Source of the DNA: Rhodobacter sp. SY28-1
Lineage (GTDB): Bacteria; Pseudomonadota; Alphaproteobacteria; Rhodobacterales; Rhodobacteraceae
Length of the DNA: 64,000 nt
Direction of reading: 5' to 3'
Assembly: GCF_005222785.1 (NCBI RefSeq)
Contig: NZ_STGH01000003.1
Span: 744,001-808,000 of the forward strand
The notes beneath the pieces were generated by a model. It searched no databases and was not told the DNA's origin. It saw only the letters and a program-made list of their open reading frames with translations. The stretch's first letter is position 1, and each line of letters begins with the position of its first letter. Both the position numbers and the translations under genes were made by a program. Of this stretch, positions 1-64,000 are shown piece after piece.

Positions 1-1761
1 GTGGCGCCGCTGATGGCCCCTGTCGATTTTGCCGAAGGGCCGTTCTCGCCGGTGGCCGAGCCGGGAATGTCGGGGGCGTCGAATTCCTGGGCGGCGATGC
101 CGGGGCGATCGGCGGCGGGGGGAAGCCTTCTGGCGAACGATCCCCATCTGGGGCTGACCGCGCCGACGATCTGGTATCTCGCGCGGTTGGAGCTGCAGAG
201 CGGCGGAGTCATCGGCGGGACGATCCCCGGGGTGCCGGTGGTGCTGGTCGGGCGGTCGGAGAAGCTCGGCTGGGGGCTGACCACGGCCTATGTCGACGAT
301 CAGGACGTGGTGATCGAGGCTGTGAACCCGGCCAATCCCGAAGAATACCAGACGCCCGAAGGCTGGGCGGAATTCGAAAGCCGCCAGTCGATCATCAAGG
401 TCAAGGATGCCGACCCGGTGACCCTGACCCTGCGCTGGTCGCGGAACGGCCCGATCCTGCCGGGAGGGCATTACGACCTCGGCTCGATCACACCTGCGGG
501 CCATGTGGCGGCGATCAGCTGGACCGCGCTGTCGGGGGCCGACACTTCGATCAGCGGGGCGATGGCGTTGATGCGGTCGAAGGATATTCCAGAGGCGCTG
601 GAGGCAGGCAAGCTGGTGATGGCGCCGGCGCAGAACGTGATGCTGGCGGATGAGACCGGGATTGCGATGCAGGTCATGGGGGCGCTGCCTGCGCGGGACC
701 CGGAGCATCCGTCGCAGGGGCGGCTTCCGGCGCTGGGGTCGGACCCCGCTGTCGGGTTCCGGGGGGTGCTGCCCTATGCCGACAACCCGAGCTTTCGCAA
801 CCCGACCTCGGGCCTTCTGGGCAACACCAACAACAAGACGGTGGACCGGCCCTTCCCTCGCCACGTCAGTTTCGACTGGGGCGACACGCAGCGGATCCAG
901 CGCTGGCTGACGCTGATGCAGGCGCGCGAGGTGCATACGCGGGAAAGCTTCATCGAGGCGCAGCTGGATACGGTGAACCCGACGGCACGGTCCTTGTTGC
1001 CGCTGATCGGGGCGGATCTGTGGTTCACCGGCGAAGCGGCGCCCGAGGGCACGCCGGAACGGCTGCGACAGCGAGCCCTGGTCTTGCTGGCGGAATGGAA
1101 CGGCGAGATGAACGAGCATCTGCCGGAGCCGCTAATCGCCGAGGCCTGGATGCGGGCGCTGATGGACCGGCTGATCCGGGACGAGCTGGGGGCGATGGCG
1201 GACAGCTTCACCCATTTCTCGCCGGTGTTCATCGAGCGGGTCTATCGCAACGTCGGCGGGGCGAGCGTGTGGTGCGACGTGATCCAGTCGGCGGCGGTGG
1301 AAAGCTGCACCGATGTGTCGCGGCAGGCGCTGGATGAGGCGCTGCTGCAGCTGACCGAGCGCTACGGGCCGAACCTGGAAAGCTGGCGCTGGGGGGACGC
1401 GCATCAGGCGACGCATGACCATCTGGTGCTGGGCGAGGTGCCGTTCCTGCGGTATTTCGTGAACATCCGGCAGTCGACGTCCGGCGGGGACGACACGCTG
1501 ATGCGGGGGGTGACGCGGGGTGAGGGGCCGGAGCCCTATCAGAACGTGCACTCGGCCGGGTATCGGGGGGTCTACGATTTCGCGGACCCGGATTCGTCGG
1601 TGTTCATCACGGCGACGGGGCAGTCGGGACATCCCTTGAGCCGCCACTATGACGACCTGGGCGAGCTGTGGCGGAGGGGAGAATACATCCCGATGTCGCT
1701 GGACCCGGAGCTGGCGCGGGCGGCAGCGGCGGGGGTGATGGTGCTGACGCCGGAGGAGTAG
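1..1761 (+). CDS. Penicillin acylase family protein (5'-truncated by window edge)
   Basis: Ntn-hydrolase of the penicillin/acyl-homoserine-lactone acylase family, normally a periplasmic precursor of about 750-850 residues cleaved into alpha and beta chains. The visible 586 codons hold the end of the spacer and the whole beta chain. The segment GASNSW places the expected autocatalytic nucleophile at Ser27, and LLANDPHLGL at about 43-52 is the usual motif just after it. A matching alpha chain and signal peptide should lie upstream of the window, so the first codon here is not a trusted start. The substrate (beta-lactam, N-acyl-homoserine lactone or another amide) cannot be told from sequence. 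The gene ends 2 nt before a repeated stem-loop element and converges on hflX. Confidence 0.9.
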   Translation: MAPLMAPVDFAEGPFSPVAEPGMSGASNSWAAMPGRSAAGGSLLANDPHLGLTAPTIWYLARLELQSGGVIGGTIPGVPVVLVGRSEKLGWGLTTAYVDDQDVVIEAVNPANPEEYQTPEGWAEFESRQSIIKVKDADPVTLTLRWSRNGPILPGGHYDLGSITPAGHVAAISWTALSGADTSISGAMALMRSKDIPEALEAGKLVMAPAQNVMLADETGIAMQVMGALPARDPEHPSQGRLPALGSDPAVGFRGVLPYADNPSFRNPTSGLLGNTNNKTVDRPFPRHVSFDWGDTQRIQRWLTLMQAREVHTRESFIEAQLDTVNPTARSLLPLIGADLWFTGEAAPEGTPERLRQRALVLLAEWNGEMNEHLPEPLIAEAWMRALMDRLIRDELGAMADSFTHFSPVFIERVYRNVGGASVWCDVIQSAAVESCTDVSRQALDEALLQLTERYGPNLESWRWGDAHQATHDHLVLGEVPFLRYFVNIRQSTSGGDDTLMRGVTRGEGPEPYQNVHSAGYRGVYDFADPDSSVFITATGQSGHPLSRHYDDLGELWRRGEYIPMSLDPELARAAAAGVMVLTPEE

Positions 1762-1762
1762 T

Positions 1763-1834
1763 GTCCACGGTGGACCGGCCGTCCGTATCATTGTTCTTCA
1801 ATGGGTTGGCCGCGGACGGTAACGATTTGGCAAG
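1763..1834 (+). repeat. 72-nt intergenic stem-loop element, copy A
   Basis: The element begins 2 nt after the penicillin acylase stop codon. Arms GTCCACGG (1763-1770) and CCGCGGAC (1810-1817) can pair at 7 of 8 positions around a 39-nt loop. They are followed by GGTAACGATTTGGCAAG, which resembles a degenerate CtrA half-site pair (TTAA-N7-TTAA). A second element of identical length and arm spacing lies at 41139-41210. There is no T tract, so it is not a classical terminator, although its position at a 3' end suggests a role in mRNA ends or termination. Confidence 0.5.
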
Positions 1835-1846
1835 AAATGCCCGCGG

Positions 1847-3181
1847 TCAGAGGTCGCGGTAGCGCCTTTCCTGGCGCAGGGTCCAGCGGACGGTGAGGTG
1901 CCAGCCGTCATCCGCCTCGACCTCGTGCTGGACGATGTTCTGGTCGTGCAGCCAGGCGCGGCGGCGGCCATCGGCGAAGGGGACAGTCAACGTGGCCTCG
2001 GACCGGTCCGCATCGAGGGTGGTGGAGATGAGGGCGAGGAGCCTCTCCACCCCCTCCCCGGTCAGGGCGGAGACCGGCAGCACCATCGGTCGCTGCGCCG
2101 CTTGCGCGGTCAGGGCCTCGCGCTGGGAGGCGTCGACGAGGTCGAGCTTGTTCCAGACCTCAATCTGGGGGGTGTCCTCGCCCACGCCGAGGGAGGCAAG
2201 GATGTCGGACACGTCGGCGGCCTGTTCCACGGTTTCGGGGTGGCTGATGTCGCGGACATGGAGGATGAGGTCGGCAGAAAGCACCTCTTCCAGCGTGGCG
2301 CGGAAGGCGGCGACAAGCTGGGTGGGCAGGTCCGAGATGAAGCCCACGGTGTCGGAGAGGATCATCTTGGCACCGGAAGGGAGCGTCACGCCGCGCATGG
2401 TCGGGTCGAGCGTGGCGAAGAGCATGTCCTTGGCCAGGACCTCGGCCCCGGTGATGCGGTTGAAGAGCGTGGACTTGCCGGCGTTGGTGTAGCCCACAAG
2501 GGCCACGATCGGGAACGGCACCTTGGCGCGGGCGGCGCGATGCAGTTCGCGCGTCTTGACCACCTGGTCGAGCTGACGCTTCAGCTTGACCACCTGGTCG
2601 TCGATGGCGCGGCGGTCGCTTTCGATCTGGGTTTCGCCCGGGCCGCCGACAAAGCCGAAGCCGCCGCGCTGGCGTTCGAGGTGGGTCCAGGCGCGGACAA
2701 GGCGGGTGCGCTGGTAGGAGAGCGCCGCGAGTTCGACCTGCAGCACACCTTCACGGGTGCGGGCGCGGTCGGCGAAGATCTCCAGGATGAGGGAGGTCCG
2801 GTCGAGAAGTTTGACGCCCCATTCCTTTTCCAGATTGCGCTGCTGGACCGGAGAAACGGTGCCGTCGATCAGGACAAGGTCGATCTTCTGGTCGAGAAAA
2901 AGTTGCTTCAGTTCAGCCACCTTGCCCGACCCGAGCAGGGTTGCGGGCGTCACGCGGGACAGGCGCACGACTTCGGAGCCCTGCACGTCAAGCTCGGGCA
3001 ACGCCGCTGCGAGCGAGACAGCCTCGGCAAGGCCATGTTCGGGCAGGCGCCGGGCATTGGCGGATTTCAGGGCCGGGTGCAGGACATAGGCGCGCGTTGC
3101 AGCTGCGGCGGTATCACGCAGGCGCTGGCCTTCCCTTTTGGCGAGAAGATCGTCGTCGTCCTGGGGCGGTCGGGAGATCAG
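1847..3181 (-). CDS. hflX: GTPase HflX (start codon uncertain)
   Basis: Ribosome-associated GTPase that rescues or splits stalled ribosomes. The HflX N-terminal domain and coiled coil lead into a G domain with P-loop [13 protein letters not shown] and NKLD. The first ordinary start codon in frame is TTG at 3001, but that would remove the first strand and helix of the domain. The same frame stays open and homologous in character (TRAYVLHP..., [11 protein letters not shown]) up to the hfq stop. No ATG, GTG or TTG occurs in that 60-codon extension. A CTG at 3181-3179 overlaps the hfq TGA and has AAGGGG five bases upstream, so I extend the call to it. The gene is translationally coupled to hfq in the usual hfq-hflX order. 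Confidence 0.85.
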
Positions 3182-3411
3182 TCTTCCCCTTCGTAGAGGC
3201 TGATCGGCGCGCCCGGCATGATCGTCGAAATGGCATGCTTGTAGACGAGCTGCGATTGTCCATCCCGGCGCAGAAGCACGCAGAAATTGTCAAACCAGGT
3301 GATCACGCCCTGCAGCTTGACACCGTTGATGAGGAAGATCGTCACCGGAACCTTGGCTTTTCGGACGTGGTTCAGAAAGGCGTCCTGCAGGTTTTGCTTG
3401 TCAGCGGCCAT
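3178..3411 (-). CDS. hfq: RNA chaperone Hfq
   Basis: Sm-like hexameric RNA chaperone that pairs small RNAs with mRNAs; in Rhodobacter relatives it also affects nitrogen-fixation gene expression. The 77-residue protein starts [13 protein letters not shown]. Sm1 contains [18 protein letters not shown] and Sm2 contains YKHAIST. An in-frame extension upstream has no family similarity, so I chose the ATG at 3411. The acidic C-terminal tail is very short, as is common in alphaproteobacteria. It lies 165 nt downstream of trkH with an inverted repeat in the gap, so it may have its own promoter, and its stop overlaps the likely hflX start. Confidence 0.97.
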
Positions 3412-3478
3412 CGTTGTTGTGCCTTGTTTTTCTATCGCTTCACTGTCGCGTCGTGGTCGTTTGTCGTTGAGCCCTGTC

Positions 3479-3497
3479 TTACCGCCTAACACGGTAA
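3479..3497 (-). promoter_or_regulatory. Inverted repeat upstream of hfq
   Basis: TTACCG and CGGTAA arms separated by 7 nt, 68 nt upstream of the hfq start. A CATACT sequence just upstream of it on the minus strand could be a -10 element. The spacing would suit an operator at the hfq transcription start or a 5'-UTR hairpin. No regulator can be assigned. Confidence 0.3.
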
Positions 3498-3576
3498 ATC
3501 GAGTATGTCGTGGCCGCGCGGGAGTTTCCAGCGCAAAAATCAGGCTGTTATGCGACGGACCGAGCGCCGGGAAAAC

Positions 3577-5091
3577 CTAGCGGCGGCCTTGTCCCGGCAG
3601 GATCAGGGCGAGAAGCGCCAGGGTCTCGAGCCGCCCGACCACCATGGCGATGCCAAGGATCAGTTTCACCGGATCGGTCAGGGTTGCATAGTCCACCGGC
3701 TGGGGTGCGGCGATCTGGGCCAACTGGCCGGTGGTGGTCAGGCTGGCAATGGCAAGGACCATGGCGGGCTCGAACTCCATCCCGACCAACAGCAGGAAGG
3801 CCATCACGACTGCAATCGAGATGGCGAACATCATGAAGAAGACCCAGGCGAGTTGTGCGCCTTCGCGGCGCATCCGTCGCGCTTCGGCCCCACCGCGCCC
3901 GATGGAGTTGGGATGGATGATCTTCTCAAGCTCGCGTTCCCCCTGCCGCAAGAGGGCATGCACGCGCAGAAGCTTGACCCCGCCCGCGGTGGTCGCGGTG
4001 CCGCCCCCAAGGATCGCAAGGCCCAGAAGCACGAGGCCGGAGGTGCCGATCCCGGACCAGTCGGCCGCGGTTTGCCAGTCTGACGAGACATAGCCGGTGG
4101 TGGTCAGGAACGAGGCGGAGGTGAAGAGGATGCCCCAGAGAGAATTCAGGGCGTCCGCCTCGGTCAGGGCGCCGGTCTCGCTTACGACGTACCAGTGGCG
4201 GAAGAAGAGAAGCAGGGTCACCGAGACGAGGAGGAGGGCAGCCAGCCGAAGCTCGGGGTCCTGCAGGAGCGGGCGGCGGTTTTCGGCAAGGCGGATTCCG
4301 GGAAGGGCGCGGCGGGTGATGGCGAAGATCAGGAAGAAGAAGACCGCCGCTTCACCGGCGAGGCCCGCCCCGGACGCCTGAAACGGAAGCTGGCCGGTGA
4401 TGCCCGAAGTGGACAGCGTGCCCATCGCGTGGATCAGCGCGGTGATGCCGGATTCTCCGAGAACCAGAAGCACGCCCCAGAGCAGGAGGGTCAGCGCGGT
4501 GTAGACCGGGAACAACGTCAGGGCAAAGCGGGAGAGGCGTTGCGCGGGATCGGCAGTGCGGGTGACCTGCGCGGTGCCGACGGTGCCCCGGCCCGGGACA
4601 CGGCCGGAAATGACTTCGTTGCCGCCAAGATTGAGGGGGGCAAGGATGGCGTAGGCGGCGAGCAGGACCAGGAAGCCGCCGAACCAGCCCACCGTGGCGC
4701 GCCAGAGATGGACGGAATCCGCCAGCCGGTCGGGCTGGTAGACGCTGGCGCCGGTCGTGGTGAAGGCGGACATCATCTCGAACCAGGCGTTGATCAGCGT
4801 GGTGTCGGGCAGCGCTTCGGCCAGGGGAAGGGCAAGGGCGAAGGGCAGGACGACATAGGCCAGGACAAGGGCGGCAAGGTGGCTGCGGGCGGGATCGCGC
4901 GGGCTGTAGGCGGCGGTGGCAATCCCCAGCATCACGGTGATGACCAGAAGGATGAGCGCGGAATAAAGGAAATCGCGGGCGTGTTCGTGGTCGTTCGCCC
5001 CAAGGGCAAAGAGCGCTGGTACAAGGGCGATAAGACCGCTGAAGCCCAGGAGGACCACCAGAAGCGGCAGTTCTGCCAGCCGGGTCACCAT
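3577..5091 (-). CDS. trkH: Trk-type potassium uptake membrane subunit
   Basis: Potassium-translocating subunit of the Trk system in the inner membrane. It has 504 residues with many hydrophobic helices in four M1-P-M2-like repeats. The filter segments are visible as TTTGAS (about 111-116), TSGITG, TTTGYVSS and TTTGQLA. Its ATG overlaps the trkA stop (TGATG), so the two subunits are translationally coupled. The length and the linker LEKIIHPNS agree with TrkH/TrkG rather than KtrB. Confidence 0.95.
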   Translation of the reverse strand: MVTRLAELPLLVVLLGFSGLIALVPALFALGANDHEHARDFLYSALILLVITVMLGIATAAYSPRDPARSHLAALVLAYVVLPFALALPLAEALPDTTLINAWFEMMSAFTTTGASVYQPDRLADSVHLWRATVGWFGGFLVLLAAYAILAPLNLGGNEVISGRVPGRGTVGTAQVTRTADPAQRLSRFALTLFPVYTALTLLLWGVLLVLGESGITALIHAMGTLSTSGITGQLPFQASGAGLAGEAAVFFFLIFAITRRALPGIRLAENRRPLLQDPELRLAALLLVSVTLLLFFRHWYVVSETGALTEADALNSLWGILFTSASFLTTTGYVSSDWQTAADWSGIGTSGLVLLGLAILGGGTATTAGGVKLLRVHALLRQGERELEKIIHPNSIGRGGAEARRMRREGAQLAWVFFMMFAISIAVVMAFLLLVGMEFEPAMVLAIASLTTTGQLAQIAAPQPVDYATLTDPVKLILGIAMVVGRLETLALLALILPGQGRR

Positions 5092-6467
5092 CAGAAGAAG
5101 TCGATGGAGACTTGCAGGAGGCGTTCGACCTCGGGCACGTCCTTGGCCATGGCGAAAAGCGCGATGACGTCGCCGGCTTCGATCCGAAGGTCTCCGGTGG
5201 GCTTCAAGACCTTGTCGCCCTTCATGACGGCGCCGACGAGGACGCCCTCGGGAAACTCGATGTCGCGGACCAGGCGGCCGGAGAGGGGTGAGGTGGAGAG
5301 GACCTGCGCCTCGATCATCTCGGCCTCGGCATCGCCGATGGAGTAGACCGCGCGGACCCTTCCGTGGCGGATGTGGCGGAGGATCGAGGAAACGGTGGTG
5401 GCGCGCGGGTTGATGTAGGCGTCGATGTCGAGCGGCGCCATCAGGGGGGCAAGGGTCGGGTCGTTGACCAAGGCGATGGTCATTGGGCAGCCGGCCTGCT
5501 TGGCGCGGACCGCGACGAGGAGGTTGGTCTTGTCGTCGTCGGTGACCGCAAGGATCGCGTCAGCGCGGTCGATCGAGGCTTCCATCAGAAGGTCAATGTC
5601 CATCCCGTCGCCGTTCAGGACGATTGTACGTTCGAGCGAGTCGGCGGCAATTTCGGCAGTGGCGCGGTTCTTTTCAATGATCTTGGCGCGGATCCGGTCG
5701 GTTCGGGTTTCGAGCGCACGGGCGACGGCAAGGCCGACGTTGCCGCCACCGACGATGACGACGCGTTCCTGCTTTTTCGTCTTCTTGCCAAAGATTTCCA
5801 GGGCGCGGTTCACGTCCTCGAAATGGGTGAAGACGTAGATCTGGTCTTCGGCATAAAGCTGGTCGCCGGGGTCGGGGGCGAAGAGGCGATCCTCGCGGCG
5901 GATGCCGACGACGATGGCGCGGAGGGTGGAGAACAGCTCGTTCAGCTGGCGGAGGGGGGTGTTCAGGACCGGGCAGTCTTCGGTCAGCTGGATGCCGAGA
6001 AGCTGGGCGCGGCCGTTCATGAAGCTTTCGGTGTCGAAGGTCGCAGGCGCGGCAAGGCGCTGGAGCGCGGCCTCGGCAACCTCGCGTTCGGGGGAGATCA
6101 CGACGTCGATGGCAAGGCCGTCCTGGTTGGTCAGGTTGCCGTAGAGCGGATCAAGGTAGTTCTGCGCGCGGATGCGGGCGATCTTGCGGGTGATGTTGAA
6201 GACGGTGTGGGCCACCTGGCAGGTGACCATGTTCACCTCATCGGAATGGGTGGCGGCGATCAGCATGTCGGCGTCGCGCGCGCCGGCCTTTTCCAGCACG
6301 TCCGGATGGCTGGCAAAACCCACCACGCCCTGGACGTCCAGAGTGTCGGTGGCGCGGCGCACGAGATCGGCGTTCATGTCCACGAGGGTGACGTCGTTCT
6401 TCTCGCCGGAGAGATGGCGGGCGATCTGCCAGCCGACCTGCCCCGCCCCGCAGATGATGACCTTCAT
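5091..6467 (-). CDS. trkA: Trk system potassium transporter regulatory subunit TrkA
   Basis: Peripheral NAD(H)-binding gating subunit for TrkH. The 458 residues form two tandem RCK units: Rossmann fold 1 with CGAGQVGWQIA near residue 6 and Rossmann fold 2 with VGGGNVGLAVA near 240, each followed by an RCK_C ligand-binding lobe. It overlaps trkH by one base. In related genomes trkA follows ntrX directly; here a DUF559 gene and repeats separate them. Confidence 0.95.
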   Translation of the reverse strand: MKVIICGAGQVGWQIARHLSGEKNDVTLVDMNADLVRRATDTLDVQGVVGFASHPDVLEKAGARDADMLIAATHSDEVNMVTCQVAHTVFNITRKIARIRAQNYLDPLYGNLTNQDGLAIDVVISPEREVAEAALQRLAAPATFDTESFMNGRAQLLGIQLTEDCPVLNTPLRQLNELFSTLRAIVVGIRREDRLFAPDPGDQLYAEDQIYVFTHFEDVNRALEIFGKKTKKQERVVIVGGGNVGLAVARALETRTDRIRAKIIEKNRATAEIAADSLERTIVLNGDGMDIDLLMEASIDRADAILAVTDDDKTNLLVAVRAKQAGCPMTIALVNDPTLAPLMAPLDIDAYINPRATTVSSILRHIRHGRVRAVYSIGDAEAEMIEAQVLSTSPLSGRLVRDIEFPEGVLVGAVMKGDKVLKPTGDLRIEAGDVIALFAMAKDVPEVERLLQVSIDFF

Positions 6468-6521
6468 CAGATTCCCCGCGACCCGTCGTCTGGGACTGCA
6501 TGTCAGATCGGGGGCGGAGGG

Positions 6522-6863
6522 TCAATGTTCAGGGGTATGGCAGGTGATGGTGGCGAGGCAGCCGGGGAGGTTGGTAAGGACCTCCTGGTTCCACAGCCGC
6601 AGGACGCGGAAGCCTTGGGTGGCGAGCCATTGGTCGCGTTGGGCATCGCGGGGTGAGCCGTGGCCGGAGCCGTCGGCTTCGATGATGAGGCGGTGGTCCG
6701 CGCAGTAGAAGTCGGCGATGTATGGGCCAATGGGCACCTGGCGGCGGACTTTCAGGCCCTTGAAGCGGAGGTTTCGCAAGACGGACCACAGGGCGCGTTC
6801 GGCGGGTGTTATTTCCTTGCGCATGTGACGGGCGCGCGATTTGGACAGGTCGGTCTGCTGCAT
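6522..6863 (-). CDS. DUF559 (Vsr-like) endonuclease-domain protein
   Basis: A 113-residue protein of the DUF559 family, a PD-(D/E)XK-type fold related to very-short-patch repair endonucleases. Visible family features are the basic N-terminus ending RKEITPAERALW, the segment YIADFYC with Asp51, LIIEADGSGH with Glu62 and Asp64, and VLRLWNQEVL. The catalytic pattern therefore looks intact. The activity and target are not established for the family. The ATG is 5 nt from a REP-like palindrome whose GAGGGGG run supplies the apparent Shine-Dalgarno sequence. The gene interrupts the ntrX-trkA junction and looks like an insertion. Confidence 0.85.
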   Translation of the reverse strand: MQQTDLSKSRARHMRKEITPAERALWSVLRNLRFKGLKVRRQVPIGPYIADFYCADHRLIIEADGSGHGSPRDAQRDQWLATQGFRVLRLWNQEVLTNLPGCLATITCHTPEH

Positions 6864-6868
6864 TGATA

Positions 6869-6930
6869 CCCCCTCACCCTGACCCTCTCCCCCGGGGGGA
6901 GAGGGGAGGCCTGGGGCCAGCGTTGCGCAT
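6869..6930 (+). repeat. REP-like palindromic repeat, copy 1
   Basis: CCCCTCACCCTGAC followed by CTCTCCCCC/GGGGGGAGAG as a palindrome, then a conserved tail CTGGGGCCAGCGTTGCGC. Further copies are at 7027-7065 (inverted) and 41231-41290. The minus-strand end of the palindrome reads into the ribosome-binding region of the DUF559 gene. Confidence 0.75.
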
Positions 6931-7026
6931 CGAAGGTTAAGGTCCGGTTACCCCGGCAGCGGTCAAGTCGAGTGTCTTTGCTGTCGGCAGGACGATGAAC
7001 GACCTCTGCCACGGGGCGCAACAGGT

Positions 7027-7065
7027 CCCCTCTCCCCACGCGGGAGAGGGCTAGGGTGAGGGGGA
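7027..7065 (-). repeat. REP-like palindromic repeat, copy 2 (inverted)
   Basis: CCCCTCTCCCC-ACGC-GGGAGAGGG followed by AGGGTGAGGGGG, the reverse complement of the copy 1 leader. Together with copy 1 it forms an inverted pair around about 96 nt in which I see no gene. It stops 5 nt short of the ntrX stop codon. Confidence 0.75.
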
Positions 7066-7070
7066 GAGAG

Positions 7071-8462
7071 CTACTCCTCGAAGTCGGAGAACCCCCTGCC
7101 CCCGCGCGTCGACCCCACCACCCCAAGCGACTTCAGTTTGCGGTGCAACGCGGAGCGTTCCATGCCGACGAAGCTGGCCGTGCGGCTGATGTTGCCGCCG
7201 AAGCGGTTGATCTGGGTCAGGAGGTATTCGCGTTCGAACAATTCGCGCGCCTCGCGCAGGGGCAGCGTCGCGATGGTGCCGGAGAGCGACAGCGCGCTTT
7301 CGGTTTCGACCTTGGGCTCGGTCCCGGGGATTTCGGAGGCTTCGATCGGGCCGGCCCCGTCACCGAGGATCAGGATCCGTTCGATCACGTTGCGCAGTTG
7401 GCGGATGTTACCGGGCCAGGGCAGCGTCTGGAGTACGGTGTCAGCCTCTTCCGACAGGGTGCGGTTCGGCAGGCCTTGGGTCTTGTGGAACCAGTCGATG
7501 AAGTGCCGGGTCAGCTCGGGCACATCCTCGCGCCGGGCGGCGAGCGAAGGAACCGCAATCGGGACGACGTTCAGCCGGTCGTAAAGTTCCTGCCGGAACC
7601 GGCCGAGGCCGATTTCGGCGCGCAGGTCGCGGCAGGTCGATGAGATGACGCGCAGGTCGACGCGCACCTTGTCGGTGCCGCCCGCACGGGTGAACTGCTG
7701 TTCGGTCAGGACGCGGAGGATCTTGCCTTGCGTGCCGAGCGGCATGTCGGCGACCTCGTCGAAGTAGACGATGCCGCCATGGGCCTGCTCCAGAAGGCCG
7801 GGCTCCACCCCGCGTTCGGGGGTCTCGCGGCCGAAGAGGACTTCTTCCATCCGCTCGGGTTCGATCGAGGCCGAGGAGACGGTGACAAAAGGGGAGGCAG
7901 CGCGGTTCGACTGCATGTGGATGTAGCGCGCGGCCATTTCCTTGCCGGTGCCGGGTTCGCCCGTCAGCATCACCCGGGCGTTGGACTTGGTCACCTTGTC
8001 GAGGTTGGCCTTCAGCGTCTTGAAGGCCAGCGAGGAGCCGACCATTTCCGCCGAAGTCACGTCGCGGCGGCGCAGTTCCTGGTTTTCCCGGCGCAGCCGC
8101 GCGGTTTCCATGGCCCGGGCGACGACGACCATCAGCTGGTCAATGTTGAAGGGCTTTTCGATGAAGTCGTAGGCGCCCTGCTTGATCGCGGCGACGGCGA
8201 TCTCAATGTTTCCGTGTCCCGAGATAATCACCACCGGAATGTCAGGATTGTCGCGCTTTACCGTCTTGAGGATGTCGATCCCGTCCATTCGGCTGTCCTT
8301 GAGCCAGATGTCGAGGATCATCAGCGACGGCGGATCGGCGTTGATTTCCGCCATGCAGTCATCGGAATTGGCGGCGAGACGTGTGGTGTAGCCTTCGTCG
8401 CGCAGGATGTCGCCGATCAGTTCGCGGATGTCCTGTTCGTCGTCGACGATGAGAATGCTCAT
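7071..8462 (-). CDS. ntrX: Nitrogen-regulation response regulator NtrX
   Basis: Response regulator partner of NtrY; it acts in nitrogen, redox and envelope control in alphaproteobacteria. It has 463 residues: receiver with phosphoacceptor Asp51, AAA+ domain with Walker A GEPGTGKE and Walker B-like YFDEVAD, and a C-terminal Fis-type helix-turn-helix (NISRTASFVGMERSALHRK). The AAA+ domain has a shortened L1 loop (LFGRETPERGVEPG) and no GAFTGA motif, so direct activation of sigma-54 polymerase is unlikely. Its start overlaps ntrY by 4 nt. Confidence 0.95.
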   Translation of the reverse strand: MSILIVDDEQDIRELIGDILRDEGYTTRLAANSDDCMAEINADPPSLMILDIWLKDSRMDGIDILKTVKRDNPDIPVVIISGHGNIEIAVAAIKQGAYDFIEKPFNIDQLMVVVARAMETARLRRENQELRRRDVTSAEMVGSSLAFKTLKANLDKVTKSNARVMLTGEPGTGKEMAARYIHMQSNRAASPFVTVSSASIEPERMEEVLFGRETPERGVEPGLLEQAHGGIVYFDEVADMPLGTQGKILRVLTEQQFTRAGGTDKVRVDLRVISSTCRDLRAEIGLGRFRQELYDRLNVVPIAVPSLAARREDVPELTRHFIDWFHKTQGLPNRTLSEEADTVLQTLPWPGNIRQLRNVIERILILGDGAGPIEASEIPGTEPKVETESALSLSGTIATLPLREARELFEREYLLTQINRFGGNISRTASFVGMERSALHRKLKSLGVVGSTRGGRGFSDFEE

Positions 8463-10783
8463 TTGTGGGCTTCCTTCTCGTGTGGCTTGTCGGCGGGCGC
8501 GGCCCCCAGCGGGATATGGGTGCGCGACCGCTTGCGCAGCGCGCGCGGCAGGCGGATCTCGGCCATGGCGCCGGGGTGGTCGTTTCCGTCGAAGACGGGG
8601 GCATCGAGGAGAGCGAGCGTGCCGCCGTGTTCCTCGATGATCTTCTTGACAATGGGCAGGCCAAGGCCAGTGCCCTTTTCGCGGGTGGTGACGTAGGGCT
8701 CGAACAGGCGCGCGCGGTCGGGGGGCAGGCCCGTACCGTTGTCGCTGATGCGGATCACGGCTTCGGTGTCGTCAGCCGCAAGCGAGATGCGGATTTCGGG
8801 GACGAAGTTCTGCGGCTTCGCCTTTTCCTGATATGATTCAATCGCTTCGCCTGCGTTCTTGATCAGGTTTGTGAAGGCCTGACCTATCATTGTGGCGTCG
8901 AGATCGAGGTGAAGTTCCCCGGCCGGGATGTCCTTGACGAAGCGCACGCCGGGCTGGCCGTTTTCCTGCAACAGGACCGCGCCTTTCAGAAGCGCGGCAA
9001 GGTCACAGTCGCGGCGGTCGGGTTCGGGCATGCGGGCGAATTTCGAGAATTCGTCGACGATCCGGCGCAGGTCGTTGGTCTGGCGCACGATCACGTCGGT
9101 GTATTGTTCAAGGTCTTCGTGGTCGCGGACCTGGCTTGCGAACTTGCGCTTGATCCGTTCGGCGGAGAGCTGGATCGGCGTGAGCGGGTTCTTGATTTCA
9201 TGCGCGATGCGGCGGGCGACGTCGCCCCAGGCAGCCATACGCTGGGCAGAAACGAGGTCGGTCACGTCGTCGAAGGCGACAACGTAGCCTTCCAGCGCGC
9301 CGTCGCCGCTGCGGCGGGTGGACATGCGGACGAGGAGGCTTTCCAGCTTGCCCTTGCGGGTGAGGCGGACCTCTTCCTGCACGGCGTTGCTGCCGTTGTC
9401 GCGGAGGCGGTCAAAGAGCGGCGCAAACTCCGGGACGGCGGCGGCGAGCGGGATGTCGGACTGGCCGTCAGCGAAGTCGAGCAGCCGTTCGGCGGCGCGG
9501 TTGACGAAGTCGATGTCGCCGTCCGAGTCGAGGCCGATGACGCCTGCGGTCACGTTCGACAGCACGGAATCGAACAGGCGTCGGCGGGATTCGGTCTGGG
9601 CGTTGCTGTGGAGAAGCGCCTCGCGCTGGCCCTTGAGCTGGCGGGTCATCTGGTTGAAGAGGCGGCCGAGGGAAGCGATTTCATCGTCGCCTTCCTCTTC
9701 GGTGATCTGCACGTCAAGGTCCCCGCCCCCTACCCTTTCGGCGGCCCCGGCCAGGCGTCCCACGGGGCGCGACAGGCGTTCGGCGAACCAGAGGCCCAGC
9801 CAGATCGCGGCGAGGATCAGGATGAGCGCAAAGCCCAGGTAGATCAGGCCGAAGTTGAACAGCAGCCGCCCGCGTTCGCTTTCCAACTGGTTGTAAAGCT
9901 GGACGGTTTCCTGAGTTTCGTCGAGGAGCGACAGGATCGAGCCGTCGACCGCGCGTGTAACGTAGAGGTAGCGGTCGGTGTAGGCGTCAAGCAGGACCAG
10001 GGCGCGGAATTCATTGTTGGACCAGTCCGGGATCAGGACGGTGTTGCCTTCGCGGGCAAGGCGAAGGTGTTCGTCGGTCAGGGCTTCGAAGTCGAAGAGG
10101 TAGGACTTCTCGCCCCGGGTCTTGAGCGCCCCGGTGCCGTCGACGAGGTAGGCCTCTTTCAGCCCGCGCTGGACTACGGCCTGGGCCTGGGAGAGGAGCG
10201 GGCGCAGCTGGTCGTCGCGGATGAAGGGGGACTGGCGCTTGGCGTCGTTGAGGTATCCGGCCAGGGTGACCACGTCGGCGGCGAGGTCGTCACGCTGCAC
10301 CGCCTCGTAGGCCTGGGCGGCGGAAAGCGAGGAGCCGACGACGGAGCGGACGCGGTCGGAGAACCAGCCCTCGAGGCCGATGTTGATCGACAGGACGGCG
10401 AAGACGGCGACAAGGACCGTGGGGATCAGGGCGATCAGCATGAAGACGCCGGAGAGGCGCATGTGCAGCCGCGACCCGGCAGAGCGGGAGCGGCGTTCGG
10501 TGATGAGGCGGGCGACGCGGGCCAGGACGAGGGCGGCGATGACCAGGACGTAGATCAGGTCGGCCAGAAGGATCAGCCGCAGGACGGGCGAGGCAGCGCT
10601 GGTGTTGATCGTGCCGAGGGCGAGGAAGGTTGCAACCGCGAGGACGGGACCGAGGAAGACGAGGCCAAGGGTGACCGCCGTCTGCACGCGGCGTTGCCGT
10701 CGCAGGCGGGAGAACCTTAACCAGACATCCCTAGTGACCGCCCGTTCCACCCTGCCCTGCGCGTAAGCCGGTGGTTTGCCCAC
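8459..10783 (-). CDS. ntrY: Nitrogen-regulation sensor histidine kinase NtrY
   Basis: Membrane sensor kinase of 774 residues. Three N-terminal helices are followed by a periplasmic region of about 180 residues and a further helix near 320, then HAMP, PAS, HisKA with His528 in [14 protein letters not shown], and HATPase with N box NLIKNAGEA and G boxes DNGTGLP and GTGLGLP. The GTG at 10783 is the farthest start; internal GTG codons are possible. It is coupled to ntrX by an ATGA overlap and follows ntrC after 66 nt. Confidence 0.94.
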   Translation of the reverse strand: MGKPPAYAQGRVERAVTRDVWLRFSRLRRQRRVQTAVTLGLVFLGPVLAVATFLALGTINTSAASPVLRLILLADLIYVLVIAALVLARVARLITERRSRSAGSRLHMRLSGVFMLIALIPTVLVAVFAVLSINIGLEGWFSDRVRSVVGSSLSAAQAYEAVQRDDLAADVVTLAGYLNDAKRQSPFIRDDQLRPLLSQAQAVVQRGLKEAYLVDGTGALKTRGEKSYLFDFEALTDEHLRLAREGNTVLIPDWSNNEFRALVLLDAYTDRYLYVTRAVDGSILSLLDETQETVQLYNQLESERGRLLFNFGLIYLGFALILILAAIWLGLWFAERLSRPVGRLAGAAERVGGGDLDVQITEEEGDDEIASLGRLFNQMTRQLKGQREALLHSNAQTESRRRLFDSVLSNVTAGVIGLDSDGDIDFVNRAAERLLDFADGQSDIPLAAAVPEFAPLFDRLRDNGSNAVQEEVRLTRKGKLESLLVRMSTRRSGDGALEGYVVAFDDVTDLVSAQRMAAWGDVARRIAHEIKNPLTPIQLSAERIKRKFASQVRDHEDLEQYTDVIVRQTNDLRRIVDEFSKFARMPEPDRRDCDLAALLKGAVLLQENGQPGVRFVKDIPAGELHLDLDATMIGQAFTNLIKNAGEAIESYQEKAKPQNFVPEIRISLAADDTEAVIRISDNGTGLPPDRARLFEPYVTTREKGTGLGLPIVKKIIEEHGGTLALLDAPVFDGNDHPGAMAEIRLPRALRKRSRTHIPLGAAPADKPHEKEAHK

Positions 10784-10849
10784 CCTTCGCTACTATATCT
10801 AGCTGCGCGATCAGGTGAAACCCAAAAGACACAGGTCGGCGTTGCATTG

Positions 10850-12214
10850 CTACATCAGCTTGCGGCGACGGGTCACGCGGATGTCGAGATCGGTGATCTT
10901 CTTGCGCAGCGTGTTGCGGTTGATGCCCAGGAGGTCGGCGCATTTCGCCTGGTTTCCCGCAGTCGCGTCCAGCGCGATCTCGATCAGGGGAAGTTCGACC
11001 TCGCGCAGGATGCGCTGGTAGACGCCGGGCGGTGGCAGCTGACCGCCGTGCAGGTCGAAGTAGCGTTTCAGGTGGCGGGCGACCGAGGCAGAAAGCTTGT
11101 CGCCTTCGACAAGGCCGGTCATCGGCTCGGGGCTGGGCTGCTGGCCGAGGACCTGTTCCACTTCGGAGCGGGCGATGTCGGTTTCGGTCGCGGTGACCAG
11201 CAGGCGGCGGATGGTGTTTTCCAGCTGGCGGACGTTGCCCGGCCAGGAATAGGCGCGGATCAGGTCGGCGGCGCCTTGGGAAAGGCGGCGGACGGCACCC
11301 AGGTCACGTTCACCCTTGGCAAGGAAGTGTTCGGCCAGAAGCGGGATGTCCTCGACCCGTTCGCGCAAGGAGGGGACGTGGAGGGTCACGCCGCCAAGGC
11401 GGTAGTAGAGATCCTGGCGGAACTGGCCCGCCTCCATCCGGGCGGAGAGGTCGGTCTGGCTGGTGGCCATCACGCGGGGGGCCTTGTCGCCCAGCATGTC
11501 GAGCATGCGGACGACGCGGGCCTGAGTGTCGGCGTCGTAGTCGGCAACCTCGTCAAAGACGATGGAGCCGCCGCGGGCGCGGGAGAGGAGCGTCGCGGGG
11601 CCGTCGATGCCCGCAAGGTCGGCGGCCTGGGCCACGACGAAGGGGAGTGTGCGACGGTCGGAGAAATCATGGATCGCGCGGGCGATAAGTGACTTTCCGG
11701 TGCCGGATTCGCCGGTGATGAGGACGGCGAGTTCGGTGTTCATCACGCGGGCGACAAGGCGGTAGAGCGCCTGCATCGCGGGGGTGCGACCGACCAAAGG
11801 CAGGTCGTCGCCGGGTTCGCGCGGAGCCACGACCACCTTGGGCGCGCGGCGTTTCTGGTCCAGCGCCTTGGCGGATCGCTTCATCAGGTCCGGCAGGTCG
11901 AAGGGCTTTGGCAGGTAGTCGAAGGCTTCAGCCTCAGCCGCCTGGATCGCGGTCATGATGGTGTTCTGGGCCGAGATCACAATCACCGGCAGGCCGGGGC
12001 GCATCTTGGAAATGCGGGGCAGTGCATCAAGGCCATTGCCGTCAGGCATGATGACGTCGGAAATGACAAGGTCGCCCTTCCCTTCCTCGACCCAGCGCAT
12101 CAGCGTCATGAGCGACGAGGTCGCATGAACCTTGCAGCCCGCGCGGGTCAGCGCCTGGGTCAGGACGGTGCGGATCGTGCGGTCGTCGTCGGCGACAAGA
12201 ATGGTGCCATCCAT
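10850..12214 (-). CDS. ntrC: Nitrogen-regulation response regulator NtrC (Rhodobacter type, no GAFTGA)
   Basis: Response regulator for the NtrB kinase, 454 residues. The receiver has Asp53 in ISDVIMPD, the AAA+ domain has Walker A GESGTGKS and IVFDEVAD, and a C-terminal Fis helix-turn-helix reads [17 protein letters not shown]. Between the Walker motifs the sequence runs [20 protein letters not shown], so the L1 loop that carries GAFTGA is deleted. Rhodobacter capsulatus NtrC has the same deletion and activates the housekeeping polymerase; I infer the same here. It overlaps ntrB by one base. Confidence 0.95.
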
Positions 12215-13311
12215 CAGCGGGTTTCCTTCTTCTTCTCGCGCGGCGCCATGGGCAGCGACACGCGGAAAACGGTGCGACCAGGCACGGAATCGACAGAGAT
12301 CCAGCCGTCATGGTCGGTGATGATCTTGGAGACGAGAGCGAGGCCAAGGCCGGTGCCGTTTTCGCGGCCCGAGACGAAGGGCTCGAAGATGTTCGCGGCG
12401 ATCTCGGGCTTGATGCCGGGACCGTCGTCGATGATTTCCACGTTCAGCGGCAGTGCGGCAGAGGGGCCGTCCTTGCGGCGGAGGCGCAGGGAGAGGTCGT
12501 AGAAGGTGTGAAGGCGGATCGTGCCGCCGTCCTTGCAGGCTTCGGCGGCGTTCTTGATGAGGTTCAGGAAGACCTGCATCAACTGGTCGCTGTCGGCGAA
12601 AGTGGGCGGCAGCGAGGGGTCGTAATCCTCGACAATCGACATGTGGGCGGCAAAGCCGACGAGGGCGGATTTCCTTGCACGATCAAGGGCGTCGTGGATG
12701 TTGACGGGCTTGCGGTCCGGCGGGCGGATGTTGCCGAACTGCTCAACCTGCTCCAGAAGCTTCACGATGCGGCGGGTTTCTTCCACGATCAGGTCGGTAA
12801 GTTCCTGATCTTCGGGGGTAAGGTTCATCGAGAGGAGCTGGGCGGCACCGGAGATGCCCGCGAGCGGGTTCTTGATTTCGTGCGCCAGCATTTCGGCCAT
12901 GCCGATGGCCGAGCGGGCGGCGGTCTTGGCGCCCATGGACCGGCCCATGCGGTCGGCGAGTTCGCGGGGCGACAGGATCAGCATGACGATGCCGGGATTG
13001 TCGTGCATCGGCGCGAGATGAATCGTGCATTGCACGGGCGGGCGTTCGCCGGTGGTGACGTCCACGTCGTTGATGTTGAGCGGCGACTGGTTGGCGCGGA
13101 CGCGGGACAGGGCCTCTTCCATCGGGGCCTCGATCGACAGGCGGTCGAACACCGGCTGGCCGGTCAGGCTGCGCTGCGAGGCGTTGAGGAAGGTCTCCCC
13201 CGCCGGGTTCACCTCCAGGATGGTCGCGTTCTGGTCGATGAGCAGCGTCGGGAACGGCAGCGAGGCCCAGATGACGCCCGGCACCGGGTATGGCGCGCGG
13301 TAGGGGGTCAT
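12214..13311 (-). CDS. ntrB: Nitrogen-regulation sensor kinase NtrB
   Basis: Soluble PII-responsive histidine kinase/phosphatase that controls NtrC. It has 365 residues: PAS domain (about 15-110), HisKA with His144 in [13 protein letters not shown], and HATPase with [15 protein letters not shown] and GTGLGLAL. It overlaps dusB upstream (ATGA) and ntrC downstream (TGATG), so dusB-ntrB-ntrC is one tightly coupled transcript. Confidence 0.95.
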
Positions 13312-14285
13312 GCGGCAAGCTCCAGTTCCGCGAAGGCCAGCTCGATCAGCTGGATCACTTCGGCCGGGTCGGTCGAGGTGAGGATCGCTTCGCGGGCATG
13401 GGGGAGGCCAGCTTCCTCCAGATACCAGCCAAGGTGCTTGCGCGCCATGCGCAGGCCAAGCTCGCGGCCGTAGAAAGTGAGCATGTCGTCATAATGGTCG
13501 AGGATCATGCGGCCGAGACGACCCCCGTCGGGGATCTTTGGGGCGGGCGTGCCGTACAGGTCGTGGGCCACTTGCGCGAGTTTCCAGGGGGCACCTTGCG
13601 CGCCGCGGCCGATCATGATGCCGTCGGCTCCGCTTTGGCTTAGGGCCTCGCGCGCGGTGGCGGTATCGGTGATGTCGCCATTGGCGATGACGGGGATCTT
13701 GACCGCCTCTTTCACGGCGCGGATCGCGGCCCAGTTGGCATTGCCCTTGTAGAACTGACAGCGGGTGCGGCCGTGGATGGTGATCATCTGCACGCCCGCA
13801 TGTTCGGCGCGTTTCGCAAGGTCGGGGGCGTTGTGCAGCGTGTCGTCCCAGCCGAGGCGGGTTTTCACGGTAACCGGAACCTTGACGGCTTTCACCACCG
13901 CTTCGATGAGCTTCAGCGCAAGATCGAGGTCGCGGAGGAGGGCCGAACCGCAGAGGCCGGTAGTCACCCGTTTCGACGGGCAGCCCATGTTGATGTCGAT
14001 GACGCGGGCACCCTGCCCTTCGACGAATTTGGCGCCTTCGGCCATCCAGTGCGGGTCGCGGCCAGCGAGTTGAACGGAGGTGGCCTGTTCGCCAAATCCC
14101 AGTTCGGCGCGGGCACGGGCTTCGGGGCGGTTGCGAACGACCTCTTCGCTGGCCACCATCTCACTGACGACCAACCCCGCATTAAACCGCGACACCAGCC
14201 GGCGGAACGGCAGGTCGGTGATTCCGGCCAGGGGCGCAAGGAAGACCGGAGGATCGAGCGTGAGCGGGCCGAGGGGGACGGGCAA
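13308..14285 (-). CDS. dusB: tRNA-dihydrouridine synthase DusB (NifR3)
   Basis: Flavin enzyme that reduces uridine to dihydrouridine in the tRNA D-loop; known historically as nifR3 in this operon. It has 325 residues in a TIM barrel with APLAGITDLPFR, the catalytic-Cys segment MGCPSKRVTTGLCGSALL, KTRLGWDD and the flavin/phosphate site GADGIMIGRGAQGAPW. The start is TTG at 14285 with AAGGAAAAGG just upstream. The C-terminal dsRBD-like tail is of normal length. It is the first gene of the ntr operon; the 178-nt gap to divergent ispDF should hold both promoters. Confidence 0.94.
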   Translation of the reverse strand: MPVPLGPLTLDPPVFLAPLAGITDLPFRRLVSRFNAGLVVSEMVASEEVVRNRPEARARAELGFGEQATSVQLAGRDPHWMAEGAKFVEGQGARVIDINMGCPSKRVTTGLCGSALLRDLDLALKLIEAVVKAVKVPVTVKTRLGWDDTLHNAPDLAKRAEHAGVQMITIHGRTRCQFYKGNANWAAIRAVKEAVKIPVIANGDITDTATAREALSQSGADGIMIGRGAQGAPWKLAQVAHDLYGTPAPKIPDGGRLGRMILDHYDDMLTFYGRELGLRMARKHLGWYLEEAGLPHAREAILTSTDPAEVIQLIELAFAELELAA

Positions 14286-14463
14286 AGCCTTTTCCTTGTG
14301 CAGTTGCTTATGGTGCTAGCCCTGCAAGGTCACGGGACCAAGGCAGCGCGGGGCGATTATGACTGAAAAACATGCGATGCACAAATTTTAGGCATCCGAT
14401 GGGTGAGAGCGCCAGATTGTCATGCAGGTCGGGCTGGACTAGGCAGAAGGGAAAGGAGCCGTC

Positions 14464-15582
14464 ATGCGCACAGCCGTCCTCATCGTTGCCGCCGGTCGCG
14501 GAAGCCGCATGGGCGGCGAGGTTCCGAAGCAATGGCAGTTGCTGGCGGGCAAACCCGTGCTGGCCCATACGGTTGCGGCCTTTGCGGGGATGCAGGTGCT
14601 GCTGGTGATCCATCCCGACGACCGGGCGCGGGCCGAGGCCCTGGGGGTGCCGCTGGTTGAGGGTGGGGCGACGCGGGACGCCTCTGTGCTGGCGGGGCTG
14701 CGGGCGCTGGAGGGGACCGGGGTCGAGGCGGTGCTGATCCATGACGGGGCGCGGCCGCTGGTGTCTCGTGCGCTGGTGGAAAGATTGGTCGTGGCGCTGG
14801 AGGCGCATGACGGGGCGGCACCGGCGGTGGCGGTGACCGATGCGCTGTGGCGGGGGGCGGCGGGGCTGGTCGCGGGGACGGTGGATCGGGCGGGGCTGTG
14901 GCGGGCGCAGACGCCGCAGGCGTTTCGGTTTGCGCCGATTCTGGAGGCTCATCTTGCGCATCCGGGCGGGGCGGCGGACGATGTGGAGGTGGCGCGGGCG
15001 GCGGGACTTGACGTGGTGATCGTCGAGGGCGAGGAAGCCAATCTGAAGCTGACCTTTCCCGGCGATTTCGCACGGGCCGAGGCGATCCTGAAGGGGCGTG
15101 AGATGGATGTGCGGTTGGGCAATGGCTATGACGTGCATGCCTTCTGCGAGGGGGATCATGTCTGGCTGTGCGGGGTGAAGGTGCCGCATGGGAAGGGCTT
15201 GCTGGGCCATTCCGACGCGGACGTGGGGATGCATGCCTTGACCGACGCGATTTATGGCGCGCTGGCCGAGGGGGATGTCGGGCGGCATTTCCCTCCCAGT
15301 GACCCGCAATGGCAGGGCGCGGCGAGCCATATCTTTCTGGCGCATGCCATCAGGCTGGCTGCGGAACGGGGCTATCGGCTGGGGAACTGCGACGTGACGC
15401 TGGTTTGTGAGCGTCCAAAGATCGGGCCGCATGCCATTGCAATGCAACAGGAATTGGCGCGGATCATGGGGGTGGATGCGGGGCGGGTGTCGGTGAAGGC
15501 GACGACCTCGGAACGGCTGGGCTTCACGGGCCGCGAGGAAGGCATCGCGGCGATAGCCACGGCAACGCTGGTGAAGGCATGA
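14464..15582 (+). CDS. ispDF: Bifunctional IspD/IspF isoprenoid (MEP pathway) enzyme
   Basis: Fusion of MEP cytidylyltransferase (IspD, about 1-215) and MECDP synthase (IspF, about 216-372), steps three and five of non-mevalonate isoprenoid synthesis in the cytosol. IspD shows [17 protein letters not shown]. IspF shows NGYDVHAF metal ligands, [28 protein letters not shown] and the end [28 protein letters not shown] lies just before the ATG. The fusion is common in alphaproteobacteria. Its stop overlaps pgpA (ATGA). Confidence 0.96.
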
Positions 15583-16085
15583 GATGGGCCATCGCCACAG
15601 TCTTTGGCGCGGGGCATCTGCGACCGGCGCCGGGGACCTGGGCCTCGGCCATCGCGGTCGTGCTGGCGATTGTCGCCTATGAGGCGGGCGGCGCGCTTCT
15701 GGTGCCGCTTGCCGCCGTGCTGGCCACGATCGCGGGGCTTCTGGCCCTGCCCAAGTTTCTGCAAGGACAGCTGAGCGCGGACCCGTCGGAGGTCGTGATC
15801 GACGAAGTGGCCGGTCAGTGGCTGGCGCTCAGCTTTACGCTGATCCCGCTCTGGTCGCATGGGGTGCCGGACCTGCTGCTTGGCGCGTGGCCCGCATGGG
15901 TGGCGCCGTTCCTGCTGTTTCGGCTGTTCGACATCTGGAAGCCCTGGCTCGTGGGCCGGGCCGACCGGATGGAGGGGGCGACGGGCGTGATGCTGGACGA
16001 TCTTTTGGCGGGGCTTTTCGCCGGGATCGTCTCGATGGGGTTGGCGGGCGTCTATCATGGGGTTGTGGAGCCATGGCTGGGATAG
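15579..16085 (+). CDS. pgpA: Phosphatidylglycerophosphatase A
   Basis: Inner-membrane enzyme that dephosphorylates phosphatidylglycerophosphate to phosphatidylglycerol. It has 168 residues with about four hydrophobic helices. The family motifs are [12 protein letters not shown] near the N-terminus, [21 protein letters not shown] and LDDLLAG. The start overlaps the ispDF stop and the end overlaps pncC by 13 nt, so ispDF-pgpA-pncC is a compact operon. Confidence 0.93.
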
Positions 16086-16549
16086 ATGTGGCCGCGCTGT
16101 TGGCAGAGGCGCGGTATTGGGGGTTGAGGATCGCCACGGCGGAAAGCTGCACGGGCGGCATGGTCGCGGCGGCGCTGACCGATGTGGCGGGGTCGTCGGA
16201 CGTTTTCGAGCGTGGGTTCGTAACCTATTCCAATGCCGCGAAGGTGGAGATGCTGGGGGTGTCGGAGGAGACGCTTGCAGGCCACGGCGCGGTGTCGGAA
16301 GCGGTGGCGCGCGAGATGGCCGAGGGGGCGCTGGCGCATTCGGCGGCTGATCTGGCGGTGTCGATCACCGGGATCGCGGGGCCCGGCGGGTCAGAGTTCA
16401 AGCCGGAGGGGCGGGTCTGCTTTGGCGTCGCGCGCACCGGCCGGGAGACGCGGGTGGAAACGGTGGAGTTCGGCGCTTTGGGTCGGGCGAAGGTGCGCAA
16501 GGCGGCAACCGAGCATGCGCTGGGGCTTTTGGTCCGCGCGATGGCGTGA
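16073..16549 (+). CDS. pncC: CinA C-terminal domain / nicotinamide-nucleotide amidase
   Basis: The 158-residue stand-alone CinA C-terminal (PncC) domain deamidates NMN to NaMN in the pyridine nucleotide salvage cycle. Motifs TAESCTGGMVAAALTDVAGSS, YSNAAKVEMLGV and SITGIAGPGG are all present. I placed the start at the ATG at 16073, preceded by GTGGAG; the reading frame continues upstream only within pgpA. The N-terminal MoCF-like domain of full CinA is absent, as in E. coli YgaD. Confidence 0.92.
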   Translation: MAGIDVAALLAEARYWGLRIATAESCTGGMVAAALTDVAGSSDVFERGFVTYSNAAKVEMLGVSEETLAGHGAVSEAVAREMAEGALAHSAADLAVSITGIAGPGGSEFKPEGRVCFGVARTGRETRVETVEFGALGRAKVRKAATEHALGLLVRAMA

Positions 16550-16710
16550 TCCGCGAAGCGCCCGTCGTTTAAGCAAATTGCTCGATTTTTCGCCCTTTTC
16601 TTATGCGTTTCAGGAATTGCCGCTTTTGCGGGCGGGTTTGAGGAGCATTGCTTCTTCCTTGGGCGGGTTGATCCCGGTTTGACAGCCGGAAAACATCCCG
16701 GGGGACGGAC

Positions 16711-17889
16711 ATGAACGCTGCCGATACGGCCTTTATCCTGATTGCAACCGCTCTGGTCCTGTTCATGACGTTGCCGGGTCTGGCGCTGTTCTATGGCGGG
16801 CTGGTGCGGGCGCGGAACGTGCTGTCGGTCTTCATGCACTGTTTTGCCGTAGCCTGCCTGATGAGTGTCCTGTGGTTCGTGGCAGGCTACTCCATCGCCT
16901 TCGGTGAGGCCGGTGGCTGGTGGGGCGGGTTGGGGAAGGCCTTCCTGTCCGGGGTGACGGTGGACAGCCTGACCGGCACCCTGCCCGAGGTTCTGTTCTT
17001 CGCCTATCAGATGACCTTCGCGATCATCACCCCGGCGCTGATCGTCGGCGCCTATGTCGAGCGGATCGGGTTCGGCTTTGTGCTTCTGTTCTCGGCCCTA
17101 TGGATGCTGGTGGTCTATGCGCCGGTCGCGCACTGGATCTGGGGCGGCGGGGTGATGGCAGACGGCGGCATCTTCGGCGCAACCGGCGTGCGGGACTTTG
17201 CGGGCGGGATCGTGGTGCACGAGACGGCAGGTCTCGCGGCGCTGGTCATCGCGGTGGTGCTGGGGCCAAGGAAGCACCGCACCACCCCGCCGCACCAGCC
17301 GGGGATGGTGATGATTGGTGCTGCGATGCTGTGGGTGGGCTGGTTCGGGTTCAACGGGGGGTCCGCCTTGGCTGCGAACGGGACGGCGGCGATGGCGCTG
17401 ACCGTGACGCATCTGTCGGCGGCGGCGGCCAGCCTGACCTGGGCACTTTGGGAGAGGATCAAGTTCGGCCGCGCCTCATTGGTGGGTCTGGTGACGGGGA
17501 CGATCGCGGGGCTGGCCTCGATCACCCCCGCAAGCGGGTTCGTCGGGCCGGTCGAAGCGCTGGTGATCGGCGGGGTAGCGGGCGTGCTCTGCCAAGAGGC
17601 GGTCAGTCTGATCCGCACCCGGTTGAAGATCGACGACACGCTGGACGTCTTTGCCGTCCACGGCGTGGGTGGCATTTTCGGCACAGTGATGGTCGCGGTG
17701 TTTGGGGCCGGGACCTGGGCCGCGCAGCTGGGAGGGCTGGCGGTGGTGGGGCTGTGGACGGTGGTCCTGACCTTTGCGCTGGTCAAGCTGGTCGCGCTGG
17801 TGACGCCGCTGCGCGTGGACCTTGAGACTGAGACCAATGGTCTTGATCTGTCGGTCCACGGCGAGCGGGCCTATGAGCTGACGTCGTAA
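16711..17889 (+). CDS. amtB: Ammonium transporter, Amt family
   Basis: Trimeric inner-membrane ammonium channel, 392 residues and 11 predicted helices without a long cleaved signal. The pore histidine pair is His170 (GGIVVHETAG) and His317 (DVFAVHGVGG), with Asp162 before the first. The usual Asn after the first histidine motif is replaced (HETAG instead of HINAG). No glnK lies beside it, unlike the common glnK-amtB pair, so it may correspond to an AmtY-type orphan; this is inference. I found no sigma-54 promoter or clear NtrC site in the 161-nt upstream gap. Its stop codon abuts the convergent esterase stop with no gap. Confidence 0.92.
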   Translation: MNAADTAFILIATALVLFMTLPGLALFYGGLVRARNVLSVFMHCFAVACLMSVLWFVAGYSIAFGEAGGWWGGLGKAFLSGVTVDSLTGTLPEVLFFAYQMTFAIITPALIVGAYVERIGFGFVLLFSALWMLVVYAPVAHWIWGGGVMADGGIFGATGVRDFAGGIVVHETAGLAALVIAVVLGPRKHRTTPPHQPGMVMIGAAMLWVGWFGFNGGSALAANGTAAMALTVTHLSAAAASLTWALWERIKFGRASLVGLVTGTIAGLASITPASGFVGPVEALVIGGVAGVLCQEAVSLIRTRLKIDDTLDVFAVHGVGGIFGTVMVAVFGAGTWAAQLGGLAVVGLWTVVLTFALVKLVALVTPLRVDLETETNGLDLSVHGERAYELTS

Positions 17890-18753
17890 CTACTTGAAAA
17901 GATCGAAGAAGCGCAGGATCTCGGTGTTTGCGTCGATCTCCTGCGTCTTGCCTTCGGACAGTCGCGCCTTGCGCCCGCCGGGCCAGTGGTGCGCGCCGCC
18001 CTCGACAGTCATCAGCCGCAGGACCAGGCGGTCGCCCTTGGCGTAGTTGGTGACGATGACGGTGGTGCCGTCCTCTTTCCGGTTGATCTCGCGGGTGGTT
18101 TCCGAAAGCCCGCCGCCCCAGGGCGCAAGGAAGGCGCTGACGACGGAGGCGACCGAGGCAAAGTTGGTGCGGGTGAGGCTGGTATCGCCCTTGCCGCCCT
18201 CATAGGGAACCATCGTGTCGGCCGTGCCGTGGATGATGAGGGCGGGGACAGGTCCGGCGACCCTGATGCGGCCGGTGTCCATTGTGCCTGCCACCCCGGC
18301 GACAGCGCGGACGAGGTCGGGGTTTTGCGCGGCAAAGGTTTCCGACATGACCGAGCCGTTCGACATGCCGGTCAGGAACACCCGGTCAGAAAGACCATAG
18401 CGGTCGCGGGCGTCCTTGATGACGGATTTCAGGAAGCCGATGTCATCGACGCCCGCGCGCTGCGCATAGCCGCAGCAGTAGCCGCCGTTCCAGGTGAGCA
18501 GTCGTTCGCCGCGCCGCCCGCTGCCGGCCGGGAACGCCACGGCATAGCCCGCCCGCGTGGCGGCGGCCCCGAAGCCAGAGGCGCTGGCGAACTGCGACGG
18601 GTCGCCGCCGCCGCCGTGCAGCGCAAGAATCAGCGGGGCACCCTTGGCGTTCCGAGGCAGGGCGATGTCATACCAGCGGTCACCGAGGCGGATGGTCTCG
18701 GCAGCGGCCGGAAGGGCGAGGCAAAGGGCGAGCAGAAAGGCAATCAGGCGCAT
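17890..18753 (-). CDS. Secreted alpha/beta-hydrolase of the PHB-depolymerase/LpqC-type esterase family
   Basis: Exported serine esterase with a signal peptide MRLIAFLLALCLALPAAA. The fold starts with LILALHGGGG (oxyanion loop). The nucleophile elbow is GMSNGS, the likely Asp lies in IIHGTADTMVPYEGG and the His in GGAHHWPG. A paired Cys motif GGYCCGY is typical of this family, which includes polyhydroxybutyrate depolymerases and feruloyl esterases. The ATG at 18753 has GAGGGA upstream. It has no substrate-binding domain for polymer granules, so the substrate is open. Confidence 0.85.
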   Translation of the reverse strand: MRLIAFLLALCLALPAAAETIRLGDRWYDIALPRNAKGAPLILALHGGGGDPSQFASASGFGAAATRAGYAVAFPAGSGRRGERLLTWNGGYCCGYAQRAGVDDIGFLKSVIKDARDRYGLSDRVFLTGMSNGSVMSETFAAQNPDLVRAVAGVAGTMDTGRIRVAGPVPALIIHGTADTMVPYEGGKGDTSLTRTNFASVASVVSAFLAPWGGGLSETTREINRKEDGTTVIVTNYAKGDRLVLRLMTVEGGAHHWPGGRKARLSEGKTQEIDANTEILRFFDLFK

Positions 18754-18822
18754 GGGTCCCTCGACGGTTGTTTCAGGGACATACGCAGGCGGGCGCCCTG
18801 CCCTACGCTTGCCGCGCAAGTT

Positions 18823-19278
18823 TCACAGCGCGGGGCCGTAAAGTTCTGCCGCGCGGCGTTCAAAGGCGCGGACGACGCGCTGCATGGCGTCGTTGAAGAC
18901 CACGCCGATGATCCCCTGCAGGATCGCGTTGCGGAATTCGAAGTCGACGTGGAAGTCGACCTCGCAGCCGCCCGGAATATCGCGGAAGGCCCAGTTCGAG
19001 CGCATGTGTCGAAAGGGACCGTCGAGGTATTCGGTGTCGATCTTCTGGGCGTCGGGCCAGAGGGTGACGCGGCTGCCGAAGCGTTCGCGGAAGACCTTGA
19101 AGCTGATGACGAGGTCGGCCTCCATCAGCTCACCGCCCCCGGCGACGGGAGTGCGCGACCGGATGCGGGCGGCGGAGTTCCAGGGCAGGAACTTCGGGTA
19201 GGATGCGACGTCGGCCACCAGATCGTACATCTGCTGGGCGGTGTAAGGCAGGCGCTTGGTCTCGGAATGGGTGGGCAT
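18823..19278 (-). CDS. Coq10/RatA-type START-domain protein
   Basis: A 151-residue polyketide-cyclase/START protein. MPTHSETKRLPYTAQQMYDLV and VASYPKFLPWNSAARI are typical of the Coq10/RatA family. Bacterial members next to metabolic genes are usually ubiquinone-binding Coq10 orthologues that help quinone function. The RatA toxin name is used for the same family, but no antitoxin gene (RatB) is adjacent, so a toxin role is unlikely. It is divergent from hpt across 122 nt. Confidence 0.85.
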   Translation of the reverse strand: MPTHSETKRLPYTAQQMYDLVADVASYPKFLPWNSAARIRSRTPVAGGGELMEADLVISFKVFRERFGSRVTLWPDAQKIDTEYLDGPFRHMRSNWAFRDIPGGCEVDFHVDFEFRNAILQGIIGVVFNDAMQRVVRAFERRAAELYGPAL

Positions 19279-19400
19279 CAGTGTCTCTTTGCCCGAGATG
19301 TGGCCCGACCGGCGCGCAAGATCAAGCGGGCGTCATGTCACGGCCTATGCAACTGTGGCTTTGACGGCTAGGAAGGGGTCGCAACAACCGGAAGCCGCCG

Positions 19401-19958
19401 ATGCCTGACCACCCGCCCGCGCCTGCCTACGTGATCGACCAGATGATCAGCGCCAAGTCGATTGCAGCGCGGGTCGAGGCGCTGGCGCGCGAGATCACGA
19501 CGCATTTCAAGGGCACGGACAAGCTGGTGGTCGTGGGCCTGTTGCGCGGGTCGTTCGTGTTCATCGCCGACCTTGTCCGTGAGATCGAGCTGCCGGTCGA
19601 GGTCGATTTCCTGGAGGCGTCGTCCTACGGGGATTCGATGCATTCCAGCCGCGAAGTGCGCATCCTGAAGGACCTGCGGGGCGAAATCGCAGGGCGGGAT
19701 GTGCTGCTGGTCGAGGATATCGTCGATACCGGGTTCACGCTGCACCACGTCATCCACCTGCTGCAGGCGCGCGAGCCGAAGCGGCTGAAGGTCTGCGCGC
19801 TTCTGGACAAGCCCTCACGCCGGGAGGTGCCAGTCAAGGCGGACTGGACAGGATTCGAGATCCCCGACGAGTTCGTGGTGGGCTATGGCATCGACTTTGC
19901 GCAGCGCAACCGCAACCTGCCCTACATCGGCAAGGTGCGGTTCACGGGGGACGCATGA
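19401..19958 (+). CDS. hpt: Hypoxanthine phosphoribosyltransferase
   Basis: Purine salvage enzyme that converts hypoxanthine or guanine plus PRPP to IMP or GMP. It has 185 residues, with [15 protein letters not shown], the flexible loop [10 protein letters not shown], the PRPP-binding motif [14 protein letters not shown], and [18 protein letters not shown] near the C-terminus. It is followed with a 4-nt overlap by a small membrane protein. Confidence 0.95.
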
Positions 19959-20131
19959 ACCAGTTGCACTGGCTGATGCGCGCCAAGCGCTGGGTACAGA
20001 ACCCGCCGTCCGAGGGCCGGGTCAAGCTGGTGTTCGGGGTCATTGCGATCTGTCTGGTGATCGCGGGCATCGAGTATTTCTTTGGCTGGCCGGACTGGAT
20101 GACGGTGGACAGCCTGCGCCAGAAACCGTGA
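19955..20131 (+). CDS. Small single-span membrane protein, 58 aa
   Basis: Begins [20 protein letters not shown] and continues with one hydrophobic helix (about residues 24-43, [20 protein letters not shown]), ending LRQKP. The start overlaps the hpt stop (ATGA), which argues for real, coupled translation. The positive N-terminus predicts an N-in topology. I do not recognise a function. Coupling to hpt and the cytochrome gene 56 nt downstream are the only clues. Confidence 0.7.
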
Positions 20132-20186
20132 TTGGACGCGAGCGTTTCGTCAGATAGGCTCGCCGCCAGGTTGAAAACGGAGAGAA

Positions 20187-21077
20187 ATGATGCGGATCAT
20201 GCGCTGGCTGGTCGTTCTTGGGCTGGTCGCGGCGGGTGGGCTTTACGTCATGGCCCGGCCGAAACCGCTGGCCGCTGCTGCGGTGGCGAACCTGACCGGA
20301 GATGCGGCCAAGGGTGAGCTGGTGTTCTGGGCCACGGGCTGCGCGTCCTGTCACATGGCGGACAAGGCCGAGGGTGACGCCCAGCTGGTCCTGTCGGGCG
20401 GGCAACGCTTTCCGTCCGACTTCGGCACCTTCATCGCGCCGAACATCAGCCAGGACCCCGAGCAGGGCATCGGCAATTGGTCGATGCTGGACCTGGCCAA
20501 TGCGATCACGCGCGGCGTCAGCCCGGAGGGCGAGCATTACTACCCTGCCCTGCCCTATGCGTCCTATGCGAAGATGCAGATGCAGGACGTCGCGGACCTG
20601 TATGCGTTCATGAAGACTCTGCCCGCCGACCCGACCCCAAGCCAGCCGCATGAGCTGGGTTTTCCCTTCAACATCCGCGAGGCCATTGGCGGCTGGAAGC
20701 TTCTGTTCCTGTCGGATGACTGGGTGTTGCCCGGCAACCTGACGCCCACCGTCGCCCGGGGGCGCTATATCGCCGAGGCGATGGCGCATTGCGGGGAATG
20801 TCATACACCACGGAATCTGCTGGGCGCGATGGACACCTCCCGCTGGCTGGGCGGGGCGCCGAACCCTTCGGGCGACGGGCGCATCCCGAACGTCACGCCG
20901 GGCAAGCTGGGCTGGGCGGCGGCGGACATCGTGCAGTACCTGACGACCGGGTTCACGCCGGAGTATGACAGCGTGGGCGGCCACATGGCGCATGTCGTCG
21001 AGAACATGGCCCGGTTGCCGGAAAGCGACCGGCAGGCCGTGGCGGAATACATGCTGGCCGTTCCAAGCGTGGAGTAG
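20187..21077 (+). CDS. Diheme c-type cytochrome
   Basis: A 296-residue periplasmic or membrane-anchored protein with an uncleaved-looking N-terminal helix (about 6-23). It has two heme c sites, CASCH (52-56) and CGECH (202-206). Two cytochrome c domains of this kind resemble the cytochrome subunit of membrane dehydrogenases (alcohol or gluconate dehydrogenase type), but no dehydrogenase is adjacent. GGAGAG precedes two adjacent ATG codons at 20187 and 20190. Its redox partner is unknown. Confidence 0.88.
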   Translation: MMRIMRWLVVLGLVAAGGLYVMARPKPLAAAAVANLTGDAAKGELVFWATGCASCHMADKAEGDAQLVLSGGQRFPSDFGTFIAPNISQDPEQGIGNWSMLDLANAITRGVSPEGEHYYPALPYASYAKMQMQDVADLYAFMKTLPADPTPSQPHELGFPFNIREAIGGWKLLFLSDDWVLPGNLTPTVARGRYIAEAMAHCGECHTPRNLLGAMDTSRWLGGAPNPSGDGRIPNVTPGKLGWAAADIVQYLTTGFTPEYDSVGGHMAHVVENMARLPESDRQAVAEYMLAVPSVE

Positions 21078-21242
21078 GCTCTGATCGCGAAGTGCTGGCG
21101 GGTGGGGGAAACGCCGCCCGTTCCGGTGCAGAAGGCGGGCACAAGACTGCGTTACCGGCACAAGATATTGATCGTCATGCCTTTCCTTGGTCACGGTTTT
21201 GCGATAAAAGAATAAAAAAACCGAGCAGAACGGATACCACAC

Positions 21243-22124
21243 ATGACCAGACTGATTGTTCCCGCCCTTTTGGCGCTTTCCGCATTTCCCGCCGCGGCCC
21301 AGGACAGCAATGGCCTTTCCTTCGGCGGCGAAGTGAAGCTGGAATACCTTGATTCGTCCTCGTCGCATCTCTGGGCCTTTGATGGCGATGTCTCGATGAG
21401 CTGGCGGTCAGGTGGCCTTCTGGGCTTTGACGCGTCAGTGGACACGACCTATCTCGACGACGGTACCGACCTGACCAACTACTGGGCGGCGCTGGTCCTC
21501 TCGACGGGCGCGGGCGAGTTTGCCGTGGGTGCACCGCGCCCGCTGGTCGACCGTCTGGACCCGATGCCCGGCTTCTCGTCCTCGCGCGTGCTTGACCTTG
21601 AGACCAGCTTCCTGCGCGGACCGCTCACCTCGCTGGCCAGCACGCAGGACAATGGTCTGACCCCGGGTCTGACCTATGTGAACACCTCGGGCAACCTGAC
21701 CTACGGCGGCGGCTATCACCACCTGAATGACGGCGACAACGTCGACATTCTGGAAGGCGTGATGCAGTACAAGTCTGGCGCGACGACCTTCTTCATCAGC
21801 GGCGAGTTTGCCGATGTCGAAGGCCCGAATGTCAGCCTGCTGCAGATCGGCGCGTTCCACGATGCAGAGCGTTTCGACCTTGGCGCGGCCTTCACGCAGC
21901 TCGATTCTTCCGACACCACGCATACGCTGCGGTTCTATGGCGCCTATGACGTGATGTCGTCTCTGACCCTGCGCGGCGATGTGCTGATGATCCAGGATTC
22001 GGATGACATCTATTCGCTGTCCGCGACCTACGGGATGGAAAACGGGCTGTTCGTCGAAGGTGGCGGCAGCAAGATCCACAACGGGCCCGAAATCTACGAC
22101 ATCGGTGTCGGCTTCAAGTTCTGA
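21243..22124 (+). CDS. Outer-membrane beta-barrel (porin-like) protein
   Basis: A 293-residue protein with signal peptide ending FPAAAQ and alternating beta-strand pattern throughout, ending GVGFKF with the C-terminal Phe needed for outer-membrane assembly. The repeated acidic, aromatic turns match small alphaproteobacterial porin-like proteins. It is isolated, with a strong bidirectional terminator after it and a 165-nt AT-richer leader. It may be a general porin or a structural barrel. Confidence 0.75.
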   Translation: MTRLIVPALLALSAFPAAAQDSNGLSFGGEVKLEYLDSSSSHLWAFDGDVSMSWRSGGLLGFDASVDTTYLDDGTDLTNYWAALVLSTGAGEFAVGAPRPLVDRLDPMPGFSSSRVLDLETSFLRGPLTSLASTQDNGLTPGLTYVNTSGNLTYGGGYHHLNDGDNVDILEGVMQYKSGATTFFISGEFADVEGPNVSLLQIGAFHDAERFDLGAAFTQLDSSDTTHTLRFYGAYDVMSSLTLRGDVLMIQDSDDIYSLSATYGMENGLFVEGGGSKIHNGPEIYDIGVGFKF

Positions 22125-22145
22125 TCCCGAACCCGATCCGCAATC

Positions 22146-22173
22146 AAAGGGCCGCCATTGCGCGGCCCTTTTT
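22146..22173. terminator. Bidirectional rho-independent terminator
   Basis: A perfect 10-bp stem AAAGGGCCGC/GCGGCCCTTT around a 6-nt loop, with a T tract at the plus-strand side and an A tract preceding. It sits between convergent porin-like and lipA genes. Confidence 0.85.
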
Positions 22174-22181
22174 CGTTGCGA

Positions 22182-23126
22182 TCAGCCGTTGCCGGCCTGC
22201 CGCGCGGCGCGCATCCGGGCGAAGTCGTCACCGGCATGGTAGCTGGACCGGGTCAGGGGCGTGGCCGAGACCATCAGGAAGCCCTTGCCCCAGGCGGCGG
22301 TTTCATAGGCCTTGAACTCCTCGGGCGTGACAAAGCGGGCGACGGCGTGGTGTTTGGGCGTCGGCTGCAGGTATTGGCCAATAGTCAGGAAATCGACTTT
22401 CGCTGACCGCATGTCGTCCATCACCTGCAGGACGGCCTGACGTTCTTCGCCAAGTCCGACCATGATGCCAGACTTGGTGAACATCATCGGATCCAGTTCC
22501 TTGACCCGTTGCAGAAGACGCAAGCTGTGGAAGTAGCGGGCGCCGGGGCGGACCTCGTGATACAGGCCGGGGACGGTTTCGAGGTTGTGGTTGAAGACGT
22601 CGGGCCGCGCCTCGACCACCTTTTCCAGCGCCGCGGGCGGGCATTTCAGGAAGTCGGGGGTCAGGACTTCGATCGTCGTTGCCGGTGAGCGATGCCGGAT
22701 CGCGCGGATGGTCTGGGCGAAGTGATCGGCCCCGCCATCGTCAAGGTCATCGCGATCGACCGAGGTGACGACGACGTGCGATAGGCCGAGTTCGGAGACG
22801 GCGTGGGCGACACGGCCAGGTTCAAAGGCGTCGAGCGTCTGCGGCTTGCCGGTGGCCACGTTGCAGAAGGTGCAGCCGCGGGTGCAGATTTCGCCCATGA
22901 TCATCATGGTGGCGTGGCCCTGCGACCAGCATTCGCCCACGTTCGGGCAGCCGGCCTCTTCACAGACGGTCACCAGCTTTTTCTCGCGCAGGATGTCGCG
23001 GGTCTTCTTGTAGCCCTCGGAGGTGGGGGCCTTGACCCGGATCCAGGACGGCTTCTTCGGCTGGGCGTTGTCCGGGCGATGCGCCTTTTCGGGGTGACGT
23101 CCTTCGGGAATCTTGAGGTCGCGCAC
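22182..23126 (-). CDS. lipA: Lipoyl synthase
   Basis: Radical-SAM enzyme that inserts two sulfurs into octanoyl-lipoyl domains. It has 314 residues. The auxiliary cluster ligands are Cys55, Cys60 and Cys66 ([12 protein letters not shown]), the radical SAM cluster uses Cys81, Cys85 and Cys88 (CTRGCTFC), and the C-terminal SSYHAG supplies the Ser ligand. The start is GTG at 23126, preceded by GGGGGAAA. Confidence 0.97.
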
Positions 23127-23261
23127 GGAAATTTCCCCCTGACCGCGTGGCTACCTCTCAGATAAGCCGAAATGACGCGCAAGGCAACGGAACGAGCCGG
23201 TCAGACCGCGCCGCAGCCCGTTGCGCGCAGTGCAATGCGGGTCAGGGCGAGGTCGAAGGGT

Positions 23262-23380
23262 TTCTTCGGCCGAAGAACGGGATTGGAGACACGCGCGCCG
23301 CCTGACACAGGCCTGGTGCGCGATCCGGGGATGGGGAAGCCCCGGACGAAGGGGGGATGCCGGTTGCGGTGTCCCCCCTT
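23262..23380. other. Highly structured intergenic region (candidate RNA or regulatory DNA)
   Basis: The 336-nt lipA-lysE gap has no convincing gene but several strong inverted repeats. There is a perfect 16-bp palindrome TTCTTCGG/CCGAAGAA (23262-23277). A hairpin at 23292-23322 has nested 8-bp and 5-bp stems and an ACA loop. A 7-bp hairpin lies at 23324-23346, and a 9-bp hairpin AAGGGGGGA/TCCCCCCTT at 23349-23380. Three hairpins in 90 nt suggest a structured transcript, but I match no known RNA family, the strand is unknown and no T-rich terminator follows. Confidence 0.3.
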
Positions 23381-23401
23381 CCGCTTTTGCCGGTCCCGGT
23401 C

Positions 23402-23415
23402 TTGATGCGGATCAA
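23402..23415. promoter_or_regulatory. FnrL/Fnr-type box
   Basis: TTGATGCGGATCAA is an exact match to the Fnr-family dyad TTGAT-N4-ATCAA used by FnrL in Rhodobacter relatives. It lies about 50 nt upstream of the lysE start. This would put lysE, or a divergent or structured transcript, under oxygen control. No clear -10 at the class II distance is evident. Confidence 0.6.
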
Positions 23416-23462
23416 GGAAGAACCCTTTCCGAACAGTCATGAGAGCCCTACCATTCGAGGTG

Positions 23463-24038
23463 ATGATGTCCGCAGCCGAGCTTTCCCTTGCTGTCCTGCT
23501 TCTGCTCCTTACCCCCGGGCCGACGAACTCGCTGGTCCTTGTGGCGGGGGCAGAGCGGGGCTGGACGGGTGCGATGCGGCTGGTTCCGGCCGAGCTTGCA
23601 GGGTATTTCCTGACAGTCCTGCCGCTGACCCTGGTCGGGGCAGTGGTCCTGTCCGATCACGCGGGCCTGCAAAAGGCCGTCACGCTTGCAGCTGCCGTCT
23701 GGGTTGCAGTGCTGGCGGTGAGGCTGTGGCAACCGCTTGCGGCCGTAAAGGGTGGGCAGTCGGTGGCCGCGCGGATGCTGTTAGTCACGACGGCACTGAA
23801 TCCAAAGGCGCTGATCTTCGGGCTGGTGCTGCTGCCGTCCCCTGACCGGCTGGTGCTGAACCTTGCGCTTTTTGCCGGATTGGTGGTGCTGGTGGCCGCG
23901 CTCTGGGCCGCTGCGGGGGCCTTCCTGCGTCGCGGCGCGGTCGGCCAGCCGCGCGCGCTGTTCGTGCTGCGGCGGCTGGCTTCGGTCTGGCTGGCGGCGA
24001 TTTCGGTCTTGCTGATGATCCGCGGAACCGGAGCCTAA
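23463..24038 (+). CDS. LysE/RhtB-family exporter
   Basis: Inner-membrane protein of about 191 residues with six hydrophobic segments. The N-terminal motif LLLTPGPTNSLVLVAGAERGW is the family hallmark, and TTALNPKALIFGLVLLP is the second conserved block. These exporters move amino acids or related metabolites out of the cell. The ATG pair at 23463/23466 follows CGAGG; an upstream ATG at 23439 has no ribosome-binding site. An FnrL-type box precedes it. The stop overlaps the convergent DUF6456 gene by 3 nt. Confidence 0.85.
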   Translation: MMSAAELSLAVLLLLLTPGPTNSLVLVAGAERGWTGAMRLVPAELAGYFLTVLPLTLVGAVVLSDHAGLQKAVTLAAAVWVAVLAVRLWQPLAAVKGGQSVAARMLLVTTALNPKALIFGLVLLPSPDRLVLNLALFAGLVVLVAALWAAAGAFLRRGAVGQPRALFVLRRLASVWLAAISVLLMIRGTGA

Positions 24039-25186
24039 CCGATCAGCGGGCCTGACTTGCCGTAGGTCTCCTCGTAGTGTCGCCGCAGGCGCATGAGGGC
24101 GATGCGCAGGACGATCTTGCCCGAGCGTGCCGCCCAGCCCATGCGCTTTTCGGCGACCTCAAGGCCTTCGAGGAAACAGCAGCAGCGCAAGGCCACATCG
24201 CCGAGGCCCGGCCCCAGATCGCGCAGGGCGGCGGCGACACGGGACCGGGCGGTGGACGGGCCTTCGCCAAGGCCGCTGTCGGGCTGGAACGCGCCCCGGT
24301 CGCCGCCGGTCAGGAAGCGGTCCCAGTTCTGCGCCACGCGCGGGCCCATCTGCGCGAGTTCGAAGTCCTCGCGCAGCCGTTCGGCAGCGGCCACGAGTTC
24401 GGGTTCGAGGAATGGCTTGCCATCGCGGTCCCGGCGGCGACCCAGCAGCGCCACCGGACTTTCGGCCATGTTGTAGCGGACCCGGCGGGGGCCTGCGTCA
24501 TCCATCACCTCGCGGTCGCCCCAGACGCGGTGCTGGTCGCCAAAGGGCGTCGCGGCTTCGGCCATGCCCTGACGGCGGCGGTCTTCCTCGTCCACCATGC
24601 GTTTCAGCGCGGCGCGGCCGGCCGAGGTGATCTCATAGGTCGAGACGCGACCGGGCTTGCGGCAGGCGACCCAGTCCTTCAGCGCAAAGGCATGGGCGAC
24701 GGAGCGTTCAAGGACAGCGGTGCGCAGGCTTTTCCCGTCGGGAAGCTCGCGGATCACCACGGCCTTGTCGAGATCGGGGGCAATGGCCATCACGGCGCTG
24801 GGTTCGGCGAGGCGGCGCAGGACGCGCATGCCTTCGCGGACAAGGGCCTGTTCGTCGCAGACCTCGGGCTGGTCTTCAGGCGGCGTAAGGCGCGGGTGGA
24901 CAGACATGGGCAGAGCATCCTTCTGGGCTGTTGCATCGGACTGGCGGGGAACACGTCGAGAGATGGCGGACAGCGCCTCGTCCATCAGCGGGTCCTCGCG
25001 GCGGTTCTCGAACCGACGGACCTGGCGCAGGATGGTCGAGGCATGCAGGCCTTCGCGCCGTGCCAGCTCCCGTAATGATGTGCCGTCTTCGGTATGATCC
25101 AGGTAATGGCGCACAGCAGCAGGAAGCCAGTCTGGCAGGCTGGCGGCAGTCAATTCTGACACTTCAGTCGTCCTGTATTTGTCCAC
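24035..25186 (-). CDS. DUF6456 helix-turn-helix protein
   Basis: A 383-residue putative DNA-binding protein found in Rhodobacteraceae. The N-terminus (about 20-60) looks like a helix-turn-helix (LRELARREGLHASTILRQVRRFENR). The C-terminal half (about 235-383) matches the DUF6456 pattern, with VRYNMAESPVALLGRR, FLEPELVAAAERLREDFELAQMG and a final RIALMRLRRHYE helix. The start is GTG at 25186 with a weak ribosome-binding site. It is divergent from the DUF6477 gene across 201 nt; the two families co-occur in this clade, suggesting a common process that is not defined. Confidence 0.7.
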   Translation of the reverse strand: MDKYRTTEVSELTAASLPDWLPAAVRHYLDHTEDGTSLRELARREGLHASTILRQVRRFENRREDPLMDEALSAISRRVPRQSDATAQKDALPMSVHPRLTPPEDQPEVCDEQALVREGMRVLRRLAEPSAVMAIAPDLDKAVVIRELPDGKSLRTAVLERSVAHAFALKDWVACRKPGRVSTYEITSAGRAALKRMVDEEDRRRQGMAEAATPFGDQHRVWGDREVMDDAGPRRVRYNMAESPVALLGRRRDRDGKPFLEPELVAAAERLREDFELAQMGPRVAQNWDRFLTGGDRGAFQPDSGLGEGPSTARSRVAAALRDLGPGLGDVALRCCCFLEGLEVAEKRMGWAARSGKIVLRIALMRLRRHYEETYGKSGPLIG

Positions 25187-25387
25187 ACATCGGCTGCAAT
25201 CCGTCCAGCCTTGGACAATTGCAACCTTGGGTAGAAATGGTTACCTGTTTGTTAAGCTTGCGGCTGGTCTCAACAATTCGACGAAATTCTTAAACTCTTC
25301 GGTAACCTCCGCGCGCTGCTTCGCTGTTTGCGCAACGCCAGGTTGTATTGGGTCAGGATCGCTCCGTCCAGCTACGGAGGATCCCCC

Positions 25388-25672
25388 ATGACTGACTGTC
25401 GCACCCTGCTTGCCACCCTGCGCCGCCCCCGGCTTCTGATGCGCGCGGCCCGCTTTGGCCTGAGCGACTATCGCCGCGACCGCGACCTGCGCCGTTATGT
25501 CGACAGGGCGGGCTCGCCAGAGGAGACGGTGACATCGCTGATGACGGTGGAGGCGGGGCTGGAGGCCACGCGGATCGCGGGCGATGCGGCCTATTCGGTG
25601 GCCCGCCATATCGAGGTGTTGATCGCGATTCTGGCCGAAGCCCAGTTCCTGCGCCGCGGCGAAATGGCCTGA
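25388..25672 (+). CDS. DUF6477 family protein
   Basis: A 94-residue basic, helical protein starting MTDCRTLLATLRRPRLLMRAARFGL, with YSVARHIEVLIAILAEAQFL at the end. The ATG at 25388 follows a perfect GGAGG. There is no signal peptide or membrane helix. The family is restricted to Rhodobacteraceae-like genomes and has no assigned role. The gene ends in a strong terminator shared with the convergent mttB-like gene. Confidence 0.7.
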   Translation: MTDCRTLLATLRRPRLLMRAARFGLSDYRRDRDLRRYVDRAGSPEETVTSLMTVEAGLEATRIAGDAAYSVARHIEVLIAILAEAQFLRRGEMA

Positions 25673-25687
25673 GTGCAGAAGAAATGG

Positions 25688-25714
25688 AAAGGGGCGGAAG
25701 ATCCGCCCCTTTTT
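25688..25714. terminator. Bidirectional rho-independent terminator
   Basis: An 11-bp perfect stem AAAGGGGCGGA/TCCGCCCCTTT with an AGA loop and a T tract, between the convergent DUF6477 and mttB-like genes. Confidence 0.85.
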
Positions 25715-25719
25715 CTTGT

Positions 25720-27261
25720 TCAGATGAAGGCGTCCGGCATCTCGGACTTGCGCTTGGCCACATAGGCTTCAAGCGATTCCCGGATGCCGGGGTCAAGGTC
25801 GGGGGCCTGGTAATCGGCCAACTGCTTGCGAACCCGTTCATTGGCCAGCGTCTGCGTGTCGCGGGCGCCTTCTTCGGCCCAGGTTTCGAAGGGCTTGTAG
25901 TCGAAGAGGTCGGAGCGCCAGAAGGCCGACTTGAAGTTCGCCTGGGTATGCGCGCAGCCGAGGTAGTGGCCGCCGGGGCCAACCTCGCGGATCGCGTCCA
26001 TCGCCTGACCGTTGGTGTCGATCTGGATGCCCTGCGCAAGGTGATGGAGCGTGCCAAGCTGGTCGGCATCCATCACGAACTTTTCGTAGGACGACACGAG
26101 GCCGCCCTCCAGCCAGCCGCAGGCGTGGAGCATGAAGTTGACGCCGGCGAGCAGCGCCATGTTCAAGCTGTTCGCGGTCTCGTAGGCGGCCTGAGCGTCC
26201 GGCAGCTTCGATCCGCAGAACGACCCGCCCGAGCGGTAGGGCAGCCCAAGCCGCCGCACCAACTGGCCTGCGCCATAGGTGATATGGGCGGCTTCCGGCG
26301 TCCCGAAGGTCGGCGCGCCCGAGTTCATGTCGATCGAGGTCACGAAGGCCCCCGCGATCACCGGCGAGCCGGGACGGATCAGCTGCGAGTAGCTTACCCC
26401 CGCCAGGATTTCCGCCAGGACCTGGGTCAGCGTGCCAGCCACCGTCACCGGGGCCATAGCGCCACCGACGATGAAGGGCGAGACGATGCTGGCCTGATTG
26501 TTGGCGGCATAGACCTCCAGCGCGCCCATCATGATCCCATCGAACACCATCGGCGAGTTGATGTTGATGAGCGAGGTCATCACCGTGTTCTGGTCGACGA
26601 AATCTGCGCCGAACAGAAGCTTGGCCATGTCGACCGAATCCTGCGCGCGACTGGGTTCGGTGACCGAGCCCATGAAGGGCTTGTCCGACAGCGTCATGTG
26701 CGCAAGCAGCATGTCGAGGTGGCGCTTGTTCACCGGGATGTCGGTCGGCTCACACACGGTGCCGCCGGAATGGTGCAGCCACTTCGACATGTAGCCCAGC
26801 TTCACGAAGTTCTGGAAATCCTCCAGCGTGGCATAACGGCGGCCGCCTTCCATGTCGCGGACGAAGGGCGGGCCGTAGACCGGGGCCAGAACGAGGTTGC
26901 GCCCGCCGACTTCGACGTTCCGTTCAGGGTTCCGAGCGTGCTGGGTGTAGGTTTTCGGCGCAGTCGAGATCAGCTTGCGTGCAAGGCCGCGGGGAATGTG
27001 GACGCGTTCGCCCTTCACATCCGCGCCCGCATCGCGCCAGCGCTGCAGGGCGGCGGGGTTTTCCACGAAGTTGACGCCGATCTCTTCCAGCACCGTCTCG
27101 GCATTGTGCTCGATGATCTGGAGCGCTTCCTCGTTCAGGATTTCGAAGTTCGGGATGTTGCGCTGGATGTAGCGCGCGGTCTCGAAGCTGATCGCGGTGC
27201 GTTCCGCCCGGCGGCTTGCGCCCCCGCCACTGCGCGACCGGCGCCCTGCAACTTCGTTCAT
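25720..27261 (-). CDS. Trimethylamine methyltransferase (MttB) family protein, non-pyrrolysine
   Basis: A TIM-barrel corrinoid-dependent methyltransferase homologue, 513 residues, of the MttB superfamily. The reading frame contains no internal amber codon, so it belongs to the non-pyrrolysine group. That group includes glycine-betaine and other quaternary-amine demethylases, and the substrate here is unknown. Recognisable segments are ILNEEALQIIEHNAETVLEEIGV, GTVCEPTDIPV, GGAMAPVTVAGTLTQVLAEILAG and GPGGHYLGCAHT. No corrinoid protein or MtrA-like methyltransferase gene is adjacent, so its methyl acceptor must be encoded elsewhere. Confidence 0.87.
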   Translation of the reverse strand: MNEVAGRRSRSGGGASRRAERTAISFETARYIQRNIPNFEILNEEALQIIEHNAETVLEEIGVNFVENPAALQRWRDAGADVKGERVHIPRGLARKLISTAPKTYTQHARNPERNVEVGGRNLVLAPVYGPPFVRDMEGGRRYATLEDFQNFVKLGYMSKWLHHSGGTVCEPTDIPVNKRHLDMLLAHMTLSDKPFMGSVTEPSRAQDSVDMAKLLFGADFVDQNTVMTSLININSPMVFDGIMMGALEVYAANNQASIVSPFIVGGAMAPVTVAGTLTQVLAEILAGVSYSQLIRPGSPVIAGAFVTSIDMNSGAPTFGTPEAAHITYGAGQLVRRLGLPYRSGGSFCGSKLPDAQAAYETANSLNMALLAGVNFMLHACGWLEGGLVSSYEKFVMDADQLGTLHHLAQGIQIDTNGQAMDAIREVGPGGHYLGCAHTQANFKSAFWRSDLFDYKPFETWAEEGARDTQTLANERVRKQLADYQAPDLDPGIRESLEAYVAKRKSEMPDAFI

Positions 27262-27380
27262 GTCTGCCTCCGGGAGATGTCTGGGGTCCTTATGCCGCCA
27301 ATCGGTCGCGCAACGCCCCCCGAAACCGTCCTATCCTTTCCAAAACCGACATGCGCCACAGTCGCAAATGGCGCTTTCTG

Positions 27381-27421
27381 CTGCCTGCGGTCGCGGTCTG
27401 GTTCCGGCAGACCGCAGGCAG
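27381..27421. other. Long stem-loop downstream of the hemerythrin gene
   Basis: A perfect 12-bp inverted repeat CTGCCTGCGGTC/GACCGCAGGCAG with a 17-nt loop that itself offers an alternative CGGTCTG/CAGACCG stem. It lies 10 nt past the hemerythrin stop. No T tract follows on either strand, so it is a factor-dependent terminator or mRNA-stabilising hairpin at most. Confidence 0.5.
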
Positions 27422-27430
27422 GATGTGGGA

Positions 27431-28135
27431 TCAGGCCGCCTTCCCCTGCTGCACCGTCGAAACCAGACGCGCCCAGTCTTCGGGCGAGAGCGCCGGGCGC
27501 ACGGCTTCGGTCAAGAGCGCAGAGAAGACCTCGAACGGCATCGACCCGCGCATGGCCGACAACATCGCCGCCCGTTCGCGGTGGCAGAGCGCGCCGACGA
27601 TCAGGCCCATGTAGCCACAGAGGCGCGGCCAGGACAGGGCCGTGACGATGCTGCCTTCGATGCCCTGCAGCTCTTCGTCGGTGAAAAGTGCGTGGAGGGC
27701 ACCGAGTAGCTGGCTTTCCTCTTCGGCCATGTGATGGAGGTCATCGCCGAGAAACCGCGCGTAGCGGAGATAGAGCCGTTCGCCGATGGCAGGTGCCTGG
27801 TCCGCCGCGGCATCCTCAAGCGCACGGCACAGGGTCTCCAGTTCCTCGAAGGCGCGGGAGTGGTCGGCATGGTCTTCCTCGGCTTCGACCAAGGCGGCGG
27901 GGTCGCGGGCAGCGACGGCCGGGTGGATCTTGGTCTCTTCGCTGGCAAGATGGCCAGAGGCCAGATCGAGATACCCCCGCAGCGCCCCGATGGCTTCGCG
28001 GGCCTCGGCCGGTTCGGCGAAGTCGGTGGTGGCCAGCCGGGTCAGCACCTGGCAATGGCCAAGCCGCAGACCACGGTGGACGGCGCGGTAAAGGTCGTGG
28101 CGACCGGGGACGGGAGTGTAAGCTGTCTTCGTCAT
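27431..28135 (-). CDS. Hemerythrin-domain protein
   Basis: A 234-residue cytosolic protein with a hemerythrin HHE four-helix domain. Candidate di-iron ligands are His20, His62/Glu66 (GHLASEE), His89 (EEDHADH) and the DLHHMAEEES segment. Such domains bind O2 or NO or take part in iron-sulfur repair. About 80 extra C-terminal residues have no recognised domain. The ATG at 28135 has AAGGAGCC upstream. It is divergent from a LysR-type regulator that probably controls it. Confidence 0.8.
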   Translation of the reverse strand: MTKTAYTPVPGRHDLYRAVHRGLRLGHCQVLTRLATTDFAEPAEAREAIGALRGYLDLASGHLASEETKIHPAVAARDPAALVEAEEDHADHSRAFEELETLCRALEDAAADQAPAIGERLYLRYARFLGDDLHHMAEEESQLLGALHALFTDEELQGIEGSIVTALSWPRLCGYMGLIVGALCHRERAAMLSAMRGSMPFEVFSALLTEAVRPALSPEDWARLVSTVQQGKAA

Positions 28136-28243
28136 GATGGCTCCTTGATCTCCGGCGCAAGTGCCGGTGGGTCCCTGATACGCCGCTGGCCATTCTTTGA
28201 TCTTTGGGTAATGTTCAAAAAGACTATCCGTCAGGATCAGACA

Positions 28244-29185
28244 ATGGACACGCTTCGTACGATGCGGCTTTTTGTCAGGGTCGTGGAACGCGGCAGCTTT
28301 TCCGGCGCTGCGGTCGATTTCGGTCTGTCGCATGGCATGGCCTCGGCCGCGATCAAGGCGCTGGAAATGCGGTTGGGCGTGGAACTGATCCGCCGCACCA
28401 CCCGGCGCATGGCACTGACGGAGGCGGGCGAGGAATACCTGGACCGCGCGCGCCGCATCCTGTCGGAAGTCGACGCGCTGGACGAAGCCTTTGCCGAGGG
28501 ACGGGGCAAGGTCACGGGGTCGCTGACGTTGCAGGTCCCGGCGGCCTTCGCGCGTCTGGTCCTGTCGCCAAGCCTTGGGGATTTCCTCGACCGGCACCCG
28601 GCGCTGACGCTGCGCGTCATTTCGCGCGACCGGCTGCCGGACATGATCGCCGAGCCCATCGACCTGTTCGTCTACACCGGCCCCCTGCCCGACAGCAGCC
28701 TTTCCTTGCGCAGTCTGGGTCGGTTCCCGATCCTGACGGTCGCCTCGCCCGACTACATCGCCCGGCATGGAGCGCCGCAGACCATCGAGGAGATCGACCG
28801 GCACCGCCAGATCGACATCCTGTCCGCGACGACAGGACGGGTCCTCGACTGGCGCTTCCAGCGGTACGGGCGGCATGTGCCACGGCCGGGTCGGGCCGGC
28901 CTGTCGTTCGAAAGCTCGGAAAGCGCCATTGCCGCCTGCATGGGCGGAGCGGGCGTGATGCAGAACATCTCCTATGCGCTTGCGGACCCGATCGCCTCGG
29001 GTCGGCTGGTGCCGGTGCTGACCGACCACATTGATCCGGGACCAGACCTGTCGCTGCTGACCCGACGACTTCCCCGCCCACCTGCCCGACTGCGCGCGAT
29101 GGTGGCGCATCTGGAACAGGTCGTGCGACAGCGCCGCGAACGGGATGCGGCGCTGATTTCCCCTGCTTTGACCGCCCTATCCTGA
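28244..29185 (+). CDS. LysR-family transcriptional regulator
   Basis: A 313-residue regulator. The N-terminal winged helix-turn-helix reads MDTLRTMRLFVRVVERGSFS... ALEMRLGVELIRRTTRRMALT, and a periplasmic-binding-type effector domain runs from about residue 90. The ATG at 28244 has AGGAT upstream; an in-frame ATG at 28211 has none. The 108-nt gap to the divergent hemerythrin gene contains a TTTGA...TCAAA dyad that could be its site. The effector is unknown. Confidence 0.85.
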   Translation: MDTLRTMRLFVRVVERGSFSGAAVDFGLSHGMASAAIKALEMRLGVELIRRTTRRMALTEAGEEYLDRARRILSEVDALDEAFAEGRGKVTGSLTLQVPAAFARLVLSPSLGDFLDRHPALTLRVISRDRLPDMIAEPIDLFVYTGPLPDSSLSLRSLGRFPILTVASPDYIARHGAPQTIEEIDRHRQIDILSATTGRVLDWRFQRYGRHVPRPGRAGLSFESSESAIAACMGGAGVMQNISYALADPIASGRLVPVLTDHIDPGPDLSLLTRRLPRPPARLRAMVAHLEQVVRQRRERDAALISPALTALS

Positions 29186-29230
29186 CGACCGCCCCCTTGC
29201 GATTCCGGCCCCCATCGCTTACGCGGGCGC

Positions 29231-30805
29231 ATGACCCAAGCCCATGACCGCCTTCTCATCATCGACTTCGGTTCTCAGGTGACGCAGCTGATCGCGCGGC
29301 GCCTGCGCGAGCTGAATGTCTACTGCGAAATCCACCCCTACAACCGCGTGGACGAGGCCTTTCTGCAGGCCTTCGGCCCAAAGGCGGTGATCTTCTCGGG
29401 CGGCCCGGCCTCTGTCTACTGGGACAACGCGCCGATGCCGCCCAAGGGCGTCTTCGATCTGGGGGTCCCGATCCTGGGGATCTGCTACGGTCAGCAGGTG
29501 ATGATGCATTGCCTTGGGGGCCACGTCGAAGGCGGGCATGGCACGGCGGAATTCGGCAAGGCGTTCGTGACGCCCACGGACCTGACGCATCCTTTCCTGG
29601 CTGGCTGGTTCCCGCCCGAGGCAGGCCCGCAGGCGCAGGAACAGGTCTGGATGAGCCATGGCGATCATGTGTCGAAGATCGCTCCGGGTTTCGCGGTTTA
29701 TGGCACCTCGCCCAACGCACCTTTCGCGATCACGGCGGACCCCCAGCGGCATTTCTACGCTGTCCAGTTCCACCCCGAGGTGCACCACACCCCAAAAGGC
29801 GCACAGCTGTACGAAAATTTCGTTCGGCTGGCGGGCTTCAAGGGCGACTGGACGATGGGCGCCTACCGCGAGGAGGCGATCCGCAAGATCCGCGAACAGG
29901 TGGGCGATGCCAAGGTGATCTGCGGGCTGTCGGGCGGAGTGGATTCCTCTGTCGCGGCGGTGCTGATCCACGAGGCGATCGGCGACCAGCTGACTTGCGT
30001 CTTCGTCGACCACGGCCTTCTGCGGCTGGGCGAGGCCGAGCAGGTCGTGACCATGTTCCGCGACCATTACAACATGCCGCTGATCCATGCCGATGAGAGT
30101 GACCTCTTTCTTGGCGCGCTGGAGGGGGTTTCCGACCCCGAGGTGAAACGCAAGACCATTGGCAAGCTGTTCATCGACGTGTTCCAGAAGCACGCGAACG
30201 AGGTCGGCGGCGCGAAGTTCCTGGCGCAGGGGACGCTGTATCCGGACGTGATCGAAAGCGTGTCGTTCAGCGGCGGGCCGTCGGTGACGATCAAGTCGCA
30301 CCACAACGTGGGCGGCCTGCCGGAGAAGATGGGGCTGAAGCTGGTCGAACCGCTGCGCGAGCTGTTCAAGGACGAGGTCCGCGCCCTTGGCCGCGAACTG
30401 GGCCTGCCGGCCAGCTTCATCGGCCGCCATCCCTTTCCCGGCCCAGGCCTTGCCATCCGCTGCCCCGGCGAGATCACCAAAGAGAAGCTCGACATCCTGC
30501 GCCGGGCGGATGCGGTCTACATCGATCAGATCCGCAAGCACGGGCTGTACGACGAGATCTGGCAGGCCTTCGCCGCGATCCTGCCGATGCGGACCGTGGG
30601 GGTAATGGGCGACGGGCGGACCTATGACTATGCGCTGGCGCTGCGCGCCGTTACGAGCGTGGATGGCATGACCGCCGACTATTACCCGTTCACCCACGAC
30701 TTCCTGGGCGAGACTGCCACAAGGATCATCAACGAGGTCAAGGGCGTCAACCGCGTCTTCTACGACTGCACCTCGAAGCCGCCCGGGACGATTGAGTTGG
30801 AATGA
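29231..30805 (+). CDS. guaA: GMP synthase (glutamine-hydrolysing)
   Basis: Converts XMP to GMP with glutamine and ATP. It has 524 residues: class I glutamine amidotransferase domain with Cys85 in GICYGQQ and His in [11 protein letters not shown] pyrophosphatase domain with SGGVDSS, and dimerisation domain ending KPPGTIELE. Full family length. The stop overlaps the next small gene (ATGA). Confidence 0.97.
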
Positions 30806-31074
30806 TCCGGGTCACCGGAACCCTGACCTGTTCGACGGTCGAGGACGCTGACCTTGTCCGGCAGCATTTGCCCGAGCATATCCGGCTTAGCCGGGCCGAA
30901 CCGGGCTGTCTGACGTTCAACGTCGATCCGACCGATGACCCGCTGGTCTGGCGGCTGGACGAAAGCTTTGTCGATCAGGCCGCCTTTGCCGCGCATCAGA
31001 CCCGGACGAGAGTTTCAGTCTGGTATGAAGCGACCGCCGGTCTGAAACGCGATTTCAAAATCCGCGAAGACTGA
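30802..31074 (+). CDS. Antibiotic biosynthesis monooxygenase (ABM) domain protein
   Basis: A 90-residue ferredoxin-like protein. The segments [23 protein letters not shown] and [16 protein letters not shown] fit the ABM/quinol-monooxygenase fold. Members act as cofactor-independent monooxygenases or as dimeric scaffolds, and no ligand can be inferred. It is translationally coupled to guaA. Confidence 0.75.
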
Positions 31075-31080
31075 CCGCCG

Positions 31081-31674
31081 TCAGAAACGCCCATGCCGAG
31101 CGATTTCGGCCATGGCTTTCCGGCCGCTGGGCTTTTCCCGGGCGGCAAGGTCGTCCGGCAGCGCCTCGACCGGGCCCTGTTCCCCGACCGCCACGGCGCA
31201 GTGCAGCGTGTGCCCCGCGGGCAGTTGCACGGCGGCTGCGAGCCGGTCCCTGTCGAACCCGCCCATCGCATGGGCGACCAGTCCCATCGCATGCGCCTGC
31301 AGCGCCAGGCTCATCCAGGCGGCGCCGGTGTCGAAACCGGCGGTGCGATTTGGAACCTCGACCCCGTCGCGGTTCAGCATCGTGTCTTTCGAGGCTACGA
31401 CGACCAGCGCAGCGGCCTTGCCGGTCCAGATCAGGTTGTTGCCGGTCAGGCAGGCATGCAGGCTGTCGAACGCGGCCTCGCCCCGCCGCGCCCAGACCAG
31501 CCGCCAGGGTTGGTGGTTCGAGGCCGAAGGGGCCCAGCGGGCAGCCTCAAGCAGCGACATCACCTCGGCCTCGCTCAGGGCGCGGTCGGTGAAGGACCGG
31601 GGTGACCAGCGGCCCGGAAACTGCGGCGCGACGGGATGGTCGGGCTGGCGGGTCGGGGTCAGATCAAGGCTCAT
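31081..31674 (-). CDS. Nitroreductase family protein
   Basis: A 197-residue FMN-dependent oxidoreductase of the nitroreductase superfamily. FMN contacts are suggested by WSPRSFTDRALSEAEV, EAARWAPSASNHQPW and GAAWMSLALQAHAMGL. The ATG at 31674 is preceded by GAAGGA; longer in-frame forms add non-conserved sequence. It converges on the ABM gene with a 6-nt gap. The natural substrate is unknown. Confidence 0.88.
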   Translation of the reverse strand: MSLDLTPTRQPDHPVAPQFPGRWSPRSFTDRALSEAEVMSLLEAARWAPSASNHQPWRLVWARRGEAAFDSLHACLTGNNLIWTGKAAALVVVASKDTMLNRDGVEVPNRTAGFDTGAAWMSLALQAHAMGLVAHAMGGFDRDRLAAAVQLPAGHTLHCAVAVGEQGPVEALPDDLAAREKPSGRKAMAEIARHGRF

Positions 31675-31832
31675 CAAGGGGGGTCCTTCCAGTGCTTTGA
31701 CGGGAGGTAGGGTCGCCATGGGCGCAAGGCAACCGCGCTGCGCTGCGAACGCCTGTGTGCCTGCGCACATATCCCCGGCGACAGGGCCCTGCGGCCATGC
31801 CATCATCGCGCCGGTGACGGGAGGATGGGCGC

Positions 31833-32831
31833 ATGCGGGCAGTTCAGTTGCGAGGAGTCGGCGACATCGCCGCGGTCGAGGTCCCGGACCCAGAGCCAAA
31901 GGCGGGAGAGGTTCTGGTGCGCGTTCTGGCAGCAGGGATCTGCGGGACCGACCGGCACCTGCTTAAGGGCGAGTTCCCCTGTGCGCCTCCCGTGACCCTG
32001 GGGCATGAATTCTGCGGCGAGGTGATCGCGGTCGGCGAGGGCGTCACGATGCCGATAGGCACGCGCATCGCTTGCGACCCGAACATCGCCTGCGGCACCT
32101 GCGACGCGTGCCTGCGCGGGAGGGTGAACCTCTGCGCGCGGAACGTCGCCATCGGCATCCATCGCAACGGCGGCTTTTCCGAGTTTGCCACCCTGCCCGC
32201 CCATCGCGCCTTGCCGGTCGGCGATCTTGACCCCGAGACGGCGGCCTTTGCCGAGCCCCTGGCCTGCACGCTGCACGGGCTGGACATCGGCGCGCCGGTT
32301 CCGGGGGAAAAGGTGGTGGTGCTGGGCGGCGGGGTCATCGGGCTTTTGGCGGTTCAACTGGCGCGGAACGCGGGGGCCGAGGTGGTGCTGGTCACCCGTC
32401 ACCCGGACAAACGGCAGTTGGCCGAGAGACTGGGGGCCAGGGCAACCGCAGCGACGCTGGAAAATGCTCTGGCGATCCTGCCGGGTGGGGCCGATCTGGT
32501 TCTGGAATGTGCCGGGGTGGCGGAGACGGTGGAAATGGCGCCCCGGGTGACACGCGCCGGAGGGCGGATCGTGGTTCTGGGTGTGCTGCCAAAGGGGGAA
32601 AGGGTGAGGATCGAGCCGTTCGACCTTTTGTTCCGCGAGATCAATGTTTTGCACAGCTTTCTGAACCCGTTCACCCAGTCGCGTGCCATCGACATGCTGC
32701 GGCTTGGGCAGGTCGAGGTCGGGCCGCTGATCTCACTCCGGGTGGGCCTGGGGGATGCGGCGCGCGCCATCGCGGAGCCAGCCCGCCAGGGCGAAGTGAA
32801 GGTTCTGGTGCTTCCCGGTCAGGGAGACTGA
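31833..32831 (+). CDS. Zinc-dependent medium-chain alcohol dehydrogenase
   Basis: A 332-residue MDR protein. Catalytic zinc ligands are in GICGTDRHLLKGEF and GHEFCGE. The structural zinc loop is CGTCDACLRGRVNLC. The NAD-binding site is VVLGGGVIGLLAVQLAR. The closest character is the sorbitol/threonine dehydrogenase branch, with no neighbour that defines a substrate. GGAGGA precedes the ATG. It is divergent from the nitroreductase gene. Confidence 0.88.
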   Translation: MRAVQLRGVGDIAAVEVPDPEPKAGEVLVRVLAAGICGTDRHLLKGEFPCAPPVTLGHEFCGEVIAVGEGVTMPIGTRIACDPNIACGTCDACLRGRVNLCARNVAIGIHRNGGFSEFATLPAHRALPVGDLDPETAAFAEPLACTLHGLDIGAPVPGEKVVVLGGGVIGLLAVQLARNAGAEVVLVTRHPDKRQLAERLGARATAATLENALAILPGGADLVLECAGVAETVEMAPRVTRAGGRIVVLGVLPKGERVRIEPFDLLFREINVLHSFLNPFTQSRAIDMLRLGQVEVGPLISLRVGLGDAARAIAEPARQGEVKVLVLPGQGD

Positions 32832-32886
32832 CGCAGCGCGCGGGGCTGGACTGGACATTTCCGGGCCGCGGGGCGACCTTGCGCCC

Positions 32887-33780
32887 ATGACCGTCCCGAA
32901 CCGCCCGCTTGCCGCCGCCGCCTGGATGACCGGGGCCATTGCCGCCTTTACCGCCATGGCGATTGCGACGCGGCAGATCAAAGGCGTGCACGACACGTTC
33001 GAGATCCTCGCCTTCCGGTCGATGATCGGCTGGGTGATCGTGCTGGCCTGTGGCCTGGCGCTGCGTCAGTTGGGCCGGGTGCGCACCGACAGGCTGGGTA
33101 GCCATGTGCTGCGCAACCTCTTCCACTTCTCGGGCCAGTCGCTGTGGTTCTACGCGGTGACCGTGATCCCGCTGGCCCAGGTCTTCGCGCTGGAATTCAC
33201 CTCGCCGATCTGGGTGATCCTCTTGTCGCCGGTGTTCCTGGGCGAGCGGCTGACCCGACGCAAGCTGGCGGCGGCGGCGCTGGGGTTTGCCGGGGTGCTG
33301 ATTGTCGCCCGACCGGGCTTTGGCACCGTCGAGCCCGGCGTCATCGCCGCGGCGGGGGCGGCGGTGTTCTTTGCGGCCACCGCCCTGATGACCAAGGCGC
33401 TGACGCGGGGTGAGGCGATCATCTCGATCCTGTTCTGGCTGACGCTCATGCAGGCCATCCTCGGCACTGTGGCGATGGTCTTGCATGGCCCGGTCATCTT
33501 GCCCACGTCCGCCACCGTTCCCTGGCTGGTGCTGATCGCCATTGCCGGGATCACCGCGCATCTGTGCCTGACCACCGCCCTGAGCCTGGCCCCGGCCAGC
33601 GTCGTGGTTCCGGTGGACTTTGCCCGCCTGCCAATCATCGCGGTTGTCGGGGCAGCCTTCTACAATGAACCCCTTGAGCTGGCATTGTTTGCTGGCGCGG
33701 GGCTAATCTTCCTGGGCATCTGGCTGACTCTGGGGGGTGGGGCGTCCCGGCCACAGGGCGCAGAGGTCACAAAACCGTGA
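32887..33780 (+). CDS. DMT-superfamily (EamA) transporter
   Basis: A 297-residue inner-membrane protein with ten predicted helices in two EamA repeats (about 10-140 and 150-285). Typical blocks are FEILAFRSMIGWVIVL and FTSPIWVILLSPVFLGERLTRRK. It exports small metabolites or amino acids, substrate unknown. It is 55 nt downstream of the alcohol dehydrogenase gene and possibly co-transcribed. Confidence 0.88.
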   Translation: MTVPNRPLAAAAWMTGAIAAFTAMAIATRQIKGVHDTFEILAFRSMIGWVIVLACGLALRQLGRVRTDRLGSHVLRNLFHFSGQSLWFYAVTVIPLAQVFALEFTSPIWVILLSPVFLGERLTRRKLAAAALGFAGVLIVARPGFGTVEPGVIAAAGAAVFFAATALMTKALTRGEAIISILFWLTLMQAILGTVAMVLHGPVILPTSATVPWLVLIAIAGITAHLCLTTALSLAPASVVVPVDFARLPIIAVVGAAFYNEPLELALFAGAGLIFLGIWLTLGGGASRPQGAEVTKP

Positions 33781-33873
33781 CGTGGCGTCATTGATTGACC
33801 CAAAATGTCGCAGGGCTTAGCCTTTTCTACAGGGGGAATTCCCGGGTGGGGGTTCAAGTTGAGGGATACCAGG

Positions 33874-34944
33874 ATGAAACGAATTCTCATGGCGTCAGTC
33901 GCCGTGGTCACAGGTGCAACGGGGGCCCTGGCAGGCGGCGTTGAACGGTCAACGCAGTCGGTCGCTATCCTGTTCGAACAGGGCCGCTATGCCGAACTGA
34001 GTTTTGGACGCTTTGATCCGAGCGTCACGGGCGGTGTCGGACCGGGGGGGATCATTTCCTCGGGCGACATGGCGGGGGGCTACAACTCCTGGAGCCTTGG
34101 CTACAAGATGGACATCGGCGATCGCATGGCCTTTGCGATGATCCTGGATCAGCCGATCGGCGCGGATGTGAACTATCCGGCCAGCGCGGCGCCCTATCCG
34201 CTCGCCGGATCGACCGCAAAGCTGACCTCCAGCGCGCTGACTGCGCTTCTGAGCTACCAGTTTGACAACAATGTCTCGGTTTATGGCGGCCTTCGCTATG
34301 AAACCGTGCATGGCGAAGTCGCGCTGCCCTTCCTTGGGTACACCCTGGACACCAACCACGACTCCGAACTGGGCTATGTTGTGGGTGTTGCTTGGGAAAA
34401 GCCTGAAATCGCCGCCCGGGTTGCGCTGACGTACAACTCTGCGATCAATCATTCGCTGCAATCGGTCGAAGGTGGGGTGACTACGGCGGGCTTCGACACC
34501 GAGGTGCCGCAGTCTGTCAACCTGGAGTTCCAGACCGGGATCGCCAAGGACACCCTTCTGTTCGGCTCGATCCGTTGGGTTGACTGGACGGCCTTCATTA
34601 TCGACCCGCCGGCCTATCCGGCGCCGCTTGGCAACCTTGTCGACTACGCAAGCGACCGCGTGACCTACAACCTTGGCGTCGGTCGCCGGTTCAATGAGAA
34701 CTGGTCGGCAGCGGTGACAGTTGGTTACGAACGGCCGGATGGGGCGACGACTGGAAACCTAGGCCCGACCGACGGAATGAGAAGCATCGGCCTGGCCGCG
34801 ACCTATACGATGGACAACATGAAGATCACTGGCGGCGTCCGCTATGTCGATCTTGGCGATGCGACCACCAATCCGCCGGTCAGTGGCGTGTTCACCGACA
34901 ACAGCGGGGTCGGCGTCGGCATCAAGATCGGCTATTCCTTCTGA
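33874..34944 (+). CDS. OmpP1/FadL-family outer-membrane transporter
   Basis: A 356-residue protein with signal peptide MKRILMASVAVVTGATGALA, then GGVERSTQSVAILFEQG, the N-terminal hatch region typical of FadL, and a 14-strand-like barrel ending YSF. It imports long-chain fatty acids or other hydrophobic compounds across the outer membrane. The ATG at 33874 follows CAGG. A strong terminator follows. Confidence 0.85.
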   Translation: MKRILMASVAVVTGATGALAGGVERSTQSVAILFEQGRYAELSFGRFDPSVTGGVGPGGIISSGDMAGGYNSWSLGYKMDIGDRMAFAMILDQPIGADVNYPASAAPYPLAGSTAKLTSSALTALLSYQFDNNVSVYGGLRYETVHGEVALPFLGYTLDTNHDSELGYVVGVAWEKPEIAARVALTYNSAINHSLQSVEGGVTTAGFDTEVPQSVNLEFQTGIAKDTLLFGSIRWVDWTAFIIDPPAYPAPLGNLVDYASDRVTYNLGVGRRFNENWSAAVTVGYERPDGATTGNLGPTDGMRSIGLAATYTMDNMKITGGVRYVDLGDATTNPPVSGVFTDNSGVGVGIKIGYSF

Positions 34945-34966
34945 ACCGATCGTCTTCCACAAACAC

Positions 34967-34996
34967 ACCCCGCCCCTTCGCCCGGGCGGGGTTTTT
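34967..34996 (+). terminator. Rho-independent terminator after fadL-like gene
   Basis: Stem ACCCCGCCC/GGGCGGGGT, 9 bp with an 8-nt loop, followed by TTTTT. Confidence 0.85.
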
Positions 34997-35047
34997 CGTT
35001 GTGAAGGCTCCGTCCCGGCGCTAACAGGGGCGCGATGAGGTGACGCG

Positions 35048-35905
35048 ATGATCTATCCTTCTGGCCGCGACTATCTGGCCGCCCCGCGCAAGCGTGTCAT
35101 GCTGTTCGGCATGTCCGGTCTGGGAAAGACGTATCTTTCCAACCTCTTGCGCGCCCGGGGCGACTGGTTCCACTACTCGGTCGATTACCGGATCGGCACC
35201 CGCTACATGGGTGAATACATCGCCGACAACTTCAAGCGCGAGGCGATGAAGGTCCCGCTTCTGCGTGAGCTTCTGATGACCGATTCTGTCTATATCGCGT
35301 CGAACATCACGTTCGACAACCTTGCGCCGCTGTCGACCTATCTGGGCAAGCCCGGCGATCCGGCCAAGGGGGGCGTGCCCTTTGCCGAATACATGAAGCG
35401 GCAAGAGCAGCATCGGGTCGCGGAAGTGGCTGCGACGCTGGATACGGCACGGTTCATGGAACGCGCAGAGGAGATATACGGCTATCCGAACTTTGTCGGC
35501 GATACTTCGGGGTCGATCTGCGAAGTGGTCGAGGCCGAGGATCCGCAAGATCCGGTGATGCGGCAACTGGCAGACACGCTGCTTCTGGTCTGGATCAAGG
35601 GCTCGGACGCCCACACGGCGGAACTCGTGCGCCGCTTTGATCGTGCGCCGAAGCCGATGTACTACCAGCCGCATTTCCTTCATGCGGCCTGGGAGGAATA
35701 CCGCGCAACCCATTATGTTTCCGAAGAAACCTGCGATCCCGACCATTTTGTCCGCTGGACTTACGCCCGCGCCCTGGCCCATCGCCAGCCCCGCTACGCC
35801 GCCATGGCCCGCTGGGGCGTGACGGTCACGGCCGAGGAGGTGGCAGAGGTCAGCACGGCGGCGGATTTCGATACGCTTCTGGCCCGCGCCATCGACCGGG
35901 CCTAA
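35048..35905 (+). CDS. P-loop ATPase of unknown function
   Basis: A 285-residue soluble protein with Walker A GMSGLGKT (21-28) right after a beta strand VMLFG, so it is a P-loop NTPase, possibly kinase-like. TLLLVWIKG around 180-190 could be the Walker B strand. The middle part (STYLGKPGDPAKGGVPFAEY) and acidic and aromatic patches do not match a family I can name. GAGGTGA precedes the ATG. It converges with a secreted Cys-rich protein, the two stops overlapping by 2 nt. Confidence 0.7.
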   Translation: MIYPSGRDYLAAPRKRVMLFGMSGLGKTYLSNLLRARGDWFHYSVDYRIGTRYMGEYIADNFKREAMKVPLLRELLMTDSVYIASNITFDNLAPLSTYLGKPGDPAKGGVPFAEYMKRQEQHRVAEVAATLDTARFMERAEEIYGYPNFVGDTSGSICEVVEAEDPQDPVMRQLADTLLLVWIKGSDAHTAELVRRFDRAPKPMYYQPHFLHAAWEEYRATHYVSEETCDPDHFVRWTYARALAHRQPRYAAMARWGVTVTAEEVAEVSTAADFDTLLARAIDRA

Positions 35906-36492
35906 AGCCCGCAGGCGGCCCGAGCGGCGCTGATGGCCTCCTGGGCACCGGCCATGCCGAACTGCCCAAGCGACCAGCCCGCGCCATTCCGCAGCTCAAC
36001 CCGCCTTGCCAGGGCAATAAGGCCCGGCAGCGGCGAACCCGGGTCTAGCCGCGAGGTGTAGCCCCCGGCCGAGACGTCGAACCACAGGCCCAGCACCTGC
36101 CCGTCGATGTCCACCGAAATGACGGCGGCGGGGCCTTCGACCTGCCCGGTCAGGAGCAGGTTCTGCGTGCCGCTGGCGTCGCAGGTGTAGTAGAGGAAGT
36201 TGTCGGTTTCGGCCGCATACTGGCCGGCGAAGAAGCCCTGCCCGTCCTGGGTCGCCCCGCTGCCCCAGGGCGGACCGGCAGGGACCACAGGCGGAGCAAC
36301 CGGCTGCGGTGCTGGGGTGGCGACCGGGTCGTTGCATCTTGCGGCCACGCATTGCTGGTATTCCGCACTCTCCGCCCCCGGACTGTCGGCCAGGCAACGC
36401 CAGACGCAGCGCTGGACCTCCATCGCGTCGTCATCCTGCGCCAGGGCGACCCCAGGGCACAGCAGCAGCATCAAGACCAGGACCCGACCCAT
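35902..36492 (-). CDS. Secreted Cys-rich hypothetical protein
   Basis: A 196-residue protein with signal peptide MGRVLVLMLLLCPGVALA. A short Cys cluster near the N-terminus (CVWRC... CVAARC) probably forms disulfides. A Pro-rich linker then leads to a beta-rich domain (about 75-196) ending with a Cys. No family is recognised. I chose the ATG at 36492 because it begins the signal peptide. Confidence 0.6.
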   Translation of the reverse strand: MGRVLVLMLLLCPGVALAQDDDAMEVQRCVWRCLADSPGAESAEYQQCVAARCNDPVATPAPQPVAPPVVPAGPPWGSGATQDGQGFFAGQYAAETDNFLYYTCDASGTQNLLLTGQVEGPAAVISVDIDGQVLGLWFDVSAGGYTSRLDPGSPLPGLIALARRVELRNGAGWSLGQFGMAGAQEAISAARAACGL

Positions 36493-36613
36493 GCGCACCT
36501 CATACTTTCCCTTGATCCTGCAAGAGCCGTGCAGGCCTGGCAAGCCACCCGGCCTTGCTGAGACCGCGAATTTCCCCTAGCTCTGTCGGCTCAGTCGCCC
36601 AAGGACCTCGACC

Positions 36614-37531
36614 ATGCCAATCACGCTTCCCGAAACCCTGCCCGCCTATGACGTGCTGCGGTCCGAGGGCGTCATGGTCATGTCCCCCGACCGCGCCGCG
36701 CACCAGGATATCCGGCCCTTGCGGATCGGGCTGTTGAACCTGATGCCGAAGAAGATCCAGACGGAAAACCAGTTCGCCCGGCTGATCGGCGCCACGCCGC
36801 TGCAGATCGACCTGCACCTGATCCGCATGTCGGAACACACGACGAAGAACACCGCCGCCGAGCATATGGCCACCTTCTACCGCCCCTTTCAGGCGGTGAA
36901 GGGCGAGAAGTTCGACGGTCTCATTATCACCGGCGCGCCAATCGAGCATCTGCCGTTCGAAGAAGTCACCTATTGGGATGAGTTGTGCGAGGTCATGGAC
37001 TGGACCCAGACCAACGTGCAGTCGACCTTCGGCGTCTGCTGGGGCGGCATGGCGATGATCAACCATTTCCACGGCGTGCAGAAGCACATGTTGGACCACA
37101 AGGCCTTCGGCTGCTTCCGCCACCAGAACCTGGCCCCGACCTCGCCCTACTTGCGGGGGTTCTCGGATGATTTCGTCATCCCGGTCAGCCGCTGGACCGA
37201 GATGAAACAGGCCGAGATCGACGCGGCCCCTGGGCTGAAAACCCTGCTCGGGTCGGACGAGGTCGGCCCCTGCCTGGTCGAGGATGCAGCGCACCGGGCG
37301 CTTTATATCTTCAACCACTTCGAATACGACAGCGATACGCTGAAGCAGGAATACGACCGCGACGTGGCCAATGGCACGCCGATCAACGTGCCCCTGAACT
37401 ACTACCCGGATGACAACCCCGCGCGGCCGCCGCTGAACCGGTGGAGAAGCCACGCCCACCTGCTATATGGCAACTGGATCAACGAGATCTATCAGTCCAC
37501 GCCTTATGACATTTCGCAGATTGGCAACTAG
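36614..37531 (+). CDS. metA: Homoserine O-acetyltransferase, MetA type
   Basis: First step of methionine synthesis by the MetA fold, 305 residues. Catalytic Cys142 lies in [12 protein letters not shown], and the His-x-Glu site is in FNHFEYD. Residue 111 is Glu ([12 protein letters not shown]). In studied MetA enzymes Glu at this position goes with acetyl-CoA use and Gly with succinyl-CoA, so the enzyme is probably an acetyltransferase (metAA). I saw no SAM-II riboswitch in the 121-nt upstream gap. Confidence 0.93.
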
Positions 37532-38441
37532 CCTCCTCATCGCTGCGCTTGGCCTTGCCGGTGTCACCCACTGGCGGGCCTCGGCGCGAGAGGCTGCGGC
37601 GGAGGCGGCCTTCCCGCCGACAGGGCAGTTCGTGACGGTTGACGGTCTGCAGTTGCACTACGAAGTGGCCGGAACTGGTCCCGACCTTGTCATGATCCAC
37701 GGCGCAAGTGGTTCGCTGCGCGATCTAACCTTCTCGTTGCGCGACCAGTTGACCGACCGCTACCGGGTCATCGTTGTCGACCGGCCCGGGCTTGGCCATT
37801 CCGACCCTCTGCCAGAGACGAGCCTTCTGTCGCAGGCCCGGCATATCAAGGCCGGGCTTGCACAGCTTGGGGTCGCCGAGCCGGTGGTCCTGGGGCAAAG
37901 CTATGGCGGAGCAGTTGCGCTTGCCTGGGCCCTGGATGGCGGACCCCGCGCGCTGGTGCTTGTCGGCTCGCCCTCGATGCCGTGGCCTGGAACGCTGGAC
38001 ATCTGGTATCGCGCGACCTCGACGCGCCTTGGCCGCGCAGTGGCCGTCCCCCTTGCCTCGGCCTTTGTGCCCGCTGCCTATGTCAGACAGGCCACCGCCT
38101 CGGTCTTCGCGCCCGATCCCGTTCCCGAAGGCTATGACGACTGGCTGGGTGCAGCGCTTACCCTGCGCCGCGAGACGCTGGCCACGAACACGGCGCAGGT
38201 CAATGCACTTCGGGCCGAACTGGTGACAATGGAGCCGCGCTACCCCACGCTAACCCTGCCGATCGAGCTGGTTCATGGCACCGCCGACACTATTGTGCCG
38301 ATCGACATCCACTCGCGCCCGCTTCTGCGGCTTCTGCCGAATGCCAGTCTCACGACGCTCGTCGGCGCGGGACACATGCCGCATCATTCCCATTCCGACC
38401 ATGTGATCCAGGCCATCGACCGCGCCAACGAAAATTCGTGA
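37506..38441 (+). CDS. Alpha/beta hydrolase
   Basis: A 311-residue protein with an N-terminal membrane anchor or signal ([16 protein letters not shown]). The core is an alpha/beta hydrolase with [11 protein letters not shown] (oxyanion), the nucleophile elbow GQSYGG, likely Asp in HGTADTIVP and His in GAGHMPHH. The start at 37506 lies 26 nt inside metA; an ATG at 37467 is also possible. The overlap with metA suggests co-transcription, but no methionine-related reaction can be inferred. Confidence 0.82.
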
Positions 38442-38459
38442 CACTGTAAGTTACACCAA

Positions 38460-38500
38460 TTGACAGCCCTGCAATTTGATGTCACATACAGTGCCATCAA
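38460..38500 (+). promoter_or_regulatory. Promoter with overlapping TetR-type operator
   Basis: A consensus -35 TTGACA (38460-38465) with CACATA at a 17-nt spacing as a possible -10. A palindrome with arms TTGATGTCAC and GTGCCATCAA (9 of 10 pairs, 5-nt centre, 38476-38500) covers the -10 region just upstream of the tetR start. This is the standard layout for autorepression. Confidence 0.65.
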
Positions 38501-38513
38501 ATGTGAGGCGACG

Positions 38514-39113
38514 ATGTCTGATTCCCCCCGGCCCTACAAATCCGCTGTCCGCGAAGAGCAGGCGAAGGCGACCCGTGACCGGATCCTCGCCGCGGCGGTC
38601 GAACTGATGCAGACCGAGGAAGATGCCTCGATGGATGCCATCGCCAAGGCGGCGGGGGTCGAACGTCGCACCGTCTTTCGCCATTTCGAAACACGCGAGG
38701 CGCTCTTGGGGGCTGCCTTCCAGTGGCTGAACGACCGGCTGGGTGTCATCGTGGCACCGGGTGACCCTGCCGCGCTGGTCAAGGCGATCCGCGACGGTTT
38801 CGCCCGGATGGACAGCCTTGAGGGCGCGGTTCGGGCCGGTCTTCATTCCCGCGCGGGCCGCGACATGCGGCTTGCAAACCTTCCCCGGCGTCAGGCGGCC
38901 TTTGCGGCCAGCCTCGCGCCGATTACGGCCAGCCTTCCCGCCGCCGACAAGGCGCGGATCGAGGCGCTGGCCCATCTGCTTTACAGCGCCGCCGCCTGGG
39001 AGGTGCTGAAGGACTACGGGGGACTGACCGGCGCGGAAGCCGGCCAGACCGCCGCATGGGCGCTGGAACGGCTTCTGTCCGCTGCCGCCAGCACCCCCGC
39101 CGACGCGGACTGA
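38514..39113 (+). CDS. TetR-family transcriptional regulator
   Basis: A 199-residue repressor. The helix-turn-helix is at about 25-65 (DAIAKAAGVERRTVFRHFETREALL), followed by a ligand-binding helical domain. The ATG at 38514 has GAGGCG upstream. A palindromic site overlaps its promoter. A cupin gene follows 22 nt downstream and is probably in the same unit. Confidence 0.88.
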   Translation: MSDSPRPYKSAVREEQAKATRDRILAAAVELMQTEEDASMDAIAKAAGVERRTVFRHFETREALLGAAFQWLNDRLGVIVAPGDPAALVKAIRDGFARMDSLEGAVRAGLHSRAGRDMRLANLPRRQAAFAASLAPITASLPAADKARIEALAHLLYSAAAWEVLKDYGGLTGAEAGQTAAWALERLLSAAASTPADAD

Positions 39114-39135
39114 TCCACATCCGAAGGACCAAATC

Positions 39136-39594
39136 ATGACGATCACCATTACCCCGCGCGAGCGGATTGAGACCCATTGGGTGGTCACCGACCACCTGCG
39201 TTTTCTGGGCCAGTTGCCCGGGACCGCGAACCACCTGATCGAAGTCGAGGCGCCTCCCGGCTCGGGCACCCCGCCCCACACCCATGCCTCGCCCGAGCTA
39301 TTCGTGGTGGTCGAGGGCACGCTTACCGTCCGCAGCTTCGGGCCAGAGGGCGTGACGACCATCCGGCTGGCCCCCGGCGAAAGCGCCGCCGTCAGCAGCA
39401 TGGAGCCGCACAACTACGCCAATGAAGGCGACAGGCCGGTGCGGTTTCTCGTGATGCTGGACGACAGCATGATCGCCTTCTTCCGTGACATCGGCCGCGA
39501 TACCCCGCTGGCCCCCGGCGAAATGCCCGATTTCCCCGCCATCGCGGCTGCCATGGCCCGGCATGGGATCGGCATGGTCACGCCTCCCGGCTGA
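39136..39594 (+). CDS. Cupin-domain protein
   Basis: A 152-residue single cupin. Motif 1 is HTHASPELFVVVEGTLTV with His/His/Glu metal ligands, and motif 2 is MEPHNYANEGDRPVRFLVM. It probably binds a metal and may be an enzyme or ligand sensor. It is co-transcribed with the TetR gene, so it probably belongs to the regulator's response. Confidence 0.82.
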   Translation: MTITITPRERIETHWVVTDHLRFLGQLPGTANHLIEVEAPPGSGTPPHTHASPELFVVVEGTLTVRSFGPEGVTTIRLAPGESAAVSSMEPHNYANEGDRPVRFLVMLDDSMIAFFRDIGRDTPLAPGEMPDFPAIAAAMARHGIGMVTPPG

Positions 39595-39610
39595 TCGTGC
39601 CCGCTTCCTT

Positions 39611-39642
39611 CTGCCCGGCGTTCCCTCTACTCTGCCGGGCAG
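39611..39642 (+). promoter_or_regulatory. Hairpin overlapping the ppk2 ribosome-binding site
   Basis: A 9-bp stem CTGCCCGGC/GCCGGGCAG whose 3' arm shares its last two bases (AG) with the AGGAGG of ppk2. It may limit ppk2 translation, or end the cupin transcript, although no T tract is present. Confidence 0.4.
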
Positions 39643-39654
39643 GAGGACCGATCC

Positions 39655-40524
39655 ATGACCCAACTTCCCTTCGACGGCGCGATCAGCCGCTATTTCCGTG
39701 AAGGTGCGCCGAAAGAGGTGCGCAAGGCGATCGAGAAGGCGGGCAAGGACGAGATCATGACTACCTCCTACCCCTACCGGGAGGAGATGAAGGGCAAGGA
39801 GTATGACGCCCGGATGGAGGGGTTGCAGATCGAGCTTGCGAAGATGCAAGCCGGGATCAAGGCCACAGGGCAGCGGCTGATCGTTGTCTTCGAGGGCCGC
39901 GATGCGGCGGGCAAGGGCGGGACGATCAAGGCGGTGACCGAGAACATGAACCCCCGCCAGGCCTATGTCGTGGCCCTGCCCAAGCCGACCGAGCGGGAAA
40001 GCCAGCAGTGGTATTTCCAGCGCTATGTCGACTGGTTTCCGGCCAAGGGCGAGGTCGCGCTTTACGACCGCAGCTGGTACAACCGCGCGATGATCGAGCA
40101 TGTGTTCGGCTTCTGCAAGCCGGAGCAGCGCGAGAAGTTCTTCCGCCAGCTGCCCGAGTTCGAGCAGATGATCGTCGACGAAGGGATCATCTTCCGGAAG
40201 ATATGGCTGGAAGTTGGGCGGGCGGAGCAGCTGAAGCGTTTCCTTGACCGCGAGGGCGACCTTCTGAAGCAGTGGAAACTGAGCCAGATCGACGTGGATG
40301 GGCTGGCGAAGTGGGATGACTACTGCGCGGCCATCGACGAGACGATGGAGCGGACCCATTTCAAGCAGGCGCCCTGGACGGTGATCCTGTCCGACGACAA
40401 GAAACGCGCGCGGATTGCGGCGATTCAGACGATCCTTGGGTCAGTCGACTATGCCGGGAAGGATGCGGCGGCGATTGGCAAGGTCGATGGCAAGATCTGC
40501 GGCGGGCCGAAGCTTCGGGCATGA
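39655..40524 (+). CDS. ppk2: Polyphosphate kinase 2
   Basis: Uses polyphosphate to phosphorylate nucleoside diphosphates (or AMP, depending on class). It has 289 residues with Walker [14 protein letters not shown], the lid segment and Walker B YDRSWYNR. The single-domain length fits class I PPK2. It is coupled to a downstream TetR gene by a 4-nt overlap and preceded by a perfect ribosome-binding site partly in a hairpin. Confidence 0.93.
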
Positions 40525-41132
40525 AGCGGGGATACCACCACGGCAACCTGCGGCAGGCGCTCGTCGAGGCGGCGCTGGAGCTGATCGCCGAGAAGGGGCC
40601 GCAGGGCTTCACCCTGTCCGAGGCGGCGAAGGCGGCGGATGTGACGCCGGCGGCGGTCTACCGGCATTTCGCTGGGCGGGATGACCTGTTGGCGGAGGTC
40701 GCGCGGCAGGGGTTTGATATCTTCGCTGCGCTCTTGGAGTATGCCTACGATGAAGGGCGGCCGTCCCCGCTTGCGGCCTTCGAGGCGACGGGGCGGGCTT
40801 ATCTGGCCTTTGCCCGGAAGTATCCCGGCCATTACCAGGCGATGTTCGAAAGCGGGCTGCAGCCGGGGAAGCACCCGGACCTGGCGCAGGTATCGGGAAA
40901 GGCGCGGGCGACGATGGACCGGGCGGCGGAGGGGCTGGTGCGGGGGTTGCCAGAGGGAAGGCGACCGCCGGCGAGCATGGTGTCGGCCCATGTCTGGGCA
41001 GTCAGCCACGGGGTGGTGGAACTGTTCCTGCGGGGGAACGGGGGGCCGCAACCCTGGCCGCCGGAGGACCTGCTGGAAACCGGGATCGGGATCTATCTGC
41101 GCGGGCTGGGGTTGTTGTCACCGGACAGGTGA
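40521..41132 (+). CDS. TetR/AcrR-family regulator with WHG domain
   Basis: A 203-residue regulator. The N-terminal helix-turn-helix is in [26 protein letters not shown], and a WHG-type C-terminal domain follows ([15 protein letters not shown]). The start overlaps the ppk2 stop, so it may report on polyphosphate metabolism or simply autoregulate the pair. A repeated stem-loop element begins 6 nt after its stop. Confidence 0.88.
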
Positions 41133-41138
41133 GAAAGC

Positions 41139-41210
41139 GTCCACGGTGAACAAACACAAGACGTATTGTGAAATCAGTGGCTTCGCCGCGGACGTTAAGA
41201 ATTTCGCAAC
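41139..41210 (+). repeat. 72-nt intergenic stem-loop element, copy B
   Basis: Arms GTCCACGG (41139-41146) and CCGCGGAC (41186-41193), followed by GTTAAGAATTTCGCAAC. Length, arm spacing and position after a stop codon are the same as in copy A (1763-1834), while the loop is not conserved. Confidence 0.5.
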
Positions 41211-41230
41211 CTTCTGGAAAGCGGGTTTAC

Positions 41231-41290
41231 CCCTCACCCTGACTATCTCCCCCGAGGGGAGAGGGAACGTCTGGGGCGAGCGTTGCGCTT
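41231..41290 (+). repeat. REP-like palindromic repeat, copy 3
   Basis: CCCCTCACCCTGAC, TCTCCCCCGAGGGGAGAGGG palindrome, and the tail CTGGGGCGAGCGTTGCGC. It matches copy 1 near the DUF559 gene over about 60 nt. No nuclease gene lies beside this copy. Confidence 0.75.
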
Positions 41291-41401
41291 TGTCTGACAA
41301 GTGCTGTGGGTCAGGGAGTCCTCAGGTGACAACACGGATGCCAGCAGCCAGAGTACCCCCATCCTGTGGGTGTGATCCCGCTGCAGCAAGGGAAAGACCT
41401 C

Positions 41402-41974
41402 ATGTACCTGCGTCTTATCGGCCTGCCGCTGGTCCTTGCTGCCACGACAGGCGTCGCGCTGGCCTGTGGCGGCGCGCCGATCTGCACGGTCAAGGACCCA
41501 ACCGGCACACCCTTGAACATCCGGCTGTCGCCCAACGGCCCGGTTGTCGGCACGGCGAAGAACGGGACGGAACTGCTGTTTGTCGAACACCGTGAGGTCG
41601 ACGGCAAGCTCTGGGCGCTTGTCGAGCGGTTCGAGACGGGCGAGCTTGAGGCCGATTTCCAGGGCGCCTGGGTCTTCGGGAATTATCTGGACTGCACGGT
41701 CGCGACCGAAGGCCTGCCAGAGGAGCCGTATACGACGGAAGCCGAACCGATCCCCTGCACGGTCGCCGATCCGACCGATACGCCGTTGAATGCCCGCGCC
41801 GCACCCGGCGGCGAGATATTTGCCACGCTGCGCGACGGAACCGTCGTGCGGGCCAGCGCACGTCGGATGCACGAAGGCAAGCCCTGGCTCTATGTCGAGA
41901 AATGGTCCGGCGACAATGCCGTGGGCTGGGTCTTCGACGCCTACATGGCCGGCGCCGAGGACGAGAGCCACTAG
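41402..41974 (+). CDS. Secreted tandem SH3-like domain protein
   Basis: A 190-residue protein with a signal peptide ending VALA before a Cys, so a lipoprotein is possible although the lipobox is weak. It contains two bacterial SH3-like repeats, each starting with Cys: CTVKDPTGTPLNIRLSPNG and CTVADPTDTPLNARAAPGG. Such domains bind peptidoglycan or proteins in the envelope. AAGGGAAAG precedes the ATG at 41402. Confidence 0.75.
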   Translation: MYLRLIGLPLVLAATTGVALACGGAPICTVKDPTGTPLNIRLSPNGPVVGTAKNGTELLFVEHREVDGKLWALVERFETGELEADFQGAWVFGNYLDCTVATEGLPEEPYTTEAEPIPCTVADPTDTPLNARAAPGGEIFATLRDGTVVRASARRMHEGKPWLYVEKWSGDNAVGWVFDAYMAGAEDESH

Positions 41975-41987
41975 ACCGCTCGTCGGG

Positions 41988-42035
41988 GACTGCGTCCCTT
42001 CTCGCTGCGTTGCGCGACGACGAGGAGACGCAGTC
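41988..42035. other. Stem-loop between convergent genes
   Basis: GACTGCGTC/GACGCAGTC, 9 bp with a 30-nt loop, extended outward by CTCGT/ACGAG. It lies between the SH3 protein and the ABC transporter operon. It has no T tract. Confidence 0.4.
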
Positions 42036-42053
42036 GAACGAGGAGTGTTCGCC

Positions 42054-43154
42054 TTACCGGAACAGGACCAGGGCCGAGGGGCTCCAGGCGACGCGGACCT
42101 TGGTGCCGACGTCGAGGACCGGGCGGCCCGGGACGTTGCGCATCGACAGGCGCACTTCAACGTCGGTGCCGCCGAGATAGACGTCGTAATAGGTCATGTC
42201 GCCGAAGTAGATCACTTCGTCGATCACGCCGTCCGTCTCGCGCTCGGGTGCTTTCTGGTCATCGTAGAGGAGCGTCAGCGTTTCCGGGCGAAGGCCCACG
42301 ACGGGACTTTCGCCGGTTTTTTCGGGCGCTTGCGCGATGTCGAGCGCTACGTGTCCGAGGCCCTTGGCGTTCACTTCCACCTTGTCGCCCGCTTCAGTCA
42401 GGATCTCGGCCGGGATGAAGTTCATCGTGCCGATGAAGTCTGCCACCTTGCGGGTTGCTGGGCGACGGTAGAGCGTCTCGGGGTCGGCCAACTGGGCGAT
42501 CTCGCCCTCGAACATGACGGCGATGCGGTCGGACATGACCAGCGCCTCTTCCTGGTCATGGGTGACGAGGATGAAGGTGATGCCCACCTGGCGCTGGAGC
42601 TTTATGAGTTCAACCTGCATGTGTTCGCGCATCTTCTTGTCGAGCGCGGAGAGGGGTTCGTCGAGGAGGAGGACCTTCGGCTTCAGGATCAGCGCACGGG
42701 CAAGGGCAACCCTTTGCCGCTGGCCACCGGACAGCGCATGGGCGGCACGCTTGCCGTAGCCCTTGAGGCCGACCATCTCCAGCGCTTCGGCGACGGCCTT
42801 TGCCTTTTCTTCCTTCGAACGCGGGTCCTTGCGAAGGCCGAAGCCTACGTTTTCCTCGACGCTCATGTGCGGGAAGATCGCGTAAGACTGGAACACCATG
42901 TTCGTCGGACGGACGTTGGCGGCAACATTCGCCATGTCCTTGCCGTCGATCATGATCACGCCCGAGGAGATGTCCTCGAACCCCGCGATGGTGCGCAGAA
43001 GCGTGGTCTTGCCGCATCCGGACGGGCCGAGGAGCGAGAAGAACTCACCGGCCTTGATCGTGCCGTTGATCCCACGCAGGGCGTGGTAGTCGCCGTAGTA
43101 TTTGTGGACGTCCTTGAACTCGATCATGGTCGGGCGGTCATCGGAAAAGGTCAC
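42054..43154 (-). CDS. potA: Polyamine-type ABC transporter ATP-binding protein
   Basis: A 366-residue ATPase of the PotA/PotG group. Walker A is GPSGCGKTT, the signature LSGGQRQRVALARAL, Walker B LLLDEPLSALD and the switch His in VTHDQEEA. A C-terminal TOBE domain (about 280-366) follows. It is the last gene of a three-gene operon with two permeases coupled by 4-nt overlaps. The symbol is by similarity; spermidine/putrescine is the usual substrate, but other cations or oligomers are possible. Confidence 0.88.
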   Translation of the reverse strand: MTFSDDRPTMIEFKDVHKYYGDYHALRGINGTIKAGEFFSLLGPSGCGKTTLLRTIAGFEDISSGVIMIDGKDMANVAANVRPTNMVFQSYAIFPHMSVEENVGFGLRKDPRSKEEKAKAVAEALEMVGLKGYGKRAAHALSGGQRQRVALARALILKPKVLLLDEPLSALDKKMREHMQVELIKLQRQVGITFILVTHDQEEALVMSDRIAVMFEGEIAQLADPETLYRRPATRKVADFIGTMNFIPAEILTEAGDKVEVNAKGLGHVALDIAQAPEKTGESPVVGLRPETLTLLYDDQKAPERETDGVIDEVIYFGDMTYYDVYLGGTDVEVRLSMRNVPGRPVLDVGTKVRVAWSPSALVLFR

Positions 43155-43957
43155 AGGAAGCCTCCGGAATCTTTGCCACCCGCCTTGGCGATGCCACGGC
43201 GGCGCATGTACTCGGCAAAGCCAAGCAGGATGATCGAGAAACAGACAAGCACGGTTCCCAGCGCCAGCATCGAGGGCACTTTGGCGGGAAAGCGGAACTG
43301 GCCGAAGATGTAGACCGACAGGATCGGTTGGCCCGAGCCGAGGAAGTTCGCGATGATGAATTCGTCGAACGAGATGGTGAAGCAGATCAGGAAGCTCGCC
43401 ATGATCCCGGGCATCACCAAGGGCAGGACGATCAGGCGGAAGGTTGACCAGGGGGTTTCGCCGAGGTCCAGCGCCGCCTCTTCCAGCGAGCGGTCGAGCG
43501 ACTGGAAGGCCGAGGTCAGGATCGCCACGGCGAAGGGGGTGCAGATCAGCACCTGCCCGACGATCACGGTGAAGAGCGACAGCGGGATGCCCATCGACAG
43601 CAGGACGACGAGGAGCGCCATGGCCACGATCATCTCGGGCAGGACGAGGGGCAGCATGATGAGGCCCATCAGCGGCGCCTTGCCCGGGAAGCGGTAGCGG
43701 ACGCTGGCACGGGCGGCGAAGATGCCGAGGACGGTGGAGAGCGTCGCGACCGAGAGCGCGATGACCAGGCTGTTCTTGGCGGCGATGCGCAGGTTCTGGT
43801 CGGCGAACATCTCGGCGAACCAGGCGGTGGTGAAGCCCTGCAGCGGGAAGGCCACAACCCTGCCGTCGTTGAAGGCGAAGATCGGGAGCAGCAGGATCGG
43901 GCTGTAGAGGAACAGAAGGTAGAAGAGCGTGAAGGCACGCAGGTACGGGGCTTTCAT
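43151..43957 (-). CDS. Polyamine-type ABC transporter permease (PotC/PotI-like)
   Basis: A 268-residue permease with six helices. The EAA loop EEAALDLGETPWSTFRLIVLP contacts the ATPase. The ATG at 43957 has GGGGGG upstream. It overlaps its partners on both sides by 4 nt (ATGA). No periplasmic binding protein is present in this operon within the window. Confidence 0.88.
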   Translation of the reverse strand: MKAPYLRAFTLFYLLFLYSPILLLPIFAFNDGRVVAFPLQGFTTAWFAEMFADQNLRIAAKNSLVIALSVATLSTVLGIFAARASVRYRFPGKAPLMGLIMLPLVLPEMIVAMALLVVLLSMGIPLSLFTVIVGQVLICTPFAVAILTSAFQSLDRSLEEAALDLGETPWSTFRLIVLPLVMPGIMASFLICFTISFDEFIIANFLGSGQPILSVYIFGQFRFPAKVPSMLALGTVLVCFSIILLGFAEYMRRRGIAKAGGKDSGGFL

Positions 43958-44817
43958 TTCGACCCCCCGATGTAGCGGCGGTTCCACAGGACGAAGACGA
44001 CCGAGACGATGCCGACCATCAGCATCGAGACCACAGCGAAGGCTGACCCTTGCGGGAAGTTCTGCAGCTTCAGGAGCTGGGTTTCGATCAGGTTGGCAAT
44101 CATCGGTTCCTTGCCGTCGCCGACAAGTTCGGGGGTCACATAGTCACCCACGGTCGGGATGAAGACGATCAGCGCGGCGGCGATCACGCCTGGCATCGAC
44201 AGCGGCAGCGTGACGCGCAGGAAGGTGACCCAGCGGCTTTCGCCGAGGTCCTGCCCGGCCTCGAGGAGCGAGCGGTCGACCTTTTCCAGGCTCACGAAGA
44301 TCGGCAGGACCGCGAAGGGTGCGTAGGCGTGGGCGAGCACGATGATGATCGACAGGATCGAGTAGCTGGCGATGTTCAGGGGCGGCAGGCCGATGGAGGC
44401 GAGCGCGGAATCGACGATGCCGCCGTAGCCCAGGATCACGAACCAGAGGCTGACGCGGATGATGTAGCTGGTCCAGAACGGGATGGTGATCAGGAACAGC
44501 CAGAGGCTTTTCCGTTCCGGCTTGACATGGAAGCTGACGAAGTAGGCCACCGGATAGGCCAGCAGCACAGTGATCGCGGTCACGGTCAGAGCAACCAGCA
44601 GCGACTTGAGGAGGATGTAGCCGTAAACCGACTTGGAGGCGAGCTCGGTGTAGTTCTCGATGGTGAGGGGGAGCGACACGTTGCCCCTGCCCCCGGTCAT
44701 CACCGAGTAGATGAGCACGGTTGCCAGCGGCACCGCGAGCAGGAGAATCACATAGATCGCTGTCGGTGAGATCAGCTTGAGGCCGGCCCTGGCCTCGGAA
44801 CCTGGCGTTGCAGCCAT
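43954..44817 (-). CDS. Polyamine-type ABC transporter permease (PotB/PotH-like)
   Basis: A 287-residue permease with six helices and the EAA loop EAGQDLGESRWVTFLRVTLP. It is the first gene of the operon, behind a recognisable TTGACG-N17-TTTGAT promoter. The pair with the next permease forms the heterodimeric channel typical of polyamine importers. Confidence 0.88.
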   Translation of the reverse strand: MAATPGSEARAGLKLISPTAIYVILLLAVPLATVLIYSVMTGGRGNVSLPLTIENYTELASKSVYGYILLKSLLVALTVTAITVLLAYPVAYFVSFHVKPERKSLWLFLITIPFWTSYIIRVSLWFVILGYGGIVDSALASIGLPPLNIASYSILSIIIVLAHAYAPFAVLPIFVSLEKVDRSLLEAGQDLGESRWVTFLRVTLPLSMPGVIAAALIVFIPTVGDYVTPELVGDGKEPMIANLIETQLLKLQNFPQGSAFAVVSMLMVGIVSVVFVLWNRRYIGGSK

Positions 44818-44859
44818 ATTTCCCCCTGTTCGACCACGCTTCGGCGGCCTTGTGATTTG

Positions 44860-44888
44860 ATCAAACCTAGTCCGGACGATCTCGTCAA
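44860..44888 (-). promoter_or_regulatory. Promoter of the ABC transporter operon with a palindrome at -10
   Basis: Minus-strand TTGACG (44888-44883), 17-nt spacer, TTTGAT (44865-44860). The -10 lies in the perfect 10-bp palindrome TTTGATCAAA (44856-44865), which could be an operator half or core. It is 43 nt from the first gene. Confidence 0.45.
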
Positions 44889-44933
44889 GGCAAGAGGGTC
44901 ATCAAACGGCGCTGGAATCAACCTTGGAGGCGG

Positions 44934-44965
44934 ATCGGCCCGGGAATAAGGCATCCCGGGCCGAT
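44934..44965. other. Perfect 12-bp inverted repeat
   Basis: ATCGGCCCGGGA/TCCCGGGCCGAT with an 8-nt loop, 6 nt beyond the stop of the 86-residue gene. No T tract follows; it is a transcript-end hairpin of undefined type. Confidence 0.5.
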
Positions 44966-44971
44966 GCGGTG

Positions 44972-45232
44972 TCAGGTGGCGACGCGCTCGATGGCGATCG
45001 CCCGTTTCTTCAGCTCGTCGTAAAGCGTCGGCACCACGCGGATCGAGCCGACTGCGACGCGGAGCGCTTCGGCGATGCGCGCCTCGGACGGGTCGGTGGT
45101 GGCAACCCGCCAGAGCATCCGGCGCGCAACGCCGTCATCGTAGACGATTTCCGTGCTGCCGTGCCGGTTCTTGCGCCAACCAAGAAAATCCGCGCCGCCG
45201 TGCGGCGCGTGGAAGGTATGTTGAAGTCCCAT
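44972..45232 (-). CDS. Hypothetical protein, 86 aa
   Basis: A soluble protein starting MGLQHTFHAPHGGADFLGWRK, with EIVYDDGVARRMLWRVATTDPSEARIAEAL and a C-terminal helix. I do not recognise a family. The start is ATG with GAGAGCC upstream, and the codon use resembles its neighbours. A strong hairpin follows the stop. Confidence 0.55.
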   Translation of the reverse strand: MGLQHTFHAPHGGADFLGWRKNRHGSTEIVYDDGVARRMLWRVATTDPSEARIAEALRVAVGSIRVVPTLYDELKKRAIAIERVAT

Positions 45233-45352
45233 TTTTCGGGCTCTCTTTTTGACTGCTCGTGCCGCGAAGGTGCGGCAAGGGGTGTCCCTGGGTCAACTCC
45301 CGCGCCGGGCAAATCCGCGTGAGCGAGTCTGATTTGCAACAGGTCAGGAATT

Positions 45353-46777
45353 TCAGACCAGAAGGTCGGAGGGCGGCCGGGCAAGGAGTTCGGCCAGGGT
45401 GCGCATCGCGGTTTCAAAGGCGTCTCGCGGCAGGCTGGCGGCGATGGCAATGCGGACGGCGTTCGGGGCGCGGCCGTGAACTAGGGCGTATTCGTCGGCG
45501 GAGCGGACGAGGACGCCGCGGGTTTCGGCGGTGCGCAGGAAGGTCGAGGCACGCCAACCCTGCGGCAGGCGGAGCCAGACGAAGGGTACACCGGGCTGCC
45601 AACCAAGATCGAAGGCGCCGAGGTGATTCACCAGGATCTGCTGGCGCGCGGCAAACTCGGCCTGAACCCGTTCGCGGATGCGGGCGGCATCGCCGGACTG
45701 GAACAGGCGCAGCATCATTTCGGCCACCGGGCGCGACAGAGCGAAGAAGCCGTGTTGCGCGGTCAGCCGCCCCGCCTCGCCCATGCCCGCGGGACAGATC
45801 ACATAGCCAAACCGCAGCGCCGCCGAGAGGGTCTTGGACACCGAGCCGACCAGCCAGACCCGCTCGGGCGCCAGCGCGCGCAAGGAGGGAATGTCGGAGA
45901 CGGCGACGGAATAGCAGTCATCTTCGAGAATCTGCAGGTCGTAGGCGCGGGCGATCTCGGCGATTTCCTGACGGCGCTTGACCGGCATCCGGCCAGTGGT
46001 GGGGTTCTGCGCTTCGGTCGTCAGGCACAGCACCTGCGCGCCGTGGCGACGGCAGGCGGCCTCGAGCGCGGCTGGCACGATGCCGTGTTCGTCGATCTCG
46101 ACCGGCACGACTTCGGCACGGGCGGCACGGGCGGCATAGCGGAAGCCGGGATAGGCGAGGTCCTCGATCAGGACGACGGGGCGTTCGCCGCGCAGGCAGC
46201 AGTCGAAGATCAGGTGGATCGCGTTCTGCCCGCCATGGGTCAGCGCCACATCATCCGGCCCGACCGGGCCAAGGATGCGGTCGCCCATCCAGCCGACGAC
46301 CTCACGGCGGAGCGCGAGCTCTCCGCTCTGGCTGGTGTAGTCGAGCCAGCCCTGCCCCGTGCCTTCGGCCATTTCCAGCAGCGCCTGCCGGAAGGCCTGG
46401 GACTGGCCCATGTCGGGCACTTGCGGCGCGCGCAGGTCGACAAGGCCGGTCGCCCCGCCAGTGATGCGTTCGGTATAAAGCGGCTGGGTCGGCCCGAGAC
46501 GCGGCGATTGTGCCGCTACAAAGGTGCCCCGCCCGACCGTCGCTGCAAGCAGACCTTCCTGCGTGGCCAGCTGATAGGCCCGCGCCACCGTTCCGGGCGT
46601 CAACTGCAGGCGCCAGGCCAGATCGCGGACCGTGGGAAGCTGCGAATTGGCTGGAAGGTCACCAGAGCGGATGGCGTCACGCAGGGCGCGCGACAGAGCC
46701 AGATACTTCGGCCCGGGGAATTGAGTCAGATCAGGCGCCCAACTTGTATCAGTCACAATAATCCTCTGGCGACTCAT
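45353..46777 (-). CDS. MocR-type GntR regulator / PLP aminotransferase fusion
   Basis: A 474-residue regulator. A GntR winged helix-turn-helix (about 22-88, PTVRDLAWRLQLTPGTVARAY) is joined to a fold-type I aminotransferase domain with the PLP Lys315 in VGSVSKTLSAALRFGY and the Asp/Tyr region LEDDCY. MocR proteins sense PLP or amino compounds. A GTG at 46756 after AGAGGATT is an attractive alternative start. It is divergent from a DUF1127 gene, with TTGTATCA repeats between or at the start of both. Confidence 0.9.
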   Translation of the reverse strand: MSRQRIIVTDTSWAPDLTQFPGPKYLALSRALRDAIRSGDLPANSQLPTVRDLAWRLQLTPGTVARAYQLATQEGLLAATVGRGTFVAAQSPRLGPTQPLYTERITGGATGLVDLRAPQVPDMGQSQAFRQALLEMAEGTGQGWLDYTSQSGELALRREVVGWMGDRILGPVGPDDVALTHGGQNAIHLIFDCCLRGERPVVLIEDLAYPGFRYAARAARAEVVPVEIDEHGIVPAALEAACRRHGAQVLCLTTEAQNPTTGRMPVKRRQEIAEIARAYDLQILEDDCYSVAVSDIPSLRALAPERVWLVGSVSKTLSAALRFGYVICPAGMGEAGRLTAQHGFFALSRPVAEMMLRLFQSGDAARIRERVQAEFAARQQILVNHLGAFDLGWQPGVPFVWLRLPQGWRASTFLRTAETRGVLVRSADEYALVHGRAPNAVRIAIAASLPRDAFETAMRTLAELLARPPSDLLV

Positions 46778-46817
46778 TCGGGAACTTCGCTACATTGTTC
46801 CTACCGAAACACAGGCA

Positions 46818-46831
46818 TTGTATCAATACAA
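46818..46831. promoter_or_regulatory. TTGTATCAATACAA palindrome between mocR and the DUF1127 gene
   Basis: A perfect dyad, with a second TTGTATCA in direct orientation at 46744-46751, 74 nt away. MocR regulators commonly bind paired direct or inverted sites next to their own gene, so this is a probable operator for the divergent pair. Confidence 0.5.
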
Positions 46832-46847
46832 ATCGCAGGAGGCACAA

Positions 46848-47048
46848 ATGCCCCAGACCCAGATTGCCCTTCCCCTTCGTCGCCGCGGCAATGTTCTTGC
46901 CCGACTGCTGGACGTTGTCCGCACCGCGGCCCTGCGGCGGCGCGAGCGCCTTCAGCTGGCCGCGCTGGACCCGCATCTGTTGCGCGACATCGGCCTGGAT
47001 TCGCAGACGGCCGAAAGCGAATGCGCCAAGCCGTTCTGGAAATCCTGA
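46848..47048 (+). CDS. DUF1127 small protein
   Basis: A 66-residue basic protein. The C-terminal DUF1127 motif reads RLQLAALDPHLLRDIGLD. The ATG at 46848 follows GGAGG exactly. Small Arg-rich DUF1127 proteins in alphaproteobacteria include RNA-binding regulators of phosphate and carbon metabolism. The divergent MocR gene probably regulates it. The transcript ends at a strong terminator. Confidence 0.85.
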   Translation: MPQTQIALPLRRRGNVLARLLDVVRTAALRRRERLQLAALDPHLLRDIGLDSQTAESECAKPFWKS

Positions 47049-47090
47049 GACCCTCATTCCCCGAGCGACTCTTCGCTCTTACCCCTGACT

Positions 47091-47120
47091 GGGCCGGGTC
47101 AAACCGGCCCCTCTTTTTTT
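47091..47120 (+). terminator. Rho-independent terminator that overlaps the end of the convergent acetyltransferase gene
   Basis: Stem GGGCCGG/CCGGCCC, loop GTCAAA, then CTCTTTTTTT. The loop contains the stop codon (reverse strand) of the convergent CatB-like gene, so its last codons are encoded by the stem. Confidence 0.85.
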
Positions 47121-47740
47121 GCCGGATCGCGGGAAACGATCTCTTCCAGCCGGTCGAGAATGTGATGGTCCGGGGGCACCGACAGCAGCGGCGCAAGCTC
47201 GCGGATCGTGCCGACGGAGCAGTCCCACCAGCGCAGCGCATGCAGGCGGCGGGCGATGTCTTCGGGAAAGCGGGGCTTGATGAGGCGGGCCGGATTTCCG
47301 CCCCAGATCTCGTAAGGACCGACCGACTTCCCGACCGTGGAGTTGGCGGCGATCACCGCCCCGTCCCCGATGGTCACGCCGGACATGACGGTGACGTTCA
47401 TCCCGATCCAGACGTCATTGCCGATGACCACGTCGCCGTTGGTGTGCGGGTGTCCGACGATCTCCCGTCCTCCGAAGGCGCCGACGAAGACATGGCCGAA
47501 GGGATAGGTGGTGCCCCAGTCGACGCGGTGATTGCCGCCAAGGTAGACAACCATCCGGCCCGAAACCGAGCAGAAGGACCCTATGGTCAGGCTGGCCCCT
47601 TCGCGCCACTGCATGATGGCAAGCTTTTTCGTGCCATAGGTGTAGCGCCCGATCTGAACCCGGGAGTTGCCGACGTTGTAGCGGGTGACGCCGTCGCTGG
47701 ATACCTCTGCCGGGCTGGCGTGATCGTCTTCGCTGTCCAT
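47099..47740 (-). CDS. CatB-related hexapeptide acetyltransferase
   Basis: A 213-residue left-handed beta-helix acyltransferase of the xenobiotic (CatB/Vat) type. SFCSVSGRMVVYLGGNHRVDWGTTYPF includes the likely catalytic His. Hexapeptide repeats are visible in GDVVIGNDVWIGMNVTVMSGVTIGDGAVIAANSTVGK and the tail is GGNPARLIKPRF. The ATG at 47740 has ACAGGATC upstream. The neighbour upstream is an O-acyltransferase gene, so a role in surface polysaccharide modification is possible but not shown. Confidence 0.85.
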   Translation of the reverse strand: MDSEDDHASPAEVSSDGVTRYNVGNSRVQIGRYTYGTKKLAIMQWREGASLTIGSFCSVSGRMVVYLGGNHRVDWGTTYPFGHVFVGAFGGREIVGHPHTNGDVVIGNDVWIGMNVTVMSGVTIGDGAVIAANSTVGKSVGPYEIWGGNPARLIKPRFPEDIARRLHALRWWDCSVGTIRELAPLLSVPPDHHILDRLEEIVSRDPAKKEGPV

Positions 47741-47868
47741 GATCCTGTCCGGCTGATGCGCTTTGGCGGCACCGTGGGGTCGCGGACCGGCCATTGCAAG
47801 TCCGGCGCGCGGGTCCAAGCGCCTCGGACACTGCCAGTGTTGCATCCGGGCCTGCGCTTCCGGCGAAG

Positions 47869-49817
47869 TCAGGGCCTTATCGCCTGCAATGCCGCCGCGG
47901 CAATGTCGGCGCGACGGGCCATCTCGGCCACCCCGAGGGCGCTGAAGTGGTCTCCGTCCTTCCAGAGAAGCCCGTCGCATCCGCCAAGATCGCGCGGGAA
48001 TTCCAGCCGGAACAGGGCATTCTGCGACAGGTAGGGCACTGGGCTTGCCGTGGCGAGGTGGGCATCGAGGCGCTGGTAGTTCGCCTCGGTTCCCGCGCGT
48101 ATGGCGAGCCCTGCCCTGCATCCACGGGTCACCAGCCATTCAAGCTGGACCTGGGGTTCGATGCGGGGGCCGACCCAGACCAGAGGGACCTTGCGCGCGA
48201 GGTCCGAAAGCGCGCGGCTTGCATGGGCAATCTTGTCAAGCGCGAGTGGATAGTCAGGCACACGGGCATCGAGCGGCATTCGTTCGATTACCGTCTGCAC
48301 GCCGGGGAGGCCATCCTCGCCCGTCATGAGATAGGCACCCGACATCTCGAACAGGACGATGGCGAATGCCTGCGGGTTGGCGGTCACGAAGGCTTCGAAG
48401 CTGGCGTAGGGGCATTCGCGGTCGGTCGTGCCCGGGCGGCAGGAGGGCTTGGTAAAGCCAATCACGAAGGGGCGGTCGGGGTTGGCGGCGACGATGCCGA
48501 AAAGGTCGATGGCGTGGCTGTCGCCGAGGATCGCAACGCCCGGTCCGTGCCGGTCGTGACAGGCGCGGATGCGGTCGGCGACGGTCGCGTCGGCGACCTC
48601 GATATTGAACCGGCAGGCGCCGTCGTCCTGGACCGGCATGACCGTTTGGGCGGTCTCGACCACCTGCAGGATTGCGGCGCGGTCAGGCCAGGCGCGGAGC
48701 CAGAGATCGCGGAAGCCGTCGGTCGACTTGCACGCTGCACCGATGGCAAACAGCAGGCAGCCGACCAGCCCGGCGCACAGGAAGAGCGAGCGGCGGCGCG
48801 GCAGCACGGGGTTGGTCCTGCGGCGGAAAGGTTGCTCGACGAAGGCCCAGGTGGCCCAGGCGAGGGCAAAGGTCATGAGGATCAGCCCGGCCATGACCGG
48901 CGCGGGAGGCTCGGCGACAAAGGCGTGGCGCGCGAAGGCAAAAAGCGGCTGGTGCCAGAGATAGGCGGAATAGCTGACCAGCCCGATGCCCACGAAGACA
49001 GGCAGCGCCAGGATCCGCGCCGTGCGGGTTTCCGGCTGGGCAAACAGCAGGATCAGGACCGTCCCGGTGACGGGGATCAGCATCCAGCCCCCGGGCGCTG
49101 GGGTTGCGGGGTCCCAAAGCACAATGGCGCCGACTACCGCGGCAGTTCCGGTCAGGGCCAGGACGTCGTTGCCCCGCACCGACCCGAGCGAAAGACCAGC
49201 GCGGCAATGGCGCCTGCCAGAAGCTCCCACACGCGGGAGCCGGTGAAGAAGAAGTTGCGGGCCGGATTCTCGACCGCGCCCCAGAGGCTGATCCCGAAGG
49301 ACAGCAGCGCCAGCAGAGCGAGCGCGGCAAGGATCACGCGCCTGCCCTTGCGCCACAAGAGGGCGAGAAGCGGCGGGAAGAGAAGGTAGTACTGCTCTTC
49401 GACCGCCAGGCTCCAGGTGTGCAGGAGCGGCTGCAGTTCCGCATCGGGCGAGAAATAGCCGACCTGGCTGAGAAAGAAGAAGCTGGACAGGAAGACGACC
49501 ACGGCAGCAAGGCTGGCCGAGAAGTCCTCGATCTGGGAGGGCAGGAGCAGAAGAAAAGCCGCAGGAAGGGTGGCGACCAGCACGACGGTGAGCGCGGGCA
49601 GGATGCGGCGCGCCCGGCGTTCGTAGAAGGCGGAGAGGCTGTAGCGGCCCGACGACAGGTCTTCTGCCAGAAGCGAGGTGATCAGGAAGCCGGAGATGAC
49701 AAAGAAGATGTCGACGCCGACAAAACCACCGGAAAGCCAGGGGACATGGGCATGGAACAGGATGACCGGCACCACAGCCAGCGCCCGACGGCCGTCGATT
49801 TCACGCCGGTACTGCAC
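47869..49817 (-). pseudogene. OafA/YrhL-type acyltransferase with SGNH domain, frameshifted
   Basis: Two overlapping frames together make one membrane acyltransferase. The upstream frame (49817 to 49152) has REIDGRRALAVVPVILFHA, FFVISGFLI and ERRARRILPAL from the acyltransferase-3 domain. The downstream frame continues the membrane part (GNDVLALTGTAAVVGAIV) and carries a C-terminal SGNH domain with ILGDSH and DGDHFS. They join near 49185-49200; one G missing from CGGTG would restore a single frame. It is either a recent inactivation or a sequencing error. Intact homologues O-acetylate surface polysaccharide or peptidoglycan. Confidence 0.8.
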
Positions 49818-49845
49818 AGCCCTGCCCCATCATGGCCGGAAAATG

Positions 49846-49874
49846 AAAAACGCGGCACTGGTGTACCGCGTTTT
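49846..49874 (-). terminator. Rho-independent terminator of rplM-rpsI
   Basis: On the minus strand AAAACGCGG/CCGCGTTTT, 9 bp with a 10-nt loop, ending in TTTTT. Confidence 0.8.
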
Positions 49875-49897
49875 CCGAAACTGTCGAGAAGGGCTGA

Positions 49898-50380
49898 TCA
49901 GCGCTTCGAGAACTGGAACGAGCGGCGGGCCTTCGGCTTGCCGTACTTCTTCCGTTCGACGACGCGGCTGTCGCGGGTCAGGAAGCCTGCGGCTTTCAGA
50001 GCACCGCGCAGGGCGGGTTCGTACAACTGCAGCGCCTTCGAGATGCCGTGCTTCACAGCGCCAGCCTGGCCCGAAAGCCCGCCACCGGCGACGGTCGCGT
50101 AGACGTCGAACTGGCCTTCCACGTTGGCGACGGTGAACGGCTGCTTCAGGATCATCTGCAGCACGGGGCGGGCGAAGTAGACCGCCATTTCCTTGCCGTT
50201 GACCACGACCTTGCCGGAACCCGGCTTGACCCAGACACGGGCGACCGCGTCCTTGCGCTTGCCGGTCGCGTAGGAACGGCCCAGCTTGTCACGGACCGGA
50301 ACGCGGGGGGCAGCTTCCACGGCGGTGGGAGCAGAGCCGACGGCCGACTTCAGGTCATCGAGAGATTTGATATCGGCCAT
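49898..50380 (-). CDS. rpsI: Ribosomal protein S9 (uS9)
   Basis: Small-subunit protein whose C-terminal SFQFSKR tail reaches the P-site tRNA. It has 160 residues with the core [19 protein letters not shown] and [15 protein letters not shown]. An N-terminal extension (about 1-30) is normal for alphaproteobacteria. I chose the ATG at 50380 over the GTG six bases upstream. It lies 2 nt after rplM. Confidence 0.97.
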
Positions 50381-50382
50381 GA

Positions 50383-50847
50383 TCACGCGCTCCGGGTGTT
50401 CTTCGGGTTCAGGACCTTGACGTCCAGAACGGTGGGCTGCTGTGCTTCATGCGGATGGGCGGCCCCGGCATAGACGCGCAGGTTCGTCATCTGCTGACGG
50501 CCCAGACGGTTGCGGGTGATCATGCGTTCGACGGCCTTTTCCACCACACGCTCGGGGTGGGCGCCTTCCAGCACCTGACGCGCGGTCCGCTGCTTGATGC
50601 CGCCCGGGTGGCCGGTGTGCCAGTAGTAGACCTTGTCGTCGCGCTTCTTGCCGGTCATCTGCACCTTGTCGGCGTTGATGACGATGACGTTGTCACCCAT
50701 GTCCATATGGGGGGTGAAGGTCGGCTTGTTCTTGCCGCGCAGGATGTTGGCGACGATCGTGGCGAGGCGGCCCAGAACGACGCCCTCGGCGTCGATCAGG
50801 ATCCACTTCTTCTCGATGTCCGCCGGAGTAGCGGTGAAGGTTTTCAT
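50383..50847 (-). CDS. rplM: Ribosomal protein L13 (uL13)
   Basis: Large-subunit early assembly protein, 154 residues, with [36 protein letters not shown] and [14 protein letters not shown]. The start is ATG at 50847 ([11 protein letters not shown]). A clear promoter and a leader hairpin precede it; rplM-rpsI is the standard operon. Confidence 0.97.
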
Positions 50848-50866
50848 CGTGTGTCCCAATGAAGAA

Positions 50867-50884
50867 GGGGGCACAAGCGCCCCC
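50867..50884 (-). promoter_or_regulatory. Leader hairpin in the rplM 5' UTR
   Basis: GGGGGC/GCCCCC with a 6-nt loop, followed by TTCTTC, between the predicted promoter and the rplM start. It could be a ribosomal-protein autoregulatory site or an attenuator; neither is proven here. Confidence 0.4.
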
Positions 50885-50901
50885 GGAATCTCGGATGCGG
50901 G

Positions 50902-50930
50902 CTTATCGCCGAAGGCTTGTGCAGCGTCAA
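50902..50930 (-). promoter_or_regulatory. Sigma-70-type promoter of rplM-rpsI
   Basis: CTTGACG -35 (50930-50925), 17-nt spacer, GATAAG -10 (50907-50902), 55-80 nt upstream of the rplM start. The remaining upstream stretch to 51108 holds no gene that I can see. Confidence 0.6.
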
Positions 50931-51108
50931 GCAGGGAAACCAAGATTTAATCATTCAAAAACATTGGCTTGCGATAACGGTATCATTTTACCCCACGCAC
51001 TTTGCCTTGCCCATGTCGCAAATACTCCCGCCGGAGGCATCCCGAGCCGGTTGGCCGGAACGGCCAGAGGCGAGACAAGGGGCTTGCGCCCCAAGGCGCT
51101 CAATCTGG

Positions 51109-51897
51109 TTAGCGCAGCTTCGGCGGGCGCGAGGGATCCATCCCAGGCGCGGCTGGGGCAAGGTCCTGGACGTCTGGCTCGGGCAGGTCGAAGCGCAGGG
51201 CCACACGGGCGAGCGCTTCGGTCGCGGGGTCGCCGGTGCGCAGGAAGACCACGTCCAGCTCCCCCGCCTCGATGCCGGAAAAGACCAGCGCCTCGTTCAT
51301 CGCCCGGGCCAGCGCGCCCTCGGCCCCGTTGGCGGCGTCGATCAGCGCCAGAAGGTGCCCCCGTCGACCGCCTTCGTAGACCACTCCCGCCAGCAGGGCC
51401 GCAGCCGCCAACCCTCCGGCCCGCGCAAGTTTGGCGTCCAGCGCGGTGATGACCGCTTCGGGGACGGCAGGCGCAGTGAATTCGACCGGCTTGGCCTCGA
51501 CCTCTTCGGGGGACTCGTCCAGCGTCTCGGCCAGCCAGTCCATCGCCTCGGGCGGGAGCATCATCGACGAGGGCGCGACGCCGAGGTTCACGCCCATGCC
51601 GATCCCCTGCCCTTTCAGGAGACCCGCGATCACCCTGCCCGGCAAGGCGGCGTAGGGGGCGATGCCGCCGGTGAAGTTCGCCAGCCGCTCCTCGCGGTCG
51701 AAGACCAGGACCACCGGGCCGTCCTCAAGATCGAAGACTTTCGGCTCAAGCTTCTCGCCTTCCGCCTCCCGTTCCAGGAGGATGACCATCTCGCCATCGG
51801 CCAGCCGTTCGAAGAAGCGCAGGCGCAGGGCCTCGTTCTCGGGGTCGGCAGAGACCGCAGCGTAGGCGGCATCCAGCAGGGTCACGACATCAGACAT
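51109..51897 (-). CDS. SseB-family protein
   Basis: A 262-residue cytosolic protein with an SseB N-terminal domain (about 5-125, LADGEMVILLEREAEG, FDREERLANF) and a second, poorly conserved domain that ends in a Pro-rich tail. SseB-like proteins have no settled enzymatic role. It overlaps the UDG-like gene upstream by 8 nt, so the two are co-transcribed. Confidence 0.75.
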   Translation of the reverse strand: MSDVVTLLDAAYAAVSADPENEALRLRFFERLADGEMVILLEREAEGEKLEPKVFDLEDGPVVLVFDREERLANFTGGIAPYAALPGRVIAGLLKGQGIGMGVNLGVAPSSMMLPPEAMDWLAETLDESPEEVEAKPVEFTAPAVPEAVITALDAKLARAGGLAAAALLAGVVYEGGRRGHLLALIDAANGAEGALARAMNEALVFSGIEAGELDVVFLRTGDPATEALARVALRFDLPEPDVQDLAPAAPGMDPSRPPKLR

Positions 51898-52474
51898 CCA
51901 TCACCTCCCGCACGCGGGCGCGCAGGGCCGGGAGATGCTCGGCCGCGAACCAGGGATTGCGTTTCAGCCACCCCGTATTCCGCCAGGACGGATGCGGCAA
52001 GGGAAAGACGCCGCGCGCGGCCGGGGCGCGCCAATCGGCCACGGCTGCAGTCACGTCGCGCAGGCCCAGATGCCAGCGGATCGCCGCGCCGCCGACAAGA
52101 AGTGTGAGCGGCATCGGTCCGAGGCATTGCATCACTTGCCTGCGCCAGGTCGCGGCGCAGACCGCCGGCGGGGGAAGATCGGAGCCCTTGGCATCGTAGC
52201 CCGGAAAGCAGAAGGCCATCGGCACGATAGCCACGCGAGAGAGGTCGTAGAACTCGGCTTCGGACAGGCCCGTCCAGTCGCGGAGGCGGTCGCCCGAGCG
52301 GTCGGTGAAGGGCTGTCCGCTGTCATGCACCCGCGCCCCGGGGGCCTGGCCCGCAATCAGGATCCGGGCACCTGGCCGGAACCAGACCACCGGGCGGGGC
52401 GCGTGGGCGGTTGCGGTCGCGGCAAAGCGGTCGGCGCAGAGGCGGCAGGCACGGATGTCGTCGGCAAGGTCCAT
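51890..52474 (-). CDS. Uracil-DNA glycosylase superfamily protein
   Basis: A 194-residue protein with the UDG fold. CRLCADRF near the N-terminus is a possible cluster or zinc ligand pair. The active-site block is ILIAGQAPGARVHDSGQPFTDRSGDRL and the C-terminal loop LPHPSWRN. The length and pattern suggest a family-4-like or other small UDG group; excision activity is expected but not certain. The ATG at 52474 is chosen because the upstream extension is not conserved in character. Confidence 0.82.
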   Translation of the reverse strand: MDLADDIRACRLCADRFAATATAHAPRPVVWFRPGARILIAGQAPGARVHDSGQPFTDRSGDRLRDWTGLSEAEFYDLSRVAIVPMAFCFPGYDAKGSDLPPPAVCAATWRRQVMQCLGPMPLTLLVGGAAIRWHLGLRDVTAAVADWRAPAARGVFPLPHPSWRNTGWLKRNPWFAAEHLPALRARVREVMDV

Positions 52475-52636
52475 GCGGCGAAGGCTGGCGTTTTGCCGGG
52501 CGGGGTGCAAGGCGGAACCCTTTCGGCGAGGATTGCCGGGCGGTCGGCGGCAATCACTGACGGTTTCACGCCGCTGCCATTGCAGGGGACGGAATTCCGG
52601 GTCAAATGGCCGCAAGAGCCCGGGGGAACCTGCCGC

Positions 52637-53857
52637 ATGTATCGTGTCTCCTCATTCGTGCCCCGCTTTGCCCAGGCCTTGCTGGGTGGCGCCCTTGTGG
52701 CGACGCTGTGGGTGAACCTGCACCCGGCCAGCTATTACGACAGCATCGAATGGCGGCTGCTCGATCTTGAGCTGCCGGGCTGGCTGGCCCCCCTGCCCTT
52801 CAGCCTGACGCCGATGAACCTGGTGTCCGACGGGCTGATGGCGCTGTTCCTGTTCAGCATCGGCAAGGAGTTGTGGGAGGCGCTGACCCTGGAGCATGGC
52901 GCGCTGCGGGGGCGGCAGGCGATACTGCCGGTAGGCATGACGCTGGGCGGCATGATCGGTGCGGCTCTTGTCTGGATCACGGTTGGCAGCCTGATCGAGA
53001 CCGCCGAGGAGGCAGGCTTTGCGACGGGCTGGCAGGTGCCGCTCGGGTCCGACGTCGTGCTGTGCTATCTGGTCGGGCGGGCGATCTTTCCACGCGGGCA
53101 TCTGGCGCTGCATCTGCTTTTGCTGTTGGCCATCGCGACGGACATCCTGGCGCTGCTGATCGCGGGGCTGACCCATCCGGATGTCTCCTTGCGGCTGGCC
53201 TGGCTCAGTCTGCCGGTGGTCGCGGCGCTGGCGGTCTGGCAGCTGTTCGGCCGCGCCCCGCCCGCGGGCGCATCGGAAACGCATCGCCGGGCGCGCGAAG
53301 GGTTGCTGCCCTATGTGCTGGCGGGGCTTCTGTCCTGGATCGGGGTGGCGGCCTCGGGCCTGCCGCCGGCGCTTGGGCTGTTGCCAGTGATCCCGGCCAT
53401 TGCCCATGCCGACCGCAGCTTCGGCCTGTTTGCCGAGGTGGAGGAACTGCTGCATGACCCGCTGAACCGGCTGGCGCATGCGCTGGCCTGGCCCCTGACG
53501 GCGATCCTGTTCCTGTTCGGCCTGACGCGGGGCGGGGTCGATCTGTCGGCCTTTACGCCGACCACCTTGACCACACTGGCCGCGCTGTGGCTGGGGCGGC
53601 CGCTGGGGATGCTGATCCTGGGCCTCGGGCTGATCGCGGCCTTGGGCCTGCGTCTGCCGCAGGGGGTCAGCCTGCGCGACATCCTCCGCGTGGCGCTGAT
53701 CCTGGGGATGGGCTTCACGGTCCCGGTCCTTGCACTGGACAGCGCGTTGCCCGGAGGCGCGATGCAGGAGGCGGCGCGGCTTGGACTTGCCATCAGCCTT
53801 GTTGCCGGTGCGCTGGCCTTCCTGACCCGCCCCCGCGCACCCGGCACGGATGCGTGA
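52637..53857 (+). CDS. NhaA-family antiporter homologue with altered ion site
   Basis: A 406-residue inner-membrane protein with about 12 helices. MALFLFSIGKELWEAL matches the NhaA helix II region. GSDVVLCYLVG keeps the Asp of helix IV (Asp139). The NhaA double aspartate of helix V is AIATDILALL here, Thr168-Asp169, and the helix X Lys is Arg321 (GRPLG). These changes resemble those that separate electroneutral from electrogenic antiporters, so the stoichiometry or substrate may differ. A weak terminator follows. Confidence 0.85.
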   Translation: MYRVSSFVPRFAQALLGGALVATLWVNLHPASYYDSIEWRLLDLELPGWLAPLPFSLTPMNLVSDGLMALFLFSIGKELWEALTLEHGALRGRQAILPVGMTLGGMIGAALVWITVGSLIETAEEAGFATGWQVPLGSDVVLCYLVGRAIFPRGHLALHLLLLLAIATDILALLIAGLTHPDVSLRLAWLSLPVVAALAVWQLFGRAPPAGASETHRRAREGLLPYVLAGLLSWIGVAASGLPPALGLLPVIPAIAHADRSFGLFAEVEELLHDPLNRLAHALAWPLTAILFLFGLTRGGVDLSAFTPTTLTTLAALWLGRPLGMLILGLGLIAALGLRLPQGVSLRDILRVALILGMGFTVPVLALDSALPGGAMQEAARLGLAISLVAGALAFLTRPRAPGTDA

Positions 53858-53881
53858 GCGATGGGCCGTTCCCCGCGCGAC

Positions 53882-53910
53882 GCCGCGTTCCGACCTGACG
53901 CGGCCCTTTT
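53882..53910 (+). terminator. Possible rho-independent terminator after nhaA-like gene
   Basis: GCCGCG/CGCGGC, 6 bp with an 11-nt loop, followed by CCTTTT. Confidence 0.4.
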
Positions 53911-53986
53911 AAGGCCACAAACCGGATGTTAACGATATGCCGGTAATCAGGACGCAGACGCCTGACATCGGGGCGCCGAGGCAACA

Positions 53987-54640
53987 ATGATCGAGTTTCG
54001 AAATGTGTCCAAGTCGTTCTGGACCGGAACGCAGCGCAAGGTGATCCTTGACCGCGCCTCGTTTCGGGTGGAGCTTGGCAATTCGATGGGCATCCTGGCC
54101 TCGAACGGCACGGGAAAGACCACGATCATCAACATGATGGCGGGCCTGGAAAAACCCGATGAGGGCACGATCCGGAAGACCTCGCGGGTGTCGTTCCCGC
54201 TGGGCTTCATGGGCGGCGTGAACAACAAGCACTCCGCCAAGGAAAACTGCCGCTATATCGCCCGCCTCTACGGCCTTGACCCCGACTATGTCGAAAGCTT
54301 CTGCCGATGGGTCTGCGGACTTGGCGAGTATTTCGAGATGCCGCTTGCCACCTATTCCTCGGGCATGCGCAGCCGGTTCTCGTTCTCGCTTCTGTTGTCG
54401 ATCGAGTTCGACATCTACCTGATCGACGAAGGCATGCCCGCCACGGCGGATGTCGAATTCAACCGCAAGGCCGGGAACATTCTTCAGGAACGGCTGAAGA
54501 ATTCCACGGTCATCATCGTCTCGCACTCACCCAAGACGCTGGAAAGGTTCTGCCGGTCAGCGGCGGTGCTGAAGGACGGCAAGCTCTATCAGTTCGAGAC
54601 CCTTGAAGAAGCGAAACGTCTTTATGACTACCAATCCTAA
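53987..54640 (+). CDS. kpsT: Capsule polysaccharide export ATP-binding protein (KpsT-like)
   Basis: A 217-residue ABC ATPase of the ABC-2 polysaccharide exporter group. The Walker A is SNGTGKTT with Ala in place of the usual first Gly. The signature is YSSGMRSRF and Walker B IYLIDEGMP, all typical of KpsT. It should energise export of a capsule polysaccharide with a KpsM permease, which is not found in the window. It overlaps the next gene by 17 nt. Confidence 0.88.
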   Translation: MIEFRNVSKSFWTGTQRKVILDRASFRVELGNSMGILASNGTGKTTIINMMAGLEKPDEGTIRKTSRVSFPLGFMGGVNNKHSAKENCRYIARLYGLDPDYVESFCRWVCGLGEYFEMPLATYSSGMRSRFSFSLLLSIEFDIYLIDEGMPATADVEFNRKAGNILQERLKNSTVIIVSHSPKTLERFCRSAAVLKDGKLYQFETLEEAKRLYDYQS

Positions 54641-56408
54641 GGCTGCGCGCTACCACATCCGCCGGGTGGAACGGCCTGCGCCGTCGCAGGCGGACGGGTC
54701 GGGTGCTGGGCTGTTCGACACCGAGGAAGACGGCTTCGGGAACCTGGACTTCCGGCGCGAGGAAGATTGTCCTTCCGTGCCGCAGGACGAGACGGATGCG
54801 GGCGCGCAGCCGGGTCAGCCCGTGCTGTCTGGCGCCGAGGCGGCCGCGGCGATGGCCATGCAAGGGGAAGCGGCCGATCCGGTCACGTCGGGCGTGCAGC
54901 AGCCGGTCCCCAAGGCCGAAACGCCGGAACAGATCGAGGCTGCCCTGGCGGCGATTGCGGCCGAGGGGCTGACCAGCCGCCAGTTGCGCCGCGCGCTTCT
55001 GATTGCGCAGAAGCATCAGATCACCCCGAAATCTGAATACGACGCTGTCCGCCTGCTGCGCGAGGCCGGGATCGACCCGTTCTCGCGCGCCTCGATGCTG
55101 CGGATCGTCAGTTCCGAGGCCGAAGTGCCCCCCGTGGAACCTGCCGCACCGCGCGAGGGCAGCCGCGAGCTGACCCGCCTGCCCGGCGACACGGTGCAAC
55201 TGCCAAAGCGCGCGAAACCTGTCGCGCTGCCCTCGACCGAACAGCGGGCCGAGGTCAACCAGGCGGCAGAAATCCTGCGGATGCAGAAAGACATCGCACG
55301 GCGGCGGCGGCGGCGTCTGGCGCTGCTGGCAGCCCGGATGTTCGCCTTCGTCATGCTGCCCACCTTCCTGGCGGGCTGGTACTTCTACATGGTCGCCACC
55401 CCGATCTATTCGGTGCGCTCGGAATTCGTGATCCAGCAGGCGGGGCCCGCCTCGTCGGGCGGTTCGCTGGGCGGGCTGTTCTCTGGAACGGCATTCGCGA
55501 CCTCGCAGGATTCGATTGCCGTGCAAGGCTACCTGCAATCGCGCGAGGCGATGGGTCGGCTGGACCAGGACCTGGGCTTCCGCAAGCATTTCCAGCAGGA
55601 AACGATCGACCCGCTGCAGCGCCTGGATCAGGATGCGACGCTGGAGGCGGCCTACAAGGTCTACAAGAAGTACCTGAAGATCTCGTTCGACACGACGGAA
55701 GGCGTCATCCGGATGGACGTGATGGCCGCCGATCCGCAGATCGCGGCGGAATGGTCGCGCCAGCTGATCAAGTACGCCGAAGGTCAGGTCGATCATCTGA
55801 CGCAGCGCCTGCGCGAGGACCAGATGCGGGATGCGCAGGCCGGATATGACGCGGCGCAAGAGGCGCTGATGACCTCGCAGCGAACGCTGATCAAGCTGCA
55901 GGAAAAGTTCAAGATCATCTCCTCGGAAACCGAAGTCGGGCTGATCGTGGGCCAGATCAGCGGGCTTGAGAACCAGATCACCCAGGAACGCCTGTCGCTG
56001 GCGCAGATGGAAGCCAACCCCGAGCCGAACCAGGCCCGGATGGAACCGATCAAGCGCCGGATCGCCACGCTGGAAAGCGAAGTCGCGCTGCTGCGCGCGC
56101 GCCTGACCGAGGATTCGGCGGAAGCGTCAAGCCTGGCCGAGATTCAGGGTGAGCTTCTGATTGCCCAGTCGGACATGACGACCCGGCAGATGCTTCTGGC
56201 CCAGGCCCTGCAATCGATGGAAACCGCGAGGGTCGAAGCCAACCGGCAGGTCCGCTATCTGTCGCTGTCGGTCAGTCCGATCCCGCCCGACGAACCTTCA
56301 TACCCCCGCGCCTTCGAGAACACGCTGGTCACCATGTTGATCCTTCTGGGGATTTACCTCATGGTCTCGATGACCGCCGCGATCCTGCGGGAACAGGTCT
56401 CGTCGTAA
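54624..56408 (+). CDS. kpsE: Capsule export inner-membrane/periplasmic protein (KpsE/BexC-like)
   Basis: A 594-residue polysaccharide co-polymerase-type protein. It has an unusually long cytosolic N-terminus (about 1-235, acidic then basic RRRRRR), a membrane helix (about 245-268), a periplasmic region with coiled coil (about 390-520) and a C-terminal helix near 570-590 (LVTMLILLGIYLMVSM). It links the inner-membrane exporter to the outer-membrane channel. The ATG at 54624 lies inside kpsT. Confidence 0.85.
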   Translation: MTTNPKAARYHIRRVERPAPSQADGSGAGLFDTEEDGFGNLDFRREEDCPSVPQDETDAGAQPGQPVLSGAEAAAAMAMQGEAADPVTSGVQQPVPKAETPEQIEAALAAIAAEGLTSRQLRRALLIAQKHQITPKSEYDAVRLLREAGIDPFSRASMLRIVSSEAEVPPVEPAAPREGSRELTRLPGDTVQLPKRAKPVALPSTEQRAEVNQAAEILRMQKDIARRRRRRLALLAARMFAFVMLPTFLAGWYFYMVATPIYSVRSEFVIQQAGPASSGGSLGGLFSGTAFATSQDSIAVQGYLQSREAMGRLDQDLGFRKHFQQETIDPLQRLDQDATLEAAYKVYKKYLKISFDTTEGVIRMDVMAADPQIAAEWSRQLIKYAEGQVDHLTQRLREDQMRDAQAGYDAAQEALMTSQRTLIKLQEKFKIISSETEVGLIVGQISGLENQITQERLSLAQMEANPEPNQARMEPIKRRIATLESEVALLRARLTEDSAEASSLAEIQGELLIAQSDMTTRQMLLAQALQSMETARVEANRQVRYLSLSVSPIPPDEPSYPRAFENTLVTMLILLGIYLMVSMTAAILREQVSS

Positions 56409-56418
56409 GGACCCGCGC

Positions 56419-57249
56419 ATGAAGGACGTCTCGATTGGCGGGCTGACCGTCGGCAACGACCGGCCGCTTCTGGTGATCGCGGGTCCGTGCCAACTGGAAA
56501 GCCTGGACCATGCCCAGATGATTGCGGGGAAGATGGCCGAGGCCTGCCGGGCCGCGGGCGCGCAGTATGTGTTCAAGGCCAGCTACGACAAGGCGAACCG
56601 CACCTCGCTGACGGGCAAGCGCGGGCTTGGCGTGGAGGCGGGGCTGAAGGTCCTGGGCGCGGTGCGGGCGATGGGGATGCCGGTCCTGACCGACGTGCAT
56701 GATGCGGGGCAGGCGCGCGAGGCGGCGGGCGTGGTCGACGTGATCCAGATCCCGGCCTTCCTGTGCCGCCAGACCGATCTGTTGCTGGCCGCTGGCGAGA
56801 CCGGGGCGGTGGTGAACGTGAAGAAGGGCCAGTTCCTGGCTCCATGGGACATGGCGAACGTCGCGGCCAAGGTCGCCTCGACCGGGAACGAGCGCATCCT
56901 TCTGACCGAGCGCGGGGTCAGTTTCGGCTACAACACGCTGGTCGCCGACATGCGGGCGCTACCGATCATGGCACGGACCGGCTGGCCGGTAATCATGGAC
57001 GCCACCCATTCGGTGCAGCAGCCCGGGGGCCAGGGCAATTCGTCGGGCGGACAGCGCGAGTTTGCGCCGGTCATGGCCCGCGCCGCGGTGGCGCTGGGGA
57101 TCGCGGGCGTCTTCATCGAGACGCATGAGGACCCCGACCGCGCGCCGTCGGACGGGCCGAACATGATCCCGCTGAACGAGATGCCCGCGCTGGTGGACAG
57201 CCTGATGGCCTTCGACCGGCTGGCCAAGGCGAACCCGCTGCGGGTCTAG
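56419..57249 (+). CDS. kdsA: 3-deoxy-8-phosphooctulonate synthase
   Basis: Condenses arabinose-5-phosphate and phosphoenolpyruvate to Kdo-8-phosphate. It has 276 residues in a TIM barrel with IAGPCQLES, FKASYDKANRTS, QIPAFLCRQTDLL and MDATHSVQQPGG. Its position 10 nt after kpsE fits group-2-like capsules, which use a Kdo linker, as well as lipid A core synthesis. Confidence 0.95.
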   Translation: MKDVSIGGLTVGNDRPLLVIAGPCQLESLDHAQMIAGKMAEACRAAGAQYVFKASYDKANRTSLTGKRGLGVEAGLKVLGAVRAMGMPVLTDVHDAGQAREAAGVVDVIQIPAFLCRQTDLLLAAGETGAVVNVKKGQFLAPWDMANVAAKVASTGNERILLTERGVSFGYNTLVADMRALPIMARTGWPVIMDATHSVQQPGGQGNSSGGQREFAPVMARAAVALGIAGVFIETHEDPDRAPSDGPNMIPLNEMPALVDSLMAFDRLAKANPLRV

Positions 57250-57317
57250 AGGTCGCGCAGGCCTAGTGCCGGGGAACAGCACCTGAACCGGAACAGGCCA
57301 TCCTGCTGGACGCATGC

Positions 57318-57346
57318 AGGCTGGTGCCTTCCGGAGACACCAGCCT
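57318..57346. other. Hairpin downstream of kdsA
   Basis: AGGCTGGTG/CACCAGCCT, 9 bp with an 11-nt loop, between convergent kdsA and the ArsR gene. No T tract follows. The rest of the 142-nt gap shows nothing. Confidence 0.45.
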
Positions 57347-57391
57347 GACGCATGATCCGCCCCCCGAGGTGGCGGCCTTCCCTGGGCTGAC

Positions 57392-57706
57392 CTAGTGCAG
57401 TTTGCAGAAGGTATCGCGCAGGACTGCCACGATCGCGGCCACTTCGGTGTTGGCAAGGTGGTAGTAGACGCTTTTTCCCTCGCGCCGGGTGGTGACGATC
57501 CCTTCGGCACGCAGCCGCATCAGTTGCTGCGAGACGCTGACCGGACTGGTGCCAAGCGCCTCGGCCAGTTGGGTGACGTTCAGATCGCCATCGACGAGGC
57601 AGCAGAGCATCTGCAGCCGCCCCTCGTGCGACAGCGACTTCAAGAGTGCCACCGCCTTCGCGGCCTGCGCGGCCGTTCCGCCGAAGCCTTCCAGAATCTC
57701 GGCCAT
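57392..57706 (-). CDS. ArsR-family regulator of the SqrR/BigR persulfide-sensor type
   Basis: A 104-residue winged-helix repressor. LLKSLSHEGRLQMLCCL, SVSQQLMRLRAEGIVTTRREGKSVYYHL and FCKLH follow the SqrR/BigR pattern. Cys35 (or Cys36) and Cys101 align with the two cysteines that form a polysulfide bridge in that group when reactive sulfur rises, releasing DNA. It is the last gene of an operon with sqr, DUF2892 and RND genes, the expected regulon. Metal-site ArsR motifs (CVC) are absent. Confidence 0.88.
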   Translation of the reverse strand: MAEILEGFGGTAAQAAKAVALLKSLSHEGRLQMLCCLVDGDLNVTQLAEALGTSPVSVSQQLMRLRAEGIVTTRREGKSVYYHLANTEVAAIVAVLRDTFCKLH

Positions 57707-57729
57707 CAGATGCTCCTACTCACCCGGTT

Positions 57730-57933
57730 TCATTCGAAGGCGCAGCCCTTCTTGACGCCCATCGCCCGGAACACCATCGCCGCCGGGCAGAAGCCGGTAA
57801 AGGACGATTGCAACAGGTTCAGACCTATGAAGACGGTGAACCAGACGAACAGGGGAGATACATAGGCGGTCAAGAGCACGCTGAGAAGCACCATGACCCC
57901 GGCAAAACGCAGAACGGCGGTATCGATCGACAT
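57730..57933 (-). CDS. DUF2892 small membrane protein
   Basis: A 67-residue protein with two hydrophobic helices, NLLQSSFTGFCPAAMVFRAMGV and GCAF at the C-terminus. This is the domain found at the membrane end of YgaP-type rhodanese proteins. The two conserved cysteines suggest that it handles sulfane sulfur. It sits between sqr and the persulfide-sensor gene, 3 nt after sqr. Confidence 0.85.
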   Translation of the reverse strand: MSIDTAVLRFAGVMVLLSVLLTAYVSPLFVWFTVFIGLNLLQSSFTGFCPAAMVFRAMGVKKGCAFE

Positions 57934-57936
57934 GAT

Positions 57937-59223
57937 TTATCCTTTCGTGGTTTCTTTAAGCTTGTCGATGCCAAGCACTTTCAGCGCGAGGCTTTCGTAG
58001 AAGGGCTCCGAGGTGCCTTTCCGCAGCTTGCGGATGAAGTATTTCTCGAAGCCCGCCTTGGCGAGGTGGACCCATTTCCCGCTGGACGACCAGTTGACAT
58101 TGCGGGGCGGGATCTGCGGTTGCGCGACAAAGGCGATGCCCCCGTCGCCGAAGTCGGCCAGGCAGACGGCGTTCCAGGTGCCGACGCTGTCGGGCTCTTT
58201 CCCGCGCACGATGTTGCCGATGTTGTGGGCGGTCGCCGTGACCATCGATTCAATCATGAACCCGGTCTTCGGTACGCCGCAGGGCACGGGCGTCGGCCCC
58301 ATCGGAGGGATCGCCACGCAGACGCCCACGGCGAAGACGTTCTTGTACTTCGGGTTCTGCTGGTGCTTGTCGACGATGGTGAAGCCGCGCGGATTGCTCA
58401 GGCCCTCGATCCCTGCGACCGGCTTGATGCCCCGGAAGGCGGGCAGCATCATCGAGAAGGCGAAGGGGAGGTCCTTTTCGGCCTTGACCTGACCATCCTC
58501 GCCCACTTCCTCCACGAACATGTGGCCGTCTTCGACCCGCTTGATACGGGTGTTGGTCATCCACTTGATGTGCTTCTCGCGCATCTGGGATTCGAGGAGG
58601 CCCTTGGTATCCCCTACCCCGTCCAGCCCCAGATGGCCGACGTAAGGCTCGGGGGTGACAAAGGTCATCGGCACCCGGTCGCGGATCTTGGCGCGGCGCA
58701 GCGCGGTTTCCAGGATGAAGAGGAACTCGTAGGCTGGGCCAAAGCAGCTGGCCCCCTGTGCCGCGCCGATGACGACCGGGCCGGGGTTGGCGAGAAGCTT
58801 TTCGAATACCGCCTTCGCCGACTCGGCATGGTCGATATGGCAGATTGACTGGGTGAAGCCGCCATGCGGACCCAGACCCGGAACCTCGTCAAAGGCCAGT
58901 TCCGGCCCTGTCGCAATCACGAGGTAGTCGTAGGCCACCGACTTGCCATCGACCAGCTCGATCCGGTTTTCCTCGGCATGCAGCTTTTCGGCGGCCACCG
59001 GGATGAAGTCGATCCCCTTCTTCTGCATGACTGGCGCCAGGTCCACCGTGATATCCTCGCGGTCGCGCCAGCCGACGGCAATCCAGGGGTTCGAGGGCAC
59101 GAAGTGATACTTCGGGTCCTTGGTGACCACCGTCACCTTGTCTTCGGGCCTGAGCTGGTCCTTCAGCTCGTAAGCCATGATGGCGCCGCCAAGTCCGGCC
59201 CCGAGTACAACGACATGTGCCAT
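57937..59223 (-). CDS. sqr: Sulfide:quinone oxidoreductase
   Basis: A 428-residue FAD protein at the membrane surface that oxidises sulfide to polysulfide or persulfide and reduces ubiquinone. The FAD site is VVLGAGLGGAI, followed by VPSNPWIAVGW. All three SQR cysteines are present: Cys128 (SICHI), Cys160 (GASCFGPAYEF) and Cys354 (NAVCLADFG). KTGFMIESM and a C-terminal amphipathic segment KYFIRKLRKG also fit. An extra Cys315 occurs in VPCGVPKTG. The arrangement resembles the Aquifex-type I enzyme. Confidence 0.92.
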   Translation of the reverse strand: MAHVVVLGAGLGGAIMAYELKDQLRPEDKVTVVTKDPKYHFVPSNPWIAVGWRDREDITVDLAPVMQKKGIDFIPVAAEKLHAEENRIELVDGKSVAYDYLVIATGPELAFDEVPGLGPHGGFTQSICHIDHAESAKAVFEKLLANPGPVVIGAAQGASCFGPAYEFLFILETALRRAKIRDRVPMTFVTPEPYVGHLGLDGVGDTKGLLESQMREKHIKWMTNTRIKRVEDGHMFVEEVGEDGQVKAEKDLPFAFSMMLPAFRGIKPVAGIEGLSNPRGFTIVDKHQQNPKYKNVFAVGVCVAIPPMGPTPVPCGVPKTGFMIESMVTATAHNIGNIVRGKEPDSVGTWNAVCLADFGDGGIAFVAQPQIPPRNVNWSSSGKWVHLAKAGFEKYFIRKLRKGTSEPFYESLALKVLGIDKLKETTKG

Positions 59224-59241
59224 TTCAGTCTCCTCCTCTGA

Positions 59242-62200
59242 TCAGGCTGTGGCGTCTGTCGCCGTGCCCGCCTCAGTGCGGAACACGCGGTAGATCGCCG
59301 GGATGACAAGGACGGTCAGCAGGGTCGAACTCAGCAGACCGAACAGCAGGGAAATCGCGAGACCCTGGAAGATCGGGTCCGCCAGGATCACCACCGCGCC
59401 GATCATGGCGGCGATGGCGGTCAGAAGGATCGGCTTGAACCGGATCGCCCCGGCCTCGATCAAGAGATCCACGGTCACCGTGTCCCCCTTTCCGTGGCGG
59501 ATGAAGTCCACCAGCAGGATTGAGTTGCGCACGATGATCCCGGCCAGCGCAATGAAGCCGATCATTGACGTGGCCGAAAACGGGGCGCCGAACAGCCAGT
59601 GGCCCAGCATGATCCCGAGGAAAGTCAAAGGGATCGGCGTGAGAATCACCAGCGGCAGCTTGAACGACCCGAACTGCGCCACGACCAGGATGTAGATGCC
59701 CAGAAGTGCAATACCGAAGGCCGCCCCCATGTCGCGGAAGGTGACGAAGGTCACTTCCCATTCGCCGTCCCAGAGGAGGGTCACCTTACCCTCGTCCTCG
59801 GGCTGACCGTGGAGCGAAATCTCGGGCTTGGTGCCTTCGGGCCAGTCCATCTGTTCGATCTGGTCGGCGACGGCGAGCATCCCGTAAAGCGGAGCCTCGA
59901 ACGCGCCCGCCAGTTCGGCGGTGACCATCTCGGCATCGCGACCGTTGTGGCGGAAGATCGGGAAGCTTGCCGCTTCTTCCTCGATGCGGATGACGTCGCC
60001 GAGTTCGACCACGCCGCGCGCGCCAGGTAGGGCGTTGGCGGGGATGGGTGTGGTCAGGAAGCGTTCGTCCAGCACCCGGTCCGACTTGTCACGACCGACG
60101 ACCAGCGGGATCGGCAGGCGGCCTTCGCCCCGGTGGGAGTAGCCCACGGTCTGGCCGCCATTCAGAAGAGCCAGCGTGTCGAACACGTCCTGCTCCTGCA
60201 CGGCATAGAAATCGAGGTCGTCCGAGGAAATCGTCGCCCGCAGCCGCCGCGCCTGTTCGCCAAAACTGTCGTCCACGTCCACGATGAACGGCACCGCTTC
60301 GAACGCCTGCCGAATGAGACGCGCCGCTTCGCGCCGAGTTTCAGCATCGGGTCCATAGACCTCGGCCAGAAGGGTCGAGATCACCGGCGGCCCGGGCGGC
60401 GGCTCCACCACCTTCAGGCTGGTCCCGGCAGGCACCGAAAGGTCGGCGAGCCGCTCGCGCAGGTCAAGCGCGATGTCATGGCTTGCGCGGTCACGGTCGG
60501 TCTTCGGCGTCAGGTTGATCGCAACCTCGCCCAGCTGCGGTTCGGACCGCAGGTAGTAGTGCCGCACCAACCCGTTGAAGTTGAACGGCGCGGGCGTCCC
60601 GGCATAGGTCTGCACGGAAGTAACTTCTTCCAGGCCCATCACCACATCCGCCACATCCCGCGCCACCCGGTCCGTCGCCTCGATGGAGGAGCCTTCGGGC
60701 AGGTCGATTACCACCGACAGCTCTGACTTGTTGTCGAAGGGCAGCAACTTCACCGTCACGTCCCGTGTATAAAGCGCCGCCAGCGAGCCGAAGGACAGGG
60801 CCGCCGTGACAAGCAGGAACCCGAGGCTGCGGCCCTTGGACTTCAGGATCGGCCTTGCCACCGCCGTGTAGCTGCGCTCCAGCCAGCCGCCGTGATGGCC
60901 GCCGTATTCGTCATCCTGCGCGTGGTCGTGCATATCCGCGCGGCCGGCGATCTTGACCATCAGCCAGGGCGTGATGATGACCGCGACGAAGAAGGAAAAG
61001 ATCATCGCGGCGCTGGCATTGGCCGGGATCGGCGACATGTAGGGGCCCATCAGCCCGCTGACGAAGAGCATGGGCAGAAGCGCCACCACCACCGTCAGCG
61101 TCGCCACGATGGTCGGGTTGCCGACCTCGGCCACCGCCTCGATGGCGGCCTGAATCCGCGGCTTGCGGCGGTCCATGCCCCAGTGGCGGTCGATGTTCTC
61201 GATCACGACGATGGCGTCATCGACCAGGATGCCGATGGAGAAGATGAGCGCGAAGAGCGACACCCGGTTCAGCGTGAAGCCCATGACCCAGGCTGCGAAC
61301 AGCGTGAGCAGGATCGTCACCGGGATCACGATGGCGACCACGCCCGCCTCGCGCCAGCCGATGGCCAGCCACACCAGCAGGATGATCGACACCGTCGCCA
61401 GGCCCAGGTGGAACAGCAGTTCATTGGCCTTCTCGTTCGCCGTCTCGCCGTAGTCGCGGGTGATCGTCACCGTCACGCCTTCGGGGATCAGCTTGTCTTC
61501 CAGGGCATGGACCCGGTGCAGCACCGCCTCGGCCACCACCACCGCATTCGCCCCTGCCCGCTTGGCAATCGCCAGCGTCACCGCCGGGCCACCCGCCCCG
61601 TCCTTCGCCAGATGCGAGACGATGGCGTCCCTGGAGTTCTCGACATAAGCCACCGTCGCCACGTCCGAGACATAGACCGGGCGGCCGTCCCGCGTGGTCA
61701 GGAGGAGATGCTCGACTTCCGCCGGAGCGGTCAGCGTCTCGCCCGCCACGAGGTCCACCATCTGGCCCTGATCGCGCAGCTTCCCGGTGTTCAGCGTGCG
61801 GTTCGCCTGAGCGACCTTGCCCGCCAGCTGTTGCAGCGTCACGCCATAGAGCGCCAGCCGGTCCGGGTCGGGTTCAATCCGGATCGCGTCCTGCGCGTCG
61901 CCGACAAGGTAGGTCAGGCCCACATCTTCGGTCTTTGCCACCTCGGTCTGCAAGGTGCGGGCGATGCGGGTCAGGTCGTTGGCCGTCATGTCCTCGGCGG
62001 ACAGGGTCAGGGTCAGGATCGCCACGTCGTCGATGCCCCGGCCCACGATCAGGGGTTCGGGGATGCCGACCGGGATTGCGCCCATGTTCGCGCGCACCTT
62101 GTCATGCACCCGCAGGATCGCATCTTCGGACCGGGTGCCGACCTCGAACCGCGCGGTCACCATCGCGGCATCGTCGCGCGTGGAAGAATAGACATGCTCG

Positions 62201-62454
62201 ACGTCGTTGATGCCCTTGACGATGACCTCCAGCGGCTCGGTCACCAGCTTGACCGCGTCCTCGGCCTTCAGCCCCTGTGCCATCACATGGATGTCGACCA
62301 AGGGGACCGAAATCTGCGGCTCCTCCTCGCGCGGCAGGCTGATGAGCGCGACGACGCCCGCCGCCAATGCCGCGAGGATGAACAAGGGGGTCAGGGCCGA
62401 GGCGATGAACGCCTTTGTCAGTCCCCCGGCAAGTCCGAGCGGATGCTTACTCAT
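59242..62454 (-). CDS. RND-family efflux pump
   Basis: A 1070-residue inner-membrane transporter of the AcrB/HAE superfamily. It has 12 helices and two large periplasmic loops. The proton-relay aspartates are Asp412-Asp413 in GILVDDAIVV. Its start overlaps the membrane-fusion protein gene by 8 nt and its stop is 18 nt before sqr. No outer-membrane channel gene is present. In this context it probably exports a sulfur compound or a toxic product of sulfide oxidation; that is inference. Confidence 0.92.
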   Translation of the reverse strand: MSKHPLGLAGGLTKAFIASALTPLFILAALAAGVVALISLPREEEPQISVPLVDIHVMAQGLKAEDAVKLVTEPLEVIVKGINDVEHVYSSTRDDAAMVTARFEVGTRSEDAILRVHDKVRANMGAIPVGIPEPLIVGRGIDDVAILTLTLSAEDMTANDLTRIARTLQTEVAKTEDVGLTYLVGDAQDAIRIEPDPDRLALYGVTLQQLAGKVAQANRTLNTGKLRDQGQMVDLVAGETLTAPAEVEHLLLTTRDGRPVYVSDVATVAYVENSRDAIVSHLAKDGAGGPAVTLAIAKRAGANAVVVAEAVLHRVHALEDKLIPEGVTVTITRDYGETANEKANELLFHLGLATVSIILLVWLAIGWREAGVVAIVIPVTILLTLFAAWVMGFTLNRVSLFALIFSIGILVDDAIVVIENIDRHWGMDRRKPRIQAAIEAVAEVGNPTIVATLTVVVALLPMLFVSGLMGPYMSPIPANASAAMIFSFFVAVIITPWLMVKIAGRADMHDHAQDDEYGGHHGGWLERSYTAVARPILKSKGRSLGFLLVTAALSFGSLAALYTRDVTVKLLPFDNKSELSVVIDLPEGSSIEATDRVARDVADVVMGLEEVTSVQTYAGTPAPFNFNGLVRHYYLRSEPQLGEVAINLTPKTDRDRASHDIALDLRERLADLSVPAGTSLKVVEPPPGPPVISTLLAEVYGPDAETRREAARLIRQAFEAVPFIVDVDDSFGEQARRLRATISSDDLDFYAVQEQDVFDTLALLNGGQTVGYSHRGEGRLPIPLVVGRDKSDRVLDERFLTTPIPANALPGARGVVELGDVIRIEEEAASFPIFRHNGRDAEMVTAELAGAFEAPLYGMLAVADQIEQMDWPEGTKPEISLHGQPEDEGKVTLLWDGEWEVTFVTFRDMGAAFGIALLGIYILVVAQFGSFKLPLVILTPIPLTFLGIMLGHWLFGAPFSATSMIGFIALAGIIVRNSILLVDFIRHGKGDTVTVDLLIEAGAIRFKPILLTAIAAMIGAVVILADPIFQGLAISLLFGLLSSTLLTVLVIPAIYRVFRTEAGTATDATA

Positions 62455-63442
62455 GGCTCACCTCGGAGGCTGAGACGACCACGTCACCGGCAGTCAGACC
62501 GCTGAGGACCTCGACCATCTCGACCCCGTCGACGATCCGTACGACGCCCGGCACGATGGACTGCAGGACCGGCCCTTCCGCCCCCTGCACACTGACAAAA
62601 TCCAGACCCGACCGGGTCAGCACATCTGCTTTCGGCACCAGAAGCGCTTCACGTTCCCCCACCGGCAGACGCACTAGCATCCGCGCGCCGACAAAGGTGT
62701 CGGGCAGGCCCGCGATTTCGACATCGGCGACGACGCGGCCGCCCTCGATCAGCGGATAGACCCGGGCGAGCGTCCCGGTCAGGTCGCCGGATGCGCCCGA
62801 AACCTGGATCGCATCCCCGGTCTGCAGTGCCGTCGCATGGCGTTCCGGCACTGCGATCCGCAGGTAGGTGCCGCCGCCACCGATCACTGCAACGACCTCG
62901 CCAGGCATCAGGACCGCGCCTTTGGTCAGCGGCACGTCAAGGACGCGACCTGCGACCGGGGACAGCACGACCCCCTCTTTCGCCTGTTGCGCCACCACAT
63001 CAGCTTGCGCCACGAGCGAGGCGATCTGGCCCTTCAGCACATCGACTTGCGTCCGCAAGGCATCAACGCGCTGGGTCGTGGTGACCCCGTTCTTCAACAG
63101 GTCCTCGCCGCGCTGCAGGTCCGCCTCGGCATTGGTCAACTGTGCTGCCAGCGCCTGTTGCTGGGCCGACAGCGCCGCAAGCTGGAAGTCGAGTTTGTCA
63201 TCGACGATCCGGGCCAGAACCTGCCCGGCCGTCACCTCGTCACCCTCGGCCACCGTCAACTCGACCAGGGTTCCCCCGATCCGCGCCCGGGCCGGACTGC
63301 GATCACGCGCTTCCACGGTTCCGAAGACCGCTTTCCAGTCGGTGACCGTGACCGGCGCCAGCGTGAGAGGGTCGGCGGAAACCGGGAGGACGCTTGATCC
63401 GAGGATGGCGCAGAGGAGCAGTGCAGGAGACAGGCGGGGCAT
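62447..63442 (-). CDS. RND efflux periplasmic adaptor (membrane-fusion protein)
   Basis: A 331-residue adaptor. A signal peptide (LLLCAILGSSVLPVSA) is followed by the lipoyl half-motif ARIGGTLVELTVAEGDEV, a coiled-coil hairpin (about 80-130) and the second half VLSPVAGRVLDVPLTKG, then beta-barrel and membrane-proximal domains. The ATG at 63442 has GGAGCC upstream. It is the first gene of the sqr operon, 28 nt downstream of a palindrome-containing promoter. Confidence 0.92.
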   Translation of the reverse strand: MPRLSPALLLCAILGSSVLPVSADPLTLAPVTVTDWKAVFGTVEARDRSPARARIGGTLVELTVAEGDEVTAGQVLARIVDDKLDFQLAALSAQQQALAAQLTNAEADLQRGEDLLKNGVTTTQRVDALRTQVDVLKGQIASLVAQADVVAQQAKEGVVLSPVAGRVLDVPLTKGAVLMPGEVVAVIGGGGTYLRIAVPERHATALQTGDAIQVSGASGDLTGTLARVYPLIEGGRVVADVEIAGLPDTFVGARMLVRLPVGEREALLVPKADVLTRSGLDFVSVQGAEGPVLQSIVPGVVRIVDGVEMVEVLSGLTAGDVVVSASEVSHE

Positions 63443-63469
63443 GGGGGAGGCTCCAATTCTATTTGTATA

Positions 63470-63499
63470 TCTATAAAGCTTTGAAGCTATATAATGCAA
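63470..63499 (-). promoter_or_regulatory. Promoter and operator of the RND-sqr operon
   Basis: Minus-strand TTGCAT (63499-63494), 18-nt spacer, TATAGA (63475-63470). A 22-bp AT-rich dyad, TATAAAGCTT-TG-AAGCTATATA on the plus strand (63472-63493, 9 of 10 pairs), fills the spacer and reaches the -10. This is the position expected for repression by the ArsR-type protein encoded at the operon end. Confidence 0.6.
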
Positions 63500-63720
63500 G
63501 ACCCCATCTGTACGGAATTTCGCTCGTCCGGCGAAGGAAGTCCGCCGACTGCCAAGTTCAGGGTCCAGCTGCAGGAGATGAGTGCTCTGCCTCCCTGCGA
63601 ACAGGGACCCGCCGCGTCTGACAGACTTAATCCTAATCAGACTTCAAAAGAGCGGCGTCGAAGATCATGATCGCATCCTTGCGGGCAAGCCACACGCGAT
63701 CCCTGTGATAGCGAGATGGA

Positions 63721-64000
63721 TCAGCTACGGAGCCTGATGAGCCGATCGAGTTCACGGAAGGCTGATGGTGCGTCAGAGAATACCAGGTCGATGTCCACCA
63801 GGTCATGCAGCCTTTCCGCACCGATGCTGGACGAGGGGGCAACGCCGATAATCGCATCCGGTATGACAATACGCGTCGCTACGACCAGACGAACCAGAGC
63901 ATCCAGCCTCTGCTCTGTGCTGAACGAAAATCCGATGATGTGCGGCAAGGTCTGTTCGACATGAGCGATCAGCTCCTCATGGTCAGTGCCTGTTTCGAGG
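63721..64000 (-). CDS. Possible cobalamin-binding-like domain protein, C-terminal part (truncated by window edge)
   Basis: The frame is open to the window end, leaving about 93 C-terminal residues. It reads HEELIAHVEQTLPHIIGFSF, EQRLDALVRLVVATRIVIPD, IIGVAPSSSIG, IDLVFSDAPSAFRELDRLI. Alternating strands and helices like these, ending with a (D)A..AL..L pattern, resemble the flavodoxin-like B12-binding domain of AerR/PpaA-type regulators. The N-terminal part and any ligand motif are outside the window, so this is a weak assignment. The 221 nt between it and the sqr-operon promoter show no gene. Confidence 0.4.
   Translation of the reverse strand, partial: LETGTDHEELIAHVEQTLPHIIGFSFSTEQRLDALVRLVVATRIVIPDAIIGVAPSSSIGAERLHDLVDIDLVFSDAPSAFRELDRLIRLRS

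Follow-up and report, generated by a model that had tools for sequence, protein, structure and literature searches.

Gene content and predicted control of the operon

The window, by which we mean the whole 64,000-nucleotide stretch of Rhodobacter sp. SY28-1 DNA that was analysed, carries five genes between 57392 and 63442 on the minus strand. The original prediction read them as MFP-RND-sqr-DUF2892-arsR on one strand with overlaps or short gaps, and this layout is borne out: the MFP and RND frames overlap by 8 nt and are followed by gaps of 18 nt (RND-SQR), 3 nt (SQR-DUF2892) and 23 nt (DUF2892-ArsR), so that no gap exceeds 23 nt. Judged by this spacing, the five genes would form one transcript. 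Pfam and NCBIfam assign their products to the HlyD/RND_mfp, ACR_tran, Pyr_redox_2, YgaP-like_TM and HTH_5 families, respectively. The MFP (62447-63442, minus strand) is a periplasmic adaptor subunit of 331 residues, matched by HlyD_D23 and by TIGR01730 RND_mfp at 107.5 bits (cut-off 94.9), a scan that used the frame from 63445, one codon longer than the ATG start at 63442. The RND permease (59242-62454, minus strand) has 1070 residues, a DD motif at D412-D413 and no cysteine at all, and matches PF00873 ACR_tran at 489 bits. There is no gene for an outer-membrane factor within the operon, and the search for TolC-type genes in the same genome found one frame, far off on the same contig. The genome gave one SQR match and three other RND loci, whose paralogues are 26-31% identical to the permease.

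The oxidoreductase and the regulator were assigned from solved relatives and conserved cysteines, and here too the original prediction, which had claimed all three SQR cysteines and the SqrR/BigR cysteine pair, has stood up well. The oxidoreductase (57937-59223, minus strand; 428 residues) matches over its full length the solved SQR 3sz0 (E 3e-158), which we take to be the Acidithiobacillus enzyme, and is predicted to be a type I sulfide:quinone oxidoreductase (SQR). Its C128, C160 and C354, presumably the type I redox set, are invariant in 43 of 43 sequences, made up of the window's own and 42 pump-linked SQRs. The DUF2892 or YgaP-like transmembrane protein (57730-57933, minus strand; 67 residues; PF11127 at 41.2 bits against a gathering score of 25.3) has a cysteine, C49, that is invariant in 58 of 58 sequences. 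In the ArsR/SqrR/BigR-type regulator (57392-57706, minus strand; 104 residues), C35 and C101 fall at positions where the best PDB match, the ArsR-family 13ct/6o8l (E 2e-22), which we take to be SqrR, also has cysteines, and both are kept in 40 of the 51 ArsRs near pumps, SoxR-like ones counted in. The NF040642 BigR model gives 80.1 bits, below its cut-off of 155; the protein is predicted to resemble a SqrR/BigR-type sensor, yet is not filed as BigR. The genome encodes a second SqrR-like ArsR (L187:8773-9120) that, by eye, lacks the usual C-terminal cysteine and has one about six residues earlier. We rejected it as the regulator of the operon on the serine seen by eye at the position equivalent to C101, which makes the operon-linked ArsR the better candidate.

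The frame of the MFP opens at TTG 63499, the start noted earlier, whereas the codon model picks ATG 63442, where a GGAG lies upstream and the N-terminus looks signal-like by eye. The gene probably starts at this ATG, which places the AT-rich dyad claimed for the promoter upstream of the MFP gene and not within it. That dyad was found at 63472-63493 (minus strand) as TATAAAGCTTTGAAGCTATATA, an imperfect repeat with an extra base in one arm, and is a putative operator. Its half-site AAGCTTTATA recurs with at most one mismatch in 10 of the 13 linked-group upstream stretches (0.4% of shuffles), and a promoter-like pair, TTGCAW-N16-18-TATR, in 7 of the 13 (0.2% of shuffles), although both shuffle rates flatter the patterns because these were picked from the same sequences. 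In the window the pair would consist of a -35-like TTGCAT (63494-63499) and a -10-like TATAGA (63470-63475), both on the minus strand, and the dyad fills the spacer, so that a repressor sitting between -35 and -10 would be the simple reading of the putative operator. A generic sigma-70 scan picked another pair, at 63485-63456, one being found against 0.9 by chance.

Association of the pump with sulfur genes and SqrR sites

The tie between the pump and sulfur genes is conserved and is not due to chance. Twenty loci were fetched of 24 same-class or same-family matches (59-77% identity, flanks of about 8 kb, two shortened by contig ends) and set against 23 control RND loci, namely the three own-genome paralogues and 20 other RND loci that were hand-picked, one per genome, 19 of them from the same genomes plus one. 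With linkage thresholds of our own choosing, SQR, DUF2892 or ArsR lies within about 8 kb of the pump at 19 of the 20 same-class loci and at none of the 23 controls, where each of these families scored 0/23, and this comparison rules out chance linkage. By family, the same-class loci have SQR in 14, DUF2892 and ArsR in 16 each, rhodanese in 6 and a TolC-type gene in 5 of the 20.

Across a broader range of relatives the association is looser. A match to the RND at E ≤1e-120 was found in 148 of 299 genomes drawn from the phylum. The close set comprised the best 80 relatives in a scan of named genomes, with titles mostly from Rhodobacterales; their neighbours include SQR in 21, DUF2892 in 26 and ArsR in 24, and 44 of the 80 lack all four of SQR, DUF2892, ArsR and rhodanese inside 6 kb of the pump. 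Among distant loci (39-45% identity, 17 genomes, hand-picked), at least one of these four families was present at 9 of 20 and none at 11. In the set of 49 wider loci, the rhodanese family lies beside the pump in 12 and a TolC-type family near it in 7 (the one member scanned being OEP). These locus counts are not independent, since near-copies exist (L063 equals L064 in the results), and some contigs end close to the pump, for example L067, L074 and L077. Plasmid records with an RND match number 53, and of the nine inspected several sulfur genes stand near the pump in Paracoccus denitrificans, Agrobacterium, Azospirillum, Nitratireductor, Asticcacaulis, Sphingomonas (with TolC) and Methylocella; a Vibrio plasmid has DUF2892 alone and a Shinella plasmid none of these genes. 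On the latter (L124, pShin-07) a shortened MFP and the RND adjoin TetR, ABC and P-type ATPase genes, showing that the pump can occur without sulfur genes.

A sox-like cluster follows the pump in 8 of the best 80 relatives (L036, L038, L041, L051, L059, L060, L061 and L069); SoxX, SoxY and SoxZ scored over their cut-offs in L036, the sole sox-linked locus scanned. At these eight loci a SoxR-like ArsR and a YeeE/TsuA-like protein stand between MFP-RND and the sox-like cluster.

Where SQR does accompany the pump, its placement varies: of 42 such loci, 20 have it on the pump's strand and downstream, 13 upstream on the opposite strand and 9 upstream on the same strand. Mapped on an unrooted FastTree tree of 126 rows, which left out 4 of the best 80 relatives, the arrangement changes 17 times, a figure drawn over long branches in which gains and losses are indistinguishable. 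At three loci (L117 in P. denitrificans, L118 in Agrobacterium, and L129) the neighbour is an SQR-like protein of another type; the one scanned, from L117, reached 204 bits on the type III SQR model (cut-off 525). This swap of the SQR partner for an analogue speaks for a functional tie. We also took 36 of the 59 loci without an SQR neighbour, 35 of them in searchable genomes, and looked for type I SQR elsewhere: it was present in 20 of these 35 genomes, and in the other 15, several of which are draft assemblies, there was no match at E 1e-80. Of those 15 genomes, 13 have SoxY and 14 a Cys-pair ArsR.

The promoters of the relatives were a second source of evidence. The deduced SqrR site has been given as ATTC-N8-GAAT (PMC9774250), a motif that was first noticed in the upstream stretches and then counted. 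The counted region was the 280 nt around each MFP start, and 6 of the best 80 relatives were dropped for having no usable start. The exact site lies upstream of the MFP in 26 of the 47 unlinked or sox-linked loci among the best relatives (0.7% of first-order shuffles). By group, loci lacking a sulfur neighbour within 5 kb carry it in 20 of 41 cases, sox-linked loci in 6 of 6, SQR-linked loci in 1 of 21 and DUF2892/ArsR-linked loci in none of 7; with one mismatch these become 34/41, 6/6, 4/21 and 3/7 (11.9% of shuffles). In one of the 20 unlinked loci with an exact site (L068), the site falls within the MFP gene, 9 nt past the start that was picked. At other genes of the same loci the exact site was found in 19 of 1246 cases, 14 of which fall in two families mostly facing the MFP across the same gap. 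Of 19 full-length loci of an unlinked type I sqr, 5 have the exact site in the promoter of that gene. The window's own 280-nt stretch does not contain the site within one mismatch. Two wider readings of the site were rejected. As a general feature of the pump it fails, the exact site being present in just 2 of the 49 wider loci (600-nt stretches), and as a common sox-promoter operator it fails at all eight soxS-soxV gaps, none of which has it within one mismatch. In the window's own genome (G000) the motif occurs at 22 places, 9 of which are the identical perfect palindrome ATTCCTTCGAAGGAAT; this resembles a repeated element or the site of another regulator.

Possible cargo of the pump

The permease meets the HAE-type traits of an ACR_tran match and a DD motif, which is the drug-pump type of RND, and D412, D413 and R976 are invariant in 45 aligned permease rows. 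It nevertheless falls below every named NCBIfam RND cut-off listed, drug or metal, the best score being 422 against 1250 bits, and the CusA/CzcA metal-RND model TIGR00914 gives 247 bits against a cut-off of 701. The solved chains closest to it by profile are multidrug pumps, MexK and others with efflux-pump names. RND pumps are often promiscuous, and many are filed as multidrug by default. The predicted structure (mean pLDDT 66, pTM 0.51) is too poor for a reading of the pocket. The original prediction was to fall if RND homologues occurred mostly apart from sqr and clustered with antibiotic or metal pumps, and about half of this was seen: sqr adjoins the pump in only 21 of the best 80 relatives and the closest solved chains are multidrug, but the permease lies under all of the named cut-offs.

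Taken together with the genomic context, we give roughly even chances to the operon being a sulfide/persulfide response operon under ArsR control, in which SQR makes and the pump expels sulfane sulfur. It is the conserved linkage to sulfur genes, with the SqrR sites in the relatives' pump promoters, that leads us to place the pump in the sulfane-sulfur response. Judging by homology and position, ArsR would occupy the dyad in the spacer of the -35 and -10 elements and block the promoter. By homology, sulfane sulfur would bridge C35 and C101 through a polysulfide link, releasing the repressor from DNA. SQR, if it behaves as its homologues do, would oxidise sulfide, pass the electrons to quinone and yield polysulfide or S0, and DUF2892 may assist as a membrane thiol protein. 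In what is the weakest step, MFP-RND may work with a shared TolC to pick up a form of sulfane sulfur, be it polysulfide, S0 or a small persulfide, in the periplasm or at the outer leaflet of the inner membrane, and to expel it. The strong expression of an RND-SQR operon under H2S in Azospira suillum (PMC5358917) also speaks for this reading. The pump probably expels a toxic sulfur product, with polysulfide, S0 or persulfide as our best guess at its cargo, and a sulfur cargo is favoured because of the pump's sulfur neighbours and operators.

Of the earlier idea of a sensing, oxidation and export module, the Cys-pair ArsR, the SQR and an RND with a conserved sulfur tie (19/20 loci against 0/23, and the SqrR site in 26/47) have survived, whereas a pump specifically for the SQR product is not supported. 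Given that a type I SQR match was missing from 15 of the 35 searched genomes whose pump stands apart from SQR, the SQR product is unlikely to be the sole cargo and a strict SQR-only pump is disfavoured; as 13 of those 15 have SoxY and 14 a Cys-pair ArsR, sulfane-sulfur species in general are favoured over the SQR product alone. Several points count against the response-operon reading, namely these 15 genomes, that the operon has no outer-membrane factor, that its own promoter lacks the SqrR consensus, that the exact SqrR site is in just 2 of the 49 wider loci, and that 44 of the 80 best and 11 of the 20 distant loci have none of the four sulfur families close by. The unchanged rate of H2S oxidation after deletion of the Azospira operon (PMC5358917) and the frequent promiscuity of RND pumps count against it too. 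A more specific and distinctly tentative form of it is that a distinct RND subfamily, to which this pump would belong, has evolved to export zero-valent sulfur. By its topology, type I SQR releases its product at the periplasmic face of the membrane; polysulfide or S8 freed there might partition into the membrane and be scooped out by the pump via TolC. If this were so, an RND would have an inorganic, membrane-loving sulfur chain as its cargo, which would offer a route to extracellular sulfur formation.

The same 15 genomes also speak for a possible but somewhat unlikely alternative, in which the pump protects the envelope in general, sulfane sulfur being just the alarm and the cargo assorted hydrophobic toxicants or damaged metabolites of sulfide stress. 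The kinship by profile with MexK and other named efflux pumps fits such a role, as do reports that sulfane sulfur acts on two repressors, MarR and MexR, of a kind frequently linked with genes for drug resistance. The linkage to SQR, DUF2892 and rhodanese, the SqrR sites and the count of 0/23 for other RNDs point, however, to a narrower one. Export of oxidised, soluble products such as thiosulfate or sulfite, or of a persulfide of the glutathione type, we consider improbable. The sox-linked pumps in 8 of the best 80 relatives (Sox names scanned in L036 alone), the rhodanese family adjoining the pump in 12 of the 49 wider loci and a TauE-type family in 3 of those 49 (one member scanned) would suit such export, but small anions are unusual as RND cargo. 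Moreover, other carriers are named for these compounds, TauE for sulfite export and SoxT/PmpAB for import (PMC12423496).

Metal genes do occur near the pump, in the form of families that we take to be P-type-ATPase-like (2 of the 49 wider loci) and cation-diffusion-like (3 of the best 80 relatives) and of the P-type ATPase annotated on the Shinella plasmid, but they are far rarer there than SQR or DUF2892, and the DD motif is that of drug pumps. Export of metals or metal-sulfide complexes arising where sulfide meets metals, which the Azospira suillum authors suggested for RND pumps raised under sulfide (PMC5358917), is very doubtful here, the permease having no cysteine and scoring far below the CusA/CzcA cut-off.

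Comparison with described systems

A response operon that expels sulfane sulfur would bear on what is, to our knowledge, still an open question, namely the bacterial route for moving sulfane sulfur out of the cell. Our literature search, with subscription literature mostly outside its scope, gave no study, among the matches listed, in which we recognised a test of export by a pump of this kind. Azospira suillum is a Betaproteobacterium. In its strain PS, the operon Dsui_3440-3443, which encodes an efflux pump, SQR and MFP, stood out in Bar-seq and was strongly expressed under H2S, and a DUF2892 gene was among the most abundant transcripts; deletion of the operon left the rate of H2S oxidation unchanged (PMC5358917). 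Likened by its description, this operon resembles that of the window in combining RND pump, MFP and SQR in one H2S-expressed unit, but it is listed as unknown protein, pump, SQR and MFP, with no ArsR named in that account. In a single sentence, Li et al. 2025 state that Cys-pair ArsRs seem to have among their targets RND pumps that are likely to move sulfur compounds (PMC12423496), which is the pairing seen here; the section concerned gives no RND subfamily, operator or control. The SqrR regulon of Rhodobacter capsulatus likewise has a Cys-pair ArsR repressor, SQR as a target and the ATTC-N8-GAAT site that we found in relatives of the window (PMC9774250), but the operator candidate in the window is a different dyad and that account, as far as it was available, names no RND target for SqrR. 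The bigR operon of Xylella and Agrobacterium is similar in placing a BigR repressor over an H2S-oxidation operon, and differs in the Blh sulfur transferase/dioxygenase it encodes, no RND pump being named in the parts available (PMC5823870).

A relative of the RND, 72% identical, is present in Paracoccus denitrificans PD1222, where the pump goes under PDEN_RS23380 and RS23385. This group of pumps has a sulfide address and, in many promoters, a published operator, which together with the PD1222 relative makes the question of cargo directly testable; we would also caution that such pumps should not be tallied as drug-resistance genes from their name alone. On P. denitrificans plasmid 1 (L117:719-11021) the pump lies in a sulfur island with an MBL-fold hydrolase, two DUF2892 proteins, YeeE, DUF6691, a sulfur transferase, an ArsR, cytochromes, the type III SQR-like oxidoreductase and DUF5368. 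In L117, L118 and L129 a member of the DUF5368 family adjoins the pump and the type III SQR-like gene, and this family possibly acts together with that SQR. A small carboxymuconolactone decarboxylase family is found near the pump in 6 of the 49 wider loci, for example at L132:11230-11583 (one member scanned).
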